64,000 nucleotides of DNA from Candidatus Omnitrophota bacterium (GTDB lineage Bacteria; Omnitrophota; Omnitrophia; Omnitrophales; JACROU01), in NCBI GenBank assembly GCA_029261035.1, contig JAJDCD010000008.1:310001-374000 (forward strand), in the 5' to 3' direction. This document shows positions 1-64,000 of this stretch, piece by piece (position 1 is the stretch's first letter; each line of letters starts with the position of its first letter). A program made the position numbers and the translations under genes. A model generated the notes under the pieces. That model saw only the letters and a list, made by a program, of their open reading frames with translations, was not told the DNA's origin and searched no databases.

Positions 1-512
1 TAACGCGTATTTCTGACCCGTTCCAAACTACGAAATTGACGCCCTGCGATTAAATTCAGATTTGTTCCTGCTCGCTTATTCCAGTCCGCTTTAAAATTAA
101 AACCTTCAAAAGAACGATTTAAAGTGAGGTTCGTAAATTGTGTATAAAAATCACCAAAAGTTAATTGGTAATTTTTGTTATATAACTTTGAGGTTAACTG
201 TAAAAGATGGACATCTTGACGTGTATCTACTTGTTGATCGTCGGTTTTACGAACACGTATGTCGGTGTCCCATCTCCAACCATTCTTCAATTTCTTTCGT
301 GCATTTGCAATGAAGTCATTTGTTAAACTATAACCTTCATCTACAAAAGAAAGATTTTCATTCCCATCAATCTGAGAAAAACTTCCTGTCTCTATAATAC
401 TTCCTGAAATGCTTGTATCTAGGATTTCAATCTTCGCATAAGCAGGATTAAGAGAAAGAGCCAAAATAACCAAAAGTGCAATAAATGATTTTATTTTAAG
501 TTGTTTTTTCAT
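1..512 (-). CDS. Outer-membrane beta-barrel-like protein, C-terminus missing
   Basis: The gene runs off the left edge, so only the first 170 residues are seen. It opens with a signal peptide (MKKQLKIKSF, hydrophobic core, likely cleavage after AYA at residue 26). The mature part alternates polar and hydrophobic residues in short strands such as YQLTFGDFY, FNFKADWN and TNLNLIAG, which is how outer-membrane barrels look. It is the last gene of the minus-strand CHASE2/FecR operon, 12 bases after the small secreted gene. I infer a surface or porin-like partner of the FecR protein; the exact family cannot be named. Confidence 0.7.
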   Translation of the reverse strand, partial: MKKQLKIKSFIALLVILALSLNPAYAKIEILDTSISGSIIETGSFSQIDGNENLSFVDEGYSLTNDFIANARKKLKNGWRWDTDIRVRKTDDQQVDTRQDVHLLQLTSKLYNKNYQLTFGDFYTQFTNLTLNRSFEGFNFKADWNKRAGTNLNLIAGRQFRSLERVRNTR

Positions 513-524
513 AGGCTTATCCTA

Positions 525-863
525 TTAGACTTCAACTTCTTGTTTTATTCTTAATAATTCTCTATTCACCAACTCTGCTTTACTGCTAAGAGATAAGTTT
601 TCAGAATCTTCCCTGCCATCTAACAATTCAGAATCCGGTATCTTTGTTGGTTCAGGAACTTTCTTGCCCAAAACAACTCCTATAACTTGTTCCCCTGTGT
701 CCACAAGCTTTTCATCTACAATATTACCGGCACGGTTCAAACTGGCTACGTTTCCTTTACCATTAAAAAAAGCCGCATCGGTTTGCACGGCAAAAGCTGT
801 GCCTACAGATAAAACAACAATACATACAAATAAAGGTAATACTTTAAATAACTGTTTCATCAT
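525..863 (-). CDS. Small secreted protein of unknown function
   Basis: A 112-residue protein with a clear signal peptide (MMKQLFKVLPLFVCIVVLSV, likely cut after AFA). The mature part is charged and Glu-rich toward the C-terminus, with no Cys and no membrane segment. I do not recognise a family. It lies between the FecR gene (1 base away) and the outer-membrane barrel gene (12 bases away), so it is almost surely co-transcribed and exported with them. Its job is probably periplasmic, in the same envelope system. Confidence 0.75.
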   Translation of the reverse strand: MMKQLFKVLPLFVCIVVLSVGTAFAVQTDAAFFNGKGNVASLNRAGNIVDEKLVDTGEQVIGVVLGKKVPEPTKIPDSELLDGREDSENLSLSSKAELVNRELLRIKQEVEV

Positions 864-864
864 A

Positions 865-1344
865 TTAATAAACCTTTACTCTAAATGAAGTTCCTCTAGC
901 TCCAACAATTGCCGTAGGTGTTTTTACTTTAAATTGGGAACCAGAACGTGTTTTGGTATCAATAAGAATATTACCGATGGCTAAATCAAGAAGGGTTGAC
1001 TCTACACCGCTTTTTTCATCAAGAGACAAATCGCTAATCCTTAACTCACTGTTGTTAGCAACTTTAATCATTGAGTTCTGCCCCACACTCTCAATAGACA
1101 AAATAGCGGTTGCATTTGCCGTTGTGCGAACAGCGTCGTTTTGATTTAAAACAACACCTTTACGGGCAACTTTCCAATCTGTTTTATTTGCTTGAAGATA
1201 TTCGACGCGGCCATCTACATTAATCACTGTGGCTTGTCTTTGAACTTGTGCGTAGGAAAATGATGGGACTAAATTAACTAGTAAAAACGCGAGTGCTAAA
1301 AAGGATGAAACTTTAAGTAAAAATCCATTTTTTCTTAATGTCAT
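865..1344 (-). CDS. FecR-domain periplasmic protein
   Basis: FecR domains sit in the periplasm and often pass envelope signals or bind cell-wall or polymer ligands. The typical FecR ending is present (KTPTAIVGARGTSFRV), preceded by the core with VINVDGRVEYL and the stretch ending LAIGNILIDT. A signal peptide follows MTLRKNGFLLK. The frame is open to 1404, but the ATG at 1344 is preferred because GGAG lies about nine bases upstream and the signal peptide starts there. It follows the CHASE2-diguanylate cyclase gene, a pairing seen in many bacteria, and precedes a secreted protein and a barrel. Confidence 0.85.
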   Translation of the reverse strand: MTLRKNGFLLKVSSFLALAFLLVNLVPSFSYAQVQRQATVINVDGRVEYLQANKTDWKVARKGVVLNQNDAVRTTANATAILSIESVGQNSMIKVANNSELRISDLSLDEKSGVESTLLDLAIGNILIDTKTRSGSQFKVKTPTAIVGARGTSFRVKVY

Positions 1345-1446
1345 AATTTTTGACTCCATTAAGTTTTGGTCATTATGTCCTGTAGAAAGAGTTTCGTCCA
1401 CCAAATTATGAAACTTTAGTAAATAGTTTTGCGATTATAGGACGCT

Positions 1447-3198
1447 CTATTTATTGTCTTCAATACCTTCCTCACCCACACTCCCTTGTGGTTCTTTGGC
1501 TGCAAGAACTTTATTTCTACCTGTTTCTTTAGCCACATAAAGGGCATCATCCGCTCTTTTTATAAGTTCTGCTGTTGAAGCATCTCCTGCAATACAAGCA
1601 ACACCCGCACTAATCATTACGGTATGAGAAGTATTTCCATCCTTTATTTTATGAAGCTCTGTATTCTTCCTCATACGCTCAGCAATAATCATCGCTTCGT
1701 CTATACCTGTTCCTGGAAGTAAGACAATAAACTCCTCCCCACCATAACGTCCTACGATATCTAACTCTCGAACACTCAAACGAAATGTCTTAGCAACCTC
1801 TCTAAGAACTAAATCTCCTGTTTGGTGACCATACGTATCGTTAAATCCCTTAAAGTGATCAATGTCTGTCATCACTACAGAGAATATCTTATCCGGTTTA
1901 CTTTTTTGTTTTTTAAATTCTGCATCCAAGAATAGCTCGAAATGTCTTCGATTAAACAACCCTGTTAAACCATCCCTTGTTGCCAACTTCTCCAGACGTT
2001 TCTTCTCAACCGCTAAATGAATCTCTGAATAGAGAGTTGCAGAAATAAAATTAAGTAACACAGCTAATACTGGAGAAAGTATCGCAATCCAAACACCATA
2101 AAAAACTAATAGAACAAAACTCCCTAATAGATATAAAACAATCGTAGATAAAACCAGAACAATACTCGTTCCTGTCTTTTTCCTAAAGATTGCCATACTT
2201 GCAAATAACGACAAAACTAAAATAATAACAGCATTCCAAGCCTGACTTACAGGGTATATAAACTTTTGCGTCAAAAGATTTTGGATAATATTTGCATGAA
2301 CCCCCACCCCTGGATAAACTGGCTGCAAAGGAATAATCTTAATATCTGAAAGCCCCAAAGCCGTTAGACCAATAATCGCAACCTTCCCCTTAAGCTCATT
2401 CAAATCAATCATAGGCTCTTCACCCATCTGTTTTTGCTTAAACGCTTGAATAATCTCAAGAAAAGAATAGTGTTTAAAGGTATTCTTCCAACGCCCAACC
2501 CAGTTAATCCAAATACGATAACGGTTATCAATTGGAATAATAATATTGCCCCTTTCTTCCATAGGAACTTCTATCCACTTCCCTTTCTTAATAATTAAAT
2601 CCTCAAATAGGACCCCCCATTGATCCAAGCAAGCCTGAAACGAAATAGAAGGATATAATTGACCCCTTTTTTCAATTATTAAAGAAAATTGTCTGATAAC
2701 TCCATCATCCCCAGACTCTATATTGATATGGCCCATTCCTTTAAGCCAATCCCTAAACTGTTTAACGGGTTGATACTGAGTAGCATAACGAATAACCCCA
2801 TTTTCTTCAAAAGCCTCAAAAGCATAAGGAAGGTAGACTATCGGGTTTTGTTTTAGAGCGATCTCAAAAAGATTATCTTCTTCTGGAGGAGAGCTTTCCG
2901 TGAATAAAATATCGTAGACAACCTGCTTGACTTCAAGCTGGTTAAGAATAGAAACAATAGCAGCGTGATATTTTCGAGCCCATGGCCATCGACCAAAAGC
3001 CTTAATTCCATCCTCCGCCACTTCAATCAGAACAATTTGGGGATGTGATTGTTGCTCGGGTTTAATTTTTTGGAAGAAATCATACGAAAGAAGTTCTAGA
3101 GGTCTTAGAAGATGAAACAAAAATAATGAAAGAATCAAAAGACTACCAAGAAACCCAAATACTATTTTTATATCACCACTTCGAAATTTCAGTCCCAT
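1447..3198 (-). CDS. CHASE2-domain diguanylate cyclase
   Basis: Makes cyclic di-GMP in response to an extracytoplasmic signal. Order: N-terminal membrane helix, periplasmic CHASE2 sensor domain (roughly residues 45-320), three closely spaced membrane helices, then a GGDEF domain with the intact active-site motif GRYGGEEF and the LTGLFNRR lead-in. The frame is open to 3228, but the ATG at 3198 has AAGGA four bases upstream and is the better start. It is the first gene of the operon that carries FecR and the outer-membrane barrel, so the sensed ligand is probably in the envelope. The ligand itself cannot be told. Confidence 0.92.
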   Translation of the reverse strand: MGLKFRSGDIKIVFGFLGSLLILSLFLFHLLRPLELLSYDFFQKIKPEQQSHPQIVLIEVAEDGIKAFGRWPWARKYHAAIVSILNQLEVKQVVYDILFTESSPPEEDNLFEIALKQNPIVYLPYAFEAFEENGVIRYATQYQPVKQFRDWLKGMGHINIESGDDGVIRQFSLIIEKRGQLYPSISFQACLDQWGVLFEDLIIKKGKWIEVPMEERGNIIIPIDNRYRIWINWVGRWKNTFKHYSFLEIIQAFKQKQMGEEPMIDLNELKGKVAIIGLTALGLSDIKIIPLQPVYPGVGVHANIIQNLLTQKFIYPVSQAWNAVIILVLSLFASMAIFRKKTGTSIVLVLSTIVLYLLGSFVLLVFYGVWIAILSPVLAVLLNFISATLYSEIHLAVEKKRLEKLATRDGLTGLFNRRHFELFLDAEFKKQKSKPDKIFSVVMTDIDHFKGFNDTYGHQTGDLVLREVAKTFRLSVRELDIVGRYGGEEFIVLLPGTGIDEAMIIAERMRKNTELHKIKDGNTSHTVMISAGVACIAGDASTAELIKRADDALYVAKETGRNKVLAAKEPQGSVGEEGIEDNK

Positions 3199-3213
3199 AA
3201 GGTCCTTCACAAT

Positions 3214-3284
3214 GTCACCCTCGAACATTTTATCGAGGATCTAGATATTAAAGAAAACTGGATTCCCACTTTCACGAGAATGAC
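3214..3284. repeat. Palindromic repeat family A, two facing copies
   Basis: Two copies in opposite orientation: 3214-3244 (GTCACCCTCGA, loop, TCGAGGATCTAG) and 3258-3284 (CTGGATTCCC ... GAGAATGAC). Each is a GTCAT/CTGGAT-flanked imperfect hairpin. Related copies are at 18995, 24759 and 29123. The first overlaps the start region of the CHASE2 gene. Confidence 0.7.
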
Positions 3285-3312
3285 AAAACTAGAGTTTAGC
3301 AACCACAGGTTT

Positions 3313-3810
3313 TTATATTTGAGTTCTTAAAAATTCAGAAAGCTCATTATAATTTTTAACTTCAACCGTTGGAACAATATTAAGGTTTTTTGATTTCTCA
3401 TCATGCCGATCACGCCAATGCAAATAAATACTACTTAATCCAGAATCCACAGCACCTTTAATATCCGTATCAAGCCGATCACCTATCATAACGACTTCTT
3501 CTGGATTTAAATTAAGAGCATCTAAAGCAATCTTATATAATTTAGGGTCTGGTTTAGCTACTCCCATGTCCAAAGAAGTAATCACACGATGAAAATATTG
3601 AGAAAAATTTAGTTGTTCTAAAAGAGACTGAATATCAGCTTCTCTGGAATGAATGGTATTCGACAGAATGATAATAGGACATTTAGTAGAAAATTCAGAC
3701 AAAAAAGCTTCTACGCCCTCCACGATTTCCAAATCCATATCGGACAGTTTTTTACCTTCTTCTTCTACAACAACAGTATCTCCGAAATCCATTAAAATTG
3801 CTTTTATCAT
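3313..3810 (-). CDS. HAD-family phosphatase
   Basis: A 165-residue haloacid dehalogenase-like hydrolase. Motif I is MDFGDTV (nucleophile Asp8, second Asp11), motif II is IILSNT, motif III Lys is in KPDPKLYKIA, and motif IV is VVMIGDRLDTDI. The cap is minimal, so it is a small single-domain enzyme like the YjjG/phosphoglycolate group. The substrate, probably a small phosphorylated metabolite, cannot be told. It stands alone between repeat clusters with a gap of over 100 bases on both sides. Confidence 0.88.
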   Translation of the reverse strand: MIKAILMDFGDTVVVEEEGKKLSDMDLEIVEGVEAFLSEFSTKCPIIILSNTIHSREADIQSLLEQLNFSQYFHRVITSLDMGVAKPDPKLYKIALDALNLNPEEVVMIGDRLDTDIKGAVDSGLSSIYLHWRDRHDEKSKNLNIVPTVEVKNYNELSEFLRTQI

Positions 3811-3832
3811 TAAGCTTTCTTCCTCAACAAGG

Positions 3833-3940
3833 TGTCATTGCGAAGCTGCTGACATTTGGGCCGTGGCAATCTCTGACAATGGGGGCTTCCCAAGATACCT
3901 GAGATTGCCACGACTCTTTTATTCTGTGTCTCGCAATGAC
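3833..3940. repeat. Palindromic repeat family B, inverted pair
   Basis: A 108-base element bounded by GTCATTGCGA and TCGCAATGAC, with inner facing blocks CCGTGGCAATCTC and GAGATTGCCACG. It consists of two family-B units in opposite orientation and could fold into one long hairpin. Single units occur at 18864, 18931 and 27046. Confidence 0.75.
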
Positions 3941-3968
3941 ATTCAATAGAAATTATTAAATTCAACTC

Positions 3969-6215
3969 TTACGTTCCGTTTACTTTACTAAAAATAGATT
4001 GATAAAACTCCTGAAAACCTTGCTTCCATTTACCTGCTGAAAAATACGTAAATGCTAATTTCTGCCGAGTTTGCTTTGAATTTTTTAAAGCTAAAGCCTT
4101 TAAAAAATTCCTCTCTGCCTTATCTGCTTTTTTTAGTTTCAAATAAGCATCTCCCAGATTGACATATGCATCTACATTTTGAGGATCAATGTCAATTGAA
4201 ACCAAATAACTTTTTTCAGCTAAAAAATATTTTTTTCCTGCCAAATACACATTTGCAAGTTCGTAATGTGCTAAATTAGCATTGGGATTAGCATGAATTA
4301 ATTTGACCAGCAAATCCTCTGCCTTTAAATAGTCTTTTTGCAAACGCAACATCTTAGAAAGACCAACCACTGCTGTTTGATTATTCTGATCCCAATCGAG
4401 TATTTGCTTATAAATCTTTATCGCTCTCTCTGTATCTTCTTGCTCTTTAGCTATTTCAGCAATTTTGAAATACGCTTTTAATTGTTTCGGTTTCAAACGA
4501 ATACATCGATCATATGCCAAAACAGCTTCTTCGGTCTTACCTAAATTTCTCAACGTGTTAGCGTATTGATAAAAATTCTCCGCAGACTTCGGGTTACTTT
4601 CTGTTGCTTTCAGAAATGCTTCTTCTGCTTTTTCTAAGAGCCCTTGTTCTAAATAAATAAATCCCATATCATGATATGCTAAATCAAAATCGCTCTTTTC
4701 TTCAACAATCTTCTGATAAGCCAACAACGCTTCTTCGTACTTCTTTTGATTTAAGAGTTCATAAGCCTTTTCATATTCCGACTGTACTTTAATCAGCTTA
4801 TTAAGAGATTCAATTCCAGATAAAATTTCAGGCTGTGCAGGTCGTATTCGGTTTGCTTCCTTGTAATGAAACAATGCTCTTTTGTATTGTTCTAAATCAG
4901 AATAAATAATAGCTAAGTTTAAATGAGCTTCAAAAAAACGAGAGTTTAATTTCAAAGCTTTTTGATATGCGTTCACCGCTCGAATACTTTCTTGCAACAA
5001 GGAGTATGTCCGTGCTAAATCAAAATAATAAATAGGTTCATCCGACTTTAACTTAATAGCCTTTTTTAAACTCAATACGGCTTCGTGATAATTTGTAAGT
5101 CGATTCAACATAATACCAACCCTCCAATAAATACGAGAGTTATTAGGCTCCACTGAAATAGCTTTTTCGTAAAGCTGAATTGAGTTTTCAAACTGCCCCT
5201 GATCACTATAAATAGTTCCTAAGAACAAAAGCGACGGAACATCCTTGGGGTAACTTTGTATAAGAACATTAAAATACTCAATAGATTCTTCAATACGGCC
5301 CGACTTCTGAAGGATCCACCCTTTCAAATGTTTATACTCCATCTGATCTGGATTTAATTGAATAGCCTTTTCAATACTCTGTTCTGAAAGACTCCATTGA
5401 TTCTGATTAAAATAATTTAATGAAATTTGATAATGCGCAACATCCACTTCTGGCATTTTATCTATAATACCCTGATATACCTTTGTTGATTCATCTATCT
5501 CGCCTTTATTCCTCAACTCTAATGCTTTGTCTAATTTAGACTCAATATGAATTAAATCTTTAAGGGAATTCATCACCTCTACCACCTCAGGGTGGTTTGG
5601 TTCTATCTCCAAAGCTTTTTCGTAATATCTCGTTGCATCGTTAAACAAATTAAGCTGTTCTGAAACAATTGCTAAATTCAAATACGCTTCATAAAAAACT
5701 GGATTCAAATCTAATGCTTTCAAATAAAGCTCTTTTGCTTTTTTAAATTGCTTCTGCAAAAAATACGTATACCCCAAATCAAAATAATAGAACGCTTCAT
5801 TTGGATTCTTTTCAATAGCAATCTCAAAGTTTTTAATAGCTAAATCGTATTGACCAATTTTGTTTTGCACGATACCCACATTTCGATAGGACTCTGCTAT
5901 CGAAGGATCAACCTCAATCGACTTTCCGAAGCTTTGAAGAGCATAATCCAGCTTACCTATTTGCACTTGCAAAACTCCATAGTTTAAATAAACATAAGGA
6001 TTCACTGAACCTTGCTGCACAATTGCCTGGTATAAGGCTTCTGCTTTTTCCAAGTCCTGAGATCGGTGAGCTGCCAGAGCTTCTTCTAAGTCTTGATCTT
6101 GTTCTGTAATGGAATTTTGGTTCACTTCTTCTTGGGCTAAAACGATAGGACTGCTAAACACATACGCTATTACAAAAAGTAGGACAAAGAAGATTGAAGG
6201 ATTAATTCGTCTCAT
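3969..6215 (-). CDS. Large secreted TPR-repeat protein
   Basis: A 748-residue protein made almost wholly of 34-residue tetratricopeptide repeats after an N-terminal signal peptide (MRRINPSIFFVLLFVIAYVF, likely cut after LAQ). Repeats show the usual pattern W/Y-LG-Y-A-P (for example AYVNLGDAYLKLKKADKAE). The array is broken into blocks by short non-repeat stretches (IHIESKLDKALEL near 220, VQSEYEKAYELL near 490). TPR arrays bind protein partners; in the periplasm or at the outer membrane they often scaffold envelope or polysaccharide machinery. The neighbouring methyltransferase is 38 bases upstream and likely co-transcribed. Confidence 0.9.
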   Translation of the reverse strand: MRRINPSIFFVLLFVIAYVFSSPIVLAQEEVNQNSITEQDQDLEEALAAHRSQDLEKAEALYQAIVQQGSVNPYVYLNYGVLQVQIGKLDYALQSFGKSIEVDPSIAESYRNVGIVQNKIGQYDLAIKNFEIAIEKNPNEAFYYFDLGYTYFLQKQFKKAKELYLKALDLNPVFYEAYLNLAIVSEQLNLFNDATRYYEKALEIEPNHPEVVEVMNSLKDLIHIESKLDKALELRNKGEIDESTKVYQGIIDKMPEVDVAHYQISLNYFNQNQWSLSEQSIEKAIQLNPDQMEYKHLKGWILQKSGRIEESIEYFNVLIQSYPKDVPSLLFLGTIYSDQGQFENSIQLYEKAISVEPNNSRIYWRVGIMLNRLTNYHEAVLSLKKAIKLKSDEPIYYFDLARTYSLLQESIRAVNAYQKALKLNSRFFEAHLNLAIIYSDLEQYKRALFHYKEANRIRPAQPEILSGIESLNKLIKVQSEYEKAYELLNQKKYEEALLAYQKIVEEKSDFDLAYHDMGFIYLEQGLLEKAEEAFLKATESNPKSAENFYQYANTLRNLGKTEEAVLAYDRCIRLKPKQLKAYFKIAEIAKEQEDTERAIKIYKQILDWDQNNQTAVVGLSKMLRLQKDYLKAEDLLVKLIHANPNANLAHYELANVYLAGKKYFLAEKSYLVSIDIDPQNVDAYVNLGDAYLKLKKADKAERNFLKALALKNSKQTRQKLAFTYFSAGKWKQGFQEFYQSIFSKVNGT

Positions 6216-6253
6216 GAAAAAACTTTTCTTTGTTGGTTAAACAGAAAGGAAAA

Positions 6254-7168
6254 CTAATGTGTATGAGCAACAATTAGGTTAAAAATACCTGAAGGTTCGG
6301 GAAATACATGAAACTTCTTGTACCCATACTTAGACAACATTTTCTTTAACGTTTCTGGAGATCTATAATTTAAATAAAAATTCATCGTTTTATTTAAAAA
6401 ACGTTCAATTCCATGCTTGGGCTCATTCGAGCTAATCAAAATAGAACTCGAACTTTGATTTCTAAATTGGCTGATATGACTGAATAATTTATCCACCGCC
6501 TCATCAGACATATATTCTACAAGACCGATCATTTTAGTTAAATGTGGAGCAATATCTAACTTGTCTTTAACTTCTGTAGCTTCTGATTGTATAAACTTAA
6601 CATTTTCATTCAATCCAAATTCCACACTTTTTTTATTTCCGTAATCAATAGCTTCCTGACTTAAATCAAAAAGACGCGCTTGAATTCCTTTGATATTATC
6701 TTTCTCTTTATATATAGACTCCAAAATGTTATTACCCGAACCCGATCCAATAGCGACCATTTCCATAGTTTGATTTTTACCATAAACCTGGATGATGTGC
6801 TGTAACGTATTAACTACTAATTGCTGCCTATTCCTCAGCGCTTGTGGCCAAGAATTATATCGATTAATAATCTTATCCATCCAATTGCTATACTCAACAT
6901 TATAATGGGTTAACATTGCTTCCCAACTGCCAGGTCCCTCATAAAGACTTTTTATAATGGAGCTTCGTGTGATAAACCAAAACGCCTTTAATATGGGACG
7001 TACCCCCACATAATTCGTGAAAGGATTGAAAATAAATTTCTTCAAAAATTTATCGATTGGATGCACTTTTTTAAGGTTTAAACCCCTATGATCAAAGTTA
7101 AAATCATCATAGCCAATTACAGACTCAGAAGCCTTAATCGTTGAAATGTTTTCTTGCTCTTCAGACAT
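6254..7168 (-). CDS. Class I SAM-dependent methyltransferase
   Basis: A 304-residue cytoplasmic protein. The SAM-binding motif I is AIGSGSGNN (residues 139-147), followed by an acidic post-I residue region (ARLFDLSQEAI) and FIQSEATEV. The first 130 residues are a lipid- or substrate-facing helical region with aromatic clusters. Conserved Tyr in LVEYMSD may be the post-IV site. The substrate is unknown; it resembles uncharacterised lipid- or natural-product-type methyltransferases. It heads a two-gene unit with the TPR protein. Confidence 0.8.
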   Translation of the reverse strand: MSEEQENISTIKASESVIGYDDFNFDHRGLNLKKVHPIDKFLKKFIFNPFTNYVGVRPILKAFWFITRSSIIKSLYEGPGSWEAMLTHYNVEYSNWMDKIINRYNSWPQALRNRQQLVVNTLQHIIQVYGKNQTMEMVAIGSGSGNNILESIYKEKDNIKGIQARLFDLSQEAIDYGNKKSVEFGLNENVKFIQSEATEVKDKLDIAPHLTKMIGLVEYMSDEAVDKLFSHISQFRNQSSSSILISSNEPKHGIERFLNKTMNFYLNYRSPETLKKMLSKYGYKKFHVFPEPSGIFNLIVAHTH

Positions 7169-7334
7169 AAAATAGAACCCTCTCTCTCAATAGAAGACTA
7201 AATAGTATTATCGGTTTGAAACCTACTTCTTTTGAGGAATATTGCAATTTCCTAATTATAGCAGTGAAATGCTCGAATACAAGGTACGAGTTCACTAAAA
7301 CCTTTTAGATAAAAGACTTAGAATTAAATTATTT

Positions 7335-7586
7335 TCAACAACCCCTTCTAGACCCGCTAGAAGCCCCTAAACTAAACTGCCACTTGGGGGACTCTTCTTC
7401 TTTTCTTAGCTCAGAAGCATCAATATCAATACGCTCAGGTTCCTCGTTCTGGATCTTTATGAAGATAGGCTTTGGCGATGGTTTAGATACAGTAGGCTTA
7501 TTTACGCTTTTCTGAGGCTCTTGGGCATATAGATAAGGATTATTTAGGGATATCACCATGAATATCAATAACACAAATTTGCTCAT
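7335..7586 (-). CDS. Small secreted Lys/Pro-rich protein
   Basis: An 83-residue protein with a signal peptide (MSKFVLLIFMVISL, likely cut after LYAQ). The mature part is a Lys/Pro-rich linker (SVNKPTVSKPSPKP) followed by a charged stretch, and it ends in GASSGSRRGC. No family recognised. It stands alone; the upstream gene at 7815 is divergent. Start at 7586 gives the signal peptide directly. Confidence 0.6.
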   Translation of the reverse strand: MSKFVLLIFMVISLNNPYLYAQEPQKSVNKPTVSKPSPKPIFIKIQNEEPERIDIDASELRKEEESPKWQFSLGASSGSRRGC

Positions 7587-7814
7587 AAACTAATAGTAAC
7601 ACACCCAACTAATCCTAACACTACAGATTAATTAACTCATAACTCATTTAAATATATATAGTTACATAATATTTAACCCTTAGCATCCTACTTCCCTTAA
7701 ATAAGCTTATTCATCTAAGTTATTTCATAGTATGAGTTTAAAGATAAAAATCTTCAAAACTGGCATTTCCATTAAGAGCTGTTATATTTCTTTTAAGGTG
7801 AAAAAGATAAATCA

Positions 7815-8453
7815 ATGATAAAAAGTATTTTTATTCCCGCAATTGTCTTATATTTAGCGATCCCAAAAATCGAGACTTCAGCTGTAAGCGTACCTCAAAT
7901 TTCTCAGCTTCAAAAACAGCTCCTGGATCAAGGTCGTGTCCTAGTTGAAGAAGTAGCCACTCCACATAAAAGTGGACAGACTTTTAAGGCTATCACTCTG
8001 GTTGATGCCAGCGTTAATGATGTATATAAAATTTTAACTCAATTCAAAAACCACAAAGGTTTTATGCCTAATGTAGGTTCTTCAGATGTTATTGAAAAAA
8101 ACAAAAAATCTGCACTCATCAATTACACTCTTAATTTACCTTTAAATCAAACAAAGCGTTACCGCATTCAAACCGAATTTAAGAAACACAAAGATGAAGC
8201 ATTGATTCAATGGAAAAAATCGGAATGGCCCGAACTAACAGAGAAAGAAACAATTGCAGATACGGAAGGTTATTGGCTTATTAAAAATGATCCTCAATTT
8301 CAAAACAAAACGCTTTTAATCTACCAACTTTACGCAGATCCAGGACATGTACCGTCTGGATTTAAATGGATTGTAGATCGCGTTTCCAAACAATGCATTC
8401 CAGATACGGTCGCCGCAACAAGAGATTACATCCACAAAAAGTTTAATCGATAA
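7815..8453 (+). CDS. Secreted SRPBCC/START-like protein
   Basis: A 212-residue protein with an N-terminal signal sequence (MIKSIFIPAIVLYLAIP). The body fits the SRPBCC (polyketide cyclase/START) helix-grip fold: FKAITLVDASVNDVYKIL, a central region with LPLNQTKRYRIQTEF, YWLI, and a long C-terminal helix after PDTVAATRDYI. Such domains bind a hydrophobic ligand. AAGGTG lies just upstream of the start. It is a lone plus-strand gene among minus-strand genes; its 3' end faces the giant protein gene 18 bases away. Confidence 0.75.
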   Translation: MIKSIFIPAIVLYLAIPKIETSAVSVPQISQLQKQLLDQGRVLVEEVATPHKSGQTFKAITLVDASVNDVYKILTQFKNHKGFMPNVGSSDVIEKNKKSALINYTLNLPLNQTKRYRIQTEFKKHKDEALIQWKKSEWPELTEKETIADTEGYWLIKNDPQFQNKTLLIYQLYADPGHVPSGFKWIVDRVSKQCIPDTVAATRDYIHKKFNR

Positions 8454-8471
8454 GCAAAAGAAAATACAGAT

Positions 8472-11400
8472 TTATGCAGCGCGGGAAATGAGGAGTTGAG
8501 ATTCGTTCGCTTGAATTAATGCTAAAAGAGATTCTTTAACAACAGAAAAGAACCCGTCTACTTGTTTTAATCCATACTCCATCAAAAACAAATTCTTATC
8601 TTTAGCTTGAGTGTAAAGTAGAGCTACACCCAGAAGCCCATTGTCATCATTAGGATATCTAAACTTATTACCCCCTATTAAAGCAAAATCCTTGGAAGGA
8701 TCTACGGTACGTGAAAGGTGTAAATTATGCTTCGCTTTACGAACTTCTTTAGATGCTTTCTGCTCGCTATGAGAAGTAAAGTAAATATTAGGAAGGTTAA
8801 GTAAAGGGTGTTTGTTGAACGGACTTGCATTTACGACTACCACCTGAAGTTGTTTTTTGTTTCTTAACGCATATTTAAATATTTCATCCAGTTGTTCTCG
8901 AGAGAAGTTTTTCAAATCTTCATAATTAATAAATAAATTTACTCGCTCTTTAAAAGAACTCAAAGTTGTAATATCCAACTTGCTTTGAATCGTTGGCACG
9001 ACAGCCCCCAAACTCTTCGCATCCGAAAGCCTTCTTTCATTCGGGTGTAATAGTTCAGGAAAATGCTGGCCTAAGTATTTATACCTATCACTTAGTGGCG
9101 CATACCAAACCTTAAGACTTCCATCTTCTGTAGCTGTTGCCAGACGACTTCCATCAGGGCTAAACAAAACAGAAAGAACTGGGCTATCATGTACAAGGGG
9201 CTCGCCAAGTAAGCGCTGTGTTTTTTCTTTCCAAATACGGACAGTACCGTCATCGCTAGCTGTGGCTACCTTATCACTCTTAGGGCTTAAGACCGCCGCA
9301 TTCACAGCTTGATCATGCCTCAGCTTCTTGCCAAAACGACTTGCTTTCTTTGTGTTTCTATATAACTGTCCATAATCGTTGCTCGCAACTAAAATACGGT
9401 TTCCATCAAAATTATAATCTACGTCAGCAACTGCATTTTTGTGTTTTATTTCTTCTCCCACCAGTTCTCCCGCAGCAATGTCCCACCGATGTATCGAGTA
9501 ATCTTCAGTCACGGTAAGCATCTCTGATCCTGTTCTATTAAAACGAACTAAAACCACTTTCTTCTCGTGAATAAAAACTTTTTCCAATTTCTCCCCTGAT
9601 TCTCTTTGCCAAAGATAAACATGTTTATTCGATTGACTAAGAGTTGCAACCAACTCCCCACCAGGGCTCATAACTGCAAAGCTAACTGTTCCAAGAAAAG
9701 TCTTAAGTTTCTTAATAATGGGCTCTCCCGTCTCTACATCTAAAATTTGAGCTGCCTTATCTTTGCCATAAGTAACTAGCTGTAAACCATCTGGGCTAAA
9801 CCTTTCTCTTCCCCTATTACTAGAAGAAAGCAACCGTTTTACTCCTAACTTCTCTTCCCACAACGAAGGAGATCCCGTAGCAAGTTCTAATTTTCTTTCT
9901 CCATTTTCTCCTGTAACAATTTTTAATACCCCACCCGTTCCCTTGCTTGTTTTCTTAGAGATAGATGCTCGTAACCTTTCAGATCTAACCATCTTTCTCA
10001 CAACATTACTTTCCACCAAAAGATGTGATCCCTGTGGATTGAACTCTATATTCGTAATTGATCCATCCAATTTCAAAAACTCTCCAACGGGACTTTGTTT
10101 TCTTTTATCAACATCCCAAACACGAACATTACCTTCATTGCCTCCTTCAACAATGTGGGTAGCATCTGGATAAAAAGCCATTTTTCCTCCACCCCCTGAG
10201 CCTGCTTCCATTAAAAACGAATCCTTAACGGGTTGAGACCAATCAAAAACACCTTCAGAATCTATTCTTTGATTAATAACTCGTAATACATTTGTTGTTG
10301 AAAGCATTTGTTCTAATACTTTTTTATTTTTTGCATAAATTGATTCAAATAGTATTTTCCTTATTCGTAGAAGGTCTTCTGGCCTAAGCTGGCTGACCCA
10401 TTCCAACATTTCAGACTCACGAGAAAGACCTAATAGGACAAGTCGTTTTTGTTCTTTGAAATTAGGGTCCGAAAGAGAGAATGCCAAATCCCACGCTTCA
10501 CTAAAATCCGGGTTATCTATAAAGGACTCTCCATCCCAAACATACTTACCCGTAGCAGAGTCTTCCTTTGGTTTAGATGGCACATCCCCTTGTTTATCAC
10601 TGATAACCATCGTTCTGCCAGAGTCTTTAACTTTCCTAATCTCTACTCTCATAACCTCTACAACACGGGTTAAAAATTGTGTTGTATTGCTACCTTCATA
10701 GATATTTCTTAAATCAATATTCATTTCTGATAAAAATTCCAAAGTTATATCTCTGACACTCGGTTCAAGAGGGGCCATCATATCATCCATGCTTCCAAAA
10801 ATTTGAGTGTTAATGAACAACTCTAGATCATTAGGGTGAACAGCTTTTGCTAACAAATCTTTTGCTAGTTTATGTTCTAACGTTTCTCCCTGACTTGATC
10901 CTAAAGATTGACCTTCATGTTCTTCTGCTACTCCTACAGCGTCCGAATGTTGCGTCAAAAACTCGGATAAAGGCTGCTTTGCTAAACGAACAGCTTTAAT
11001 TTCTATAATTCTGTCTCCTCCTCCAAGCCAAGTAAGTGTGATATGAGTTAAAGGCTTTTCGGATGGAATTAATCCAACTTGCATTAACTTCCAATAATTA
11101 TCTCTACCTAATTGAATATTAGCTGAAGCTAAACGAGTATCATAAGAACCTTCAGAATAATTCCATAATTCTAATAACCATAAACCACCATCTACTGTCG
11201 AAGGGTTTCTGAATTTGATATTTACAAAATTATAATCTGATAAATCTCTCGCCCATTCCAACTTCATCCTTGCTCTTGGATCTTCTTGAGAACCTCCTTT
11301 ATTTTCATAAAAAAGAAGAGTCTCCCTCCCTGGCTTAGCCATTCTTGTGAAGAATTTAGATCCCATAGCCTCATCGTGGGTATAATCTAAAAGAATCGGG

Positions 11401-13130
11401 CCACCTTCTGGCAAGTCAACATAGAACCCTGGGTAATATTTAGAATCCGACGCTAAGCGAATAGATCTGTCTCCAGATTCTACTGAACCATAAGAAAAGA
11501 CTGGCGTAGATGGTTCAGGTTTCATGGTTTGATGAATTGAACAAGACACAAGTGTGAGAACACCTCCTAAAGCTGCCAAACCAATGGCTCCCGAAAAAAG
11601 ACGCTTTAAACCCTTTCCCAAACTCGCTGCATTAGATAATACAAAACCTTCTGGATAGGCATTAAATATAAAAGGGTCTCTTTCCTTAACATCTGCTGAC
11701 GGAAACACGCCTACTTCTCTTTGCCTTTGCATTAACCGAAGTCTTTGTCTTTGAGCATCAACATCCCTTAAAGCAATCTCGAAAAAAGAATGTGGCCTGG
11801 AGGCTTCACTCATTGTCTTAACATCTTCAATGCCAACACTATCTTCAGACATAATCCTTTTATATTGAGCTTGATGACGAGAACTTATTTCAGAAATACG
11901 AGGAGAAACAACAACATAGGACACACCTTTATCTTTAAGAATTTGCTTAATCGCATTTGAATGGAACCCACCAAAAACAAGAATGGCCAAATTTTCTTGA
12001 GAAAAATCGACAAACTTTCCTATATGGTTTTTTATAGACTGATCTCTAGCATTAGCAATTTCATAAAAACGAATAGATTTTTCAATATTCGATTCCCATC
12101 TCTTAGAAAGTACAATAGACTTTTTTCCATAAGAAGAAATAAAATCAATGCATTCCCGCGTATTTAAAGAGGCAAGAGAATCTTTAACAACTTCATACTC
12201 CTCCTGAGTAATTTCTACCGCATTCAATCTTTCCAGAAGAGCAAATCCCTTATGATATCCCCAGAGCTTTAAATCCCTTTCACTATCTAAATATTGAGAA
12301 ACAAGATCGTTCTCCATCAACTCAACTTCAGCAAACAAAGTCTTAGCATCTATTTTTTTCATCTGTTCTTGAGATCCTTTTACATCCACCTGCTCTAGTT
12401 CTCTTAGTAAAGCAATCGAAGGGTACCTTGAATCCAAATCTATGTTACTTAATAGCTTTTCGGTTCTTTTTAAATAGTCGAATAAATTCAATTCTTTCCT
12501 ATCCAATTTTCCTCTAAGTTTCATCCATCGTTTAAGCTCATTCGGAAAGTATCTTTCTGTTAAAACTTTTATTTCTTTTTGAAGCTCACGCAGGTCGACC
12601 TTAACTTGTTGTTTAACAACAGAGGATTCTTTGTATGCCTTAATGTTTTCTAAATGCAGTTTTATTTTATCAACACCTATCAATTTAAAATCTTTTTTAC
12701 GATTAATATGAGCATACTCCGCACCGCTAATCCGAAGTTGATCCATCAAGTCAAAAGATACTTTTTCTTTAACTTTAGGATCTTCTATGTCCCCAAAGAA
12801 CTCATCACTAGGAACAGGTCCTTCATAACCTTCTTCAAAAACAGTTTGAATCCCATTTTCACTCACCATATATTGTATTATTTTTGATATGTTCTCTTGC
12901 GCTTCTAGAGAGTCGTGCGCATCTTGAATATAGATAATTGTTTTATCACTCTTTCCAACAAAAGACTCTTCCACAGAGCCCCATTCTTTGGGAATAGTAA
13001 TCGAAGCCTCCGGATCCGCATACCCCGATGGAGCATATTGAAGAACCGTGAAAAACATGAATGAAATAGACAGAAAAATAGCGGTGGGCTTATAAAATAG
13101 ATGAGGTTTTAACTTAATTTGAAACTTCAT
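8472..13130 (-). CDS. Giant exported ChaN-like / carbohydrate-binding-like / WD40 protein
   Basis: About 1,550 residues. Order: signal anchor (residues 1-38); ChaN/Tiki-type domain (about 40-415) opening with TIIYIQDAHDS and FEEGYEG and closing with LAILVFGGFHSNAI; a hydrophobic stretch ending in LVSC near 528 that resembles an internal lipobox; a jelly-roll-like region (about 550-715, YNFVNIKFRNPS); a helical linker; a WD40-type propeller (about 990-1345, blades such as SDDGTVRIW and TEDGSLKVW); and a C-terminal domain. The start at 13130 is chosen over the open frame to 13196 because the signal sequence begins there. Probably periplasmic or surface scaffold; the function is unknown. Confidence 0.8.
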   Translation of the reverse strand: MKFQIKLKPHLFYKPTAIFLSISFMFFTVLQYAPSGYADPEASITIPKEWGSVEESFVGKSDKTIIYIQDAHDSLEAQENISKIIQYMVSENGIQTVFEEGYEGPVPSDEFFGDIEDPKVKEKVSFDLMDQLRISGAEYAHINRKKDFKLIGVDKIKLHLENIKAYKESSVVKQQVKVDLRELQKEIKVLTERYFPNELKRWMKLRGKLDRKELNLFDYLKRTEKLLSNIDLDSRYPSIALLRELEQVDVKGSQEQMKKIDAKTLFAEVELMENDLVSQYLDSERDLKLWGYHKGFALLERLNAVEITQEEYEVVKDSLASLNTRECIDFISSYGKKSIVLSKRWESNIEKSIRFYEIANARDQSIKNHIGKFVDFSQENLAILVFGGFHSNAIKQILKDKGVSYVVVSPRISEISSRHQAQYKRIMSEDSVGIEDVKTMSEASRPHSFFEIALRDVDAQRQRLRLMQRQREVGVFPSADVKERDPFIFNAYPEGFVLSNAASLGKGLKRLFSGAIGLAALGGVLTLVSCSIHQTMKPEPSTPVFSYGSVESGDRSIRLASDSKYYPGFYVDLPEGGPILLDYTHDEAMGSKFFTRMAKPGRETLLFYENKGGSQEDPRARMKLEWARDLSDYNFVNIKFRNPSTVDGGLWLLELWNYSEGSYDTRLASANIQLGRDNYWKLMQVGLIPSEKPLTHITLTWLGGGDRIIEIKAVRLAKQPLSEFLTQHSDAVGVAEEHEGQSLGSSQGETLEHKLAKDLLAKAVHPNDLELFINTQIFGSMDDMMAPLEPSVRDITLEFLSEMNIDLRNIYEGSNTTQFLTRVVEVMRVEIRKVKDSGRTMVISDKQGDVPSKPKEDSATGKYVWDGESFIDNPDFSEAWDLAFSLSDPNFKEQKRLVLLGLSRESEMLEWVSQLRPEDLLRIRKILFESIYAKNKKVLEQMLSTTNVLRVINQRIDSEGVFDWSQPVKDSFLMEAGSGGGGKMAFYPDATHIVEGGNEGNVRVWDVDKRKQSPVGEFLKLDGSITNIEFNPQGSHLLVESNVVRKMVRSERLRASISKKTSKGTGGVLKIVTGENGERKLELATGSPSLWEEKLGVKRLLSSSNRGRERFSPDGLQLVTYGKDKAAQILDVETGEPIIKKLKTFLGTVSFAVMSPGGELVATLSQSNKHVYLWQRESGEKLEKVFIHEKKVVLVRFNRTGSEMLTVTEDYSIHRWDIAAGELVGEEIKHKNAVADVDYNFDGNRILVASNDYGQLYRNTKKASRFGKKLRHDQAVNAAVLSPKSDKVATASDDGTVRIWKEKTQRLLGEPLVHDSPVLSVLFSPDGSRLATATEDGSLKVWYAPLSDRYKYLGQHFPELLHPNERRLSDAKSLGAVVPTIQSKLDITTLSSFKERVNLFINYEDLKNFSREQLDEIFKYALRNKKQLQVVVVNASPFNKHPLLNLPNIYFTSHSEQKASKEVRKAKHNLHLSRTVDPSKDFALIGGNKFRYPNDDNGLLGVALLYTQAKDKNLFLMEYGLKQVDGFFSVVKESLLALIQANESQLLISRAA

Positions 13131-13296
13131 TGACGCTCTATTCTCCCAAAGACAATAAGGAGAAATATACCACATCTCCCCCCTGTTTCCAGTCATTAGA
13201 GGATGATTTAAGTAAACAATAACCCTAACTTTTGCGGGAGTAAGTGGTTATGAAAATAGAAGGTTTTTATAGATTTAAAGAATAAGGCGGGGTTAG

Positions 13297-14205
13297 TTAT
13301 TTCTTGTCTTTATACGTCTTCTTGCCCTTCCATCGTTTATGCGTCCATAACCATTGTTCTGGGTGAGCAACTATCTGTTCTTCTAATCTGCGATTCAATT
13401 CTTGTGTCAAACTCTCAATCGATGCATCTTCATGATCCTTCAAGTATATTTCTGGATGACAATAAATCTCGTACCGGCCAGGAGCAACCCTAAAACAATA
13501 AGTAGGAATCAGAGCGCATCCCGTCTTTTTTGCTAGACGAGCCGGAAGAGAAATTGTTGATGCTTTCCGACCAAAAAAGTCAACCCAAAGCTCATCGTTC
13601 CCAGCCCATTGGTCCGTAGTAATCGCAATCATATGATTCTGTTTTAAGTGGGATAGTATTTCTTTTGCCGCTCCAACTTTAGGCGTGTTCTTAACACTCA
13701 CTGATTTTCTTAAACCTAAAATCCATCGATCCACAAAGGGATTTCGGACAGACCTTCCTAACACGGTGCAATCGTATTTTTTTAAATGTGGTACAAAGGC
13801 AAGATATTCCCAAGGGCCCAGATGAGACATAATCAGAATTGCCCCCTTACCCTTCGCAAAAGCCTGATCAAAATGTTCAGTGCCTTCAAGACGGATGTTT
13901 TCTTTAGACACTTTCTCAAACTTAGTAATCCTAAAAAACTCCATAATAGAAACCGTAAGATGATAAAAGGATTGTAAAGCGATCTTCTTTTTCTCTGCAA
14001 CAGATTTGGAGTCACCAAAAGCAATCGTAAGGTTATCCATAGCAACTTTACGTCTTCCAGGCATTACAAAATACATAACACCTCCAATTCTTCTGACAAT
14101 CCAAGTAGAAACAGTAATGGGCAAAAGGTTCATCAACTCCGTTACGCTTCGTAAAAGAGCATACTCAAACATTCTCCACAAAATCTTTAATTTACTAAAA
14201 AACAA
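13297..14205 (-). CDS. Lipid A-type (LpxL/HtrB family) acyltransferase
   Basis: A 302-residue inner-membrane enzyme of the family that adds secondary acyl chains to lipid A. The catalytic HX4E motif is SHLGPWEYL (His128, Glu133). The family blocks ITTDQWAGN, FFGRKASTISLPARLA and WLWTHKRWK follow in the right order, and length matches the family. An N-terminal amphipathic or membrane helix is present. This is direct evidence for an LPS-type outer membrane. The 286 bases upstream are gene-free and full of hairpins. It could also be a related lysophospholipid acyltransferase. Confidence 0.88.
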   Translation of the reverse strand: MFFSKLKILWRMFEYALLRSVTELMNLLPITVSTWIVRRIGGVMYFVMPGRRKVAMDNLTIAFGDSKSVAEKKKIALQSFYHLTVSIMEFFRITKFEKVSKENIRLEGTEHFDQAFAKGKGAILIMSHLGPWEYLAFVPHLKKYDCTVLGRSVRNPFVDRWILGLRKSVSVKNTPKVGAAKEILSHLKQNHMIAITTDQWAGNDELWVDFFGRKASTISLPARLAKKTGCALIPTYCFRVAPGRYEIYCHPEIYLKDHEDASIESLTQELNRRLEEQIVAHPEQWLWTHKRWKGKKTYKDKK

Positions 14206-14239
14206 AATCGCCCCCTAAAAAAATAAAAGAACTGCTCTA

Positions 14240-14425
14240 AAAGGAAAGAAAGTTTGGCCCGCCAAACAAAGATGAGACATGCCAGTGCCTTAGCGCCTGC
14301 CTACCGTTAGGTAGGTAGTTTGGTGCCCGTGAACCAGACTAATCACTTCGCTAGCGCTTTGTAGTCGGTACAGGGCTACCAAATTAAGGAAAGAAAGTTC
14401 CTTAATTTGGTGGAGGCGGTTCTTT
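14240..14425 (-). other. Hairpin-rich intergenic element upstream of the acyltransferase gene
   Basis: Gene-free stretch with several clean hairpins: GTTTGGC/GCCAAAC near 14252, CCTACC/GGTAGG near 14312, a long imperfect stem pairing GACTA with TAGTC and GCCC with GGGC around 14330-14375, and a perfect 14-bp stem 14378-14391/14398-14411 (ACCAAATTAAGGAA). It could be a structured 5' leader, an RNA gene or a decayed repeat; the sequence does not match an RNA class I know. Confidence 0.35.
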
Positions 14426-14491
14426 GCCCACCCTCTTTAAACTTGTCATGTCATAATGCACTAATTTTAACACATTAATCTGTACGAATAA

Positions 14492-16324
14492 CTAACTTAT
14501 TAATTTCAAATGTCTGATTCTAACTTTCCCTTTTGGAAATCGTTCTGCATTTTGATTTTCTATCACAAATGCAATATCAAAATTTTGATAAATGGGATCC
14601 GGGAAAGAAATGGATATTTTTTGCCATGCCGGCGTCACCTTAATGTGTTTTAAATATAAGTACTGTCCATTAGACTTTAATTCTAATTTTAATAATTTAG
14701 GAAAACCTTTATTAGAAAATCCTCTTATTTGAAAATCTAACTGCTTATAATTTGGCCCTTCCATTAAATTCGGAATAATATACACCCCCCCATAGCTGTA
14801 ACGTCTATGAACATCGTAATAAATATCCAAGTAACTCGCAATATCCTTGGGAGTTATTATTTCGTAATTAAACAAAGCTCTTCCAGATTCTTGAAATACA
14901 TCTACCTTTTTATGTTCCCTTAGCAGATCAATAGTAATCCCATTTGATGATTGAACTAGAGCTTCTTCTTTAACATCTTTTCTTATGCTCTGAAATGAAA
15001 GGTGGTCTTGTTCTTCCGCCAAGAATGTGGCTGCTTTTTGAGCCCAACCTTTTTGAGTTAAATAGTCCCAAAAATAATTACTGATCGTTTTTTGCCCATT
15101 CATAACACTCAATAGATTGGAAATAGCTAGTAACTCCATCCCTTTATCAAGGGCCAGTATATTTCGATTGATCTCCTTCGTTACAGGGTTAATTGAGTCA
15201 GAAAACCCATAATTAGGATTAAAAACATTGGAGTTCAGCTGCTGAATCTGTCTTAAATTCTGCACGCTTCCAGGTAGGTCATATTTCAATGCTAAAAACG
15301 TAGAATAGATAGTAACAAATTCACTGGGAAATTGATTATAGGCAATCTCAGGGACCCCAGCCATTTCATAACGATTTTTATTAGGCACTTCCCCATTAGA
15401 AAATCCCCAAATACCTTGTCTACTCAGTTTCTTCCCCCGATCTTTATGAATACGAATCATATTAATTGCATTAACTCTAAAAGCATTAGGAGCCTTCTCG
15501 TCTCCAGCAATAAATTCATCTGCAAGGAGTGTTTCATATAAACTCCCTCCCCAAGGGGCTACTACTTTGATCCTCTCATTTTCTTTTGTTTCGTATTCCC
15601 GAACCAATCTGCTTTGGTCTTTCCAAATTGCTTCGGAAAGATTTTCTTTCAATATAGCGTACAGCAGCACCATACGAGCTTCCGTATTAAGAATCAGGTA
15701 ATCACTGTCTGAATAACGTTTTTCTCGAGTATCCCATCCTAAGTTCAGACGAAATTGATTATCTTTTTCCTGAAAGAAAAAAGTATAGTCTTTGTCACTC
15801 AAATAAGCTTCAATCTCTGAGGCAAATAGAGTTCCCGAATACATCTGTGATGTAATCGCCAAACAGATATCTAAAATTCCATTATCCAATGATGAAACAA
15901 ATTGGGATAGCGTCACTTGAGGAATTTTTCCTTTTTTTCCCGAAACATAATACCAGTTGAAAAGAAATCCTCTATAAGTCTCCAGTTGCTTCAATTTAGA
16001 GAATAATACTATCCCTCTACTCAAAGCTTCTTTTTCAGTCAAAACCCCTCTTTGTTGAGCAAGAATCAAATGCAAAAACCCAAAACCAATATTAGTGGGA
16101 GAAGTCTTACTAGAATAATCATTATGATAATCGATCTTTATCCCATCCCCTACAATACGTCCAATGTCCACTGGAAATTCTGTTTCTGAATCAATGAGTG
16201 CGCTAAACCCATTAAATGTAGCCTTCTCAATCTTCTTTAAATAATCCAGCTGATCTTCACTTGCCATAAGAGGCTCACACACACCCATCAACAAATAACT
16301 TAAGAAAATAAAAGTAAAGTTTCT
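14492..16324 (-). CDS. Secreted glucoamylase-like (PF10091-type) glycosidase
   Basis: About 610 residues with a signal peptide (MRNFTFIFLSYLLMGVC, cut near LMAS). The catalytic part is an alpha/alpha-barrel like PF10091, a family that includes GH144 beta-1,2-glucanases: PTNIGFGFLHL, LDNGILDIC, PWGGSLYETL, IWGFSNGE and LALDKGMELLAI. A C-terminal part after residue 490 looks like a beta-sandwich binding module. The start at 16324 is preferred to the open frame from 16387 because GGAGG lies ten bases upstream. It is nine bases after the 86-residue gene and downstream of a LacI-type operator, so it is likely sugar-regulated. Confidence 0.75.
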   Translation of the reverse strand, partial: RNFTFIFLSYLLMGVCEPLMASEDQLDYLKKIEKATFNGFSALIDSETEFPVDIGRIVGDGIKIDYHNDYSSKTSPTNIGFGFLHLILAQQRGVLTEKEALSRGIVLFSKLKQLETYRGFLFNWYYVSGKKGKIPQVTLSQFVSSLDNGILDICLAITSQMYSGTLFASEIEAYLSDKDYTFFFQEKDNQFRLNLGWDTREKRYSDSDYLILNTEARMVLLYAILKENLSEAIWKDQSRLVREYETKENERIKVVAPWGGSLYETLLADEFIAGDEKAPNAFRVNAINMIRIHKDRGKKLSRQGIWGFSNGEVPNKNRYEMAGVPEIAYNQFPSEFVTIYSTFLALKYDLPGSVQNLRQIQQLNSNVFNPNYGFSDSINPVTKEINRNILALDKGMELLAISNLLSVMNGQKTISNYFWDYLTQKGWAQKAATFLAEEQDHLSFQSIRKDVKEEALVQSSNGITIDLLREHKKVDVFQESGRALFNYEIITPKDIASYLDIYYDVHRRYSYGGVYIIPNLMEGPNYKQLDFQIRGFSNKGFPKLLKLELKSNGQYLYLKHIKVTPAWQKISISFPDPIYQNFDIAFVIENQNAERFPKGKVRIRHLKLIS

Positions 16325-16332
16325 CATCAATT

Positions 16333-16593
16333 TTATTCCTCCAATCGTTGCAATAACGCCTTTTCCTGATTTAAGTTCACAAAACAAATTTGTTCTATAC
16401 CTTCTAAATTCTCATCGACAAATATAAAGGTTGTTTTATGAACACGAAAGACCTTAGCCGCTTTCGTTTGAACATGTCCTTTTTCAATTAAATGAATCTC
16501 CTTATTTAACACCTCTAATCCAACTTCTTGAGAATAGTTTAACTCCCCATAAAGATTTTTTATGATTTGCCCCATAACATTTGCAGTATTCAT
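16333..16593 (-). CDS. Small protein of unknown function in the LacI-controlled operon
   Basis: An 86-residue cytoplasmic protein with no recognised domain. It has a strong ribosome site (AAGGAGGAAATCT before ATG) and is the first gene after the operator at 16613-16626, nine bases before the glycosidase gene. The segment VHKTTFIFVDENLEGIEQI suggests a small beta-rich fold. It is probably expressed together with the glycosidase in response to the LacI ligand. Confidence 0.65.
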   Translation of the reverse strand: MNTANVMGQIIKNLYGELNYSQEVGLEVLNKEIHLIEKGHVQTKAAKVFRVHKTTFIFVDENLEGIEQICFVNLNQEKALLQRLEE

Positions 16594-16612
16594 AGATTTC
16601 CTCCTTAATAAA

Positions 16613-16626
16613 TGTAAACGGTTACA
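16613..16626. promoter_or_regulatory. LacI-family operator, downstream copy
   Basis: TGTAAACGGTTACA is a near-perfect palindrome of the type bound by LacI-family proteins (central CG). It lies 19 bases upstream of the 86-residue gene and matches the operator in front of the regulator in 13 of 14 positions. Confidence 0.8.
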
Positions 16627-16642
16627 TTGTTAAATAAAAATT

Positions 16643-17659
16643 TTATCCGCTTTTTCCTATTACCAATTTAGGATCAAACTTGATTCTTTGTATAACTTTA
16701 ACTGAGTTGTCCATTACCTCAATTAAGACTCTTACAGCCTTTTCCCCCATTTTTTCCAGAGGTTGTTCTATCGTTGTTACTTCACACCAATCCGCCTCTT
16801 TTAGTTGTGAGCCATCAAACCCTACAACAGCAATATCTTCTGGAACTTTTATTTTCAAATGCTTTAACGCTTTAATCACCCCTCTAGCAATATCATCATT
16901 TGCTCCAAAAAAAACATCAGGTTTTTTTTGTGTATTCCATTGAGACAGAACGCTGTGATAAGCAGCCTCTACTTCAAAACGACTAGAATTAATATTGAAG
17001 TTATTGTCTAATTTAAAATTCATTTTTTTTGCTAAGGTTTTAAAAAATTGATACCTCGCTTTTGCATCATAAGAAACATATTCTGGACCTCTAATCATCC
17101 CTATTTTATGATACCCTTTTTTCTTAAAATGTTTTAGCAGCTCTTCAACTCCATGCTTTTGATCAGCATAAACTATATGAGTATTTATTTTGTTATGATA
17201 ATCATTTATTAAAACAGCTGGGATATGTGAAGAACCCCCAATATTCTGCACCACTTTAGGGAACAAATTCCAATTCAATAAAATGATTCCATCCACAAGG
17301 TACTGGTCAACTATACTTTTAAGCGTAATACCCTCTTGATCTTCATCTCGGATTAAAATCCATTTTAAGTCATAACTTGTTTCCTTAATCCCTTCAATAA
17401 TCCCTGATATTAATCGCTGAAAATAAGGACTTAATACAATGTCAGAGGAAAAAGTTGTAACCATACCAATTGTTTCTGTTTTATTTTTCGAAAGTATACG
17501 AGCCGCCCTATTGGGGATGTAATTAAGGCTTTTAATTACAGCATTCACTTTTTTACGAGTTTCTTCCCGTACCAATTCTCTTTTTTCAGGGTCCAGACAC
17601 CGAGAAACAGTGGCAACAGATACTCCTGCTTTTTTTGCAATCTCCCGAATTCCAAGCAT
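16643..17659 (-). CDS. LacI-family transcriptional regulator
   Basis: A 338-residue repressor. The N-terminal HTH reads IREIAKKAGVSVATVSRCL with the hinge helix SLNYIPNRAARIL; the remainder is a periplasmic-binding-protein-like effector domain (IGMVTTFSSD, IGMIRGPEYVSYDAK, VVGFDGS). Length is typical of the family. Its own promoter at 17689-17717 is followed at once by a palindromic operator, so it should repress itself. A second operator precedes the glycosidase operon. The effector is probably a sugar released from the glycosidase substrate (inference). Confidence 0.93.
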   Translation of the reverse strand: MLGIREIAKKAGVSVATVSRCLDPEKRELVREETRKKVNAVIKSLNYIPNRAARILSKNKTETIGMVTTFSSDIVLSPYFQRLISGIIEGIKETSYDLKWILIRDEDQEGITLKSIVDQYLVDGIILLNWNLFPKVVQNIGGSSHIPAVLINDYHNKINTHIVYADQKHGVEELLKHFKKKGYHKIGMIRGPEYVSYDAKARYQFFKTLAKKMNFKLDNNFNINSSRFEVEAAYHSVLSQWNTQKKPDVFFGANDDIARGVIKALKHLKIKVPEDIAVVGFDGSQLKEADWCEVTTIEQPLEKMGEKAVRVLIEVMDNSVKVIQRIKFDPKLVIGKSG

Positions 17660-17674
17660 TTTTACCTCCTTTAA

Positions 17675-17688
17675 TGTAACCGGTTACA
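17675..17688. promoter_or_regulatory. LacI-family operator, autoregulatory copy
   Basis: TGTAACCGGTTACA is a perfect 14-base palindrome located between the -10 box and the ribosome site of the lacI-type gene, where a bound repressor would block transcription start. Confidence 0.85.
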
Positions 17689-17717
17689 AATATAACAAAC
17701 TAATAACAGTCTGTCAA
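17689..17717 (-). promoter_or_regulatory. Sigma-70-type promoter of the LacI-family gene
   Basis: On the minus strand TTGACA (17717-17712) and TATATT (17694-17689) are separated by exactly 17 bases. The operator follows directly. This is the clearest promoter in the window. Confidence 0.8.
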
Positions 17718-17858
17718 ATCTATTTCCTGCAATATCTAAGTGAAATTCATTACCGAATTGATACTAACTCAGGTCTCAACTAAGAGCAGATTTCAAAAGT
17801 ACACTGTTTTTGTAATACAACAACTCTATTAGGTATTCATCCTGGTTTACTGCCAAGA

Positions 17859-18266
17859 TGGTGGAGGCGGAGGGAATTGCACCCTCGTCCAAAGAAATTA
17901 TTAAAAGAGGTCCTACATGCTTAGTTTTTTCTTTTAATTTAACCGCTTAAGCTCCGAAAAAACAGGATCAGAAGCAGCGATTCCCTTTAAAGTTTCGGAA
18001 CAAAACCAGAGACCTGTTTTATTCCTATCCTGCTAAATTACATCTAAAAGCGCCCGCAGGCTGAAGCTAATAGATGTCGCTGAACCTAATTAGGCAGCGA
18101 GTGGTAGAGCAACAGGAGCAAAATTCACATTGTGAAGTTCTACTCTGTCACCCAGACTGATGTTCTTATCAGCATTTATGTTTTGTGAGGTGTTTTAAGA
18201 GGCCTCCCCACCACCTCTGCATGCACGCTCTTCCACTAACATTCTCTGTCGATGCTAGTCGCCCCC
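17859..18266 (-). ncRNA. ssrA: Transfer-messenger RNA (tmRNA)
   Basis: Rescues stalled ribosomes together with SmpB. The 5' end reads GGGGGCGACTAGCATCGACA and the 3' end reads GACGAGGGTGCAATTCCCTC followed by CGCCTCCACCA, the paired tRNA-like acceptor and T arm of tmRNA. Length is about 408 bases. The tag reading frame appears to be 18173-18090 (GCT resume codon), encoding 27 residues that begin ADKNISLGD and end ALPLAA before TAA, the usual degradation signal. It is one-piece, not permuted. smpB lies about 100 bases upstream in the same direction. The resume codon is inferred, not proven. Confidence 0.95.
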
Positions 18267-18279
18267 AAAATATTAGCGT

Positions 18280-18366
18280 AGAGCGTTTAGCGCATAGCGG
18301 ATAGTTTCTATTTGCCAAAAGACAAATGACTTCTATACGCTCCACGCTACGCGCTATTCGCTAATA
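18280..18366. repeat. Imperfect inverted repeat between smpB and tmRNA
   Basis: The stretch starts TATTAGCG and ends CGCTAATA, with inner arms carrying the words TAGAGCGTTTAGCGCATAGC and ACGCTCCACGCTACGCGCTA. The central part pairs CTATTTG with CAAATGA. It can fold into one long hairpin just after the smpB stop codon and may act as a bidirectional terminator. Confidence 0.55.
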
Positions 18367-18843
18367 TCACTTTTTCATAGATTGCTTCACACTTCGATCA
18401 ATTTCTCGCTGAGCAATCTTCTTTTTTAGATCGTCACGCTTATCAAAGTGCTTTTTACCTTCGCAAACGGCTATTTCTAACTTAACCCATCCACGCTTAA
18501 AGTATAGCTTAATTGGGATACAAGTGAAACCTTTTCGTGTTACCTTTCCCATCAAACGTTCTATTTCTACTCTATTTAACAATAACTTACGTTCTCTTAC
18601 AGGGTCTGGAATATCAAAAGAAATGTGAGAGTATGGATTAATATGCAAATTAATCACAAAGGCTTGAGATCCTTTAAAACGAACAAAGGAGTCACCTATG
18701 TTTACTCGGCCTTCACGAATGGACTTCACCTCACATCCAGCCAAGGAAATACCAGCCTCATACTTCTCTAAGACATGATAATCGTGAAGTGCTTTTCTAT
18801 TCGTTAAAACAACGCTATGTTTCTTCTGATCTTTTTTATTCAT
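18367..18843 (-). CDS. smpB: SmpB, tmRNA-binding protein
   Basis: A 158-residue beta-barrel protein that carries tmRNA to stalled ribosomes. Family blocks are all present: NRKALHDYHVLEKYEAGI, LAGCEVKSIREGRVN, DSFV, HINPYSH, RKLLLNRVEI, KGFTCIPIKLYFKRGWVKLE, and the basic tail GKKHFDKRDDLKKK, which becomes helical in the mRNA channel. It is directly upstream of ssrA, a common arrangement. Confidence 0.97.
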   Translation of the reverse strand: MNKKDQKKHSVVLTNRKALHDYHVLEKYEAGISLAGCEVKSIREGRVNIGDSFVRFKGSQAFVINLHINPYSHISFDIPDPVRERKLLLNRVEIERLMGKVTRKGFTCIPIKLYFKRGWVKLEIAVCEGKKHFDKRDDLKKKIAQREIDRSVKQSMKK

Positions 18844-18863
18844 TTACCTTCTCTCTATTCCTA

Positions 18864-18977
18864 TGCCTGAGATTGCCGCGCTTCCTTTTTCAATGCTCGC
18901 AATGACAATTCCTTCCTTAGCTATTCGTTTTGTCTGAGATTTCCACGACCTCTCTGCTGATAGTCTAGCAATGACAA
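18864..18977. repeat. Palindromic repeat family B, two tandem copies
   Basis: Copies at 18864-18908 (TGCCTGAGATTGCCGCG ... CTCGCAATGACAA) and 18931-18977 (TGTCTGAGATTTCCACG ... TAGCAATGACAA), both in the same orientation. Together with the family-A copy that follows they fill the 330-base gap upstream of smpB. Confidence 0.7.
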
Positions 18978-18994
18978 TTTCTTCCTTAATCTAT

Positions 18995-19022
18995 CTGGAT
19001 CCCCGATCGAGTCGGGGATGAC
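18995..19022. repeat. Palindromic repeat family A, single copy
   Basis: CTGGATCCCCGA-TCGAG-TCGGGGATGAC, the cleanest copy of family A. The stem CCCCGA/TCGGGG is perfect. Confidence 0.7.
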
Positions 19023-19110
19023 AGCGTTTTTATATTTCAAATAGGGTGGTGTATTCTACTATCTAATAGGATAAAATCAAAATATCTTATATTGAGTCCT
19101 TAACAAATAA

Positions 19111-19142
19111 AAAAGGACTGCCCAAATAGGACAGCCCTTTTT
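19111..19142 (-). terminator. Intrinsic terminator of the PAS-protein gene
   Basis: On the minus strand a 13-bp stem (AAAAGGGCTGTCC paired with GGGCAGTCCTTTT, two G-T wobbles), loop TATTT, then a T run. It lies 34 bases after the stop codon of the PAS gene. Confidence 0.8.
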
Positions 19143-19175
19143 ACATTTTATAAAATTGACTCCAAAAATCCTACA

Positions 19176-19796
19176 CTATTCTGTTCCGTACTTCTTTTCC
19201 TTACCTAATTCACATCGTAAATTATCTACTTCTTCATGTAAATCAGCAACCTCATGCTTCCACTGTTCTGCATCTTTATCCAATTTTACAAACTTCTCAA
19301 TACGCTCTTTATTTCCTTCTTGTTTTTCGTTCCGAGCTGAAATATCTCTGATAATCGCCACTCCACCCACCACTTTCCCAAATTGGTGTAATGGAGATGC
19401 ATTTACCTCTACAATACGCGTGGTCCCATCTTTATTACGAATTCGAAACATGTTAAAAGTAGAATATTCCCCCTTAAGTACATTGTAGAATAGCTTAAAT
19501 CCTTCCGCCAAATCATCTAAGCTCATAAACATTCTGAAGTGTCGTCCCATTACCTCATCTTTTTCATATCCACACATGTTAAGTGATGCTTTATTAGAAA
19601 ATGTAATTCTACCAGCCAAATCGACGATAATAGCCCCGTCTCGCTGGTGTTCCAGGAAGTAGAAAAACTCCTTTTTCACATCTTCAAGTTCACGCATTTT
19701 CTTGCTCATAGCACGTTTCAGGTTTAAGTATTTGCTCTTCATTGGGTCATGTGAAGAAACCTGTTTATCTAGCTGTTTTTTAATGTCCATCTGCAT
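19176..19796 (-). CDS. PAS-domain protein
   Basis: About 206 residues: an N-terminal coiled coil (KKQLDKQVSSHD to EFFYFLEHQ), one PAS domain (about 50-170; GAIIVDLAGRITFSNKASL, MCGYEKDEVMGRHF, VVGGVAIIRDISA), and a second charged coiled coil at the end. No catalytic domain is attached, so it likely senses a ligand or redox state and acts through a partner by coiled-coil pairing. Several start codons lie close together (TTG 19799, ATG 19796, ATG 19790) and none has a strong ribosome site. Confidence 0.85.
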   Translation of the reverse strand: MQMDIKKQLDKQVSSHDPMKSKYLNLKRAMSKKMRELEDVKKEFFYFLEHQRDGAIIVDLAGRITFSNKASLNMCGYEKDEVMGRHFRMFMSLDDLAEGFKLFYNVLKGEYSTFNMFRIRNKDGTTRIVEVNASPLHQFGKVVGGVAIIRDISARNEKQEGNKERIEKFVKLDKDAEQWKHEVADLHEEVDNLRCELGKEKKYGTE

Positions 19797-20012
19797 CAAC
19801 CCACTTTCATTGTAAATTTATAAAGTATGTAATTTATTTGTATATCTATGGATAATTATACCTGGCAATATAGGGGAATACAAATAGCCTCCTAAGTTAT
19901 TGCTATCAAAAGACTTGCGTATTTTTTATGTAAGTTGTTTGTTTATATAGGGTTGGGACAATGGGATTAGGTCGTTTTTTCTTCTAATTAAGCTAAAAGC
20001 AGCCCAGTCTCA

Positions 20013-21158
20013 TTACTTCGATCTAAGCTTGAGCCAACCTGATATTTTGGGGTAGACCTCATTATAGACATTTTTACCAATAACCAGGTCATCATGTCCA
20101 TAATCTGTAGAGTAGCCTTCTAAAGTTGAAAATTCGAGATAAGTCTTATCTCTTGAAGCTAACTTTCGGTAACCATACCGAACGGTTTCAGGAGGGGTTA
20201 AATCATCATCCCTGCCCACTAGTAGTAATACGGGAAGAGTTACTTTATCTAGATTTTCAGTGTAGTTCATTTCACCATCTGCAGAAACAAAGTCTCCTTT
20301 TTTCAGCATTGCTCGAAACTGGCCCGCAACGCCCGGAGAAATATTTTCAACGACGTCATCATACAAACGTATAATAGTCTCTTCATCCATATTTTTATTT
20401 TTAAAGAATAAGTCTCCTAACGGATCTTTAAATATCCCTCGAAGTGGTACCAGAAATTGATATAAGTTTTTTTGGTTTACCAGTAAATTTAAATCAATGT
20501 AATAAGGATGCGTTTCCAGAAAAGAAAGCATCTTATTATGAGGACGCAAAAAGGTAAAAGGAGGTGAAATAGCTACAACATTTCTGATAACTTCTGGGTT
20601 TTCCGCTAATTCCAGAAACCCAAAAACAATAACACTACCCATTGAGTGCCCTACCCAGTTCACACTTTCAGCACCCGATACTTCTTGAACTTTTGAAATC
20701 AGAGCTGGAATATCTTTTTCTATATGGTCTTCTATATTCCAATCGAGCTTATCTGCGCTCATACTGACATTAGTAAAATCATTAAATCGCACACTCAAGA
20801 TTTCTCTAAATGCAAACCAACCCGTCTTAGAACTTTTCCCAGAACCTCTTAACGAAACAGCCCAAACATCAAAACCTTGATCCGCAAGGTACTGAGCCAA
20901 ACTCCGCTTATCATCGATAGCCCAGAAATTACTGTTGTAACCCATCCCGTGACACAGAATAATAGGCTCTTTATACTGAACATGCCCTTTTTGATAGTAA
21001 CGTTGCAACTCCAAAGTCCAGTCGTCTTCTGTTTTTGCAAAATGAAGCTCCTGATACGTCTTAGGATGAACTTTCAACATTGCTAAAGTACTACACCCAG
21101 AAACTAATAGTGCGAAAATCACAATTAAATAAATAGAGCTCCATAAATTCTTTCTCAT
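20013..21158 (-). CDS. Lipoprotein alpha/beta hydrolase
   Basis: A 381-residue alpha/beta-hydrolase anchored as a lipoprotein: signal with lipobox LVSGC (Cys22). Catalytic features: oxyanion region IILCHGMGYN, nucleophile elbow VGHSMGS, acid in LLLVGRDDDLTPPET, and His in DYGHDDLV. The fold and the long cap (residues 200-290) resemble triacylglycerol or steryl-ester lipases of the gastric-lipase-like group. Substrate likely a lipid ester in the envelope. It follows efp with only one base between, so the two are co-transcribed. Confidence 0.88.
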   Translation of the reverse strand: MRKNLWSSIYLIVIFALLVSGCSTLAMLKVHPKTYQELHFAKTEDDWTLELQRYYQKGHVQYKEPIILCHGMGYNSNFWAIDDKRSLAQYLADQGFDVWAVSLRGSGKSSKTGWFAFREILSVRFNDFTNVSMSADKLDWNIEDHIEKDIPALISKVQEVSGAESVNWVGHSMGSVIVFGFLELAENPEVIRNVVAISPPFTFLRPHNKMLSFLETHPYYIDLNLLVNQKNLYQFLVPLRGIFKDPLGDLFFKNKNMDEETIIRLYDDVVENISPGVAGQFRAMLKKGDFVSADGEMNYTENLDKVTLPVLLLVGRDDDLTPPETVRYGYRKLASRDKTYLEFSTLEGYSTDYGHDDLVIGKNVYNEVYPKISGWLKLRSK

Positions 21159-21159
21159 A

Positions 21160-21714
21160 TTATTCTCTTCCTAAATATTCCCCAGTATCTGTATTAATTT
21201 TAACCTTTTCACCTTGATCAATAAAAATAGGCACCTGAACCTGATACCCTGTCTCCAACTTGGCAGGCTTCGTATTGTTAGAAACAGAATCTCCCTTTAC
21301 CCACGGAGGAGACTCTACAACTTCTAAAATAACAGACTTAGGTAAATTAAGTTGAACAGGAGTTTCGTCATGAAATTTTACTTCCAACTCCATATTTTCA
21401 ATTAAATAATTTTTTCCATCCCCCACCAATTCTTCCCCTAATGCATGTGTTTGATAATCTTGCATATCCATAAAGTGAAAACCCTCACCATCTTTATACA
21501 AAAACTGCATTCTTTTCCCTTCGAGAAAAGCAGTTTCAACATCTTCTGTGGAAGAAAATTTATTCGTAATTACCTTTCCACTTTTAAGCCCCTTCAGAGT
21601 TGCTTGTATAAAACCTCTTTTATTCCCAGGGGTTGCATGATGATGATCTGTAACGATATATATTTCCCCTTTATGAATAATTGCAGTACCTTTTCTTAAA
21701 TTTGTTGCTTGCAT
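21160..21714 (-). CDS. efp: Elongation factor P
   Basis: A 184-residue translation factor that helps ribosomes past polyproline. Three beta-barrel domains: KOW-like domain (residues 1-63, LRKGTAIIHKGEIYIV), the middle domain (FLYKDGEGFHFMDMQDYQ) and the C-terminal domain (KPAKLETGYQVQVPIFIDQGEKVKI). The tRNA-contacting loop reads TPGNKRGF, so the residue that aligns with E. coli Lys34 is Asn31, followed by Lys32. Classical lysylation or Arg rhamnosylation at that place is therefore unlikely. It lies between pgeF and the lipoprotein hydrolase. Confidence 0.95.
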   Translation of the reverse strand: MQATNLRKGTAIIHKGEIYIVTDHHHATPGNKRGFIQATLKGLKSGKVITNKFSSTEDVETAFLEGKRMQFLYKDGEGFHFMDMQDYQTHALGEELVGDGKNYLIENMELEVKFHDETPVQLNLPKSVILEVVESPPWVKGDSVSNNTKPAKLETGYQVQVPIFIDQGEKVKINTDTGEYLGRE

Positions 21715-21739
21715 TGTTTTCTCCCTTTATTCCTAGCGT

Positions 21740-22474
21740 TCAGTCTTTTTTTATCACAAAAGATAAGATGCGTCCTGTAGGCTCCCCATCTCTTCGGTAC
21801 GAATAGAAGTAATCCGTATTACAAGAAGTGCATTCTTCCGCAATAAAACAATTTTCTTGAAAAACTCCTACGCTGAGAAGTTGATCCATAACCATTTGTT
21901 TTAGATCTAAAAAACTCGTTTCATTTCTGTCTTCAATATAAGAATCAAAATTATGATTCGTTTCCCTTTTAAATTCGTAGCAGCACGAATGAATAAATGG
22001 CCCCACAGCAATCTGCACGTTTCTTAAATTCCAACCATAACGTTTATCTACTGCAAGAAAAGTCCGGGCGATAATTCCAGCCTCCAAACCTTTCCATCCT
22101 GCATGAATCAAACCAATAACTCCTGAATCTTTATCCACAAAAGTAATGGGAACACAATCTGCAGTTTGGATTGAAAGAGCTACGTCTTTTAGATCCGTAA
22201 ATACCGCATCGCTATCGCCATAAAAACCTTGATCTTCTTTAACTTCCACAACATGATTAGAATGCGTTTGGCCCAAAACAATAACTTGCTTGGGGTTTAA
22301 TCCAACCTTCTCAAAAAAAAGACCCCTGTCCACAACTTCTTCTCTGAAATTTTTCTTTTTTGTAAATAGAGGAAAGGATTTAGTGCTTAGCCCAGCTACA
22401 ACAGAGTTGTCTTTAAAATAATCATTTAACCAAAAGTCTTTTTCCCGTGCCCAAACACTCTGTGACTGAATCAA
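21740..22474 (-). CDS. pgeF: Peptidoglycan editing factor PgeF (YfiH, laccase-domain family)
   Basis: A 244-residue multicopper-oxidase-like single-domain protein. Family members remove wrongly inserted residues from peptidoglycan precursors, and some show purine nucleoside or polyphenol oxidase activity. Metal and catalytic residues are visible in QTHSNHVV, TADCVPITF and GLIHAGWKG, and ECTSCNTDYFYSYRRDG is the usual C-terminal block. Only two bases separate it from the upstream glycosidase gene, so it is in the same transcript. Confidence 0.93.
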   Translation of the reverse strand: MIQSQSVWAREKDFWLNDYFKDNSVVAGLSTKSFPLFTKKKNFREEVVDRGLFFEKVGLNPKQVIVLGQTHSNHVVEVKEDQGFYGDSDAVFTDLKDVALSIQTADCVPITFVDKDSGVIGLIHAGWKGLEAGIIARTFLAVDKRYGWNLRNVQIAVGPFIHSCCYEFKRETNHNFDSYIEDRNETSFLDLKQMVMDQLLSVGVFQENCFIAEECTSCNTDYFYSYRRDGEPTGRILSFVIKKD

Positions 22475-22476
22475 AG

Positions 22477-24627
22477 TTACGTTCTTTGAGTTGGGTTCCC
22501 TTGAACCCCTTCAAAAATATTTTCTTCCGTAATCAACGCAAGAGCTATATCGTTTAAGGGATCTTCATGAAAGCGTTTCCGAATCGCATTATCATTAAGA
22601 TAATTATTAATTGCTACTAAAATCATAGCTTGATCCAAAGCTAAATATCGGTACGCCACAGTTCCTGTCTCTGGGTTTACAGCATCGTAGAAACCATATT
22701 CTCCGTAAATATCATACCGGTCGATCAATCGTCTTAAGTTTTCAGCCACAATTTCAGGAGCTATACCCGCGGCTAATACACTTGCATGAGGTGTAACTGC
22801 TCCAGCTTTATAACCCTTTAACCCTAATATCTTCACCCCATACTCTGAATAACCTCCTTCGGGAATAGCAGATGGACTCATCCCCCATACAGGATAATCT
22901 AATTCTTCAAGAGCATGATAAATTTGCCCTTCTACGTGGCGTTGTGCATTTATTCCTAAACTATCTGGAGAATATTGTTGCTCATCAATAATCAATTCTG
23001 GCATCAAGGCTTCAAAAGAAGATCCCCCCCAACTTGGAACATACTTCAGCTTGCGCCACTCATAGTAGCCTCCGTAAAAATTAACGCCCAACACTTCTTT
23101 TTGTTCTCTCTCAAAAGGTTCCATGGTTTGCCAAAAGAAATCTCGTGGAAATGTTCTAAACATATAGAACCAATGTTCTACAGGCACTTGCCCTAACCCA
23201 ATAGCAATATAACTGCCCGCACGACTCTCATTAAAAAATGCCCCATAATGATAATCCACATACTGATTCATGTGACCATAATACCCATGAAACATCTGTC
23301 TTTCGACATCATCATAAAAGAAACCAAAATCATATTGATCTAAGTAATTTTGACAAACAGTACCCACTTCATCGGGAAATGCATTTTTGGCTACGATCAA
23401 ACCTGCCGCAACCCATGCGCTATCCACAAAAGACACAAAGTAACTCGTCTTCTCTTTTGTCGTTGTATCGTAATAGTTATACGGAAATCCACTTTCATGA
23501 TGCTCTAAGCTTTGCATCGACGTCACTGTATTTGTAATTCTTTCGACAGCGTCATCTCGAGTTATAAACTTAAGATCATAAGCAGATACAACAGCCATTA
23601 AATACATGCCGACATTCGTTACGTTCGTATAGTCCCCAATCCATCCCCCTTCACCAATAGGGGTTTCCTCACCCATTTGAATCGTATCCAACACAAGATG
23701 GCTTTCTTTATCAACAATCTCATCAAAGTAACGCCATGTATCTTTAGCTACTTCTCTAAAAAATGCTTTGTCTTCTTTTGGGAATTCTTTCTTCAACAAC
23801 TTTTGCTCAGGAAAGCCTCCGAGTCTACCGGCTAAGAAACGAGCGAATTCAACCCCTTCAATCTTAGTCTCTGTCTTCTCTATCTTCCGTTCTGGACTAG
23901 ATAATGGAGATGGACCGGGATCTCCCGTCTTTACGAACTTAATGTTATCTACAAAAATAGCGCCTTCTTTTACATCTACTCGACGATCTTCCATCACAAT
24001 TACAAATTCATCTAATTTTTTAAACGCCATTGCGGGGTTTTGCCAAATCTCAGGATCAGCAAAGTCCATCAAACCCGTAAAATTATTCAAAGCAATACTG
24101 TAGGTTTGCCATTCGGAAGTAATACCCTCAATAACATAAATACCTGTCAGCTTTTCAACTCTTTCATCATTTTTAAATTTCTTAATTTCCAATTTCAAAA
24201 CTGAAGGAAAGCCTTCTTCAACATCTCCCTTAATATCAATCTCAAGGTGATCAAACATAGAAACATCTAAATTTCTAAGTTTGGTCCAAAAACCATTTGA
24301 TGATGGAAGTGGAGAGTCGACATCATAGGTAAGCTTTAATACATAGTTCAGTTTTTCGTTATTAATACCGGGGTCTGAAACAACTTCAGGAAAAGCATCT
24401 GCAGTATCATCATAAGGGTCCACATCCCAAGCGCCACTTTGCGCGTCCAAGTTATTCAACAGCTCTCCTGTTTCAAAATCATGAATCATCATATCTTCCA
24501 CATATTCAGGAGCTTCAAGCATAGGAGACACTTCTTCTTGAGCAAGTAAAGGGGAAACAGAAAAAACAGAAACAAGAAAGACTAAAACTAGAATTAACGC
24601 TCTAAAATTATTTGGAAGTAATGACAT
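22477..24627 (-). CDS. Secreted carbohydrate-binding-like module plus PF10091-type glycosidase
   Basis: A 716-residue exported protein. Signal peptide (cut near LLAQ); a beta-sandwich module at about 48-235 (IHDFETGELLNN, YDVDSPLPSSNGFW, VIEGITSEWQTY, FVIVMEDR, GAIFVDNIKFV); then an alpha/alpha-barrel at about 265-695 (WIGDYTNVTNVGMYLMA, SAWVAAGLIVAK, FNESRAGSYIAIG, VPSWGGSSFEALMPEL, GYSEYGVKILGLKGY, LALDQAMILVAI). The barrel fits PF10091, which includes GH144 beta-1,2-glucanases. The N-terminal module is shared with two secreted proteins of the mobile element. The exact sugar is not proven. Confidence 0.8.
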   Translation of the reverse strand: MSLLPNNFRALILVLVFLVSVFSVSPLLAQEEVSPMLEAPEYVEDMMIHDFETGELLNNLDAQSGAWDVDPYDDTADAFPEVVSDPGINNEKLNYVLKLTYDVDSPLPSSNGFWTKLRNLDVSMFDHLEIDIKGDVEEGFPSVLKLEIKKFKNDERVEKLTGIYVIEGITSEWQTYSIALNNFTGLMDFADPEIWQNPAMAFKKLDEFVIVMEDRRVDVKEGAIFVDNIKFVKTGDPGPSPLSSPERKIEKTETKIEGVEFARFLAGRLGGFPEQKLLKKEFPKEDKAFFREVAKDTWRYFDEIVDKESHLVLDTIQMGEETPIGEGGWIGDYTNVTNVGMYLMAVVSAYDLKFITRDDAVERITNTVTSMQSLEHHESGFPYNYYDTTTKEKTSYFVSFVDSAWVAAGLIVAKNAFPDEVGTVCQNYLDQYDFGFFYDDVERQMFHGYYGHMNQYVDYHYGAFFNESRAGSYIAIGLGQVPVEHWFYMFRTFPRDFFWQTMEPFEREQKEVLGVNFYGGYYEWRKLKYVPSWGGSSFEALMPELIIDEQQYSPDSLGINAQRHVEGQIYHALEELDYPVWGMSPSAIPEGGYSEYGVKILGLKGYKAGAVTPHASVLAAGIAPEIVAENLRRLIDRYDIYGEYGFYDAVNPETGTVAYRYLALDQAMILVAINNYLNDNAIRKRFHEDPLNDIALALITEENIFEGVQGNPTQRT

Positions 24628-24758
24628 AATCGCCTCATTATATAATAAGTTAAAAAGGGCTAAAGTAAGCGAACAGTATATCGAACATGGGGGTTTTTTT
24701 CAATAGGACGGAAAAAACTAAAGCCAGAGGTCTGAGGGCTGAAGTCAGAATAAAGTTT

Positions 24759-24790
24759 GTCATCCCCGAATGCTTCTGTCGGTGATCCAG
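24759..24790. repeat. Palindromic repeat family A, single copy
   Basis: GTCATCCCCGA ... TCGGTGATCCAG, an imperfect copy of the family-A hairpin in the gap between the glycosidase and the carboxypeptidase genes. The rest of that gap holds nothing I can name. Confidence 0.6.
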
Positions 24791-24846
24791 GGTTGTTGCT
24801 TTTTATGCTAAAAGCCAACAGCTAATAGCTATAAACAAAAGGAAAT

Positions 24847-26085
24847 TTATTTTTTCAGGTGTTTTGCTGTAGTTGGCCCAATAATCCCGTCCACAAAAAG
24901 GCCTTTTTTCTTTTGAAATGCATATATTGCAGAAATGGTTGTTGAGGTAAATTTTCCATCCACTTGCCCTGGATTAAATCCTTTTTTCTTCAATCTAGAC
25001 TCAAAGGTTTTTCTAGAACTTAATTTCCAATTCTTATTATTCACAGCAATCGCTAATTTCTTTGAAGTTTCTTTTCCTATAATACCATCCGGTGTAAGTC
25101 CTTTTTTACTCTGAAATTGTTTAATCGCTTTGACAGTTGTCTTTGTAACACTTCCATCGGCTCGACCTGGGTTGTAACCTAAATTCTTTAAAGAAATTTC
25201 AAATATTTTACGTCTTCTTCTACTCCAGTTCTTTTCGTTCAGAGCTTCTTTTTTACCTTTTTTACCAATCGTAAGCCTAGAATAAAAATCCAACATTTTC
25301 TTCAAATCATTCCAAGGACTTAAGCTACCTAAAATAGAAACTAAAAAGTCACGCTTGTTATAAGAAATTCTTCCAACGAAACAATAAAGAGCCGCTCTAG
25401 TAAAACCTGTCTTTCCAATAATAGGCCTACTATCTCTCCACAACATTTTATTATGATTTTTTAAATAGTACCTTTTACCTGCCAAATTTTTTATATGCGT
25501 TGTTTTTGTCGCCATCGTTTTCATAATAAAAGGATATTTTTTCGCTTCTTTCATAATCAATGCCAAATCATAAGGAGTTGTGTACTGCCCTTTTCCAGGA
25601 AGCCCATGAGGGTTCACAAACCTAGTACTCTTTGCCCCAATCTGCCTCGCCTTCTGATTCATAAGCTTCGCAAAAGAACGTTCGGAACCACTAATGTGAT
25701 GTGCTATCACAGTAGCCACATCATTGGATGATTTGATCAACAAGGCTCTAAGCAAATCCTTAACGTAAAACTTTTCGCCGGGTTTCAAATAAAGCTTGGT
25801 TGGAGATATATGAGAAGTGTTTACATTCACCTTTACCACTTTATTTAGATTCAGACGGTCCAAAACAACTAAGGCCGTCATTACTTTAGTCGTACTTGCA
25901 GGCTGTCTTTTGGTATTCCTATTTTTGGAATACATAATCTTCCTATTCCCAATATCATAAATAACAGCCGCACGTGCCGATAAAGGTGCTCCTAAACTAT
26001 AACTTGCCTCAGCTGTCTGGGGAACATAGATTGAAACTGCAAAAATAATGAACGCTACAATGGACGAAAATACCTTATTCAACAT
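24847..26085 (-). CDS. D-alanyl-D-alanine carboxypeptidase with two peptidoglycan-binding domains
   Basis: A 412-residue penicillin-binding protein of the S11 family that trims peptidoglycan stem peptides in the periplasm. Signal peptide cut after AEA (residue 26). Catalytic motifs: STTK (Ser64-Lys67), SSN (119-121) and GKTG (near 220). After the catalytic domain come two copies of peptidoglycan_binding_1 ([16 protein letters not shown] ... [11 protein letters not shown] and [16 protein letters not shown] ... [11 protein letters not shown]) instead of the usual C-terminal amphipathic anchor. These domains probably hold it on the wall. Confidence 0.93.
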
Positions 26086-26252
26086 CGAAAAACACCACCA
26101 ATTCTATAGTTTTATTTTTAACATGTGATTAACTTTTAATTATACGGCAAAAGGGAGGAATTACTTAAGTAAATAGGTATTTTATTAGACTCTCTGGTCT
26201 TTGTAAATTAAAAGAGTGCTTAATTTGAAAAAATGAGTAAACTATCCGCATT

Positions 26253-26909
26253 ATGAATAAACAAGAACCTCAAATTATTTTTGAAGATTCTCATCTAATT
26301 GTCCTCAACAAACCTTCTGGGTTACTCAGCCAGGGTGAAAAAACAGGAGACGATAATCTCGTGGACTGGCTAAGAACTTATTTAGGTAGAAATTACGTTG
26401 GGCTTATTCACCGACTCGACCGAAACACTTCAGGAATTATGGTTGTAGCCAAGCGCACAAAGGCTGCCAGCCGACTAACAAAAGCACTTCAAGACAGAGA
26501 GATTCAAAGAAACTATCTGGGTTGGGTTGTTGGAACCGTCAAAGAACCCCTTCGCTGGAATCATTTTTTAAGAAAAAACAAATCAAAAAATGAAGTTAAA
26601 ATAGTTCCATCAACATACAAAGATGCCAAAAGAGCTGTTTTGAACCTAAAACCTATAAAAAGCTCTAAGTGGAATGGAATGGCTGTAACCCTTGCTGAAT
26701 TTGAATTGGAAACTGGAAGATCTCATCAAATAAGAGTTCAAGCGGCGGCAGAAGGCCTCCCTCTTTTGGGAGATAATAAATACGGTAGAAGAGAAACTGT
26801 TTCCTTTGGACGCCCTGCGCTTCATGCTTACAAACTAACTTTCCCACATCCCATCACACAAAAAACAATGTCTTTCAAATGCGATCTACCAAAAGAGATG
26901 GATTTTTAG
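26253..26909 (+). CDS. RluA-family RNA pseudouridine synthase
   Basis: A 218-residue enzyme that turns uridine into pseudouridine in rRNA or tRNA. The catalytic motif is LIHRLDRNTSGIMVVAK (Asp in HRLD), with the family block VTLAEFELETGRSHQIRVQ and the C-terminal FGRPALHAYKL. There is no S4 domain, so it belongs to the short form such as RluA/TruC. The target position cannot be told. It stands alone on the plus strand. Confidence 0.93.
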   Translation: MNKQEPQIIFEDSHLIVLNKPSGLLSQGEKTGDDNLVDWLRTYLGRNYVGLIHRLDRNTSGIMVVAKRTKAASRLTKALQDREIQRNYLGWVVGTVKEPLRWNHFLRKNKSKNEVKIVPSTYKDAKRAVLNLKPIKSSKWNGMAVTLAEFELETGRSHQIRVQAAAEGLPLLGDNKYGRRETVSFGRPALHAYKLTFPHPITQKTMSFKCDLPKEMDF

Positions 26910-27045
26910 AGTTGGGGAAATGGACTTTTGTAACTATTACGCAGTAATTGTGACAAAAGTGCGTGTCCCCTAGGCAAAGGATGGGCTGTACCCATCAAGA
27001 AATTTCATCTTAAGTAACATACTTCAGGTATGAGAATTGCTCTTT

Positions 27046-27093
27046 TGCCTGAGATTGCCACGGTTCCTATATTGCACACCTCGCAATGACAAA
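27046..27093. repeat. Palindromic repeat family B, single copy
   Basis: TGCCTGAGATTGCCACGG ... CTCGCAATGACAAA, just downstream of the trhO stop codon. The preceding 130 bases hold nothing else I can name. Confidence 0.7.
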
Positions 27094-27095
27094 TT

Positions 27096-27920
27096 TTATG
27101 CCTTGTTAATGCAATAACAACAACTCTCACCCACTCGATAAGATGGAAGTTGCTGTTCTTTAGGCGTTAACGGATGTCGACACTGAAAGCACTCTATAAC
27201 ATCGGATTGTTCTAGATTGGGTTTTAAAGCAATGCGTCGATCAAAAACAAAACAGTCTCCATCATAATGATCTCCACCCACTTTTTCGAAATAATTTAAA
27301 ATACCACCATCCAACTGATAAACATCTTTAAAGCCATTTTGAAGCATTAATGGAGAAGCTTTCTCACATCGAATACCTCCTGTACAAAAAGTAACAACCG
27401 TTTTTTCTTTCCAATCTTTTGGCACATCTTGAAGCTTATCTTCATAAGCCCTAAAATCTTCAATGTTAAGATGGGTCGCATTTTCAAAAGTTCCAATGTT
27501 GAACTCAAACTCATTCCGTGTATCCAATATCACCATATCCTTACCTTCATCGTACCACTGCTTCAATTGTTCAGGAGAAACTCTAGGGCCTGTAAACTCT
27601 GCAGGCTTAATGGAAGGATCATTAACTGGGATTAATTGATCTTTTGCTTTTACTAACATCTTCAAGAAGGGTTGGTAATCAGACCAACTGTCTTTAAAAA
27701 ATAAATCATCTAGCCCAATTTTTTTTCTTAAAAAATCTTTGAAATTTTCGACATGATCTTCCGTTCCCGAAACCATCACATTCACCCCTTCTCGAGCAAT
27801 CAAAATAGTTCCCATCAACTCAAGCTCAACACACTTACTTTTATACTCGCGTCGTACTTGCTCTACATCTCCTTCGATTTCGAAGAAGTAATAAAATGCG
27901 GTATTTAAAATTTTACTCAT
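27096..27920 (-). CDS. trhO: tRNA uridine-5-oxyacetic acid hydroxylase TrhO (rhodanese domain)
   Basis: A 274-residue protein that hydroxylates U34 of several tRNAs (first step to cmo5U). N-terminal ferredoxin-like domain (ELMGTILIAREGVNVMVSGT), central rhodanese domain with the active-site loop VTFCTGGIRCEKAS, and a C-terminal Cys-rich zinc-like part (CFQCRHPLTPKEQ, ESCCYCINK). It overlaps nothing and lies one base after queH, so both tRNA-wobble modification genes are in one transcript. Confidence 0.93.
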   Translation of the reverse strand: MSKILNTAFYYFFEIEGDVEQVRREYKSKCVELELMGTILIAREGVNVMVSGTEDHVENFKDFLRKKIGLDDLFFKDSWSDYQPFLKMLVKAKDQLIPVNDPSIKPAEFTGPRVSPEQLKQWYDEGKDMVILDTRNEFEFNIGTFENATHLNIEDFRAYEDKLQDVPKDWKEKTVVTFCTGGIRCEKASPLMLQNGFKDVYQLDGGILNYFEKVGGDHYDGDCFVFDRRIALKPNLEQSDVIECFQCRHPLTPKEQQLPSYRVGESCCYCINKA

Positions 27921-27921
27921 C

Positions 27922-28575
27922 TTACTTTTCGACTTCCTTTTTATAATAGTCTTTACCCAACTGAACCTTATCTCGTCCCTGAGACGTCCTCCATTGATTC
28001 ATGTCTCTTAAAGAATAAACACAACCACAATACTGCTGTTGATAAAACTCTTCTTCTTTTGCGATCTCAATCATTCTTTGAGAGCCGGCATCTTTTCTCC
28101 AGTTATAATCCCAATAAGTAATTTCAGGGAACAAGGATGCCGCTTTAACACCTGCTGCTGTAACCTGTTTAAAATCTTTCCACCTCGAAATTCCCAAACA
28201 ACTTGTAATCACTTTAAAGCCATTATGAAAAGCATATTCTGCTGTTTTTACAAAACGCATCTCAAAACACATAGAGCAACGCTCACCTCGCTCCTCGTCA
28301 TTTTCATGTCCTTTTGTAATATCAAACCAACGATCTGTATCATAATCCGCATCCACAAAAGGGATTCCTAGATCCTCACAATACCTAATATTCTCTTCCT
28401 TTCGGAGCATATATTCCTTCTCAGGGTGGATATTAGGATTGTAAAAATACACTGATAATTCAACCCCAGACTTGTGCATATCCTCTATAACAGAGCCTGA
28501 ACAGGGGGCACAGCACGAGTGGAGCAAAACCTTCTTTTCCTTGTGGGGTGGGGTAATATTGTCTCTTCGTTTCAT
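27922..28575 (-). CDS. queH: Epoxyqueuosine reductase QueH
   Basis: A 217-residue iron-sulfur enzyme that makes queuosine in tRNA from epoxyqueuosine; it is the cobalamin-free alternative to QueG. The Cys clusters of the family are all present: LLHSCCAPCSG, GERCSMCFEMR, ITSCLGISRWKDFKQ and YCGCVYSLRD. Length is typical. It heads the two-gene unit with trhO. Confidence 0.95.
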   Translation of the reverse strand: MKRRDNITPPHKEKKVLLHSCCAPCSGSVIEDMHKSGVELSVYFYNPNIHPEKEYMLRKEENIRYCEDLGIPFVDADYDTDRWFDITKGHENDEERGERCSMCFEMRFVKTAEYAFHNGFKVITSCLGISRWKDFKQVTAAGVKAASLFPEITYWDYNWRKDAGSQRMIEIAKEEEFYQQQYCGCVYSLRDMNQWRTSQGRDKVQLGKDYYKKEVEK

Positions 28576-28846
28576 GTCGCTATATTAGCATATTTTACCC
28601 CCGACTTAAATCTCCCCTCCCCCTAAAATAAATATTTGACAAATCGACCAAAATAAGGCATCCTTACCACCAGTAGTAATTAATTGATAAAAAAACCTAT
28701 GAGCTTAATGCTTATGGGCGAACGAATTACAATCCCAACCCTAAAAAATCAATAGGGTTGATTATGTACCTGTCATCTATCCTCGTTAGTTGGAATTAGT
28801 TGGTCTGGTCATTGTTACTACTATTAATCAAAGGAGAACAAGCAAC
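28576..28846 (+). promoter_or_regulatory. Long leader region of the cold-shock gene
   Basis: The 271 bases between the divergent queH gene and the cold-shock start codon hold no ORF worth calling. A TTGACA box at 28636-28641 could be a -35 element, but no good -10 follows at the right distance. A long untranslated leader is usual for cspA-type genes and may act as a temperature-sensitive structure. Confidence 0.35.
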
Positions 28847-29047
28847 ATGGAACAAGGAACAGTAAAGTGGTTTAACAATTCTAAAGGTTTTGGTTTTATT
28901 GCACGCGAATCAGGCGAAGATGTATTCGTACATCACACCGCGATTCAAGGCGAAGGTTATAAATCTTTGGATGAAGGCCAAAAAGTTGAGTTCGAAATAA
29001 CTCAAGGACCTAAGGGCGACCAAGCAACTAACGTTGTTAAGTTGTAA
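28847..29047 (+). CDS. Cold-shock protein (CspA family)
   Basis: A 66-residue single cold-shock domain that binds single-stranded RNA and DNA. RNP1 is KGFGFIA and RNP2 is DVFVHHTAI; the start is [12 protein letters not shown] and the end is [13 protein letters not shown]. The frame is open to 28790, but AAGGAG sits ten bases before the ATG at 28847 and the family begins there. It has its own terminator right after it. Confidence 0.96.
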
Positions 29048-29063
29048 TTTAATTAGGTAATAC

Positions 29064-29100
29064 CAAAAGGGCATTCACATTTGTGGGTGCCCTTTTTTTT
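29064..29100 (+). terminator. Intrinsic terminator of the cold-shock gene
   Basis: Stem GGGCATTCAC/GTGGGTGCCC (fully paired with two G-T wobbles), loop ATTT, then eight T residues. It lies 17 bases after the stop codon. Confidence 0.88.
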
Positions 29101-29122
29101 ATGCCAAAAACTTTCAACTGCT

Positions 29123-29153
29123 GTCATTCCCGAAATCTTTTATCGGGAATCCG
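29123..29153. repeat. Palindromic repeat family A, single copy
   Basis: GTCATTCCCGA ... TCGGGAATCCG, right after the cold-shock terminator and before the DksA-like gene. Confidence 0.65.
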
Positions 29154-29215
29154 TCAACAAAAGAACAAAAGTAAAAGGACTTCTGAAAGCTAAAAGCTAT
29201 CGGCAAAGGACTAAA

Positions 29216-29554
29216 ATGACCTCCGAAGAAAAATCTAAAATCAAAACCGAAATTGAAGAGAAAATCAAACTCACCAAAAATAAAATTATTAGTTTAAAAG
29301 AACAAACAAAACCTATTCCCCCAGACAGCGCCCTTGGCCGACTTACTCGAATGGATGCTATTCAACAAAAGAGTCTCAACGAAGAATCTCTAAGAAAAGC
29401 AGAGCAAGATCTTCATAATTCAGAGAACACTTTAAAATTAATCGATAATGAGCACTTCGGAATATGTGTTAAATGCAAACAGACAATCCCTATTGGAAGA
29501 ATTCTTTTAGTCCCAGAATCTAAGTTGTGCGTACCCTGCGCTAATCAAAGGTAG
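29216..29554 (+). CDS. DksA/TraR-family zinc-finger protein
   Basis: A 112-residue protein: N-terminal coiled coil (MTSEEKSKIKTEIEEKIK onward) and a C-terminal four-Cys zinc finger (GICVKCKQTIPIGRIL and LCVPCANQR). Family members bind RNA polymerase through its secondary channel and tune initiation. The DxxDxA tip of true DksA is not obvious, so it is a DksA-like protein. The start at 29216 has AAAGGA just upstream; the longer frame begins inside the terminator and a repeat. Three bases separate it from the next gene. Confidence 0.85.
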   Translation: MTSEEKSKIKTEIEEKIKLTKNKIISLKEQTKPIPPDSALGRLTRMDAIQQKSLNEESLRKAEQDLHNSENTLKLIDNEHFGICVKCKQTIPIGRILLVPESKLCVPCANQR

Positions 29555-29557
29555 TTA

Positions 29558-30436
29558 ATGATTCGCTTTATGAAAAACATATTAGATACTTTAAAATTTA
29601 TTCTTAAACACCCTTTGAACAAAAAAAATCCCTTAGGAGCTTTGTGGCGCTGGTTTCAATGGCAAGTCAAAAGCAGGCTCACAAAAAATCCGATCGCAGT
29701 TCCCTTTTTTAACAATTCACAACTTCTAGTCAATAGCGGAATGACAGGCGCTACAGGAAATATTTATTGCGGACTTCATGATTTCGAATCTATGGGCTTT
29801 TTAGTTCACCTTCTGAATAGGGATAATACCTTTGTTGATGTGGGGGCCAACGTAGGAAGCTACAGCATTCTCAGCGCAAGCTTAGGAGCTCAGAGCTACT
29901 CCTTTGAACCCATACTTAAAGCATACAATAGCCTCAAGGATAATATTAAGCTCAATAGCTATGATTCCATTGTCACCCCTTTCAACATGGCCGTATCAGA
30001 CAATGACGGAATAGTGAAAATGTCCTGCGATCTAGACACCGTCAATAGAGTTTTCGAAAACAATAATGATGATTCTCTCAACACAGTCGAAGTTGAATCT
30101 AAAACCCTAGACTCTCTCTTCCCTAACTTAAATCCCATTGCGATCAAAATTGATGTGGAAGGGTTTGAGGATCAAGTAATCCAAGGTGGAAAAAACTTTT
30201 TTCAAAAAAACTCTTTATTAGCAGCTATCGTGGAGATCAACCAACAATCAACTCATCGATTAATGACTGAAATAGGTTTCTCCCCTTTTTCATATGACCC
30301 TTTCCATAGAAAGCTCAGCCCCATAAAATCTGTTGTAAAAGAAAACTTAAATGTCTTATACTTACGAGATCTTTCATCTATCGAGCAAAGGATTAACAGC
30401 TCTCCTAAATTTAAAATTCTAGGGCAAGTAATTTAA
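29558..30436 (+). CDS. FkbM-family methyltransferase
   Basis: A 292-residue SAM-dependent methyltransferase. Motif I is FVDVGANVGSYSIL; the FkbM signatures TFEP-like YSFEPILKAYNSL, NMAVSDNDG and IKIDVEGFEDQVIQGG follow in order. Such enzymes O-methylate sugars or secondary metabolites, often on surface glycans. The four genes from 29216 to 31202 are tightly packed on the plus strand. AAAGG lies six bases before the chosen ATG. Confidence 0.9.
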   Translation: MIRFMKNILDTLKFILKHPLNKKNPLGALWRWFQWQVKSRLTKNPIAVPFFNNSQLLVNSGMTGATGNIYCGLHDFESMGFLVHLLNRDNTFVDVGANVGSYSILSASLGAQSYSFEPILKAYNSLKDNIKLNSYDSIVTPFNMAVSDNDGIVKMSCDLDTVNRVFENNNDDSLNTVEVESKTLDSLFPNLNPIAIKIDVEGFEDQVIQGGKNFFQKNSLLAAIVEINQQSTHRLMTEIGFSPFSYDPFHRKLSPIKSVVKENLNVLYLRDLSSIEQRINSSPKFKILGQVI

Positions 30437-30440
30437 AATC

Positions 30441-31202
30441 ATGACTAACCTATTAAAGAAATTTAAACAAAATATATGTCGATGGCATAACCAAGCAGAA
30501 ATATGGTTTATGCAAAATATTCTTATCGCTCCTGAAGGTCATGCAAACGAAATTAAGTCTACTTTAAAAGAATATTCTAATGGAACTTCTAAATCAGATA
30601 ACGGAAACGTTGTCTTCGACATAGGGGGAAGAAAAGGTGTTTGGTCGGAAGCCTGCAAAAATAATAATTTTAATTACGCCGTATTAGACATAACGAGTCC
30701 CGACCACTATTCAGAGCAACTTCCTCAAAACTTTATCCAGGCAGATGCTCACCAACTTCCTGTACAAAATAATTCCGTAAAAGGAATCCTCTGTTTTGAA
30801 ATGTTAGAGCATTGCCGTTATCCAGCCAAAATCTTACAAGAGCTTTCAAGAGTATTAAAAGATGATGGTTTTTTAATTTTATCGACCCGACAATATTGGG
30901 CAACACACGGCTGCCCTCAGGACTACTTTCGCTATACCCAATTAGGCCTCATTGAGTTATTTAAAGAAGCTTCGTTTGACGTGGTAAAAACAGTCCCTTT
31001 AGGGGGGCCAATGAGCATAGTCGCATCAGTAATTAATGTAAATATCCCTTTTTTAAACAAACCTATTTTGAAACAATTATTCATTTATCCGTTGTGGTTG
31101 ATCTGCACAGTTTTAGACAAAGTATTTTTTCTTCCATCCAAACTATTTAAAACCAACCCAGATACGACCGGGTGGATTGTCGTAGGACAAAAAAAACAGT
31201 AA
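30441..31202 (+). CDS. Class I SAM-dependent methyltransferase (methyltransf_11 type)
   Basis: A 253-residue enzyme. Motif I is VVFDIGGRKGVWSEA, with the aspartate of the acidic loop in YAVLDITSPDHY, then FIQADAHQLPVQNNSVKGILCFEMLEH and a C-terminal hydrophobic region that may contact the membrane. It starts four bases after the FkbM gene. The two may modify the same surface sugar; the substrate is unknown. Confidence 0.87.
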   Translation: MTNLLKKFKQNICRWHNQAEIWFMQNILIAPEGHANEIKSTLKEYSNGTSKSDNGNVVFDIGGRKGVWSEACKNNNFNYAVLDITSPDHYSEQLPQNFIQADAHQLPVQNNSVKGILCFEMLEHCRYPAKILQELSRVLKDDGFLILSTRQYWATHGCPQDYFRYTQLGLIELFKEASFDVVKTVPLGGPMSIVASVINVNIPFLNKPILKQLFIYPLWLICTVLDKVFFLPSKLFKTNPDTTGWIVVGQKKQ

Positions 31203-31311
31203 CTACTTATTTAGGTTTCAAATAAATTGAAAGGCTAAAAATGCTTCTCTTAAATAAATAGTAATTAACATACTCACTCCATCTTTTATAAATCTATTAA
31301 GGAGAAACATC

Positions 31312-31614
31312 ATGTCAGAAAAAAATGTAACTGTCGTAGCAGAAATGAAGGCTAAACTAGGAAAAGAAGCTGAATTAAAAGAAAACTTAATTGGACTCCT
31401 CCACCCCACTCATCAAGAAGAGGGCTGTATCAATTATGATATGCATCAATCCGCTGAAGACTCTTCTACTTTTTTATTTTATGAGAACTGGACTTCTAAA
31501 GAAGCCTTAGATCAACATTTAGCTATGCCCCATCTAAAAGCCTTTTTCGCAAAAACACCCGATTTAATAGATGGCGAAGTTAAGATATCTTTGTGGGATA
31601 AAGTGTCCTACTAA
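31312..31614 (+). CDS. Antibiotic-biosynthesis-monooxygenase-domain (ABM) protein
   Basis: A 100-residue dimeric ferredoxin-like domain of the ABM/YgiN type: VTVVAEMKAKLGKEAELKE, HQEEGCINYDMHQS, FLFYENWTSKEALDQHL, PHLKAFF. Family members are small oxidoreductases acting on quinones or aromatic compounds, or have unknown roles. AAGGAG sits before the ATG. It starts a series of small genes (31312-32842) with short gaps. Confidence 0.9.
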   Translation: MSEKNVTVVAEMKAKLGKEAELKENLIGLLHPTHQEEGCINYDMHQSAEDSSTFLFYENWTSKEALDQHLAMPHLKAFFAKTPDLIDGEVKISLWDKVSY

Positions 31615-31641
31615 AAAATAATTACAATAAAAGGAGATGGT

Positions 31642-32214
31642 ATGACAAACAATACAATTATTGAAGGAGTTGATTACGGTCCTTTAGCCGCACTTATTGG
31701 AACCTGGGAAGGTAATAAAGGAATGGACCGTTCTCCCGAACCTGATGGAGAGGAAAAGAACCCCTATTTTGAGACTATTTTATTTGAAGCCATTGGAGAT
31801 GTCACTAATGCCGAATCACAAACCTTAGCTGCAGTTCGTTACCATCAAGTTGTCAGCCGTCAGTCTGACCAAAAAGTTTTTCATAACGAAACGGGCTATT
31901 GGATGTGGGATTCCAACACAAACACCTTAATGCATTCCCTAACAATTCCACGCGGTGTCTGTGTACTTGCTGGAGGTATCTATAACGCTTCTAATACATC
32001 CCCTATTACGCTTGAAGTTAAAGCTAAATTAGGAGATGAGAACTGGGGTATTATTCAATCCCCATTCATGCTTAAAAATGCTCGGACCGTTTCTTTTGAA
32101 CACAAAATTTCCATCGAAGGAGATACTCTTACCTACTCCGAATCCGTAGGCTTAGAAATTTATGGAAAAGACTTTGATCATACAGATACAAATACGCTAA
32201 ATCGTTCTAATTAA
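31642..32214 (+). CDS. Nitrobindin-like heme-binding beta-barrel protein
   Basis: A 190-residue protein of the FABP-like/nitrobindin (THAP4 C-terminal) fold. The signature LIGTWEGNKGMD near the N-terminus matches the GTWxGxG family motif; long beta strands follow (FETILFEAIGDV, VFHNETGYWMWD, LMHSLTIPRGVCVLAGG). Relatives bind heme or small lipids. It is preceded by AAGGAGATGGT. The proximal His of true nitrobindins cannot be confirmed by eye. Confidence 0.78.
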   Translation: MTNNTIIEGVDYGPLAALIGTWEGNKGMDRSPEPDGEEKNPYFETILFEAIGDVTNAESQTLAAVRYHQVVSRQSDQKVFHNETGYWMWDSNTNTLMHSLTIPRGVCVLAGGIYNASNTSPITLEVKAKLGDENWGIIQSPFMLKNARTVSFEHKISIEGDTLTYSESVGLEIYGKDFDHTDTNTLNRSN

Positions 32215-32235
32215 GAACCTCCTAAAGGAGACTCT

Positions 32236-32502
32236 ATGAAAAAACCTTCAATCATAAAAGGTATCCTCTCTGCTTTGCTCACTTTTATCTTTTGTTTAGT
32301 ATTTATACCAGCAATCGTTGCTTTAATATTGCCATTAGCCCTATCTTGGATGGGTGAAGGTTATGTTTCTTTAGCATCGATCATTCTGATGGGAGTGGTT
32401 GTATTGATGATTCCATTTTCCTTTTGGGCCGCTTGGAAAAGGTACCGAACATTTAACCCACGAAACCCCTTAGAAAGCCTCTATAAAAATGGCCAACACT
32501 AA
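32236..32502 (+). CDS. Small two-helix membrane protein
   Basis: An 88-residue protein with two long hydrophobic helices (about 9-36 and 42-66) and a basic tail. No family recognised. AAGGAG lies before the ATG. Its end overlaps the next gene by 14 bases, so the two are translationally coupled. Confidence 0.75.
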   Translation: MKKPSIIKGILSALLTFIFCLVFIPAIVALILPLALSWMGEGYVSLASIILMGVVVLMIPFSFWAAWKRYRTFNPRNPLESLYKNGQH

Positions 32503-32842
32503 TAAAATTGACTATATTGAGAGCCCCACGACAGACATTCAAAAAACTAAAAGTTTTTTCAAACAACTCTTTGGTTGGACTTTTCAAGATTTTGGACCTG
32601 ATTATACAGCCTACGATGACGGCTATATGAAAGGTGGTTTTTATAAATCTGAAACAGTTGCTTCTATTGGAACTGGGAGTGTCTTAGTTGTTTTTTACAG
32701 TACTGAGCTAGAAACTTATAAGGAAAAAATTATTCATCTGGGTGGAAACATCACGAAAGATATTTTTTCTTTCCCAGGAGGACGGCGATTTCATTTTACT
32801 GAGCCTGGTGGAAGTGAATTCGCAATATGGTCCGATAAATAA
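32489..32842 (+). CDS. VOC-family (glyoxalase/bleomycin-resistance-like) protein
   Basis: A 117-residue vicinal-oxygen-chelate fold protein: YIESPTTDIQKTKSFFKQLFGW, DFGPDYTAYDDG, GGFYKSETV, VFYSTELETY, GRRFHFTEPGGSEFAIWSD. One domain of two beta-alpha-beta-beta-beta repeats. Relatives are dioxygenases, isomerases or resistance proteins; without metal ligands being certain, only the fold is claimed. The start overlaps the membrane-protein gene. Confidence 0.9.
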   Translation: MANTNKIDYIESPTTDIQKTKSFFKQLFGWTFQDFGPDYTAYDDGYMKGGFYKSETVASIGTGSVLVVFYSTELETYKEKIIHLGGNITKDIFSFPGGRRFHFTEPGGSEFAIWSDK

Positions 32843-32862
32843 CTCCAAACAAAGGATTCCCA

Positions 32863-33519
32863 ATGGAATGGACATCTGAGATTGATCAAGGGCTTGTGCG
32901 TAAAAAACAAGAAGACAGCATTCAACATTGGCCAAAGGAAAATCCCAAACTATTTATCCTTGGAGATGGGCTTGGAGGACTCTCTGACGGAGATATAGCA
33001 AGTTCTACTGCTGTTAAACATATTTATGAAACAGCAGAAAAACAAAATGGCTTTAAAACAGTAACAGGTCTTAAGAAAGCAGTTCAGCAATCCAACAACC
33101 GCCTCAAAGAGCAAAACTCATCTAGACCTTCAGAGTCTCATATGGCAACCACCTTAACCCTAGCTTATTTTCAAGACGAAACCATTCGTTTTGCCCACAT
33201 CGGAGATAGCCGTATTTACCGAATTAGAAATAATAAAATAAAACAGCTTACCACCGACCATTCTTATGACAGGCACACATTAAGCCAAGCTATTGGCTTA
33301 GACAGCCATTTGGATATAGACGCTAAAAAGCTCAAAACAAACCCAGGAGACGTCTACCTTATATGCAGTGACGGACTTTACGGAATGGTTATGGATGAAA
33401 CCATCATACAAGAGTATAATAAGAATATCGATATAAAGAAGTACTCAAAAGCTCTTTTAAAACATGCTCTTGAAAATGGAGGCGAAGATAATATCTCTTT
33501 ATTCTTAATAAAAATTTAA
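32863..33519 (+). CDS. PP2C-family protein phosphatase
   Basis: A 218-residue Mn/Mg-dependent Ser/Thr phosphatase. Metal-binding motifs: DQGLVRKKQEDS at the N-terminus, LGDGLGGLSDG (Asp35), FAHIGDSRIYRI, YLICSDGLYGMV and GGEDNISLFLI. Length matches bacterial PP2C (PrpC/Stp). It is followed 27 bases later by a protein kinase gene, so the pair should form a reversible Ser/Thr phosphorylation switch. Confidence 0.93.
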   Translation: MEWTSEIDQGLVRKKQEDSIQHWPKENPKLFILGDGLGGLSDGDIASSTAVKHIYETAEKQNGFKTVTGLKKAVQQSNNRLKEQNSSRPSESHMATTLTLAYFQDETIRFAHIGDSRIYRIRNNKIKQLTTDHSYDRHTLSQAIGLDSHLDIDAKKLKTNPGDVYLICSDGLYGMVMDETIIQEYNKNIDIKKYSKALLKHALENGGEDNISLFLIKI

Positions 33520-33546
33520 ACGATATTATTGATCTAAAGAACAACC

Positions 33547-34284
33547 ATGAAAAAGAAGCCAAAAAAGCCAAAAAAAATAACAGAATTCAATCTTAAATCT
33601 GGAAAAATATTTGATAAAAATTATGAAATATTAGACCTTCTTGGAAAAGGCTGGGAAGGTGAAGTTTATCGCATTCAAGATTTAAACACAGGCATAGAAA
33701 GAGCTGCAAAACTCTTCTTCCCTCACCGCAACATTAAAAACAAAACATCTAACATTTATGCCGCAAAATTACACCGTCTTAGAGAATGCCCTGTCGTCAT
33801 TCATTACCATCATCAAGAAATTATCCGAGTTTCTGGGCAACCGGTAACAGTTTTAGTATCCGAGTACGTTGAGGGAGAACTGCTCTCAAATTACTTGCTC
33901 AAACAACCCAGAAAACGCTTGAGCCCTTTCCAAGCACTCCATCTCCTTTTTGCCCTTGTTCTCGGAATTGAAAACATCCATCATCTAGGCGAATACCATG
34001 GAGACTTGCACACAGACAACGTCATCGTCCTAAGGCACGGCTTAAACTATCACCTTAAACTACTCGACTTCTTTCACTATGGCCGAGCAACCAAAGAAAA
34101 TAAAAGTGACGACATCGTTTCTGCCATACAGATTTTCCACGAAGCTTTGGGTGGAGCTAAACAATATTCTAAACAACCCAAATACATCAAAGAAATATGT
34201 CTAGGATTAAAGCACAGTCTTATCAAAAAGAAGTTCAAAACTGCCAGCGACCTTCGAGTCCACCTAGAAAATCTCTCAATGTAA
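33547..34284 (+). CDS. Eukaryotic-like Ser/Thr protein kinase, compact
   Basis: A 245-residue kinase with no membrane or sensor domain. Glycine loop LLGKGWEGEVYRI, ATP-binding Lys55 (ERAAKLFF), catalytic loop HGDLHTDNV (Asp153, Asn158) and magnesium motif DFF (174-176) where most kinases have DFG. The N-terminus is a run of Lys and Pro (KKKPKKPKK). The catalytic loop HGDLHxxN is like that of small-molecule and lipopolysaccharide-type kinases as well, so a non-protein substrate is possible, but the PP2C neighbour favours protein. Confidence 0.85.
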   Translation: MKKKPKKPKKITEFNLKSGKIFDKNYEILDLLGKGWEGEVYRIQDLNTGIERAAKLFFPHRNIKNKTSNIYAAKLHRLRECPVVIHYHHQEIIRVSGQPVTVLVSEYVEGELLSNYLLKQPRKRLSPFQALHLLFALVLGIENIHHLGEYHGDLHTDNVIVLRHGLNYHLKLLDFFHYGRATKENKSDDIVSAIQIFHEALGGAKQYSKQPKYIKEICLGLKHSLIKKKFKTASDLRVHLENLSM

Positions 34285-34330
34285 TTCGCTTATCCACTAG
34301 CAGGAAAAAAGGTAGGTTTTTTTGAAGGGC

Positions 34331-35062
34331 TTAATCCCCTTTAACAAAGAAAAGCCAATCGGTATGATTTTCATTAACAAGCGTATTACGAAAGTTAATC
34401 TCTTCTACTCGAACTTCACCAAAAACATTCTTAAGCGCCTCGGCAAACGGAGAACTTTCAGCATAAGACCAGAGACCAAGAATTCCACCAGGAGCCAAAT
34501 GCTCCTTAGCTCTCTTCAAACCCTCTTCTGTATAAAAAGCATCATTCCCCTCTTTAATATCTAGATGCTCTCCTGGGGAGTGATCAATATCAATTAAAAT
34601 CAAATCGTATTGTCTTTCTGGCGAGGTAGAAAGCTGTTCATAAAAATCTCCCTGAATCACTTCTAAACGATTATCAGAATTAAGCTCATCCGACAGAGGC
34701 ACAAGCCCATCTTTAAGCCAGCGGATCACCTGCGGTAAAAATTCAATGACTTGCAGTTGTTTAACACGTTTAGATTGCAACGCTGCACGAGCGGTATACC
34801 CCAACCCCAAACCACCCACAAGAACACTAAGATCATTCCCCTGATGCATCTGAAGCGCAATATCCGCCAAAGCACACTCAGAGTCTGTATTATAACTACT
34901 CATCAAAAACTCTTGATTCAAAGTTATCTCAGTAACAAATGTACCAGCTTGCCCCAAAAGCTCCCTACGCCTAAGACAAAGAACTCCAAGAGGTGTAGAC
35001 TCATAAGCTAAAATTTCAAAAGAAGATGAATTCATAGCCCCATTATATACTAGACCTCTCAT
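34331..35062 (-). CDS. Spermidine-synthase-like methyltransferase-fold protein
   Basis: A 243-residue protein of the spermine/spermidine synthase superfamily. SAM-type motif VLVGGLGLGYTARAAL, acidic loop LQVIEFLPQVIRWL, then QGDFYEQL and YDLILIDIDHSPGEHL with a terminal HTDWLFFVKG. The usual polyamine-binding residues (DGG, DSSDP) are not seen; so it may act on another substrate. The ATG at 35035 is an alternative start. Its start faces the tRNA-His gene, and it is the last chromosomal gene before the mobile element. Confidence 0.8.
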   Translation of the reverse strand: MRGLVYNGAMNSSSFEILAYESTPLGVLCLRRRELLGQAGTFVTEITLNQEFLMSSYNTDSECALADIALQMHQGNDLSVLVGGLGLGYTARAALQSKRVKQLQVIEFLPQVIRWLKDGLVPLSDELNSDNRLEVIQGDFYEQLSTSPERQYDLILIDIDHSPGEHLDIKEGNDAFYTEEGLKRAKEHLAPGGILGLWSYAESSPFAEALKNVFGEVRVEEINFRNTLVNENHTDWLFFVKGD

Positions 35063-35137
35063 AAAAAACCCTAAATCTTAAAAATAACGACCCCTTGATT
35101 TTCAAACCGAAACGACTATAATGTGACCTCTTTTGGT

Positions 35138-35214
35138 GGTGGGCGTAGCTCAGTTGGTAGAGCCCCTGATTGTGGTTCAGGTTGTCGCGGGTTCAAGTCC
35201 CGTCGCTCACCCCA
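35138..35214 (+). tRNA. tRNA-His (anticodon GTG)
   Basis: A full cloverleaf: acceptor GTGGGCG/CGCTCAC, D arm TAGCTCAGTTGGTAGAGC, anticodon stem CCTGA/TCAGG with loop TTGTGGT (anticodon GTG at 35172-35174), T arm GCGGGTTCAAGTCCCGT, and an encoded CCA. G at 35138 faces C73, the extra G-1 pair that marks tRNA-His. The last 22 bases are shared with the 3' end of the serine recombinase gene on the other strand, so this is the insertion site of the element to the right. Confidence 0.97.
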
Positions 35215-37019
35215 TTTGATACCCTCGGACGAACCGGATCTATTAATCCGGTCGTCGGGTTAAATTCCCGCGGCGGTCTGCCTCTTCCTTGAGGTTGGCC
35301 GCCATTTTGGCTAAACTTTAAGCGCTTCGCATTATTCCCATAGCACTTGCCAATTTCTTCTAAAGTTTCAGCCCAAATTTTTGTCAGACTGGTGTCAATC
35401 GCTGGTTTACAAAATAAACCTACAGTAATTTCTCCCGTCCAACTTTTCCTATCATAAACTTTACAAACCGCGTATCTAATGAAGCCTGATAGTAAACTTT
35501 TCAACTTTTCCGGTTTATCTTCGCATGAATCAACAATCATCTCGAAAAGTTGAAGCGTTTGAATTTGTTCGCGAGCATTTCCTGCAAGCCTCGTCTCAGC
35601 CTTTAATTCCTGATCGAGTCTCCGTTCTTCCTGGTTGAGCTCGTCAATCTCTGTTTGCAATGCCCGGAGTCTATCTTTCACGGTCTCCACCCCACAAACC
35701 CCCTTATCTGCTAGCACCTCAACTAAATTTTGAATCTTCTGTTCCGTTTGAGGCTTTAGGGCACGTACGCGAATCAAATCTTCATCGAGATCTTTGATTC
35801 GGGAGTAACTGGCTTTATTAGCTTTGTTTATCACCTTTTCAATAATAGTGGGTCTCAACTTTAATCTTTTAAGAAATTCTATAACTGCTTGATCAATCGA
35901 TTCAGCAGGCACATAAACACTTTCGCATTCTGCGCCGTCTGATTTGTCTGCCTTCGAGCACAAATAATAAGGGTAATAACGTTTAACTCTCGATCCACCT
36001 ATACCCGGTTTTGGCACCATTGATGATTGACAGCTTGGACATCTTAAAAGACCTTGCAGCAGATACACATATTTCTTTGTTGCATCAAGAGTTTTTCTGC
36101 TGTGATTTGTTTTCGAATTGCTCTTGATAATGTTTTGAATCTTTTCGTATACCTTCAGGTCCCGAATAGGCTTCCAGTTCCCGACGTAACGCTTTCCCTC
36201 ATAATCCTGGTGACCTGCATACCGAATATTTTGAAGGATTCTTAAAACTTGCGGTTTTGTATAGGATTTACCACGTGGGGTCTTGTATCCCAGCCTCCTG
36301 AGTTCGCGAGCTACTTTATTTGAGCTTTCATGTTGGATATAAAGTCTGTCTATTAAATTTATATGTTTCTTAAAATTATTATGAATTAGAAAAGTATGGT
36401 GACCATTCTTATCTCTTGTCATTTTATATCCAATGGGTGGTGAGCCAAGAGGACGTCCCTGCTGTACGTGTCTTACGTTAGTTTCTAAACTATACTGCGA
36501 AATGCGATCTGCTTGCCACTGCGCAAGATTGGCATGGTTACGCATAATCATTTGGCCATCAGGCGTTGATGTATCAATGTCTAAATCGAGACAAACTAAT
36601 GCAACTCCGGACTCATTAAATTGTCCTGAAATCTGAATGTAATCTAGCAAGTTTCTGGCAATGCGATCCAGCTTTGTGACCACAACCACATCAATCAAGC
36701 CGCTCTTTGCAAGCAGAAGCGCTTGCCTTAACCCCTCGCGTCCAAATATGGTCGTCGCCGTTTTTCCTCGCCGTTCCCCCTTCTCATTCTCGTTTTCAAC
36801 AAAGATCTCCGTCAGCATCCACTTCTGAGGAGTTAGCATGGTGGATTTCGCTTTTACCCAGTTAGCGAGAACATCCTTCTGATGATCTAAGGATTCGCCA
36901 ATCTTTTTCGCCTGCTTGTCTGATGACACCCTTGTAATGCCAAAGACACGAATAGTGTCCTTTTCTTTAAAGCTGTCAATCGTTGTAACATTTTGCCATC
37001 TTCTTCGTCTCTTTCTCAT
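35193..37019 (-). CDS. Large serine recombinase (element integrase)
   Basis: A 608-residue site-specific recombinase. Catalytic resolvase domain (about 25-170) with ITRVSSDKQ holding the nucleophile Ser, KLDRIARNLLD and SGVALVCLD; recombinase domain (about 190-310, RELRRLGYKTPRGK, ILQNIRYAG); zinc ribbon (LRCPSCQSSM, YYLCSKADKSDGAEC); long coiled coil (about 395-480). The ATG at 37019 has GGAG five bases upstream. Its stop lies within tRNA-His, and the last 25 or so codons (NPTTGLIDPV onward) look like a late extension read through the attachment region. Confidence 0.93.
   Translation of the reverse strand: MRKRRRRWQNVTTIDSFKEKDTIRVFGITRVSSDKQAKKIGESLDHQKDVLANWVKAKSTMLTPQKWMLTEIFVENENEKGERRGKTATTIFGREGLRQALLLAKSGLIDVVVVTKLDRIARNLLDYIQISGQFNESGVALVCLDLDIDTSTPDGQMIMRNHANLAQWQADRISQYSLETNVRHVQQGRPLGSPPIGYKMTRDKNGHHTFLIHNNFKKHINLIDRLYIQHESSNKVARELRRLGYKTPRGKSYTKPQVLRILQNIRYAGHQDYEGKRYVGNWKPIRDLKVYEKIQNIIKSNSKTNHSRKTLDATKKYVYLLQGLLRCPSCQSSMVPKPGIGGSRVKRYYPYYLCSKADKSDGAECESVYVPAESIDQAVIEFLKRLKLRPTIIEKVINKANKASYSRIKDLDEDLIRVRALKPQTEQKIQNLVEVLADKGVCGVETVKDRLRALQTEIDELNQEERRLDQELKAETRLAGNAREQIQTLQLFEMIVDSCEDKPEKLKSLLSGFIRYAVCKVYDRKSWTGEITVGLFCKPAIDTSLTKIWAETLEEIGKCYGNNAKRLKFSQNGGQPQGRGRPPREFNPTTGLIDPVRPRVSNGVSDGT
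35230..35285 (-). other. tRNA-half-like fold within the recombinase 3' end
   Basis: In plus orientation GACGAACCGGAT/ATCCGGTCGTC forms a stem and loop, followed by CGGGTTAAATTCCCG, which has the shape of a T arm (loop TTAAATT against the usual TTCRANY). It lies next to the true tRNA-His and may be a decayed tRNA 3' half or part of the recombinase binding site. Confidence 0.3.
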
Positions 37020-37069
37020 GCTCACTCCATTTATTCATTTAGGTATCATATTATATACATAAATGGTAT

Positions 37070-37285
37070 TTATCGCATTACTTTTTCCATACAATTTTCC
37101 GCCCATATTTCACTTAGCAAATCAATAATTTCTTCAATTCGCTCTTCATGATCCAGTAGGTTAAAGGGGTTCAGCGGATTATCTTGCAACGCCTTATATT
37201 CATTATTACCTGCTATGCGCACGACAAAACATCCCCTACGCATTTTTAGGGGCTTTCCCTTCAAACATTTTTGTGGGAAAGGCAT
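37070..37285 (-). CDS. Small basic protein next to the recombinase
   Basis: A 71-residue protein beginning MPFPQKCLKGKPLKMRRGC and ending in an acidic helix (HEERIEEIIDLLSEIW). The frame is open to 37366, but GAGGGAGAAGAAA directly precedes the ATG at 37285. No family recognised. It sits 51 bases upstream of the recombinase and could be a directionality factor or small regulator (inference from position only). Confidence 0.5.
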   Translation of the reverse strand: MPFPQKCLKGKPLKMRRGCFVVRIAGNNEYKALQDNPLNPFNLLDHEERIEEIIDLLSEIWAENCMEKVMR

Positions 37286-37399
37286 TTTCTTCTCCCTCTT
37301 TTTTGATCTTGCGATATTAATCACCTCCAAAGGTTTGAATAGCAAGACAACAGCCTTCAGCCTCACTGTTTGTCAATGAGACTGAAAGCTGATATTTTT

Positions 37400-37984
37400 T
37401 TAAACAAAACTTATCTGATCAATATAAAGCGACCCTGCTTTTGGCCTCGAATTTACATCGTCAAAAACGATCACAAATTCATTCAGGCTAGTCCAGTCAT
37501 TGATTCGCCTGAATTTTTCAAAAGGGATCGTGACTCTTTGCCATTCACTGGTAATTCCACTTACCACGTATGCGGACGGTCTCGCGCTCATGTCCTTCAA
37601 TTCAATTTTTATTCGATTCGTAAACTCTTTTTCGGCATCACCCTTCACAAAAAAGCTAAGCGAGTTGAATCTGCTTGCATCCTCACCGTTTAGCTTCATC
37701 CAGAATCCGTTATATGCTGGATTCACAGAATCGACATCGTAATCCAATCTCACGGAATAGCCTGCCGAATCACCTAACGCATCATCCGGTTCAAAGGATA
37801 ATTTCGTTCCTTGGGTATCATCATAAGGATCTTTATCCCAGGCTCCGAAATCACCTCCGATATTATTTGGTTTGTCTCCGGTATCAAAATCAGCTATCAC
37901 GAGTTCGCTTTGTGCTGCGTTTACGACCGGACTAACCATCGCAAAAATCGCCATGACTAAAACAGCTGCGGTTTCTTTTTTCAT
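37400..37984 (-). CDS. Secreted carbohydrate-binding-like module protein (copy 2)
   Basis: A 194-residue protein: signal peptide (MKKETAAVLVMAIFAMVSP, cut near VNA) and one beta-sandwich module (VIADFDTGDKPNN, YDVDSVNPAYNGFW, VVSGITSEWQRV, NEFVIVFDDV, GSLYIDQISFV). The same module forms the N-terminal part of the chromosomal glycosidase at 22477 and the protein at 39676. It resembles CBM11/CIA30-like jelly rolls. AAGGAGAG precedes the ATG at 37984; the frame is open further. Probably binds a glycan in the periplasm or outside. Confidence 0.8.
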   Translation of the reverse strand: MKKETAAVLVMAIFAMVSPVVNAAQSELVIADFDTGDKPNNIGGDFGAWDKDPYDDTQGTKLSFEPDDALGDSAGYSVRLDYDVDSVNPAYNGFWMKLNGEDASRFNSLSFFVKGDAEKEFTNRIKIELKDMSARPSAYVVSGITSEWQRVTIPFEKFRRINDWTSLNEFVIVFDDVNSRPKAGSLYIDQISFV

Positions 37985-38009
37985 TTGTAAGCACTCTCCT
38001 TTTTTTGAT

Positions 38010-38558
38010 TTAAAATATTGAAACAATGGAACCGAGGGTTCCATACTTATGCTTCGCCATGATCTTTCTGAATTCCGGATCATTCACAAATTGCTTAAGC
38101 GCATCCTTCACAAGAAAGTCTGCGATGCGTTCCTTAGCTTCTGACTCCATAAAAGAATCAATCAACACCTCGTAGCCTCCTGACTTTTTCCCTTCATATT
38201 TAAGGACACCTTTTTCATTGATTACTCTGAGTTCGAGAACGAGTGCGGCTTTAACTGGCCGACTCAAGATATCCGGCGATGAAAGCTCAAGTCCTCTCAC
38301 TCTCAAGATGACCTTTTCACTATCCTTGCTTGAAACAAGTTCGATAATACCTTGCTGATCTTCATTCCTTTCAACCTCAAGACCCGTTTTAAGACCGATG
38401 TAATGAACCAAATAACGTGTAACCATATCTCGAAGACTATTATCAGTTGGGATTATCTCCTGACTCTCTTTTACTTTTTCGGTCATAACTTGGGGCACCG
38501 TGGCTGCACAGCCAATAACCAATGAGAGGAGTAATATCGCAAGACTTGAGATCCTCAT
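38010..38558 (-). CDS. Lipoprotein of unknown function
   Basis: A 182-residue lipoprotein: signal MRISSLAILLLSLVIGC with lipobox LVIGC (Cys17). The mature part has a mixed alpha/beta pattern (VILRVRGLELSSPDIL, AALVLELRVINEKGVL) and resembles small outer-membrane assembly lipoproteins of the DUF4136/LptE-like sort, but no family is claimed. It overlaps the nuclease gene by four bases and precedes the binding-module gene by 25 bases, so it belongs to the glycan cassette transcript. Confidence 0.75.
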   Translation of the reverse strand: MRISSLAILLLSLVIGCAATVPQVMTEKVKESQEIIPTDNSLRDMVTRYLVHYIGLKTGLEVERNEDQQGIIELVSSKDSEKVILRVRGLELSSPDILSRPVKAALVLELRVINEKGVLKYEGKKSGGYEVLIDSFMESEAKERIADFLVKDALKQFVNDPEFRKIMAKHKYGTLGSIVSIF

Positions 38559-39679
38559 GCTTTATTACCCTCTTCCGTTCGTTGTCTAATTTGGTGCTGC
38601 ATAAAAAGATCACGGCCACGCTGAAGCTCTCGCTTGAGATCATCAGGTTTTGGGAGTTTAAGCTGATATTTTGAGACAAATATTTTGTTACTCATGCCAC
38701 CCGTGGCATACTTCACACATGCGCTACTTTTATTCGCGCACAATACAACGCCAATGGGATCGCTTTCTGCTTGTGGCATTAAATGATCTTTTGCCCAGTT
38801 CAAATAGAGATTCATTTGACCGGCGTAAGCGTGTGTAAATCGTCCGATTTTGAGGTCCAATATCACATAACAATTTAAAGGAATATGATAAAGGACGAGA
38901 TCCATTCGATACTCATCTCCATCCAGATTAAAACGCTTCTGTCGCGATACGAATGTGAATCCGGCTCCGAGTTCCAAAAGAAATCGTTCAAGGTGATGTA
39001 TCAAGGCATCTTCAAGATCAAGCTCTGAATACTCATCTTTAAGATTCAAAAACTCAAGAACGTAGGAATCTTTTATTTCATCTTCCGGCCGTACAATAAT
39101 GGGATGTTCATTGGCTTTCTTTAAAACAAGATCTTTACGCTTTGACAGAGCTGTTCTCTCAAAAAGCGCCGCCTGAATTTCACGATCAAGTTGTCTTGCA
39201 GACCAATGGCTTCGCAGACACTCATTTTCATAGAATCTTCTTTTTACCGAATCATCCAACCTCATAAGCTGCCTGTAATGTGACCAAGAAAGGCTAAAGG
39301 ATCTGATCACATCACCTAATGCGGGCGCTTTGGCCAATTCGCTACACACCGTGTAGCGTTTTTCGATGCCTTTGTAGGTGAGGTAAAACTGCCGTATGGC
39401 TCTTAGATGGGCCTCACCCCACCCTTTTCCAAGCTTATGTTTAAGGTCTCCCGACAAATGCTTGAGTAAAGCCTCCCCATAGCGAGCTCGATTCCTTCCT
39501 TTTTGCTCAAATTCCACGATCCTTCGGCCGGTCAACCAATAGGTAGCAACTAACGCAGCATTAACCTGCCTGACCACACTCTCTCGGCCCTCATGAATTA
39601 AGGCTGATATGCTGTTGAGCAACTGCCGATAATCGTCCATCCGCACTGCGTTATTTCCTGATGATTTGAGATGCCTCAT
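38555..39679 (-). CDS. DUF1016 (YhcG-type) PD-(D/E)XK nuclease-domain protein
   Basis: A 374-residue cytoplasmic protein. N-terminal DUF1016_N domain (YRQLLNSISALIHEGRESVV, LVATYWLTGRRIVEFEQ, GWGEAHLRAIRQFY, LSWSHYRQLMRLDD) and a C-terminal nuclease-like domain with the PD-(D/E)XK elements YRMDLVLYH and CYVILDLKIG (Asp, Asp-x-Lys). Common on mobile elements; proposed in defence or DNA repair. It overlaps the genes on both sides by four bases, so it is wedged inside a secretion/glycan operon. Confidence 0.92.
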   Translation of the reverse strand: MRHLKSSGNNAVRMDDYRQLLNSISALIHEGRESVVRQVNAALVATYWLTGRRIVEFEQKGRNRARYGEALLKHLSGDLKHKLGKGWGEAHLRAIRQFYLTYKGIEKRYTVCSELAKAPALGDVIRSFSLSWSHYRQLMRLDDSVKRRFYENECLRSHWSARQLDREIQAALFERTALSKRKDLVLKKANEHPIIVRPEDEIKDSYVLEFLNLKDEYSELDLEDALIHHLERFLLELGAGFTFVSRQKRFNLDGDEYRMDLVLYHIPLNCYVILDLKIGRFTHAYAGQMNLYLNWAKDHLMPQAESDPIGVVLCANKSSACVKYATGGMSNKIFVSKYQLKLPKPDDLKRELQRGRDLFMQHQIRQRTEEGNKA

Positions 39680-40251
39680 GAAAGAGTGCCTCCCTTCACA
39701 ACAGAAACTTCTTTCAAAAACAACACACCTTTTTTGGGCCTTGCGTGGATATCATCAATCACAATCTCAAATGTCTTTACCTCTGACCAATCCCGGATTC
39801 TTCTAAATTTCTGAAGAGGGACTTCAAATTCCTTCCATTCGCTTCTTACTCCTGACAATAAATAGGGCGCTTTACGATTATCTTTATCCGTAAATTGAAG
39901 TGCTATATTGCCAGTGAAGGGCGGATCGCTTTCAGCTCTCATCCAAAGATGAAGCGATTCATATTCTGATAAATCATGGCCCTCGATTTTAAGCCAGAAA
40001 CCTCCCATTGCAGGAAGCGAAGAATCCACATCAAAGAGCACGTCTACTTCTGCGGCGTTCGCGCTAATCTCATGTCTTACGCTCTGCGCAGCATCGAGAA
40101 TGTTATGCTCCCAGGTTCCCATCATGATCTCAGCATCAAGCCGAGTAAGATCGAGTAGATTCAGTTTTTCGTTCTCAGCATTCGCTTGCCCTTTAAATGA
40201 CACGATACATATAAAAAGGAGCAATGCCCTAGAAAGAGTTCTTAAGCACAT
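39676..40251 (-). CDS. Secreted carbohydrate-binding-like module protein (copy 1)
   Basis: A 191-residue protein: signal peptide (MCLRTLSRALLLFICIVSF, cut near NAE) and one beta-sandwich module (LDLTRLDAEIM, FDVDSSLPAMGGFW, LLSGVRSEWKEF, FEIVIDDIHARPK, GVLFLKEVSVV). Same fold as the protein at 37400 but more divergent. GGAGG lies seven bases before the ATG at 40251, inside the end of the nucleotidyltransferase gene. Both copies flank the nuclease and lipoprotein genes. Confidence 0.78.
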   Translation of the reverse strand: MCLRTLSRALLLFICIVSFKGQANAENEKLNLLDLTRLDAEIMMGTWEHNILDAAQSVRHEISANAAEVDVLFDVDSSLPAMGGFWLKIEGHDLSEYESLHLWMRAESDPPFTGNIALQFTDKDNRKAPYLLSGVRSEWKEFEVPLQKFRRIRDWSEVKTFEIVIDDIHARPKKGVLFLKEVSVVKGGTLS

Positions 40252-40987
40252 TCGCATGCCTCCTTGCCGAATCGAGAGATTCCTTGCTTCCGATATCAAA
40301 CCACGCCCCGTCAAAGTCCACCGCATAAAGTGACTCTTTCTTACTGAGCCATGCAACAAAATCTCCGATCCTGTCAGGATTTAGTTTCTCAAGCTCAAGG
40401 TATTCATAAATCCTCATCCGGTACTTGCTTGGAAAATAATAAACACCAATGCACACATCCGTAGACTTCGGGTTCTCCGGCTTTTCTTCAAAGTCCGTAA
40501 TGAGGTTATGATCATCTCGCATCACCACGCCACATAGCGATGCAACCGAAGGTTCTCCTACATCATAAATACCGACAAAGGCATTCTCAGGATCTCCGAG
40601 ACACGGCAAGAGAAAATGGCTCAATGGAAAATCAAAGTAGTTATCTCCACAAAAAACAAAGAAATCATCACTCCCGCAGTATCCAGAGCGGAGTGCTAGA
40701 TCGAGATCCCTCACGGCACCCAGTCTTTTCTCCGGCACAAACGCGTTATTTTCAACGATGTGAATGGGCTTCTGATAACATGAGTTCCTGCACCATTTAT
40801 AGAAGTCCAGATAAAACTTCCCGCTAGTCACGATAATGATTTCATCCACGGCACTGACCACCTCTAGCTGTTCGATTAGAAAATCCAGAATCGTTTTATT
40901 TCCTAACTTAAGCAGTGCCTTTGGCGTATCCTCTGTAATCGGATAAAGTCTTGTTCCGAACCCTGCGGCGAGAATAATAGCTTTCAT
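40229..40987 (-). CDS. Sugar-phosphate nucleotidyltransferase
   Basis: A 252-residue enzyme making an NDP-sugar from NTP and sugar-1-phosphate. The signature GXGTRLXPXTXXXPK is AAGFGTRLYPITEDTPKALL; FFVFCGDNYFDFPL holds the metal Asp, and DFEEKPENP and WFDIGSKESL follow. It resembles glucose-1-phosphate thymidylyl- or uridylyltransferases and could feed the OpgH-like transferase with UDP-glucose (inference). 18 bases separate it from the HlyD gene. Confidence 0.92.
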   Translation of the reverse strand: MKAIILAAGFGTRLYPITEDTPKALLKLGNKTILDFLIEQLEVVSAVDEIIIVTSGKFYLDFYKWCRNSCYQKPIHIVENNAFVPEKRLGAVRDLDLALRSGYCGSDDFFVFCGDNYFDFPLSHFLLPCLGDPENAFVGIYDVGEPSVASLCGVVMRDDHNLITDFEEKPENPKSTDVCIGVYYFPSKYRMRIYEYLELEKLNPDRIGDFVAWLSKKESLYAVDFDGAWFDIGSKESLDSARRHANVLKNSF

Positions 40988-41005
40988 ATAAATAAACTCC
41001 TTTTA

Positions 41006-41935
41006 TTAAGAATTAATTTTGATAGAAGCGTGCATCCCGTACCTAAAGTTCCCCGGGATTCCATCAAGTTTCACTTCACAAGAAACCACATGCCGAATCT
41101 TAAAGACCTTCTCAACCTCTTGCGATGTGCGCGGCGCTAACCTCACAACCCGCCCTTTGTAAGTTTTTGAAGAAAACGCATGAAACCTTGCTTTTACTTT
41201 GCTACCCACTTTAATCTTTTGCACCTCTTCTTCCGGAATTAAGACTTCAACAAAGTAGGTATCTGGGTCTGCGATCTCAAGCACAAACTCACCTTTTTGG
41301 ATGGGACTCCCTATCGTGTCTGATGGGTCAGTCAAAAGAACTCCATCAAAAGGCGCTTTAAGCTCAAGAGACTCCATTCCTTCTTTGATATAATCCAATT
41401 CCCTTTTCGCAGACTGAATTTTCTTCTCAAGAATCACAAATTCCTGAGTGGCTTGAATAAAATCAAATTCTTTCTTGCCCAATTCACTTTTTCCGGTCAC
41501 ACCATTCTCATAAAGCATCTTGGTTCGTTCACGAACCTTGTCCAAATACTTTAATTTTTCATTCACTATCACTTTTTCATCTTCTAATCTCCCAAGCTCT
41601 AATTCTGCTTGTGTGTGTTGCTTTAAAAGTTCGGGGTTTTCAAATCTCGCAATTAGCTCCCCTTTCGTTAAAACCGATCCCTTCTCACGCAGCAATTCTT
41701 TAAGCACTCCGGAGCTCGTAAGTCCAAGCCTCGCAAATTTATCTGCTTGGAGCACTCCATCGCCTTTAAAGTCTGCTCTTGGCCAGATAAGGAAAGAAAC
41801 AACGGCTATCACTAAAATTAAAATCATCTTTCCTTTTTTGCCTTTAGCTTTCTTCTTTACCTCATGATTCTCTTCAAAAAGCTGCGGTTCATCTTTCGGA
41901 GAATCGTCCGTTGGTTCTTTATTAATTTCTGTCAT
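41006..41935 (-). CDS. HlyD-type membrane-fusion (periplasmic adaptor) protein
   Basis: A 309-residue protein with one N-terminal membrane helix (KGKMILILVIAVVSFLIW, about 33-50), a long periplasmic coiled coil (about 110-200), and split lipoyl/barrel domains (SGVLKELLREKGSVLTKGEL and LELKAPFDGVLLTDPS, then EVLIPEEEVQKIKVGSKVKARF). Such proteins join an inner-membrane exporter to a TolC-like duct. No ABC or RND pump is nearby; the inner-membrane partner is the glycosyltransferase, like Alg44 with Alg8. Confidence 0.9.
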   Translation of the reverse strand: MTEINKEPTDDSPKDEPQLFEENHEVKKKAKGKKGKMILILVIAVVSFLIWPRADFKGDGVLQADKFARLGLTSSGVLKELLREKGSVLTKGELIARFENPELLKQHTQAELELGRLEDEKVIVNEKLKYLDKVRERTKMLYENGVTGKSELGKKEFDFIQATQEFVILEKKIQSAKRELDYIKEGMESLELKAPFDGVLLTDPSDTIGSPIQKGEFVLEIADPDTYFVEVLIPEEEVQKIKVGSKVKARFHAFSSKTYKGRVVRLAPRTSQEVEKVFKIRHVVSCEVKLDGIPGNFRYGMHASIKINS

Positions 41936-41959
41936 TTTTATCTCTTCTCCTTTTATTTA

Positions 41960-43540
41960 TTAAATCCAGTTTCTCAGTTCTTGCGGTACTGTCTTTGACG
42001 TTAGATAGACTGCCGGAATCGATAAGATCAGGCTCGTCAAAATCGGTGTTGCTTGCCAAATGAAGTAATGCACATTCGTCAAAATGAAAATTAACCCAAA
42101 TACGCCAAAGGCTGTTCCTCCCCACATATACTTTGCTGTACTTGTTAAAGTGATCTTCGCAAAGGGATCTTTCAGCATTGGTTTCCAATTCAACTTCCTT
42201 AAAGGAATAGTCAAAATATCAATAGGCGCATAAACAAAATTATTAAGCGTAATAAGCGTTGATAGAAATAGTTCGTACAAATATTCTCTAAAGTCTCGCC
42301 AAGTTTTTAAAATTGTTACTTTGTGAAAAAACACGACACTAATACTAAAAATCAGAACCCATTTAAGAGTACTGTTCGTATAAAGTCCCATCCAAATCGA
42401 ATCTATTTCAAAATGAATAAGCTCACCGGTAAATTCGGAGTGGCTTAAAATCCCAAGGATTACCCAATAAAAGAAAACAAGATCAGCGAGGTAAAGGTAG
42501 ATCCCGTAGAAGGCGAGAAAGCGGGTTGCTGGCGTAATACCGCGCTCAAGAACAAGCGGCCATCCTTGAAGCGTACCCTGTGCCCAACGCTTTGTTCTGG
42601 CACGCGATTCAAGATAGTTTGCCGGAGCTTCATCATAGGCGTGAACATCTGGGCAAAAGACTACCCTGTAGCCTAGTTGTCTGAGCCTGACAGTATCCCA
42701 ATTATCATGAGAGAGAAGACCTTTGGGGAGACGCACCTTTCGAAGCGCCTCTGTCCTCGCAAGATGATGATGGCCAAATGAAACTGTCTCTCCAAAAATT
42801 GCTTGAATTGCGATAAAGCTAAATTTTTGTGCAAAGTAGGCTCCTATTCTTTCAAAGCGAGAGTACCAAGTCGTTGCATGAGCAATTCGGATAATTGCTT
42901 GAAAAATAGCGACATCCTGATTTTTAGGATGCTCAGCTTTCCTCAGTAGCTTTAAGAGCGTCCCTTTAGGAACCATTCCATCCGCGTCACAAACGTAAAT
43001 ATACTTATACTCAGGATGTGAGTGGACAAACTCCCCGACATTTCCTTGTTTTCGTTCAACAGGGTTTTCACGTCTTCTATAAAACACTCTGCCCGGATGC
43101 AATCGTTCTAGCTTTGCAACAAGATTTTTTTCATATGAAATAAAATCCTCAGAAGAATCAGAGAGTAGCCAAAGATCTGTATCAGGTAATTTATTTCCTG
43201 AAAAAGAATAATGAATCCTTTCAGAAAGGCCATGCCCTTCATTACGAATAGGATAGACGAGTGCCATTTTAGGAATTCGTTTTACAAAAGTTTCTTTTAA
43301 AATGGGTCTTCTAATAAATAGGTGAGCAATACTTAGAAGAAAAAGATAAGCTACATTGAAAAATAGAAATTCAAACCCTACAATCCAAAGAACTCCAAAA
43401 ATCCAGGTTTCACTTGTGAACACGATCCTTGATGCCACAAGCCCCATCGTAAAAAGAGAACCGATAAGAGCCGTCCCAAGAAAGAGCCGCGTTCTTTTAA
43501 CGGGTGTAAGCCAATCGTTTAAATAAAATCTATTCTTCAT
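41960..43540 (-). CDS. OpgH-like membrane glucosyltransferase (GT2)
   Basis: About 526 residues: two N-terminal helices, a cytosolic GT2 domain and at least four C-terminal helices. Motifs follow OpgH/MdoH order: LVYPIRNEGH, LWLLSDSSED, FYRRRENPVERKQGN, VCDADG (DxD), SFGHHHLARTEALR, LLSHDNWDTV, AYDEAPANYLESRARTKRWAQGTLQ. OpgH makes the beta-1,2-glucan backbone of periplasmic glucans from UDP-glucose. GAGGA lies eight bases before the ATG at 43540, which overlaps the TolC gene end. It lacks the long N-terminal extension of the E. coli enzyme. No opgG partner is visible. Confidence 0.85.
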   Translation of the reverse strand: MKNRFYLNDWLTPVKRTRLFLGTALIGSLFTMGLVASRIVFTSETWIFGVLWIVGFEFLFFNVAYLFLLSIAHLFIRRPILKETFVKRIPKMALVYPIRNEGHGLSERIHYSFSGNKLPDTDLWLLSDSSEDFISYEKNLVAKLERLHPGRVFYRRRENPVERKQGNVGEFVHSHPEYKYIYVCDADGMVPKGTLLKLLRKAEHPKNQDVAIFQAIIRIAHATTWYSRFERIGAYFAQKFSFIAIQAIFGETVSFGHHHLARTEALRKVRLPKGLLSHDNWDTVRLRQLGYRVVFCPDVHAYDEAPANYLESRARTKRWAQGTLQGWPLVLERGITPATRFLAFYGIYLYLADLVFFYWVILGILSHSEFTGELIHFEIDSIWMGLYTNSTLKWVLIFSISVVFFHKVTILKTWRDFREYLYELFLSTLITLNNFVYAPIDILTIPLRKLNWKPMLKDPFAKITLTSTAKYMWGGTAFGVFGLIFILTNVHYFIWQATPILTSLILSIPAVYLTSKTVPQELRNWI

Positions 43541-44885
43541 AGTCGGTTTCCTCATAAAGAGAATATTCTTCGTCAAAAAGCGACCTAAAAGCGGTCTTTC
43601 TATCTAAACGCGCCATTAAAATCCTATAATCTGTAACAGCCATAAGTTGATTGATCTTCGCTTCCTCTAAAGCGATAAATGAATCAATTAGTTCACCAGC
43701 GCCACGCTCACCAGCAATAAGACGGGTCTTTTCGTTCTTATAAATCTCCCGTCTTTCACGCCGAAGCGTTTTTGCAAGACGAACCTTTTCACGCAGCGCC
43801 CTGCCATCATGAAATAGCTTCCTTATCTCTTTTTCATGTTCACGAACCTTTATTTCACCTTCCCACTTTGTTTCTTCCATTTCATGTTCCTTAGCTTGGA
43901 TTTTGGAACCGAGTCTTCCAAAGTCCCAAATATTCCATTTCACTTCCGCGCCAACCATTGCCCTATTTGTGTCTACAAAAACATCATCGTTACGATTCCA
44001 TCTCGCCGTAAGATTGATATGAGGAAATCGATCTGCCTGAAGCTCTCGCCTTTCAAACTTCTTCTCTTTCACCTTATAATCCCAAAGCCGGTAGATAGGA
44101 TCGTTCTTACGCGCAGCTTCAAGGTAATATTCCGAGTTACTCTGAAGCTCTGCGTAGTCAGACAAGGGCTCAAGGCTAAGAGATTCTCCTTGAGCAATTC
44201 CAACTGTCTCAATCAACACATCTAAAAGATAATCATAAGATTCTTTGTGTTTCACAAGCGCATGCTTAGATCTTTGAAGTAAGGTTTCAACTCTAAACAG
44301 CTCATAAAGCGGAAGAATCTCTTTATCTATTAGCCGTTTCATACGTTCGTGCGCCGTTTGAAGCTCACGAACCTGTCCTTGAGCAATACGGGTAGATTCT
44401 TTTTCAAGTAGCACTTGTGCATAAAGAATCCGAATTCCAAGTTCTACATCAAGCTTGGCCGCTTCCAGCTCAGTTTCTTCTCCCCCAACCCGAGCCTTTT
44501 GCTTTCTTTTCCCCGCAATGATTTTCCCGCCTTTAAAAAGAGGCTGCTCAATACCCGCATCAAGGTAATTCACCGTTTTCTTCTCACCCGTGGACACAGC
44601 CCCAAAAAACTCGGCAGAAAGCTTTGGAAGGAACTCTGAAAGACTTCCTTTATAAAGAGCCTTTTCTTTACGAAGTCTTGCAAATGCCCGTTTCATCTCT
44701 GCCTGATTCTTAAGAGCTCTCGTAATAGCATCATTAAGAGTAATGAGAGATCCATATCCCATTAAACCAAGCTCCTCTGCGGCCTTCGCTTTCACCGGAG
44801 TCATTAAAAATATTAAGGCAAAGACAGATACGCCTAATATTCGTATGCCGGACTTTTTCTTTGTATGTGCAAGACTTGCTCTCAT
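43530..44885 (-). CDS. TolC-like outer-membrane efflux duct
   Basis: About 451 residues with a signal region (MRASLAHTKKKSGIRILGV, cut near AKA). Two structural repeats of outer-membrane efflux proteins with long coiled coils: ITLNDAITRALKNQAEMKRA, VNYLDAGIEQPLFKGGKI, and the second half HINLTARWNRNDDV, VGAEVKWNIWDFGRLGSKI. It should form the outer duct for the HlyD-type adaptor two genes on. ATG at 44885 preferred, GGAG upstream; frame open to 44906. It follows the 90-residue gene after the T4SS operon with a 55-base gap and no visible terminator. Confidence 0.9.
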   Translation of the reverse strand: MRASLAHTKKKSGIRILGVSVFALIFLMTPVKAKAAEELGLMGYGSLITLNDAITRALKNQAEMKRAFARLRKEKALYKGSLSEFLPKLSAEFFGAVSTGEKKTVNYLDAGIEQPLFKGGKIIAGKRKQKARVGGEETELEAAKLDVELGIRILYAQVLLEKESTRIAQGQVRELQTAHERMKRLIDKEILPLYELFRVETLLQRSKHALVKHKESYDYLLDVLIETVGIAQGESLSLEPLSDYAELQSNSEYYLEAARKNDPIYRLWDYKVKEKKFERRELQADRFPHINLTARWNRNDDVFVDTNRAMVGAEVKWNIWDFGRLGSKIQAKEHEMEETKWEGEIKVREHEKEIRKLFHDGRALREKVRLAKTLRRERREIYKNEKTRLIAGERGAGELIDSFIALEEAKINQLMAVTDYRILMARLDRKTAFRSLFDEEYSLYEETDYEE

Positions 44886-44940
44886 AAAAAAATCTTCTCC
44901 TTCCAAATAGACTGTTTTTCTAGAAACTTTCCTTCGAACC

Positions 44941-45213
44941 TTATCCCGCGAGTTTTTCTCCGAGTTTCTTAAACCCTTTCAAAAACTCTTCTGGTTTCTC
45001 CGGATAGGGAATTCCTCTTTTTTGCGGGAGCATAATGTCTTCCTTACGCCCCTTCTCAAAAAACCGCATATCACCGACCGTTTGACCATCAATTTCAACT
45101 ACGGAAAATCGGAACTCTTCACCATCTCCTGTTGGAATCACATGAACGATCTCTTTTTGCACGATCTCTCTTTGCTTAAACACCCGCTTCGTTCTTTGTT
45201 CTGTTTTTGCCAT
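44941..45213 (-). CDS. Small protein linking the T4SS and glycan genes
   Basis: A 90-residue basic protein with a small beta pattern (FRFSVVEIDGQTVGDMRFFEKG) and a helical end (EEFLKGFKKLGEKLAG). No signal peptide and no family recognised. It lies 24 bases after virB10 and before the TolC gene, so it is in the same transcript. A role in either system is possible. Confidence 0.65.
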   Translation of the reverse strand: MAKTEQRTKRVFKQREIVQKEIVHVIPTGDGEEFRFSVVEIDGQTVGDMRFFEKGRKEDIMLPQKRGIPYPEKPEEFLKGFKKLGEKLAG

Positions 45214-45237
45214 TGTGATATTTCTCCTTTTTTAAAT

Positions 45238-46200
45238 TTAAATTGCTTCAAGCAAAATCACTTGAATGGGAGTGTAGGACTCCACGGTAATGCTTTTCTC
45301 CACGCGTGCTTCTCTCAAATTCTGGCGTGCTTCATCATGAAGATTCTGTGAAACATTCAGCCTGAGCTGATCTTCCAAGCTATAGGGGTCACGCCCTCGT
45401 CCCCCAAGAAAAAGAGAACCTACTGAAAGCACAGACTCACCAATAGCTTTTAATACTTTCCTGTCCGTGTGCCGATCCACATCACCTTGTATTCCTGCGG
45501 CCCCGTCCTCAGAAAGAGCCAGAGCTCGCACACGAACCTCACGACCGTCCGGTAAGATTAAGAGATCAAAGCTGACATTAATCCGGTCTAAGGACTTCAC
45601 AACATCTGCTTCTCCAAGAAATCGTGCCCCCTTCGGAATCACCACTTCATCTCCGTAACTGAAATCCTTGGGAAGAATTGCCTGAACCGGTGCTCGGACG
45701 TTAAAAGAAAATATACGGTCTGAAAGAAGCGCAGGAACCTTTGTTCCTGACGGCAACCCGAAACTGAACTCCTCTTTTGTCTCTCTGAGACGCATATTTT
45801 TCTCTTCCTCTGGTTTTGAAACAAAAACTGCAATCTTTGTGTCATATTTTCTTTTTTTGCGTTCTGCTCGGATCTCATCGGATCTTCTCTTAACCTTTTT
45901 GGTAGACCGTGAAGATTTTTTAATCGCCTTTTCCATCGATTCTGCCGTCATTACAATCCTGCCTTCTTCAACCGGAGAAATTTTCATTTCTCCTTTTGTT
46001 TTTTTAGAACGCGGCGAAAAAACAGAGAACGAGAGAAACACAACGATTAATATGAAAACTACAAATAAAACAGGCCGCTTTTTAATTGCCTCTTTAAGGC
46101 TTTCTGCTTTTTCTCTTGGACCGTCTGGTGAATCAAAAAATTGTTTCTCTGGCGGTCCCTGTTTTTTCTTCTGAGCTTTCTTAAAAAAATCTTTAAACAT
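45238..46200 (-). CDS. virB10: T4SS core protein VirB10/TrbI
   Basis: A 320-residue protein that spans both membranes in the conjugation channel. One inner-membrane helix (PVLFVVFILIVVFLSFSVF, about 44-62), a charged linker, and the C-terminal VirB10 domain (GLPSGTKVPALLSDRIFSFN, PVQAILPKDF, VVIPKGARFLGEADV, FDLLILPDGREV). The stretch from IQGDVDRHTDRKVL to PIQVILLEAI is the family end. Follows virB9 with 27 bases between. Confidence 0.9.
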   Translation of the reverse strand: MFKDFFKKAQKKKQGPPEKQFFDSPDGPREKAESLKEAIKKRPVLFVVFILIVVFLSFSVFSPRSKKTKGEMKISPVEEGRIVMTAESMEKAIKKSSRSTKKVKRRSDEIRAERKKRKYDTKIAVFVSKPEEEKNMRLRETKEEFSFGLPSGTKVPALLSDRIFSFNVRAPVQAILPKDFSYGDEVVIPKGARFLGEADVVKSLDRINVSFDLLILPDGREVRVRALALSEDGAAGIQGDVDRHTDRKVLKAIGESVLSVGSLFLGGRGRDPYSLEDQLRLNVSQNLHDEARQNLREARVEKSITVESYTPIQVILLEAI

Positions 46201-46227
46201 AGTCGGCAGTCCACTCCTTAAAAGTTA

Positions 46228-47250
46228 TTATTCAAACCACTTAAATCCCTTAATCTCAATATCTCGCTTTTTGCCCATCTCACTATCCTCAAGAATTCGA
46301 ATAAATGGTTTTTGCTTCTTTCCAAGTACCCGGTAATCAAAAACAAGCACACCATACTCATAGGCATCCGGAGAGATTGTTTCAGGAAGCTCAAGTTCTG
46401 ACGGAAGCTCAATAACACCCGTCTCTTTATTTCTCAAAAACTTCCTTTCATGACTCACAGCCCCAACTAAAACCTTCAGTACCTTGAATGGCGTTCTTGA
46501 GTAGTTAAGAACCGAAAATCGCAGATAGGCTTTATCTGCAACTTGAGAAAGGGACAAAAGATTTACCTGCACATCTTCCTCTGCCTCAGATTTACGAAGC
46601 TCTATCGTCTGAACGCCTGAGGCCACCTTCTCAAGTAATTTTTCCTCAGAAAGCTTTTCTGCCTGTTCATTAAGCTCTTCAGATCTCTCCTGATAAACCT
46701 CTTCAAGCTCGTCGGTCTTTTCTTTTACTCGCTCCTCGAAGGCATTCTTAACAAGAGCTTCATCTTCTTTGGGCAATCTAAAATCCAGTACAAAATCAGC
46801 AGTATCCGGCGGACCAACTGACACATCAAAAGCAAGACGATTAGATGCCGTTACAATCACAAGGTTTGAGCGAGCGTCCGTTTCATCTGTAATAGGCTTT
46901 ACAAGAACCTGCCGCTCATAGACTTCAACCTTAAAAAGTTCCTGATCTCCAACAAAAACTTTTTGAGCGGGTTCAGGCAAATCAATCGTTGACACATAAC
47001 CAAGCGCTGTTTGAAGACGAAAAGCAACCGTAGAACGCATCGTGACCTTGTAAATATTTTGTGTAGTACGTTTTAGTTTGTTAAATGTTTGGCGAATCTT
47101 GAGCGGGTCTGATTTCTTTTCAGTCTCTGAGAATACCCCTCGCTCAAGAGTCATAGGTTCGTTTCCATAGGCTATAAAAATTGGTCCTAAGGCTAAAACC
47201 GCACATATGAGAACGCTTGTAAGAATTAGTAAACGTGATCTTATTTTCAT
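46228..47250 (-). CDS. virB9: T4SS outer-membrane-complex protein VirB9/TrbG
   Basis: A 340-residue exported protein (signal MKIRSRLLILTSVLICAVLA). The N-terminal VirB9 domain reads FRLQTALGYVSTIDLPEP, VFVGDQELFKVEVYERQVLVKP and SNLVIVTASNRLAFDVSV; a long Glu-rich coiled coil (about 175-225) separates it from the C-terminal barrel domain (AYLRFSVLNYSRTPFKVLKV). The coiled-coil insert is unusual. Overlaps virB8 by four bases. Confidence 0.83.
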   Translation of the reverse strand: MKIRSRLLILTSVLICAVLALGPIFIAYGNEPMTLERGVFSETEKKSDPLKIRQTFNKLKRTTQNIYKVTMRSTVAFRLQTALGYVSTIDLPEPAQKVFVGDQELFKVEVYERQVLVKPITDETDARSNLVIVTASNRLAFDVSVGPPDTADFVLDFRLPKEDEALVKNAFEERVKEKTDELEEVYQERSEELNEQAEKLSEEKLLEKVASGVQTIELRKSEAEEDVQVNLLSLSQVADKAYLRFSVLNYSRTPFKVLKVLVGAVSHERKFLRNKETGVIELPSELELPETISPDAYEYGVLVFDYRVLGKKQKPFIRILEDSEMGKKRDIEIKGFKWFE

Positions 47251-47903
47251 TTTTCTTCCTCCAATTTATTGAGTATGATTTCTTTATAATTCTCTACAAG
47301 AAGACCCGATGAGGAAGATCGCGTACGCCTTACCTTCTTTAAAACGAGTTCTGCTTTGAACAAACTTGACTCACGATAATCAGGATCGTTATAGTTAAAG
47401 AGGGTTCTCACTCCGACAAGTGAGACAAAAGCAAAATCGTCTGTCTCACGCTCCACTTTTTCCTCTTTAAATTCAATCCGGGCATAGAGGCCTGTTCCCT
47501 GAAACTTCACAAGAAAACCAGAATCTATGAGATCTCGATTCGCAATCTTCCGGTATCTGGATGTCATCCAGTTCCAGGCATACTTTGTCTCTGTAAGCGC
47601 ATAAGAATTAAGCCCTCTGAATTTCTCTACGAAAAATGTTGAGAATTCAAGAATCTCCACTTCGCTCGGATCATTGTGGGACTTTATATTTTCAATCACT
47701 TCTGCTTTACCTACCTCATTAACCCGAATCACCAGAGGTGGACGTGACATCACCATTAAAAGTGCAGCAATCAAAATAAAATTGAGTCCTATTGACATAA
47801 GGTTTGTGCTTTTCAAAAATTCGTTAAAGACTTCGTAATCCGCAAATACCTCGTAATATTTCCTTTTCATGTTCTTTAGTTTTTCCTCAAATCTTGTTTT
47901 CAT
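47247..47903 (-). CDS. T4SS inner-membrane protein VirB8/TraE-like
   Basis: A 218-residue protein with a short cytosolic N-terminus, one membrane helix (IGLNFILIAALLMVMSRP, about 37-54) and a periplasmic NTF2-like domain (WNWMTSRYRKIANRDLID, LYARIEFKEEKVERE, FAFVSLVGVRTLF). Position between VirB6 and VirB9 and topology fit VirB8, closer to TraE/TrbF. AGGAGG precedes the ATG. Overlaps both neighbours by four bases. Confidence 0.8.
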   Translation of the reverse strand: MKTRFEEKLKNMKRKYYEVFADYEVFNEFLKSTNLMSIGLNFILIAALLMVMSRPPLVIRVNEVGKAEVIENIKSHNDPSEVEILEFSTFFVEKFRGLNSYALTETKYAWNWMTSRYRKIANRDLIDSGFLVKFQGTGLYARIEFKEEKVERETDDFAFVSLVGVRTLFNYNDPDYRESSLFKAELVLKKVRRTRSSSSGLLVENYKEIILNKLEEEK

Positions 47904-48790
47904 TTATAAGTTCCTCCTCCTGAAGTGGCGGATGATCCGGCCCGGCCCGCAGCTCCGGCAGCACCACCCGCAAAACGATTTCCAGAGGTCGCAGGACGAA
48001 TTATGTAGCGTCCCGTAACAGCAGCGACCGTCCCTAACACAATTGAACCTAAACCACCTATGCTCGGCCCACCGACAAATTGGTTAGTCATGATCGGAAC
48101 TAGAATGAAAAGCACGATAAAAACAATATTTGCAGTTAGAACTACCAAGAAGTTGGTGTCTTCGGCTGCATAAATTGCCGTAAGATTCATGACCGATATG
48201 ACTTTCATGAGAATGGAAAGAAGAACCTTCCAAGCAGAGATTGCAACAAGACTACGTATCCACGCATCGAGCCCGCGAGAGCTGACTTTGTAAACCGCCA
48301 TTCCTGCTACGATGGGTCCAATTAAATAGAGTGCTGAGAGAAGCGCAAATCTCAGAATAAAGTTTGCACCAAGCACCGCACCGGCGATTGCGTATGTGAC
48401 ATAGTTCATGACCGTTAGGGAAATTCGCTGATCAAATTTCCAAAAATATTTCCAGTCAAATGGAGCATCAAAGAAAGCTTTTGCAGTCTCGCGGAATTCT
48501 TCATGCGGAAGAATTGAATCCGCCAACAGATCCATACCGTAAACAATCATGATAAAAAAGCGGTCGTACATAATGAGAAGGCCTGCAATAAGCAATACCC
48601 TCAGAAAAAGTCCTGTGTAATCAGACTTCCCTTTCATTGCTTGTACGTTTTCGTGAAGTATTGCTACGATGAAAAAGAATGAGAATAAAACAAATGAAAG
48701 TCTCATAAGCAATGCGAAAGGTTGCTCAAAGAGGTTTGGAATTTGAAGAACATTAGTAAATAAGAATCCGTGATTAAATCCTGAAAACAT
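47900..48790 (-). CDS. T4SS polytopic protein VirB6/TrbL-like
   Basis: A 296-residue inner-membrane protein with at least six hydrophobic helices, including FVLFSFFFIVAILHENVQA, LFLRVLLIAGLLIMYDRFF and FILVPIMTNQFVGG, and a Gly/Ala/Ser-rich tail. This layout and its place after VirB5 match VirB6/TrbL, the inner channel. One base separates it from the virB5-like gene. Confidence 0.82.
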   Translation of the reverse strand: MFSGFNHGFLFTNVLQIPNLFEQPFALLMRLSFVLFSFFFIVAILHENVQAMKGKSDYTGLFLRVLLIAGLLIMYDRFFIMIVYGMDLLADSILPHEEFRETAKAFFDAPFDWKYFWKFDQRISLTVMNYVTYAIAGAVLGANFILRFALLSALYLIGPIVAGMAVYKVSSRGLDAWIRSLVAISAWKVLLSILMKVISVMNLTAIYAAEDTNFLVVLTANIVFIVLFILVPIMTNQFVGGPSIGGLGSIVLGTVAAVTGRYIIRPATSGNRFAGGAAGAAGRAGSSATSGGGTYK

Positions 48791-49561
48791 TTAGAGAGCA
48801 CCTCCCCCATAAAGCGTACTAAGACCTTCCGCAAAGTCAGAGGAATCCTCTAAAAACTTAACCTTTTCTCGTTCTATGCGTTTTTCTTCTCGCGTGACCT
48901 GTTCTATTTGAGTCGCTTGAAGTTCCAACATTTTCGCGAGAACTTCTTGATTCTGCTGTTCAAGAACCATAAGACGAGAGACACCCTGAACTTGTAACCT
49001 AGCCGCACCTTTTGGGCTTGCGTTCTTTGATTGACTCTGAATTAAGTCCGCAGCATCCCGTGTTTTTTGTCCTGACTCACGGATCTGCCCTGCCAAATGA
49101 AAGGCATCTACAACTTGAGATTCTTCAAACATGATGTAGGAACGGGCCTCAGTGTCCGGTATTGCGCCTGTCACTGACTCAAGCGCATTCCGGATGTCCT
49201 GAGGAGTACCCCCGCTACCTAACACTTCAATATTGGGTGTGATAAAACCAGCATCAAAAAAGAAATCTTTAAGGCTTCCTCCTTGATCCATGAGGCCTCT
49301 AATAGAATCACCAATTGTGGAATCAAATATTTCGTCTAGACCCGAATGAAAGCGAAATGTTTCTAGGGTTTGGGCTTTGAGTTCGCTAAGACGATCTACA
49401 GCAAGCCCAATTTCTTTGACCCACTTCGCTTGCATAAGAGTGTTTCTAAGCACATTAATCGCGGTGTTAATGGGGTCATTAAACGTATAAGCTTTTGAAG
49501 CGGGCGTCATTAAAACCATACATAAAGGAATGAGGATAAGAGCTTTCTTCAATTGCTTCAT
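48791..49561 (-). CDS. T4SS pilus-tip protein VirB5/TrbJ-like
   Basis: A 256-residue secreted protein: signal peptide (MKQLKKALILIPLCMVLM, cut near SKA), then mostly helices with a coiled coil at the end (QATQIEQVTREEKRIEREK). The start YTFNDPINTAINVLRNTLMQ is typical of TrbJ/VirB5, and its place between VirB4 and VirB6 agrees. Overlaps virB4 by four bases. Confidence 0.83.
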   Translation of the reverse strand: MKQLKKALILIPLCMVLMTPASKAYTFNDPINTAINVLRNTLMQAKWVKEIGLAVDRLSELKAQTLETFRFHSGLDEIFDSTIGDSIRGLMDQGGSLKDFFFDAGFITPNIEVLGSGGTPQDIRNALESVTGAIPDTEARSYIMFEESQVVDAFHLAGQIRESGQKTRDAADLIQSQSKNASPKGAARLQVQGVSRLMVLEQQNQEVLAKMLELQATQIEQVTREEKRIEREKVKFLEDSSDFAEGLSTLYGGGAL

Positions 49562-52077
49562 GCAGCTACCTCACTTTTATTCACGCCGTTTGGATATTTT
49601 TTTGCCAATCTTTCAAGCGCAGCCAAATTAGAGTCGCTGGGATATTCACTTCGGAGCCTTTTCTCCTCAGCTAGGTCCGTTGGATCTGTTGTAGCAATCC
49701 AGTATTCAAGAGGACTAGGCTCAAGCTTTGCAAGTACTGATCTTTGATCAAAAAGAATAAATATTTCCGAATAGCGTCCGGGCTTAACTTCCAATTCCCG
49801 TACTGCACGAACCTGATTTTCATTAAATCCAAAATCACCGAGCTCTTCATGCCCTTTCTTAAGGCGCAGGATATACTTCACATGCGCGTTATTAGCCATA
49901 ACACCAGCAATTTCAGAACTGAGAAAGTCTTCTGGGTTTTGACTGATGGCAAGAACCGCTCCATTCATTTTTCGCATTGTTCTAAAGAACAGTTCTATAA
50001 GATCTACGCCTTGCGTTTTTTTGAGAAGATGCCAGCATTCATCAAGTACAAGAATCTTCTTGCGATTTACATTTTCAAACTTACGTCTTAAAGCAAACGG
50101 AATAATGAGCAGTAAGATTTCTTGAAGTTCTTCGTATTGACTGATCTTCCTAAGATCAAAGATGGCAAAACGTGAATCAAAATCAAATCGGGCGGGACGA
50201 TTTAGAATCTTTGAGTACTCACCTTCACAAAAAAGGGTGAGCTCTTTCGCGAACTTATAAGCAAGCTGTCTGTCTTCGTCATCACCGGCACCATAACTTT
50301 GGAGGTATTTTTGAATGTCACCAAGAATAGGCGCTTCTTTTGGGGAAAGATTTTTATAAACATACCGAATAACACGTTCAAGAATGACTTTCTCGCTAGC
50401 AGCCCAAGCCCGTTCGGGATTGATCATCTTCTGGAGGAGTTCCTTCAGAAACTGAAGAAAAGTCGCATCGGCCTCCCCTTCAGTTGGGAATAGGACTTCT
50501 TTCGAAGGAAAGGGATTTAAAGCAAACTCTTCACTACACTCTACCTCAAGATAAGACCCCCCTAAGATGCCAGCAAGTTTCTTATAGGAACCTCCGAGAT
50601 CAAGCACGATCACATCATGCTCAGACGCTTCACTTAAAAAGTGCATGAGAAGATGGTTCGTAAAAAAGGATTTTCCTGATCCCGTACTACCGAGCATGAG
50701 AGCATGTTTTGAAGCGAGCGAAGAATCAAAGAGATCCAATTTTAACGGTTCATTACGATAAGTTTTTAGAAGCAGCCCTATTTCCTGAGTCCCCGGCCAA
50801 CTAGCTTGTACTGGAAGAAGATTTACCGCAGTTTCAGAACTCACAAGAAATGCGATTGGATTCTCTCCGCCTTGGAGTGGAAGAAGCGAAAGAAATAGCC
50901 GGTCATGATTCATATGATCAAGAATGGCTTGAGCACCATCCCCTAAATGTCGGAACCCACGCAAAACCTCACTCGCTTGACGAGCTGCGCTTTCTTTCTT
51001 TTTACTACGCGTCATTACAATCATCGAAGCATAGAAAAGCTTATCTGAACTCTCCGCTATTTCCGTCAAAAGAGCATCTGTATCATCTTCCTTTGCAAGC
51101 GCATCATGGTTCTTTGTCCTGGAATAATAACTTTCTGCTCGCGCAAGATTTCCGGTGCGCTTAAGTCCTGATTTTTCTTTATCCTGATCCGGAACTTCTA
51201 GTGTTAAAGAAAGGTAATAATCATCCCCAAGCCCACTCTCAAAACTTTTCATACTTTTCAGACTCGTTGTCTCAGGCATCTGAGAAAGATTGATCACGTT
51301 ATGGAAATACTCACTTAGATAAAATGCGTCATAACCAGCGAAGGGATTACTTAAAAGAAGTTTCGAGCGAACGCTTGAGGGATCAAGCTGATCATTACGA
51401 CTCGAAAACGCATATTTCTCAAATTCTGAATTTTTTGAATCCAAACTCGGATTCAAAAGCTCATGGCAATACCGCAGGACATCTTCATCATTAAGTTCTT
51501 TAATCCCTAACCCTAAGTCTTTTAAGGACTCTTTAATCTCCGTTGAAATTGAATGAAGCCTGTCTCTGAGTCTTTCAAATTCTTGCTTCTCTAGGCGGAC
51601 TGCTTTTTTATTGAAAGCAATCGCCATATCTGGAACAAGAGAGTTTCTTGGTTTTTTACTCGATGGATGAATAACTACAAATAAATAGACTTCTCTTTTA
51701 AGAAAAGGTTGTTTCATATGAGTCTCGATCCTTGCTTCTGAAAATCGCTTACTTAACACGTGATCGCTCTGGATGGACTCACGGTATTGCTCAAGCAAGA
51801 CTTCATCGCCCTTTTTCTGACGAACAACAAAATGAAGAGTAGTTTTTTCAGGAAGCGAATTAAGGAATCGCCGCATACGATGTTCAAAGTCAGAGATTTC
51901 AGATTCTTTCTCAAGCAAAAGATCCCTACCTTCCACAAGGAACCCTTTCCCCAAAGATCCTGATACTCCAACGATGGTTGAATCATCAACATCGTAGAGA
52001 TCGATCTCTTTTAAAAAGGAAGGTTTATTTTCCCGTTGAATCAAATCTCTTGTTTTAGTAATGAAATTTTTTTTCAT
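49558..52077 (-). CDS. virB4: T4SS ATPase VirB4/TraC
   Basis: An 839-residue cytosolic ATPase that powers pilus and channel assembly. N-terminal CagE/TrbE-type domain (about 1-420), then a RecA-like motor with Walker A GSTGSGKSFF (about 460), Walker B KKILVLDECWHLL (about 676) and the family motifs VLDLGGSYKKL and GAVLAISQNPEDFLSS. Starts four bases inside the virB3 gene. It is the surest marker of the conjugation system here. Confidence 0.96.
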   Translation of the reverse strand: MKKNFITKTRDLIQRENKPSFLKEIDLYDVDDSTIVGVSGSLGKGFLVEGRDLLLEKESEISDFEHRMRRFLNSLPEKTTLHFVVRQKKGDEVLLEQYRESIQSDHVLSKRFSEARIETHMKQPFLKREVYLFVVIHPSSKKPRNSLVPDMAIAFNKKAVRLEKQEFERLRDRLHSISTEIKESLKDLGLGIKELNDEDVLRYCHELLNPSLDSKNSEFEKYAFSSRNDQLDPSSVRSKLLLSNPFAGYDAFYLSEYFHNVINLSQMPETTSLKSMKSFESGLGDDYYLSLTLEVPDQDKEKSGLKRTGNLARAESYYSRTKNHDALAKEDDTDALLTEIAESSDKLFYASMIVMTRSKKKESAARQASEVLRGFRHLGDGAQAILDHMNHDRLFLSLLPLQGGENPIAFLVSSETAVNLLPVQASWPGTQEIGLLLKTYRNEPLKLDLFDSSLASKHALMLGSTGSGKSFFTNHLLMHFLSEASEHDVIVLDLGGSYKKLAGILGGSYLEVECSEEFALNPFPSKEVLFPTEGEADATFLQFLKELLQKMINPERAWAASEKVILERVIRYVYKNLSPKEAPILGDIQKYLQSYGAGDDEDRQLAYKFAKELTLFCEGEYSKILNRPARFDFDSRFAIFDLRKISQYEELQEILLLIIPFALRRKFENVNRKKILVLDECWHLLKKTQGVDLIELFFRTMRKMNGAVLAISQNPEDFLSSEIAGVMANNAHVKYILRLKKGHEELGDFGFNENQVRAVRELEVKPGRYSEIFILFDQRSVLAKLEPSPLEYWIATTDPTDLAEEKRLRSEYPSDSNLAALERLAKKYPNGVNKSEVAA

Positions 52078-52352
52078 TCAAACACTTCCTCTTTTCTTTC
52101 TCGTTTAATCAGATATCGCTTTGGCCTCAAAAGGAACTTCACCAAAGAACTAGTCCAATGAGGCGGCTTTCCTCTTTTATAGGCTCGTAAAAATAAATAG
52201 ACTCCTATCATGACAACTAGGTTCACCAAAAGATCTTTTGAAAATGTGAACACCAACCAAAACACAAAAAACAAAAAGAAGAGGTCAAAGAACTCCAAGC
52301 CAAAAAATTTATTTTTATGTTGAATCTTGTTATGTCCTTTAACTGTCTTCAT
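52074..52352 (-). CDS. T4SS small membrane protein VirB3/TraL-like
   Basis: A 92-residue protein with two close hydrophobic helices (FFDLFFLFFVFWLVFTF and LLVNLVVMIGVYLFL) and a basic tail (RPKRYLIKRERK). Size, topology and the place between VirB2 and VirB4 match VirB3/TraL. Overlaps virB4 by four bases. Confidence 0.82.
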   Translation of the reverse strand: MKTVKGHNKIQHKNKFFGLEFFDLFFLFFVFWLVFTFSKDLLVNLVVMIGVYLFLRAYKRGKPPHWTSSLVKFLLRPKRYLIKRERKEEVFE

Positions 52353-52363
52353 ATTCTGTCCTT

Positions 52364-52681
52364 TTAAAAATTTGTAAGTCTCTCCAAAATATCAAGAAGC
52401 GCTCTACTCAAAAGCATGATCGCTCCCCCGAGTGCCACTAGCCCAAATTTTTGAGCTGTCCTACTGTCTCCAAAAATAACCGCCGCGCCGGCCAAACAGA
52501 TCCCAATAATAAAAAGCGGGCCTGCCACGGTATTAATCAGGAAGTCTCCGATCCCCGAAAGAAAATCTATGAGATCTGCTTCTGAGGTTGCCTCAGCAAA
52601 TGCAAACCTTGCATTAAACAAAAGCATTCCGGTAAACATGAGTGCCTTATGAATCATTTTTTGTTTTTCTCGGTCTCTCAC
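52364..52681 (-). CDS. T4SS pilin VirB2/TrbC
   Basis: A 105-residue prepilin: long signal peptide ending near FAFAEA (about residue 29), then two hydrophobic helices (NTVAGPLFIIGICLAGAAVI and FGLVALGGAIMLLSRALLD) separated by a short polar turn (GDSRTAQK), as in VirB2/TrbC. Starts at a GTG with GGAGG ten bases upstream; the ATG at 52657 is an alternative. It is the first gene of the operon, below a promoter-like site and a long inverted repeat. Confidence 0.87.
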   Translation of the reverse strand: MRDREKQKMIHKALMFTGMLLFNARFAFAEATSEADLIDFLSGIGDFLINTVAGPLFIIGICLAGAAVIFGDSRTAQKFGLVALGGAIMLLSRALLDILERLTNF

Positions 52682-52711
52682 TTTTCTTTTACCTCCATTT
52701 ATTCAAAAAAG

Positions 52712-52796
52712 ATGAGGGGAAGCATGATCGAATTCCCTTAGTGCGGCTATTAAGCCTTGTATACCTTACTTGAGTGGAATGTCATGCTCCCCTCAT
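52712..52796. promoter_or_regulatory. Inverted repeat flanking the T4SS promoter
   Basis: Arms ATGAGGGGAAGCATGA (52712-52727) and TCATGCTCCCCTCAT (52782-52796) are reverse complements with one extra base. They lie on both sides of the likely promoter of the virB operon and look like paired operator half-sites. The double-HTH protein encoded just upstream is the natural candidate to bind them. Confidence 0.6.
52758..52785 (-). promoter_or_regulatory. Probable promoter of the virB operon
   Basis: On the minus strand ATGACA (52785-52780), a 16-base spacer, and TATACA (52763-52758). It is about 75 bases upstream of the pilin start and nested in the inverted repeat. Confidence 0.5.
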
Positions 52797-52847
52797 ATAG
52801 GGGCACGAAACACGATTTTTTGAATGAACTTTTAAGGGTGTTACTCT

Positions 52848-53480
52848 CTATACAAATTTCTTAACCCCTTCCCTAATAATTTGATGAACTCGAACTATCG
52901 AAACTCCAAGCTGCTCGGAAATTTGTTTGAGCGTTCGACCTTGCTTCCTCAGCTTAAGCACTTCTCTTTGTCTTTCTGTTAAAGGCCGTGATCCCTTTTT
53001 CTTTTTCCGGTATGAACGCTGTGAAGATTTCCGGTGGGTTTTGATCAGTTTCGCTTGTATTCGATCTCGCAAATGACAAAAATGAGATTGAGATATACCT
53101 AACCTCTTTTGAACAGTCTCATCCGAATACTTCATCTCATAGAAAAATGTGTAGCATGCTTGCTCCTGAGGACTCAGATTTGCTCTGAGAGCCAGAAGCC
53201 CCAGCTTTGTTCTTTGTGCATGTTCTTTCTCTTCAAGAACCTCCTCTTCTTCAATTCTCACAAGCTCATCGTAGGGACTCGGGGAACTTGCCAGCTTTCG
53301 TTTCACCTCAAGCTCAAAGATTGAAAGAGGGACTCCTGAATTTGAATTGTTCTCGATACGTTGAAAGTCAACACTCTTCACCGTACGTCCTGATTCAAAC
53401 CATATAAGAGATTCTCTCTCATCCCTCTGGCTCTCCTTGATAAGTCTCTCAAGCGTTGCTCTTCTTTTTTGTTCTTTCAT
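52848..53480 (-). CDS. Double helix-turn-helix regulator (sigma-70 region 4-like)
   Basis: A 210-residue protein: charged N-terminal part with a coiled coil (DELVRIEEEEVLEEKEHAQ), one region-4-like HTH (about 115-160: LSPQEQACYTFFYE, VQKRLGISQSHFCHLRDRI), a very basic linker (RKSSQRSYRKKKKGSR), and a second HTH (about 175-210: LTERQREVLKLRKQGRTLKQ, ISEQLGVSIVRVHQII). AGGAG precedes the ATG at 53480. No sigma region 2 is present. It sits just upstream of the virB promoter and probably controls transfer genes. Confidence 0.85.
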   Translation of the reverse strand: MKEQKRRATLERLIKESQRDERESLIWFESGRTVKSVDFQRIENNSNSGVPLSIFELEVKRKLASSPSPYDELVRIEEEEVLEEKEHAQRTKLGLLALRANLSPQEQACYTFFYEMKYSDETVQKRLGISQSHFCHLRDRIQAKLIKTHRKSSQRSYRKKKKGSRPLTERQREVLKLRKQGRTLKQISEQLGVSIVRVHQIIREGVKKFV

Positions 53481-53527
53481 TTTGGTTCTCCTATTCCGCC
53501 GAACAGGGAGAACCCAACGCACACAAA

Positions 53528-53561
53528 AAAAGCGGCAATCCGAAAGGACTGCCGCTTTTAG
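53528..53561 (-). terminator. Strong intrinsic terminator upstream of the regulator gene
   Basis: On the minus strand AAGCGGCAGTCC ... GGATTGCCGCTT, loop TTTC, then seven T residues. It lies 48 bases before the regulator start, so it ends an upstream minus-strand transcript or acts as an attenuator of the regulator. Confidence 0.85.
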
Positions 53562-54100
53562 GCTTAAAACAAAAAAATTAGCTTTTTAAAAAAAACAACT
53601 CATCTGGGCACAAAAAGGGCCTTGGTTACTTAGAAATACTTATCAACATATAAAGACTCCAAGATTAAAAACAGGAACTTGATTCTAGGGAAATGGAAAG
53701 GAAAGAATACTCCCGTGTGAGATCAGAACAAACACACTACGCCTGCAAGCGGAGATCCTCCGCATTGCCGCGTCCTTGCGTTGCTTAAAGGTACGCCCCA
53801 CACGGCTTTGGGTCAAATCGAAATCCGAAGCACCTCATGAACTGCATGCTCTTGATTCCAATTCGCTCCGGATGAGTACAAAACTTTGTTTTGCTCATCC
53901 AAACCCGTCAAAGGTTTTGGATTTTTTAACGGGCTATAACAATGACGGCCCACCTGCTTCCAGGCGAGTTTGCCGCCGCAAAGATAAAGAACTTGAGTGC
54001 TCTTTATCCAAATTTCGAGTTGTCAAAATAACCGCAAATATATTTTTTTGCAAGTATTAATATTCGAATATCCTGATGCAGACCAATAACTTATAGCATT
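53562..54100 (-). ncRNA. Candidate structured non-coding RNA or leader (could also be oriT)
   Basis: A gene-free stretch of over 500 bases with its own terminator at the minus-strand 3' end. Visible helices: GCGGAG/CTCCGC (53749-53763), CCGTGTG/CACACGG (about 53712 and 53797), GATGAG..CAAAAC/GTTTTG.CTCATC (53870-53898), CCTG/CAGG (about 53952), TTTGC/GCAAA, and ATAAAGA/TCTTTAT (53982-54006). The plus-strand frame 53776-54060 starts with TTG and has no ribosome site. Every other transcript in this zone has one gene and one terminator, so this terminator implies an RNA product. A transfer origin is the main alternative. Confidence 0.35.
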
Positions 54101-54160
54101 TTCTAGCCACTCCTAATTTAGATGATCTGATTTTGGGCAAAAAAAAAGACCTTTTTTAGA

Positions 54161-54194
54161 GAGGAAGGGAGTCTTAATTACAGACTCCCTTCCC
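54161..54194 (-). terminator. Terminator after the 120-residue gene
   Basis: Perfect 12-bp stem GGAAGGGAGTCT/AGACTCCCTTCC with loop TAATTAC, followed on the minus strand by CTCTCT and T-rich sequence. It begins six bases after the stop codon. Confidence 0.8.
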
Positions 54195-54199
54195 TACTT

Positions 54200-54562
54200 C
54201 TAACGTCTCCTGAGAAACCTCTGCACGTCGCGAACAATTCCATTTAGAACAGACCAAGTTGATTTTACTTGTGTCTGCATAGTTGGCTTTGGACGTTCAT
54301 ACGGGTAGGTCACTGGACTTCTTTCAAAAGACTCTGGCAACTTCTTCTCTTGTAGTTGTGCAGGCTCTTCTACGCTAGTTTCAATCTGATCATTTTTGAA
54401 AATACCAGCTATTAACCGGCATCCACCACCAACGCCAAAGACGAGAAGACCAATAAAACCAAGTCGAAGCAGCCATCGAAACAACCACCGCATCAGATTA
54501 CGCAACAGCTCACCGGTCCAAACGCCTGCACTTTTGATTTCCTTAACCACATATGTAATCAT
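54200..54562 (-). CDS. Single-pass membrane protein of unknown function
   Basis: A 120-residue protein: basic amphipathic start (LLRNLMRWLFRWLLRL), one membrane helix (GFIGLLVFGVGGGC) and a Pro-rich cytosolic or periplasmic tail ending in RRR. No family recognised. Overlaps or abuts the small membrane ORF upstream and is followed at once by a terminator. Confidence 0.6.
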   Translation of the reverse strand: MITYVVKEIKSAGVWTGELLRNLMRWLFRWLLRLGFIGLLVFGVGGGCRLIAGIFKNDQIETSVEEPAQLQEKKLPESFERSPVTYPYERPKPTMQTQVKSTWSVLNGIVRDVQRFLRRR

Positions 54563-54586
54563 AATTTAACCTTCCTTTCTTTAATA

Positions 54587-54745
54587 TTAATAATCCCAAG
54601 GCGAGAACTCCTTGAATTTCCAATCTCCACTTTCAAGCCATTTCTTCCGAGCTTTCTTTTCACGCTCAACTTCAAAAACTGCAAGGATGAAACACACAAA
54701 AATAACCATAAGAAAACAAAACAAGAACTGGCATAAGCGCTCCAC
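54587..54745 (-). CDS. Small membrane protein, 52 residues
   Basis: Starts at GTG with AGGGGG eight bases upstream; sequence opens (V/M)ERLCQFLFCFLMVIFVCFI, one membrane helix, then a charged end EVEREKKARKKWLESGDW and FSPWDY. A longer overlapping frame (54559-54750) has worse composition for a protein and is rejected. 24 bases separate it from the 120-residue membrane protein, so the two are likely made together. Confidence 0.55.
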   Translation of the reverse strand: MERLCQFLFCFLMVIFVCFILAVFEVEREKKARKKWLESGDWKFKEFSPWDY

Positions 54746-54770
54746 CGCAATCACCCCCTTTTGAGATAAA

Positions 54771-54803
54771 AAAGCGAGACAGATTAAATACCCGTCCCGC
54801 TTT
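54771..54803 (-). terminator. Terminator after the MGYTHYW gene
   Basis: Stem AAAGCGGGAC/GTCTCGCTTT (one G-T wobble) with a T-rich tail on the minus strand, 11 bases after the stop codon. Confidence 0.7.
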
Positions 54804-54814
54804 CAATCTCATCT

Positions 54815-55450
54815 CTACTTATTTGAATCCCTACGATCTAATTCAAACTCAACGCCGAATCCTAAGACCTTCTGACAAAGTATCCGGCCATCTGCCCAAT
54901 GCTGGGTCTCGCCATCTGAAGAAATCCAAATTTCTTTCTTCAGAATATGTTTGGTAATAATCAAAAAGGCTGTCACAGCAATGTCATATGGCTTGTAAGC
55001 CGTTTTGCAAAAATTAAATTGCCATCCGTTTCCATTCTCTTGCGTTGGATGTGAGTCGAAGTAGCAACTGTGATCTTTAGGTACTACTCGCGGAAACCAA
55101 CAGGTCTCATGACTACAATCTCCAGAGCAAGCTCTTTTATCAATTGTTGCTCCCGCATGCCAAGATCCAGATGCAACATCCTCAAGCCAAGGTTTCGCAA
55201 CACCGTTCGCATTCTTTGACGGCCAAGCAATACCAAGTTCATGGGTTGAGGGATGTCCGCAATCCTCTAGGCCATTAAAAGAGATTAGAGTTTGACTTAT
55301 CTCAGGCTCACCTTTACCATTTCCACCTGCAAGATTGACACCGAGCTGTTCGAAATGCGGCAGAAGCGCACGAAACTTCGAGCCAATTTCTTCATAACTC
55401 TTTACTTCAACTTCCTTGTTTTTTCTATACCAATAATGCGTATATCCCAT
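54815..55450 (-). CDS. Mobile-element protein of unknown function (MGYTHYW start)
   Basis: A 211-residue protein beginning MGYTHYWYRK, a start I associate with phage and plasmid hypothetical proteins. It has many Trp, His and Cys residues (DKRACSGDCSHETCWF, HWADGRILCQKVLGFG), suggesting metal binding. AAGGAG precedes the ATG at 55450; the frame is open to 55489. Function unknown. It is bracketed by hairpins on both sides and so is a single-gene transcript. Confidence 0.75.
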   Translation of the reverse strand: MGYTHYWYRKNKEVEVKSYEEIGSKFRALLPHFEQLGVNLAGGNGKGEPEISQTLISFNGLEDCGHPSTHELGIAWPSKNANGVAKPWLEDVASGSWHAGATIDKRACSGDCSHETCWFPRVVPKDHSCYFDSHPTQENGNGWQFNFCKTAYKPYDIAVTAFLIITKHILKKEIWISSDGETQHWADGRILCQKVLGFGVEFELDRRDSNK

Positions 55451-55473
55451 AATCCATATCTCCTTTAAAAAAA

Positions 55474-55503
55474 ATGCGGAACGCACCAAAGTACGTCCCG
55501 CAT
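55474..55503 (-). terminator. Terminator after the DUF6573-like gene
   Basis: Stem ATGCGGGACG/CGGAACGCAT type (arms 55474-55483 and 55494-55503, one wobble) followed by TTTTTTTT on the minus strand. The 80 bases between it and the gene hold nothing I can name. Confidence 0.7.
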
Positions 55504-55582
55504 GAATTGTTGTATTTTGTATTGAATTTATTAAATCTACTTAACCGCTTTGAGAAATTACCACGTCGACGCGGTTCTCATT

Positions 55583-55960
55583 TTAGTCCTCACCTTCAAG
55601 CATAATTGTAATCACTGGTTCAGCATCATCCCCAGGTCCGCACTTCGCCCACATCTGAACTGGTTTTGGCTTTTTACTATCCGGCATCAGAAAAAGCGGA
55701 GCAAAGCGAATCACATTACCATTCGTCCTTCGTGCGTATTTTCTGAAAATCATGAGCATATCCCATGATCTGCCTTTTAAATCCTGACCTGGTGCATCAG
55801 TATTATTTAGAATGGCAAAGACACCCTGCGTTACAGCAAGTGGGAACCGAAAGCCCGCCTCTTTTGCCGTATCTGATAAATCAATTAATACTCCATCCTC
55901 AAGGGCTTCTTGCCTTGTATATCTAAAGACAATATCTGCATCATCAAATAAGTTACTCAT
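55583..55960 (-). CDS. DUF6573-like mobile-element protein
   Basis: A 125-residue protein: VFRYTRQEALEDGVLIDLSD, TAKEAGFRFPLAVTQGVFAI, GRSWDMLMIFRKYARR, PVQMWAKCGPGDDAEPVITIML. This pattern is that of DUF6573, common on plasmids and integrative elements, of unknown role. AAGGAG precedes the ATG. Confidence 0.8.
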   Translation of the reverse strand: MSNLFDDADIVFRYTRQEALEDGVLIDLSDTAKEAGFRFPLAVTQGVFAILNNTDAPGQDLKGRSWDMLMIFRKYARRTNGNVIRFAPLFLMPDSKKPKPVQMWAKCGPGDDAEPVITIMLEGED

Positions 55961-56036
55961 TCCTTTATTCTCCTTTGTTGTAAAATTTAAGAACCTTATA
56001 CTTATTCATTTAATTTTGTGCGGTTGTTCATAAACC

Positions 56037-56447
56037 TCAATACCGCCCCTTTTTCTTATCTTTGTATTTGGACCAATGCCACACAACGCTTGCGTGATTG
56101 ACTACAGCACCAATCTTTTCTAAATGTTTACACCGCTCGGCTAACTCAAGCGCAGCTTTCTTACCTTCCTTTGAAAAAGCATATGCGAAGTCGTAAAGCT
56201 CTATCTGTTCGTCTTTCCAAAAAATGCTAGATTTGTAATCAATCGTTAAGTGTTTAATTTCATGGAAGTACGGCTTCTTGTATTCTTCAGCAACAACCTG
56301 TTCATGCAACTTACAGAATTCGTCATTTCCTCTATCATTCAGTAAGCCATTCACAGCATTTTCAACTAACCAAAAATGTCTTAAGCACAGGTCTTTTCCA
56401 TCATCTGTTTTTCTTAAAATCTCTATCGCCATTTCACAAGCATTCAT
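56037..56447 (-). CDS. Protein of unknown function
   Basis: A 136-residue, mostly helical cytosolic protein (MNACEMAIEILRKTDDGKDL, FWLVENAVNGLLND, ELYDFAYAFSKEGKKAALEL, AVVNHASVVWHWSKYKDKK). GGAGGTG is well placed before the ATG. No family recognised. 76 bases separate it from the next minus-strand gene downstream. Confidence 0.7.
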   Translation of the reverse strand: MNACEMAIEILRKTDDGKDLCLRHFWLVENAVNGLLNDRGNDEFCKLHEQVVAEEYKKPYFHEIKHLTIDYKSSIFWKDEQIELYDFAYAFSKEGKKAALELAERCKHLEKIGAVVNHASVVWHWSKYKDKKKGRY

Positions 56448-56492
56448 CGTTTAACACCTCCTTAATTTATTGAATTTCAAAATTCCTTCTTT

Positions 56493-56690
56493 TCAATCTA
56501 CTCCCTCTCCTGTTTCTGAATATTTAAAAACCATGTAGTAAATCTCATCATCCGTAACACCTTTCGATTTTAGAAAACGAACGGCTTTTCCTTTTGACTT
56601 GAATTCCTTAACTTCTCCATGCTTGTCTAGTAAATATTCCAATCCATTTAGGGTTATTCCATTAATGTGACGTCCAACAATAACTGCCAT
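56493..56690 (-). CDS. Small protein of unknown function
   Basis: A 65-residue protein (MAVIVGRHINGITLNGLEYL, VRFLKSKGVTDDEIYYMVF). GGAGG lies before the ATG. It resembles small plasmid proteins with an alpha/beta start and a helix pair but no family is claimed. It follows the large hairpin after the JAMM protease gene. Confidence 0.65.
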   Translation of the reverse strand: MAVIVGRHINGITLNGLEYLLDKHGEVKEFKSKGKAVRFLKSKGVTDDEIYYMVFKYSETGEGVD

Positions 56691-56718
56691 GCCTTAGAAC
56701 CTCCTCTTAAAAATGAAA

Positions 56719-56770
56719 AGGGACCACACAAAAAAATGGAGAGCAATTAAGCTCTCCTTGTGCAGTCCCT
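56719..56770 (-). terminator. Terminator after the JAMM protease gene
   Basis: A two-part hairpin: outer arms AGGGACCACACAA/TTGTGCAGTCCCT and a perfect inner stem GGAGAGC/GCTCTCC with loop AATTAA. It closes the ubiquitin-like cassette. Confidence 0.78.
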
Positions 56771-56800
56771 AAGTCTTTATTTGTAATCTAAATTGTGTTA

Positions 56801-57457
56801 TTACATCATGCCTTCCGGTGGTAAATCCCTATCTATATCAAGCAGATAACCACATCGGCATTCTTCTGGATAACATAGTCCGCAGAAATCCTCTTCTTCA
56901 GAAAAGATTGTTTCCTCTCGCAGTTTCTTTCTTTTTTTGACTTCAGAAAACAATTCTTCTTTTTCTTCTGTGATTTTTGAAAAGTCTATGTCTGAGGGGC
57001 ACCCTAAAAGGTTCAGCCTCAATTTGACATAACCGAATGCCCCACAAGGAAGCTTTGTTTTCTTTGTGGCTTCATAGGTTCCTTTATTCGAGAGTACGAT
57101 ACTATATTCATACACATTTCTCGCGTGAGCATCGTCTTCAGGCGAATGAAAAGCGTCCATATTATGATGGGAATGCACAATTCCGTTTCCGCCAAGTTCC
57201 TCTTCGAATTCACAATTAACTGAAGTGACTTGCTGTACCGGAATCTTAAACTCGTCTATCGTCCCGTCTTTTACCCAAAAAACTCCACCCCATTCCTTAT
57301 CTCTCATTTGTTGAGAAAGAAAGAGCCACCGACTCCATATCTCCCAAGGAATATCTAGAGTTCCGCGGTTATCTTCATCAACGCACCAACCGCATTCACC
57401 ATAGTTTTTCACTTCTATGTCCAGTAGATTGCTGTTCTTGTTATTTTGTAATTTCAT
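56801..57457 (-). CDS. JAMM/MPN metalloprotease (deubiquitinase-like)
   Basis: A 218-residue zinc protease of the JAB1/MPN fold. The full JAMM signature is present: Glu in KEWGGVFW, then HSHHNMDAFHSPED, that is H-x-H-x7-S-x2-D, for zinc and catalysis. A C-terminal Cys cluster (FCGLCYPEECRCG) may bind a second metal. The ATG at 57457 has GGAGG upstream and lies 17 bases inside the E1 gene, so the two are coupled; the open frame to 57556 is not used. It should trim the modifier precursor or remove it from targets, as known for JAB proteins in such operons. Confidence 0.9.
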   Translation of the reverse strand: MKLQNNKNSNLLDIEVKNYGECGWCVDEDNRGTLDIPWEIWSRWLFLSQQMRDKEWGGVFWVKDGTIDEFKIPVQQVTSVNCEFEEELGGNGIVHSHHNMDAFHSPEDDAHARNVYEYSIVLSNKGTYEATKKTKLPCGAFGYVKLRLNLLGCPSDIDFSKITEEKEELFSEVKKRKKLREETIFSEEEDFCGLCYPEECRCGYLLDIDRDLPPEGMM

Positions 57458-58391
57458 TTTCTTCTTCCTCCATAGTTTGATTTTCTTTCCAGGCCTCAAG
57501 CGCAGACTCAAGACTAGAACCTTTGATATCACCAGATTTAATTTGCTCAATGGCATTATTAAATCCTTCCTCTTTACCTTCCTCTACACCTTCTGCTTTC
57601 GATTCGTCCCTTGCTTCGTCCATATCACCTTCCGAATACTGCATTGAACAATCGCCACAATATCCATAGTCGTCTGGAATATGTTCATGGATGTTGTCTA
57701 GGATGTTTTCCTCTCCGCTTTCAACACCCTCTGCCTGCCCTTTCTCTCTTGCATCATCCAAGATTTTGGGGCAAACATGAGAGCACCCCTGAGTATGCAG
57801 CTTCCCAATATCATCCATAATACAGACTTCTTTGTAGAGCTGTGAGGACACACCCGCTGCGGCCGCTAAGACCGCAGGAATTACCCAGGATGGCGTTACC
57901 GAATACCCACCCTCCTCTGTTACTTTGTTAAACGATAGAGGGAAAGCTTTTGAAACGTTGAGGATTGTTCCGTCATATCCTATCCTTTGATAAGGGATCT
58001 CATTCTTTTTGCAATAAGCACAAATGATCTGCTGGCTTTTCAAATTATCTGTGCAGCAAAAAACAACTCCCCGGAGAAGACTGCAATCACTCGGTTCTTC
58101 TATACGCGCTTCCTGCACCTCAATTCTTATAGGGTTCCTTATAGATCTGATGAAGTTGCTTACAACTTCTGTTTTCTTCATTCCAACATCACCCTGCGTT
58201 AAAGGAAGTCTATTAAGGTTGGAAGTCTCAAGCGTATCCGAGTCCACAAGCACAAGCTCTTTGACCCCCGACATAGCAAGAAAGATTGCGGTCCAAAACC
58301 CCGTCCCGCCACACCCAACAATCGAAACTACTTCAGGAATTTTAATGTCTGTGATTCTATTCTGCCGTTCATAAATCGCTTCTTGTATCAT
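57441..58391 (-). CDS. E1-like ThiF/MoeB-family activating enzyme
   Basis: A 316-residue adenylating enzyme. Nucleotide-binding loop VGCGGTGFWTA (Gly26-Gly31), acidic strand LVLVDSDTLETSNLNR (Asp50, Asp52, Asn58, Arg61), FCCTDN and the ending SWVIPAVLAAAAG of the fold. Past residue 200 comes an unusual tail with CSHVCPK and YCGDCSMQY and two acidic copies of a short block (ILDDAREKGQAEGVE and MDEARDESKAEGVEE). It should adenylate the C-terminus of the small protein at 59099. It starts 26 bases after the E2-like gene. Confidence 0.88.
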   Translation of the reverse strand: MIQEAIYERQNRITDIKIPEVVSIVGCGGTGFWTAIFLAMSGVKELVLVDSDTLETSNLNRLPLTQGDVGMKKTEVVSNFIRSIRNPIRIEVQEARIEEPSDCSLLRGVVFCCTDNLKSQQIICAYCKKNEIPYQRIGYDGTILNVSKAFPLSFNKVTEEGGYSVTPSWVIPAVLAAAAGVSSQLYKEVCIMDDIGKLHTQGCSHVCPKILDDAREKGQAEGVESGEENILDNIHEHIPDDYGYCGDCSMQYSEGDMDEARDESKAEGVEEGKEEGFNNAIEQIKSGDIKGSSLESALEAWKENQTMEEEENEITK

Positions 58392-58416
58392 TTTAGGTTT
58401 TCTCCTTTTGTTTATT

Positions 58417-59019
58417 TTAAAGAAGCTTCTCTATCATCTCTTTTTCGAGAAGCTGGTTAACTTTTATTTCTGACGGGCTATCTTTATTTTCGAAGATTTC
58501 CTTAAGCTTTTTATTATCATCGGGTAAAAAAACTCCACCCAAAGACTCCATATTAATGATCTTGAATGCTTCTACTATTCGTGCCGTCTCTTGCTGCAAC
58601 CCTTCAAAAGACTTTGGCTCACTACACTTAAGATCACCTGTGCATATAGGACGGATATGCTCCCCATCCATCCCAAGATAATGGAATCCTATGAGAGGCT
58701 CTGCCGTAAAATATCTGAACTTTGCAGAATTATCATAAACTCCATAAACCTTAAAAGGATCATGCGTTATCGGTTGCTTCAAGATGTAAGTTTTTCCGCG
58801 TGAATAGAGCCGGTCTATCCGAAGCTCTCCAACGTATCCTTCTATCAAAACATGCTCACCCTTTAGCGAAAGACAAACATCTCCACGAAAAGGTAGATTA
58901 AGTACATTTTTCCTAAGATCTTCAGCATATTTATCAATATATTCACGCCAAGAAGCATCCACAGCCATAACCGCTTCAGAACATTTCTCTGCCTCGCTTA
59001 TCAGTTGGGTGTCAATCAT
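58417..59019 (-). CDS. E2-like conjugating-enzyme-fold protein
   Basis: A 200-residue protein. The first half has long strands and helices; the core GFHYLGMDGEHIRPICTGDLKC matches the E2 flap and active-site block in spacing (HP..., glycine, Cys): in the 201-residue frame starting at GTG 59022, His122, Pro125, Cys127 and Cys133, with Cys133 at the place of the catalytic Cys. This resembles bacterial E2-like proteins of ubiquitin-like operons such as PRTRC protein B. The assignment is weaker than for its neighbours and rests partly on context. GTG at 59022 and ATG at 59019 both have a good ribosome site. Confidence 0.62.
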   Translation of the reverse strand: MIDTQLISEAEKCSEAVMAVDASWREYIDKYAEDLRKNVLNLPFRGDVCLSLKGEHVLIEGYVGELRIDRLYSRGKTYILKQPITHDPFKVYGVYDNSAKFRYFTAEPLIGFHYLGMDGEHIRPICTGDLKCSEPKSFEGLQQETARIVEAFKIINMESLGGVFLPDDNKKLKEIFENKDSPSEIKVNQLLEKEMIEKLL

Positions 59020-59044
59020 CACCTCTTCACCTCCTAGAGTAAAA

Positions 59045-59078
59045 GGGAGGAAGGCAAAAACAACGATGCCTTCCTCCC
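59045..59078 (-). terminator. Hairpin between the ubiquitin-like and E2-like genes
   Basis: Perfect 12-bp stem GGGAGGAAGGCA/TGCCTTCCTCCC, loop of ten, then TTTTACTC on the minus strand. Only partial read-through would be expected into the E2-E1-JAMM genes. Confidence 0.85.
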
Positions 59079-59098
59079 AAGTTAGTTACTTGCTTCCT

Positions 59099-59335
59099 TT
59101 AACAGCCAGGTTTAACGTAACGTTTCACTTCAACCTTGTGCTGACCGAAGGTTTCCGGTAAGCCCGCCGTATCTTGAAGCTCCGCGCCATTCACTAAGAT
59201 AGTGAATGAATCAATACCTTTCTCTTCAAGGATTCTTTTCAAAGATTCCTTCACAGGATCGGTCGCGTTTACTTCTACATTTTCACCAGCAATATTAATT
59301 GTTACTTTGTCGTTTTTAAATTCATTTAGATTCAT
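59099..59335 (-). CDS. Small ubiquitin-like modifier candidate ending in Gly-Cys
   Basis: A 78-residue protein with the order of a beta-grasp fold: strand VTINIAGENVEVN, helix DPVKESLKRILEEKGI, strands SFTILVNGAEL and HKVEVKRYVKPGC. It ends -Lys-Pro-Gly-Cys. Strand LVNGAELQD resembles the LVNGKEL core of this group. AAAGGAG precedes the ATG at 59335, chosen over an upstream GTG (59413). It heads the E2-E1-JAMM genes, and a hairpin follows it. A C-terminal Gly exposed by removal of Cys would make it a substrate of the E1. Confidence 0.75.
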   Translation of the reverse strand: MNLNEFKNDKVTINIAGENVEVNATDPVKESLKRILEEKGIDSFTILVNGAELQDTAGLPETFGQHKVEVKRYVKPGC

Positions 59336-59339
59336 TTTG

Positions 59340-59423
59340 TTATTCTCCTTTAGTTTTTTTAAATTTAATTTGATACTGCTTATTTGTACTGCATACTTTT
59401 TTTCTGATGGCACCTCCTTTTAA
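59340..59423 (-). promoter_or_regulatory. Leader of the ubiquitin-like gene (related to 61665-61741)
   Basis: From GGAGGTG to AAGGAGAATAA this leader is largely the same as the one before the 61128 gene, including CAGTACAAATAAG, TCAAATTAAATTTAAAAAAA and two ribosome-site-like words 70 bases apart. The inner GTG opens a short frame running into the gene. Confidence 0.6.
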
Positions 59424-59429
59424 ACGAAA

Positions 59430-59458
59430 AAAGAGAAGCGCGTAATATCGCTTCCCTT
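59430..59458 (-). terminator. Terminator after the 30-residue ORF
   Basis: Stem AAGGGAAGCG/CGCTTCTCTT with loop ATATTACG and a T run on the minus strand. It lies 38 bases after the stop of the small ORF. Confidence 0.7.
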
Positions 59459-59495
59459 TTGATGTTTTGTTTTCTCTCACATAAACTAGTGCGTT

Positions 59496-59588
59496 TTACT
59501 TCACGACAACATTCCAACCGCGTCTCTCAAATCGCTTAATGAGATGCGCGTATCTTTGCTGATCCTCTTTTCGAATAATCAATCGCAT
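59496..59588 (-). CDS. Small ORF, 30 residues
   Basis: MRLIIRKEDQQRYAHLIKRF, then a short basic end (ERRGWNVVVK). AGGAGG is at an ideal distance before the ATG, and a terminator hairpin follows. The sequence is a helix with alternating charge. The gene is too short for a family call. Confidence 0.5.
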   Translation of the reverse strand: MRLIIRKEDQQRYAHLIKRFERRGWNVVVK

Positions 59589-59613
59589 CAGAATCACCTC
59601 CTTAAAAGAAATA

Positions 59614-59638
59614 AGAGAAGCAGCCCAAGCCACTTCCC
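59614..59638 (-). terminator. Terminator after the DUF932 gene
   Basis: Stem GGGAAGTGGC/GCTGCTTCTC with wobble pairs, tail TTATTTCTTTT on the minus strand. Confidence 0.65.
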
Positions 59639-59690
59639 TTTAGATTTAAAATCGGAAACAAATTAGTCTCCGTATTTCGAAACGACTTCT

Positions 59691-60668
59691 TTAGATTTTT
59701 GAAACTAAGACCGCTTCATCAAATGCTCTGGACTTAACATTTGCTCCATTTTCAAACCAAATGTTTTTAAGTCGATTCGTTGGATCTTTTTTGACATTCC
59801 TAATGGTGCTTATATGATCCACATACTCAGTCACAGCATTGTAAGCAGCCCATAAAGTCCCTCGAATACCAGGTCTATCATTACCGGCACCTTTCTCAAA
59901 AAGCTCGACCAGATTAACTTTCTTTTTCTTAAGCCTCGTCGATTCCTCTTCTTGAATAGTTGAATCGACTCCTAAAACTCTGTCAAAATAGGACTCAACT
60001 TGTGATGCACCCAGTGGCTTCCTGACAAAACCTTGGACCAACTCATCAAAACCTGAATAGAAATCTAGCGCTAATCCTAAAACGCGCCTCGCCTCTCCGA
60101 CTCTCATGCGGATATTGCCTGAGTGACGAATCGAAACACTACTTTCCGTGTTCTTTAACGAACAATTCAGAGTGTTTTGGCAAACAACACGGATAGGCGT
60201 GAAATACACTTTTAAAGGAGATCTCCCGTTGTGTGTATTGGTAAGACATAAGTATTTTTCCACCACATCATCTCTAAAAACAATAGTGTTTTGTGGTAGC
60301 TTGGCGAGAAGCCAAATCTGTTCTCCTTTCCCAAGAGCCCCTGCGGTGTGATAAATTGCCTGCCCTTCGCCAACAAGTGCATCAAAGAAATCGAATGCTT
60401 CTTTATTCTGGATCACCGAGTACTTACGCCCGACGATTCCTAAAGGCTCTTTTGTGTCCTGTCTAACCGTTGCAAAAAACTTAGGGACTATCCGCTTATT
60501 TTCTGCTTCATCTACGGTGTAAACAGAACGTTTTTCGATTTCATAATCGAGTCCTGCTGCAACAATCGCTTCTTGGGCTGTCGCGGGATGATCCAATTCT
60601 GTTCCAATCCCATGCCAAGGTTTCTCTCCGTAATAAAACATTTTGTTTTCATTAATATTGTGCGCCAT
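59691..60668 (-). CDS. DUF932 mobile-element protein
   Basis: A 325-residue protein of the DUF932 (phage/plasmid-like, TIGR03299) family: KPWHGIGTELDHPATAQEAI, LGIVGRKYSVIQNKEAFDFF, GEQIWLLAKL, LCLTNTHNGRSPLKVYFTPI, RVVCQNTL and GLALDFYSGFDEL are all typical. Function unknown; common on plasmids and phages and in the neighbourhood of ubiquitin-like PRTRC cassettes as I recall. GGAGG precedes the ATG. Confidence 0.93.
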   Translation of the reverse strand: MAHNINENKMFYYGEKPWHGIGTELDHPATAQEAIVAAGLDYEIEKRSVYTVDEAENKRIVPKFFATVRQDTKEPLGIVGRKYSVIQNKEAFDFFDALVGEGQAIYHTAGALGKGEQIWLLAKLPQNTIVFRDDVVEKYLCLTNTHNGRSPLKVYFTPIRVVCQNTLNCSLKNTESSVSIRHSGNIRMRVGEARRVLGLALDFYSGFDELVQGFVRKPLGASQVESYFDRVLGVDSTIQEEESTRLKKKKVNLVELFEKGAGNDRPGIRGTLWAAYNAVTEYVDHISTIRNVKKDPTNRLKNIWFENGANVKSRAFDEAVLVSKI

Positions 60669-60702
60669 GATTGGCCTCCATTTTTTTTATTGTAAAAAGA
60701 AA

Positions 60703-60730
60703 GGAGAAGCGGTCTAACGACCACTTCTCC
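60703..60730 (-). terminator. Terminator after the 94-residue gene
   Basis: Stem GGAGAAGTGGTC/GACCGCTTCTCC (one wobble), loop GTTA, then TTTCTTTTTAC on the minus strand. Confidence 0.8.
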
Positions 60731-60752
60731 CTATGACGAGACTTTGTTTTAT

Positions 60753-61037
60753 TCAAGCCTGTGAAACGTTTGAGCAATTCAACTTGTCATTATCCTCTTT
60801 TACTTCGATTCTTTTTACGGCCTTGCAAAGACGTTCAGCCGCCTTTCGTAATTCCTGCGCTTGGTCTACGGAGAAGGATACACCCTTCTTGGTAGGCAAA
60901 AGCGTATGTTCATTATGACTTTGAAACCAAAGCCTCAAATCTATAAAATACTTACCTTTGTATTTCCTGATTGATGCTTGAATCTCCTCTCCTTTACCTC
61001 TTGGAAAACTATAGATAAGACAACTATCTTCCGTCAT
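60753..61037 (-). CDS. Protein of unknown function
   Basis: A 94-residue protein (MTEDSCLIYSFPRGKGEEIQ, YKGKYFIDLRLWFQS, LPTKKGVSFSVDQAQELRKA). The strand FIDLRLWF and helix pattern recall PC4/YdbC-type single-strand DNA-binding proteins (YFIDLRxWY, KGISL), so a PC4-like role is likely but not certain. AAGGAG precedes the ATG at 61037; the frame is open to 61112 but that part overlaps the terminator of the gene before. Confidence 0.7.
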   Translation of the reverse strand: MTEDSCLIYSFPRGKGEEIQASIRKYKGKYFIDLRLWFQSHNEHTLLPTKKGVSFSVDQAQELRKAAERLCKAVKRIEVKEDNDKLNCSNVSQA

Positions 61038-61080
61038 TTTTTCTCCTTCTCGGTTATTTGATTGACCACAATAAATAAAA

Positions 61081-61107
61081 GGGAGGGGCAAATGCATCAC
61101 CCCTCCC
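61081..61107 (-). terminator. Terminator after the 177-residue gene
   Basis: Stem GGGAGGGG/CCCCTCCC with loop of eleven and tail TTTTATTTATT on the minus strand. Confidence 0.82.
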
Positions 61108-61127
61108 TTCAATTCGAGACAGCACCG

Positions 61128-61661
61128 TTAAGCAGCTACTGTTTCCGCTGCCATTTCAGGTAGCGGACTTAGAAGTGCTTCCACAATAGCGGGAACAGCA
61201 GAATCCAAGATTGAGATTCCACATTTCCCTTTACCTGTACGAAGCTCATCGGTTTCCTCTGCGGTGAAGAAGAATTGGACACGTACAGCTTGATTGTCCT
61301 TTCCTCTTGTTTTTTTGATTCCGTAAAAGTTCTTACCTGGAATCTCAACCATTTGAGAAGAACCTTGCGTAAACGGCTCCTTTCCTTCCTCAGGTTTTGG
61401 AAGTTCTGGAGCTGCTTTTGCCGCCATCATAAAAGCTGCAACTTGAGGGCAAGCGTCTTCTCGCAACTTAATCATGTCATCAGAAGCGACGAAACTCTTA
61501 CCATCCTTGCTTTCAAAATAGCGTTGGACGATTCGATACTGAACTCCTTCCTTATCATCCTTCCAGAGTCGCACTCGATAAACATTCTTCTCTGAACGAG
61601 GAACCTCTGCAATTACCTTATTTTGACTTTCGTTACTTTTGTTTTCTTTGTTTGTATTCAT
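61128..61661 (-). CDS. Protein of unknown function
   Basis: A 177-residue protein with a polar N-terminus (MNTNKENKSNESQNKVIAEV), a strand region (NVYRVRLWKDDKEGVQYRIV), and an Ala/Pro-rich end. No family recognised. It shares its leader sequence with the ubiquitin-like gene, so both may be under the same control. GGAG precedes the ATG. Confidence 0.7.
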   Translation of the reverse strand: MNTNKENKSNESQNKVIAEVPRSEKNVYRVRLWKDDKEGVQYRIVQRYFESKDGKSFVASDDMIKLREDACPQVAAFMMAAKAAPELPKPEEGKEPFTQGSSQMVEIPGKNFYGIKKTRGKDNQAVRVQFFFTAEETDELRTGKGKCGISILDSAVPAIVEALLSPLPEMAAETVAA

Positions 61662-61664
61662 TGT

Positions 61665-61741
61665 TTTATTCTCCTTAGTTTTTTTAATTTAATTTGAATT
61701 ACTTATCTGAACTGCTAGTTTTTTCTCTTGTTATCACCTCC
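61665..61741 (-). promoter_or_regulatory. Leader of the 177-residue gene (related to 59340-59423)
   Basis: Minus strand: AGGAGGTGATAACAAGAG, then CAGTTCAGATAAG and TCAAATTAAATTAAAAAAA, ending in CTAAGGAGAATAA. The same words in the same order form the leader of the ubiquitin-like gene. Confidence 0.6.
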
Positions 61742-61753
61742 TTAAAATAAAAA

Positions 61754-61784
61754 AGAGAAGCGGGCTAATAATTCCGGCTTCTCT
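61754..61784 (-). terminator. Terminator after the 21-residue ORF
   Basis: Stem AGAGAAGCCGG/CCGCTTCTCT with one mismatch, loop of ten, and TTTTTATTTTAAG on the minus strand. Confidence 0.75.
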
Positions 61785-61803
61785 AAACTGTTTTGAACTT
61801 TAT

Positions 61804-61869
61804 TTAAAAGTAAAGTTCGGTGAATATTTCAGGTTGATCAAATATTTCATTTAATATCACCTCATCCAT
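61804..61869 (-). CDS. Very small ORF, 21 residues
   Basis: MDEVILNEIFDQPEIFTELY plus one Phe. AAAGGAG is well placed before the ATG and a terminator follows, so it fits the one-gene one-terminator pattern. An acidic peptide with hydrophobic faces; function unknown and existence not sure. Confidence 0.4.
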   Translation of the reverse strand: MDEVILNEIFDQPEIFTELYF

Positions 61870-61894
61870 AAAATATCTCCTTTCGCAATAAAAA

Positions 61895-61935
61895 AGGGGA
61901 AGACTCCGAGTCAAAACGACTCAAAATCTTCCCCT
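61895..61935 (-). terminator. Terminator after the coupling-protein gene
   Basis: Outer stem GGGGAAGA/TCTTCCCC with an inner stem GAGTC/GACTC, followed by TTTTTTATTG on the minus strand, 45 bases after the stop codon. Confidence 0.82.
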
Positions 61936-61979
61936 TATGATTTAATTATATTCTTATGTATAAAGCTCGAACGGCTAAG

Positions 61980-63815
61980 TTACTTTGATTTCTTTCTCAA
62001 ATTCTGAACCTCCTCTAATGTAGTCATTGCTTCATCATCATTGTCAAGAATTGGTGTTTTTCTAAATTGTTTTCGTGGGTTTTTTGGAACCGCTCTCTTT
62101 TGTTTTCTTTCAGACGAATCTTTTTTATTAAAAGGTTGGGTGTAACTTACATGACCAAAGAAATCTAGCTTTACATGGTCTGTATGAAACTCAGGCGTCT
62201 TCCAAATCACGGCTGCTTCACCACGTTTAAGTCCGCGAATAAGGTCCGGTTCAATTCTAAATGTTTGTCCTTCTCGCACTGATCCCTGCCCTGTAAATCC
62301 TTTCCCAAGCATATCCTCTTTTGTTTGATATGTATTGATCATTGTCTTGCGTGTTCCTGCTATTTTCACAAAACGTTCAATAGAGAACGGATCGTCCTGT
62401 CTTAAAATAATTTTTGTATTTGTATTTTCAAGACACTGCTGCTGAAATCCAGGGGCATTACGAAACTGAAGATCCCCAAGTGACTGTAAATACATTGCAA
62501 TCGCAAATCGACTTGCCCGTCCCTTGCTCAAAAGTGTGACGAAATTGCTATCAAGAAAGTCAGTTGCATCGTCAATGTGAATTCCAAAGAAGTGACGTTT
62601 ACGTGCTGGCAATTCAGCTTGAATATAACTTGATACAGACCTGATACTTTGAATGATCATTCGCCCCAAACGCCTACTTGAGTCAGTGTATTTTTGAAGA
62701 TCAAGGCTGAAGTAAGCAATCGAGTTCCGCTCGTACAGAGTTTGTATATCAATATCGGGCACATCAACATCCATAAGATCTGAAAACTCACTTCGTGACA
62801 TAAGATGAAGGTCTGCAATAAGCCCGCTCAAAAACCTGCGCGACTCCTTAAAATGATCCGCCATTTTCTCAAGATCATTTTTTATAACATAGTCTTTCGT
62901 TTCAGATTGAAGTCGTTGCAGTGCATTAAGATCAGTTAAATAACCATGAATTTCTCGGAACTTTGGAGCTCTGCCCGTCGACACAATCGCATTAAAAATC
63001 GTAAGAGCTGCTTGTTCACACATCTTTTTGTAAAACTCTTCGGTCCAAATCTGTGAGTTAATCAGCATCGAAGTAAGTTCAGTTGCATTTGCGCCTTCCG
63101 CTCTAAAAAACGGATTAAAGGTATTGGACTCTTTTACGTGATTTAGTGAGAAGTAGTAAAAATCATCCACGCGGCCCGTTTCTTCGACAATCCAGCGAAG
63201 CTTATCATAGAGTTCAAGATCACCTTTACCGTCAATGATAATCATGCCCTTCCCATGAGCAATGTCGTGAGCTACGGCTGGAAGCATGACTGACTCGCTT
63301 TTCCCACTTCCCGTGCTACCGACCACAAGCGTATGCATTTCCCTTTGATCATTCGTAAGATGAAGTGGCTTTCCAGTTTTTAAACTTTGTCCCAAATATG
63401 ACTTGAAGTAATTTGACTCAAGTCGTGGATACCTCATTTTGTTTAAGCTGGGCTCTCTTTTCTGCCGCTCTTTTTTAAGATTCTCTGAGTCAGGATTAAG
63501 ATGCACAACTGCAAAAAAGAAGGGTAAGCTAACAGCTAAATAAACTCCGTAATACACACTCAATTTAATCCAAATAGCTGTTTGGCCTTCAATTCTCATT
63601 GCCTCATCTAGCCAATCAAAAATCTGATGCATGCTCAAAAAAAACGCAGCCGCAACAAACACTGAAACCGCAATTAATAAATACTTAAGTGCGGGGCTCC
63701 CAGATCGATCTGCTAGATTTATTAACGCTCGCGAGAAGCTAAGTGGTATCCTCACGAATGTTCCACCCAATACTTTTAGAAAGAACGATTCCCGTGATTG
63801 TGAAGGCTTATTCAT
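61980..63815 (-). CDS. T4SS coupling protein VirD4/TraD/TraG type
   Basis: A 611-residue ATPase that hands DNA to the transfer channel. Two N-terminal membrane helices (about 42-62 and 83-105), then the RecA-like motor: Walker A VVGSTGSGKSESVMLP (about 165-175), GMIIIDGKGDLEL, and the Walker B-like GIHIDDATDFLDS (about 410). Middle all-alpha domain lies between (residues 255-330). The C-terminal tail is basic. Starts with ATG inside the stop of the preceding gene (ATGA). Confidence 0.93.
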   Translation of the reverse strand: MNKPSQSRESFFLKVLGGTFVRIPLSFSRALINLADRSGSPALKYLLIAVSVFVAAAFFLSMHQIFDWLDEAMRIEGQTAIWIKLSVYYGVYLAVSLPFFFAVVHLNPDSENLKKERQKREPSLNKMRYPRLESNYFKSYLGQSLKTGKPLHLTNDQREMHTLVVGSTGSGKSESVMLPAVAHDIAHGKGMIIIDGKGDLELYDKLRWIVEETGRVDDFYYFSLNHVKESNTFNPFFRAEGANATELTSMLINSQIWTEEFYKKMCEQAALTIFNAIVSTGRAPKFREIHGYLTDLNALQRLQSETKDYVIKNDLEKMADHFKESRRFLSGLIADLHLMSRSEFSDLMDVDVPDIDIQTLYERNSIAYFSLDLQKYTDSSRRLGRMIIQSIRSVSSYIQAELPARKRHFFGIHIDDATDFLDSNFVTLLSKGRASRFAIAMYLQSLGDLQFRNAPGFQQQCLENTNTKIILRQDDPFSIERFVKIAGTRKTMINTYQTKEDMLGKGFTGQGSVREGQTFRIEPDLIRGLKRGEAAVIWKTPEFHTDHVKLDFFGHVSYTQPFNKKDSSERKQKRAVPKNPRKQFRKTPILDNDDEAMTTLEEVQNLRKKSK

Positions 63816-64000
63816 AAAATTTTCTTGAGTTTAAAGCTTGCCGCTTTATTCTCAAAGATTGCCCCCTCTCGCTCATTCATCAATTCCTTGTAAGTCGTCA
63901 TCCAAACCTGCTTGATATCGTAATCAAGCGCGGTTACTAGCCAATCTTTAATCTCTCCTTTGATGATCACAAAAAGCAGTGGATAAAGCTGATGGGACCA
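63812..64000 (-). CDS. C-terminal end of a protein cut off by the window edge
   Basis: The minus strand is open from 64000 to the TGA at 63812-63814, which overlaps the coupling-protein ATG. The visible 62 residues include WSHQLYPLLFVIIKGEIKDW, ALDYDIKQVWMTTYKELMNE and a basic end. No motif identifies it; its place next to the coupling protein suggests a transfer gene. Confidence 0.65.
   Translation of the reverse strand, partial: WSHQLYPLLFVIIKGEIKDWLVTALDYDIKQVWMTTYKELMNEREGAIFENKAASFKLKKIL

Follow-up and report, generated by a model that had tools for sequence, protein, structure and literature searches.

The window, a stretch of 64,000 nucleotides from the genome of a member of the Omnitrophota, contains on its minus strand a cassette of four open reading frames, which code in this order for a ubiquitin-like modifier (Ubl), an E2-like protein, a ThiF-type E1 and a JAMM protease (Table 1). 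A preliminary description of this DNA had proposed the same cassette, and both the order of the four genes and their common strand were verified. The translations likewise contain the motifs that it had reported as intact, namely GCGGTG and DSDTLETSNLNR in the E1 and HSH-x7-S-x2-D in the JAMM protein. The start of the JAMM gene has been set at the ATG at 57457 (218 aa) instead of the ORF start at 57556, because the homologues start at the same point; after this correction the E1 and JAMM genes still overlap as claimed, by 17 bases (57441-57457). For the E2-like gene, the ATG at 59019 (MIDTQ..., 200 aa) is the most likely start, since the homologues likewise begin with MID. A purine-rich stretch resembling a ribosome-binding site lies upstream of each of the four genes.

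Table 1. Coordinates of the cassette and of the associated features in the window
Feature	Coordinates	Strand	Basis
Ubl (beta-grasp modifier of 78 aa), tail ...RYVKPGC	59099..59335	-	AlphaFold2 pLDDT 79.5, structural matches
E2-like protein, 200 aa, candidate catalytic Cys126 in ICTGD	58417..59019	-	Invariant residues, weak PRTRC protein B profile match; fold unconfirmed
E1-like adenylating enzyme, 316 aa, Trp at usual MoeB/ThiF/PRTRC cysteine position	57441..58391	-	Motifs, alignment, tree
JAMM/JAB metalloprotease, 218 aa, Glu55...HSH-x7-S-x2-D	56801..57457	-	Motif, homologue alignment
DUF932 / TIGR03299 protein, upstream of cassette, local accessory gene	59691..60668	-	Family models
TraG/TraD-like coupling protein	61980..63815	-	Pfam T4SS-DNA_transf, TraG-D_C
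TraC-type transfer ATPase	49558..52077	-	Pfam TraC_F_IV, P-loop_TraG
TrbI-like conjugation protein	45238..46200	-	Pfam TrbI 1.2e-16
Large serine recombinase (candidate integrase)	35193..37025	-	Pfam Resolvase, Recombinase, Zn_ribbon_recom
tRNA-His (gtg)	35139..35214	+	ARAGORN

The same four-gene set was recovered from six Omnitrophota genomes (that of the window and five others) and from three IMG/VR phage contigs, one of which encodes a terminase large subunit. The phage contigs were found with a six-sequence E1 profile, and deeper profiles returned the same three; scans of the viral contigs with a single E2, a two-sequence E1, a two-sequence JAMM and a six-sequence JAMM query yielded nothing. 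Searches of the GenBank plasmid and phage collections detected no close relative, the E1 matches being partial and below 60% identity, and the plasmids gave no match to the E2-like protein. Certain weak matches from the phylum search (L011-L014) were discarded as chance. The cassette is under purifying selection, with dN/dS values in the closest pair (L009/L010; L017/L018 denote the same genomes) of about 0.07 for the Ubl, 0.09 for the E2-like protein, 0.08 for the E1 and 0.065 for the JAMM protein. These low values, together with the retention of the same four genes at nine loci, argue that the cassette is not a product of chance. Literature searches, which covered a small part of the primary literature on Bil, Bub and CBASS, returned no description of the family.

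The cassette had been placed on a conjugative element, and this is borne out by genes for TraC, TrbI and a TraG/TraD-like coupling protein, as well as by a serine recombinase gene abutting a tRNA-His gene. Further, F-type transfer genes adjoin four of the six bacterial copies. The tRNA-His gene, with which the recombinase ORF overlaps at its end, is likely to be the integration site of the element; no attachment-site repeat of at least 14 bases was found within 60 kb beyond the window. The neighbours of the cassette in the window comprise DUF932, PC4 and DUF6573 proteins and unknowns. The previously suggested linkage to DUF932 looks local, as no DUF932-like ORF was seen beside the other copies when their ORFs were inspected by eye.

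AlphaFold2 modelling of the Ubl agrees with the beta-grasp fold claimed for it, predicting a ubiquitin topology, and the structural matches listed for the model are beta-grasp proteins, with MoaD, TtuB, other sulfur carriers and UFM1 among them. When viral models were searched with the Ubl in Foldseek, all matches were of a generic ubiquitin-fold kind and none reached E 0.001. Inspection of the alignment reveals a tail of the form VK[A/P]G in 10 of the 11 aligned Ubl domains, followed by zero to four variable residues, which include C, N, NVLR and RQ; the protein of the window, ending in VKPGC, has a single glycine plus one cysteine. Additionally, one phage member encodes tandem di-Ubls. The conserved motif with its variable extension, along with the tandem arrangement, suggests that the JAMM protein trims the Ubl precursor to a single glycine. 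Such trimming would be unneeded in three of the six bacterial Ubls, because these already terminate in a plain glycine.

In the E2-like protein, Pro43, Gly64, His113, Cys126 and Gly128 are invariant (numbered from the ATG at 59019), with the histidine and the Cys-x-Gly motif conserved in all 10 aligned sequences, and one phage has a second E2-like copy in which the cysteine is kept. His113 precedes Cys126, and no invariant histidine follows it. The Cys-x-Gly motif aligns with that of PRTRC protein B in a weak profile match, the score of which is reached by 2 of 150 shuffles. The designation as E2-like is thus supported in part, by gene position, the invariant His...Cys-x-Gly pattern and this profile match, but AlphaFold2 leaves the fold unconfirmed (pLDDT 42, from a two-sequence alignment). 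The protein has no meaningful match in Pfam, and neither Prok-E2_D nor Prok_Ub matches anything in the cassette; profile searches of PDB sequences with the E2-like and JAMM families gave nothing meaningful. Prok-E2_D was also silent across 285 Omnitrophota genomes, a result that is uninformative because the controls gave no match either.

The E1 consists of a single adenylation domain within its 316 residues, with an intact nucleotide motif. The site of the usual cysteine is occupied by Trp or Gln in the aligned homologues, TPSC being replaced by TPSW, so that there is no cysteine where the ThiF, MoeB and PRTRC E1s have one; a rhodanese domain is also absent. The C-terminal tail contains cysteines, with a CGDC at 245-248. 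In the phylogenetic tree, these E1s form a clade of their own, sister (99.9/100) to the E1s of multi-ubiquitin operons but not nested within them, and apart from both MoeB/ThiF and PRTRC ThiF. Two further, separate ThiF-family genes of the same genome (L021 and L022) instead group with MoeB-like and ThiF proteins in a 99.6/99 clade, and the tree thus agrees with the earlier view that this E1 is not an ordinary enzyme of cofactor synthesis. The preliminary description had overlooked the missing E1 cysteine, the phage copies and the processed-looking tail of the Ubl. The JAMM protein is intact as it had claimed: E55, H95, H97, S105 and D108 are invariant in all nine homologues. A cysteine cluster (C192, C195, C200, C202) lies at its C-terminus.

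The cassette had been regarded as a minimal version of the PRTRC or Bil systems, a classification that finds no support in view of the position of its E1 beside the multi-ubiquitin E1s, the PRTRC model scores far below cut-off and the missing Bil hallmarks (PMC11354881). Multi-ubiquitin operons (type 6e) combine tandem Ubls, an E2-fold protein and a JAB-E1 (Iyer et al. 2006, PMC1779556), and their E2-like domains have been described as inactive (PMC1779556). Beyond the sister relationship, neither group of E1 has a cysteine of the MoeB type where the alignment would place it, and tandem Ubls recur here in the one phage member. However, the JAB of type 6e is fused to the N-terminus of the E1, whereas here the JAMM protein is encoded by a separate, overlapping downstream gene; the E2 candidate retains an invariant Cys126, and the Ubl of the window is a single domain. 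BilABCD likewise comprises four genes for a Ubl, an E2, a JAMM protein and an E1, and in both systems the Ubl of some members extends past the glycine and is presumed to be JAMM-trimmed. In contrast to the present cassette, with its one adenylation domain lacking that cysteine, its histidine ahead of the E2 cysteine and its single Ubl, Bil has an E1 with two adenylation domains (inactive and active) plus a Cys domain, an E2 with a CEHH motif (Cys, then Glu, His, His) and a tandem Ubl, BilA (PMC11354881). The adenylation fold of the E1 is recognisably related to those of Bub (BubCD, PDB 9ea4 and others) and CBASS Cap2, although on partial comparison both have longer E1 chains (458 aa for BubCD), that of Cap2 carrying an E2 module, while the E1 here stands alone. 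UBA5 is also among the E1 matches. In the eukaryotic UFM1-UBA5-UFC1 system, pro-UFM1 ends in VGSC, and the cassette shares with it a compact E1 and a single terminal glycine bared by trimming, presumed in our case; this is a likeness of logic rather than demonstrated kinship. UBA5 uses a cysteine, and UFM1 is trimmed by a cysteine protease rather than a JAMM protein.

Taken together, these features probably define a self-contained system of Ubl conjugation and deconjugation that resides on integrative conjugative elements and in phages, and we class it as a new type of operon for Ubl conjugation in bacteria, with such elements as its carriers. The pathway that we infer, with its trimming, direct transfer, E2 activity and conjugation, would begin with the JAMM protein cleaving the Ubl precursor after the conserved glycine, thereby removing the C, N, NVLR or RQ extensions, or splitting tandem Ubls. 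The E1 would then adenylate the glycine with ATP and, as its usual cysteine is absent, could hand the activated Ubl to Cys126 of the E2-like protein directly or via another cysteine. The E2 would join the Ubl to amino groups on target proteins, from which the JAMM protein may take it off again.

A function in host anti-phage defence, with the cassette working like Bil or CBASS Cap2/Cap3 and travelling as cargo, would fit its proximity to Gabija (L018), type I restriction (L017) and AbiE (L004) genes and to QatABCD further along the contig of the window. It is nevertheless unlikely, because the cassette occurs in phages; moreover, the PADLOC models give only distant E1-E2 matches and no effector gene is linked. 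The second gene might also encode something other than an E2, the system then being a Ubl, an E1 and a JAMM protein plus an unrelated partner, as could be supposed from the lack of a family match and of a usable structure model. This we consider quite unlikely in view of the invariant His and Cys-x-Gly, the constant place before the E1, the alignment on the PRTRC-B catalytic motif and the preserved cysteine in the second copy of one phage.

It is quite improbable that the cassette is a sulfur-transfer system in which the E1 activates the Ubl, as a sulfur carrier resembling ThiS or MoaD, to thiolate a tRNA or metabolite and the JAMM protein trims this carrier. JAB-containing sulfur operons offer a precedent (Iyer et al. 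2006, PMC1779556), and the sulfur carriers among the Ubl matches, the rank of generic ThiF models as the top-scoring NCBIfam models for the E1 and the three plain-glycine tails are in keeping with it. However, the E1 has neither a rhodanese domain nor the cysteine and clusters with multi-ubiquitin E1s, every copy includes an E2-like gene whose His and Cys are invariant, and no sulfur-metabolism genes were recognised next to the copies. Similarly improbable is a compact branch of the PRTRC cassette (on our reading type 6d of Iyer et al. 2006, PMC1779556) that would help to maintain or transfer the mobile element. PRTRC loci, too, are found on mobile elements and have separate genes for an E2-like protein, a JAB, an E1 and a small Ubl with a conserved glycine at or near its end, and besides the weak E2 match to PRTRC-B, the JAMM family profile matches PRTRC protein A (E 7e-4; score reached by 0 of 150 shuffles). 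Yet the PRTRC order is Ubl-F-E2-JAB-E1, its E1 carries PSC in place of TPSW and belongs to a different clade, the two Ubl profiles do not align, and the NCBIfam models TIGR03735 (PRTRC-A; 15.9 of 101.8 bits) and TIGR03736 (ThiF; 20.6 of 144.75 bits) stay below their cut-offs. Nor were the partners ParB, E and F recognised in the window or, by eye, among the ORFs of the other copies.

Returning to the conjugation system that we favour, our best guess at its role, a tentative one, is that it modifies proteins of the host or of rival elements for the benefit of the mobile element. It is similarly conceivable, without being the expectation, that the cassette represents a previously undescribed family of complete phage and conjugative-element Ubl systems, in which an E1 devoid of the usual cysteine transfers the modifier directly from the acyl-adenylate to the E2 cysteine, the modifier ends in a single glycine and phages use the system to tag host proteins. 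Most of what is known about ubiquitin-like conjugation in bacteria comes from host defence operons; if phages and transferable elements carry a full set, the tagging of proteins and its reversal would be activities of the mobile elements themselves. Further, an E1 without the usual cysteine would show how ubiquitin transfer could proceed without an E1 thioester, a route that could plausibly stand midway between the activation of sulfur carriers and ubiquitination proper.

The window (310001-374000 of a 466 kb contig in a 2.7 Mb genome) encodes, on the minus strand, a ubiquitin-like protein (Ubl), an E2-like protein, an E1 and a JAMM protease, in the order given by the preliminary description; the E1/JAMM overlap it reported is also present and amounts to 17 bases. 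A family-model search including Pfam returned no match for the Ubl or the E2-like protein; in Pfam only the E1 (ThiF fold, 9e-26) and the JAMM (a weak Prok-JAB match, 27 bits against a cut-off of 25) were recognised. Comparison of the two closest copies, the Omnitrophota loci L009 and L010, gave dN/dS values of 0.070 for the Ubl, 0.089 for E2 and 0.081 for E1, with 0.065 for the JAMM of L017 and L018, from the same genomes. The four genes are maintained as proteins, as opposed to chance frames.

Features of the cassette, its surroundings and the phage locus L031
Feature	Location	Strand	Remark
tRNA-His	35139-35214		abutted by serine recombinase ORF
Large serine recombinase ORF	35193-37025		adjoins tRNA-His
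DUF6573	55583-55960		small accessory gene
JAMM	56801-57457	minus	fourth in order; true start ATG 57457
E1	57441-58391	minus	third in order
E2-like	58417-59019	minus	second in order; residues numbered from ATG 59019
Ubl	59099-59335	minus	first in order
PC4-domain protein	60753-61112		small accessory gene
Unknown 177-aa protein	61128-61661		small accessory gene
Upstream Ubl genes	L031:2186-3038		72-aa Ubl and 167-aa di-Ubl, before E2
Metallo-beta-lactamase-like gene	L031:10304-11182		directly after phage JAMM
Downstream Ubl gene	L031:11491-12012		173-aa di-Ubl, after metallo-beta-lactamase-like gene

Strong matches to the E2 profile occur in six of the 384 Omnitrophota genomes scanned, including that of the window, and all five others, among them the genome of L004 (JAQUNK010000009.1), examined with flanks, keep the order Ubl, E2, E1, JAMM (identity to the window proteins: Ubl 62-66%, E2 40-44%, E1 56-62%, JAMM 52-56%). 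Scanning IMG/VR with the E1 profile recovered three further cassettes, on contigs of 18.9 kb (L029), 41.7 kb (L030) and 139.6 kb (L031). Judged by gene content, these are phage: L029 encodes a Sak4-like annealing protein and the terminase large subunit, L030 the terminase small subunit, and L031 phage-family versions of NAMPT, NAD synthetase and RNA ligase; the large subunit was not found on the L030 or L031 contigs. L029 and L030 share the bacterial order, and L030 has a second E2-like gene (L030:4073-4693), strongly diverged (19% identity to the window E2) and retaining Cys-x-Gly (ATCFGN). In L031 the order is E2, E1, JAMM with Ubl genes flanking both sides, giving five Ubl domains from three genes; two of these genes encode tandem di-Ubls, which resemble polyubiquitin precursors. 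Its metallo-beta-lactamase-like gene recalls type 6a operons, which also combine such a gene with E1/E2/JAB (Iyer et al., PMC1779556).

The beta-grasp character proposed for the 78-residue protein agrees with its AlphaFold2 model, built from two sequences (pLDDT 79.5), in which two strands are followed by a helix and three more strands, and with solved structures: all 50 matches listed are beta-grasp proteins, including SUMO, UFM1, MoaD, ubiquitin and Ras-binding domains, and although their Z scores are middling (5.1-6.8), the fold is uniform among them. The tail VK[A/P]G ends the protein in L004, L009 and L010, and is followed by C in the window, L007 and L008, by N in L029 and by NVLR in L030. 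In the L031 di-Ubls it precedes RQ or ICLG at the ends, and otherwise a linker to the second domain. The motif is lost from the 72-aa L031 Ubl, whose last residues are HTGKA. Tails of this kind, in which the glycine is constant and what follows it varies in both length and sequence, would be expected if a precursor were cleaved after Gly, and the adjoining JAMM is a candidate for the protease. The JAMM motif, described early on as intact, proves so, Glu55, His95, His97, Ser105 and Asp108 being invariant in 9/9 sequences, and its profile matches PRTRC protein A (E 7e-4; 0/150 shuffles reach the score).

The second gene is probably E2-like. Pro43, Gly64, His113, Cys126 and Gly128, and no other residues, are invariant in ten of ten sequences, with the histidine 12-14 residues before the cysteine in most members and about 20 in L031. 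PRTRC protein B is an accepted E2-like family in which N...C-x-G is invariant at the corresponding position. When the two profiles are compared, this motif aligns with that of the cassette proteins, at a score reached by 2/150 column shuffles (unrelated control, 101/150). The initial E2-like assignment is thus probable but short of established, the structure model (pLDDT 42) being too poor to show the fold.

In a maximum-likelihood tree of E1 adenylation domains (207 columns, Q.pfam+R4), the nine cassette E1s form one clade (97.3/93), sister to the multi-ubiquitin operon E1s (99.9/100). The window genome's two other ThiF-family enzymes fall with a ThiF and a MoeB-like protein in a separate clade (99.6/99), and PRTRC ThiF forms its own (100/100). 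MoeB-like, ThiF and PRTRC E1s carry an aligned cysteine (PSC, PTC and similar) at the site of the active cysteine of MoeB/ThiF; the cassette E1s have PSW (8/9) or PSQ (1/9) there, the multi-ubiquitin E1s likewise lack it, and C112, C113 and C127 are still invariant among the cassette E1s. The E1 tail has one to four possibly metal-binding CxxC motifs, and the JAMM tail similarly carries Cys clusters. The main biochemical rival, a sulfur-carrier pathway, is disfavoured because this cysteine and a rhodanese are missing and the E2-like gene is constantly present. The parts fit a cycle in which the Ubl would be trimmed, adenylated, passed to the E2, conjugated and removed again.

The reported link to a transfer system holds in the window, where TrbI, TraC, a TraG/TraD-like coupling protein and a CagX-like protein (slightly under cut-off) lie at 45-64 kb; a sigma-70 region 4 protein at the edge of this block (52848-53522) is perhaps its regulator. 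Upstream of the cassette, the Omnitrophota locus L016 has TraC, a T2SS ATPase, TraU, TraF and TraH, an arrangement shared, by sequence likeness, with L015 (TraU confirmed) and L019/L004. The L016 apparatus is unusual in that genes resembling those of type II secretion or type IV pili (a T2SSE ATPase and pseudopilin-like ORFs) are interleaved with F-type TraC, TraU, TraF and TraH (L016:17-15070). Altogether, four of six bacterial copies are tied to conjugation genes; within the 20 kb examined around the cassettes of L017 and L018 transfer genes were not found, and both neighbourhoods hold defence genes along with small accessory ones (DUF6876, for example). The defence genes include type I restriction near the cassette in L017 and GajA and GajB of Gabija several kb from the L018 cassette (L018:12973-16864); L004 has AbiEi/AbiEii near its cassette. 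Beyond the window, its contig bears metal-efflux-like genes (by sequence likeness) and, at ~417-422 kb, about 43 kb past the window end, a complete QatABCD anti-phage system (L047:3041-8021; strong PADLOC matches).

The existence of bacterial Ubl-E2-E1-JAB operons on mobile elements, as a kind, was predicted in 2006 (PMC1779556); later work has reported conjugation for both Bil (PMC11354881) and CBASS (PMC10449767). The cassette does not match the defining features of the PRTRC, Bil or multi-ubiquitin types. No description of this four-gene family was found in the open-access literature searched; as key subscription papers lay outside the search, the family is likely, not certainly, new. A PRTRC-like set that carries no annotation (E2-like, a Ubl with the C-terminus GAKG, JAB, ThiF; L059:2351-5267) was also seen on the 330 kb Metabacillus plasmid pB218, which has an RNA ligase gene and is perhaps a phage-plasmid.

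As to role, host defence is the less favoured reading, because phages as well as conjugative elements carry the cassette; this distribution favours the view that the cassette would serve the mobile element.
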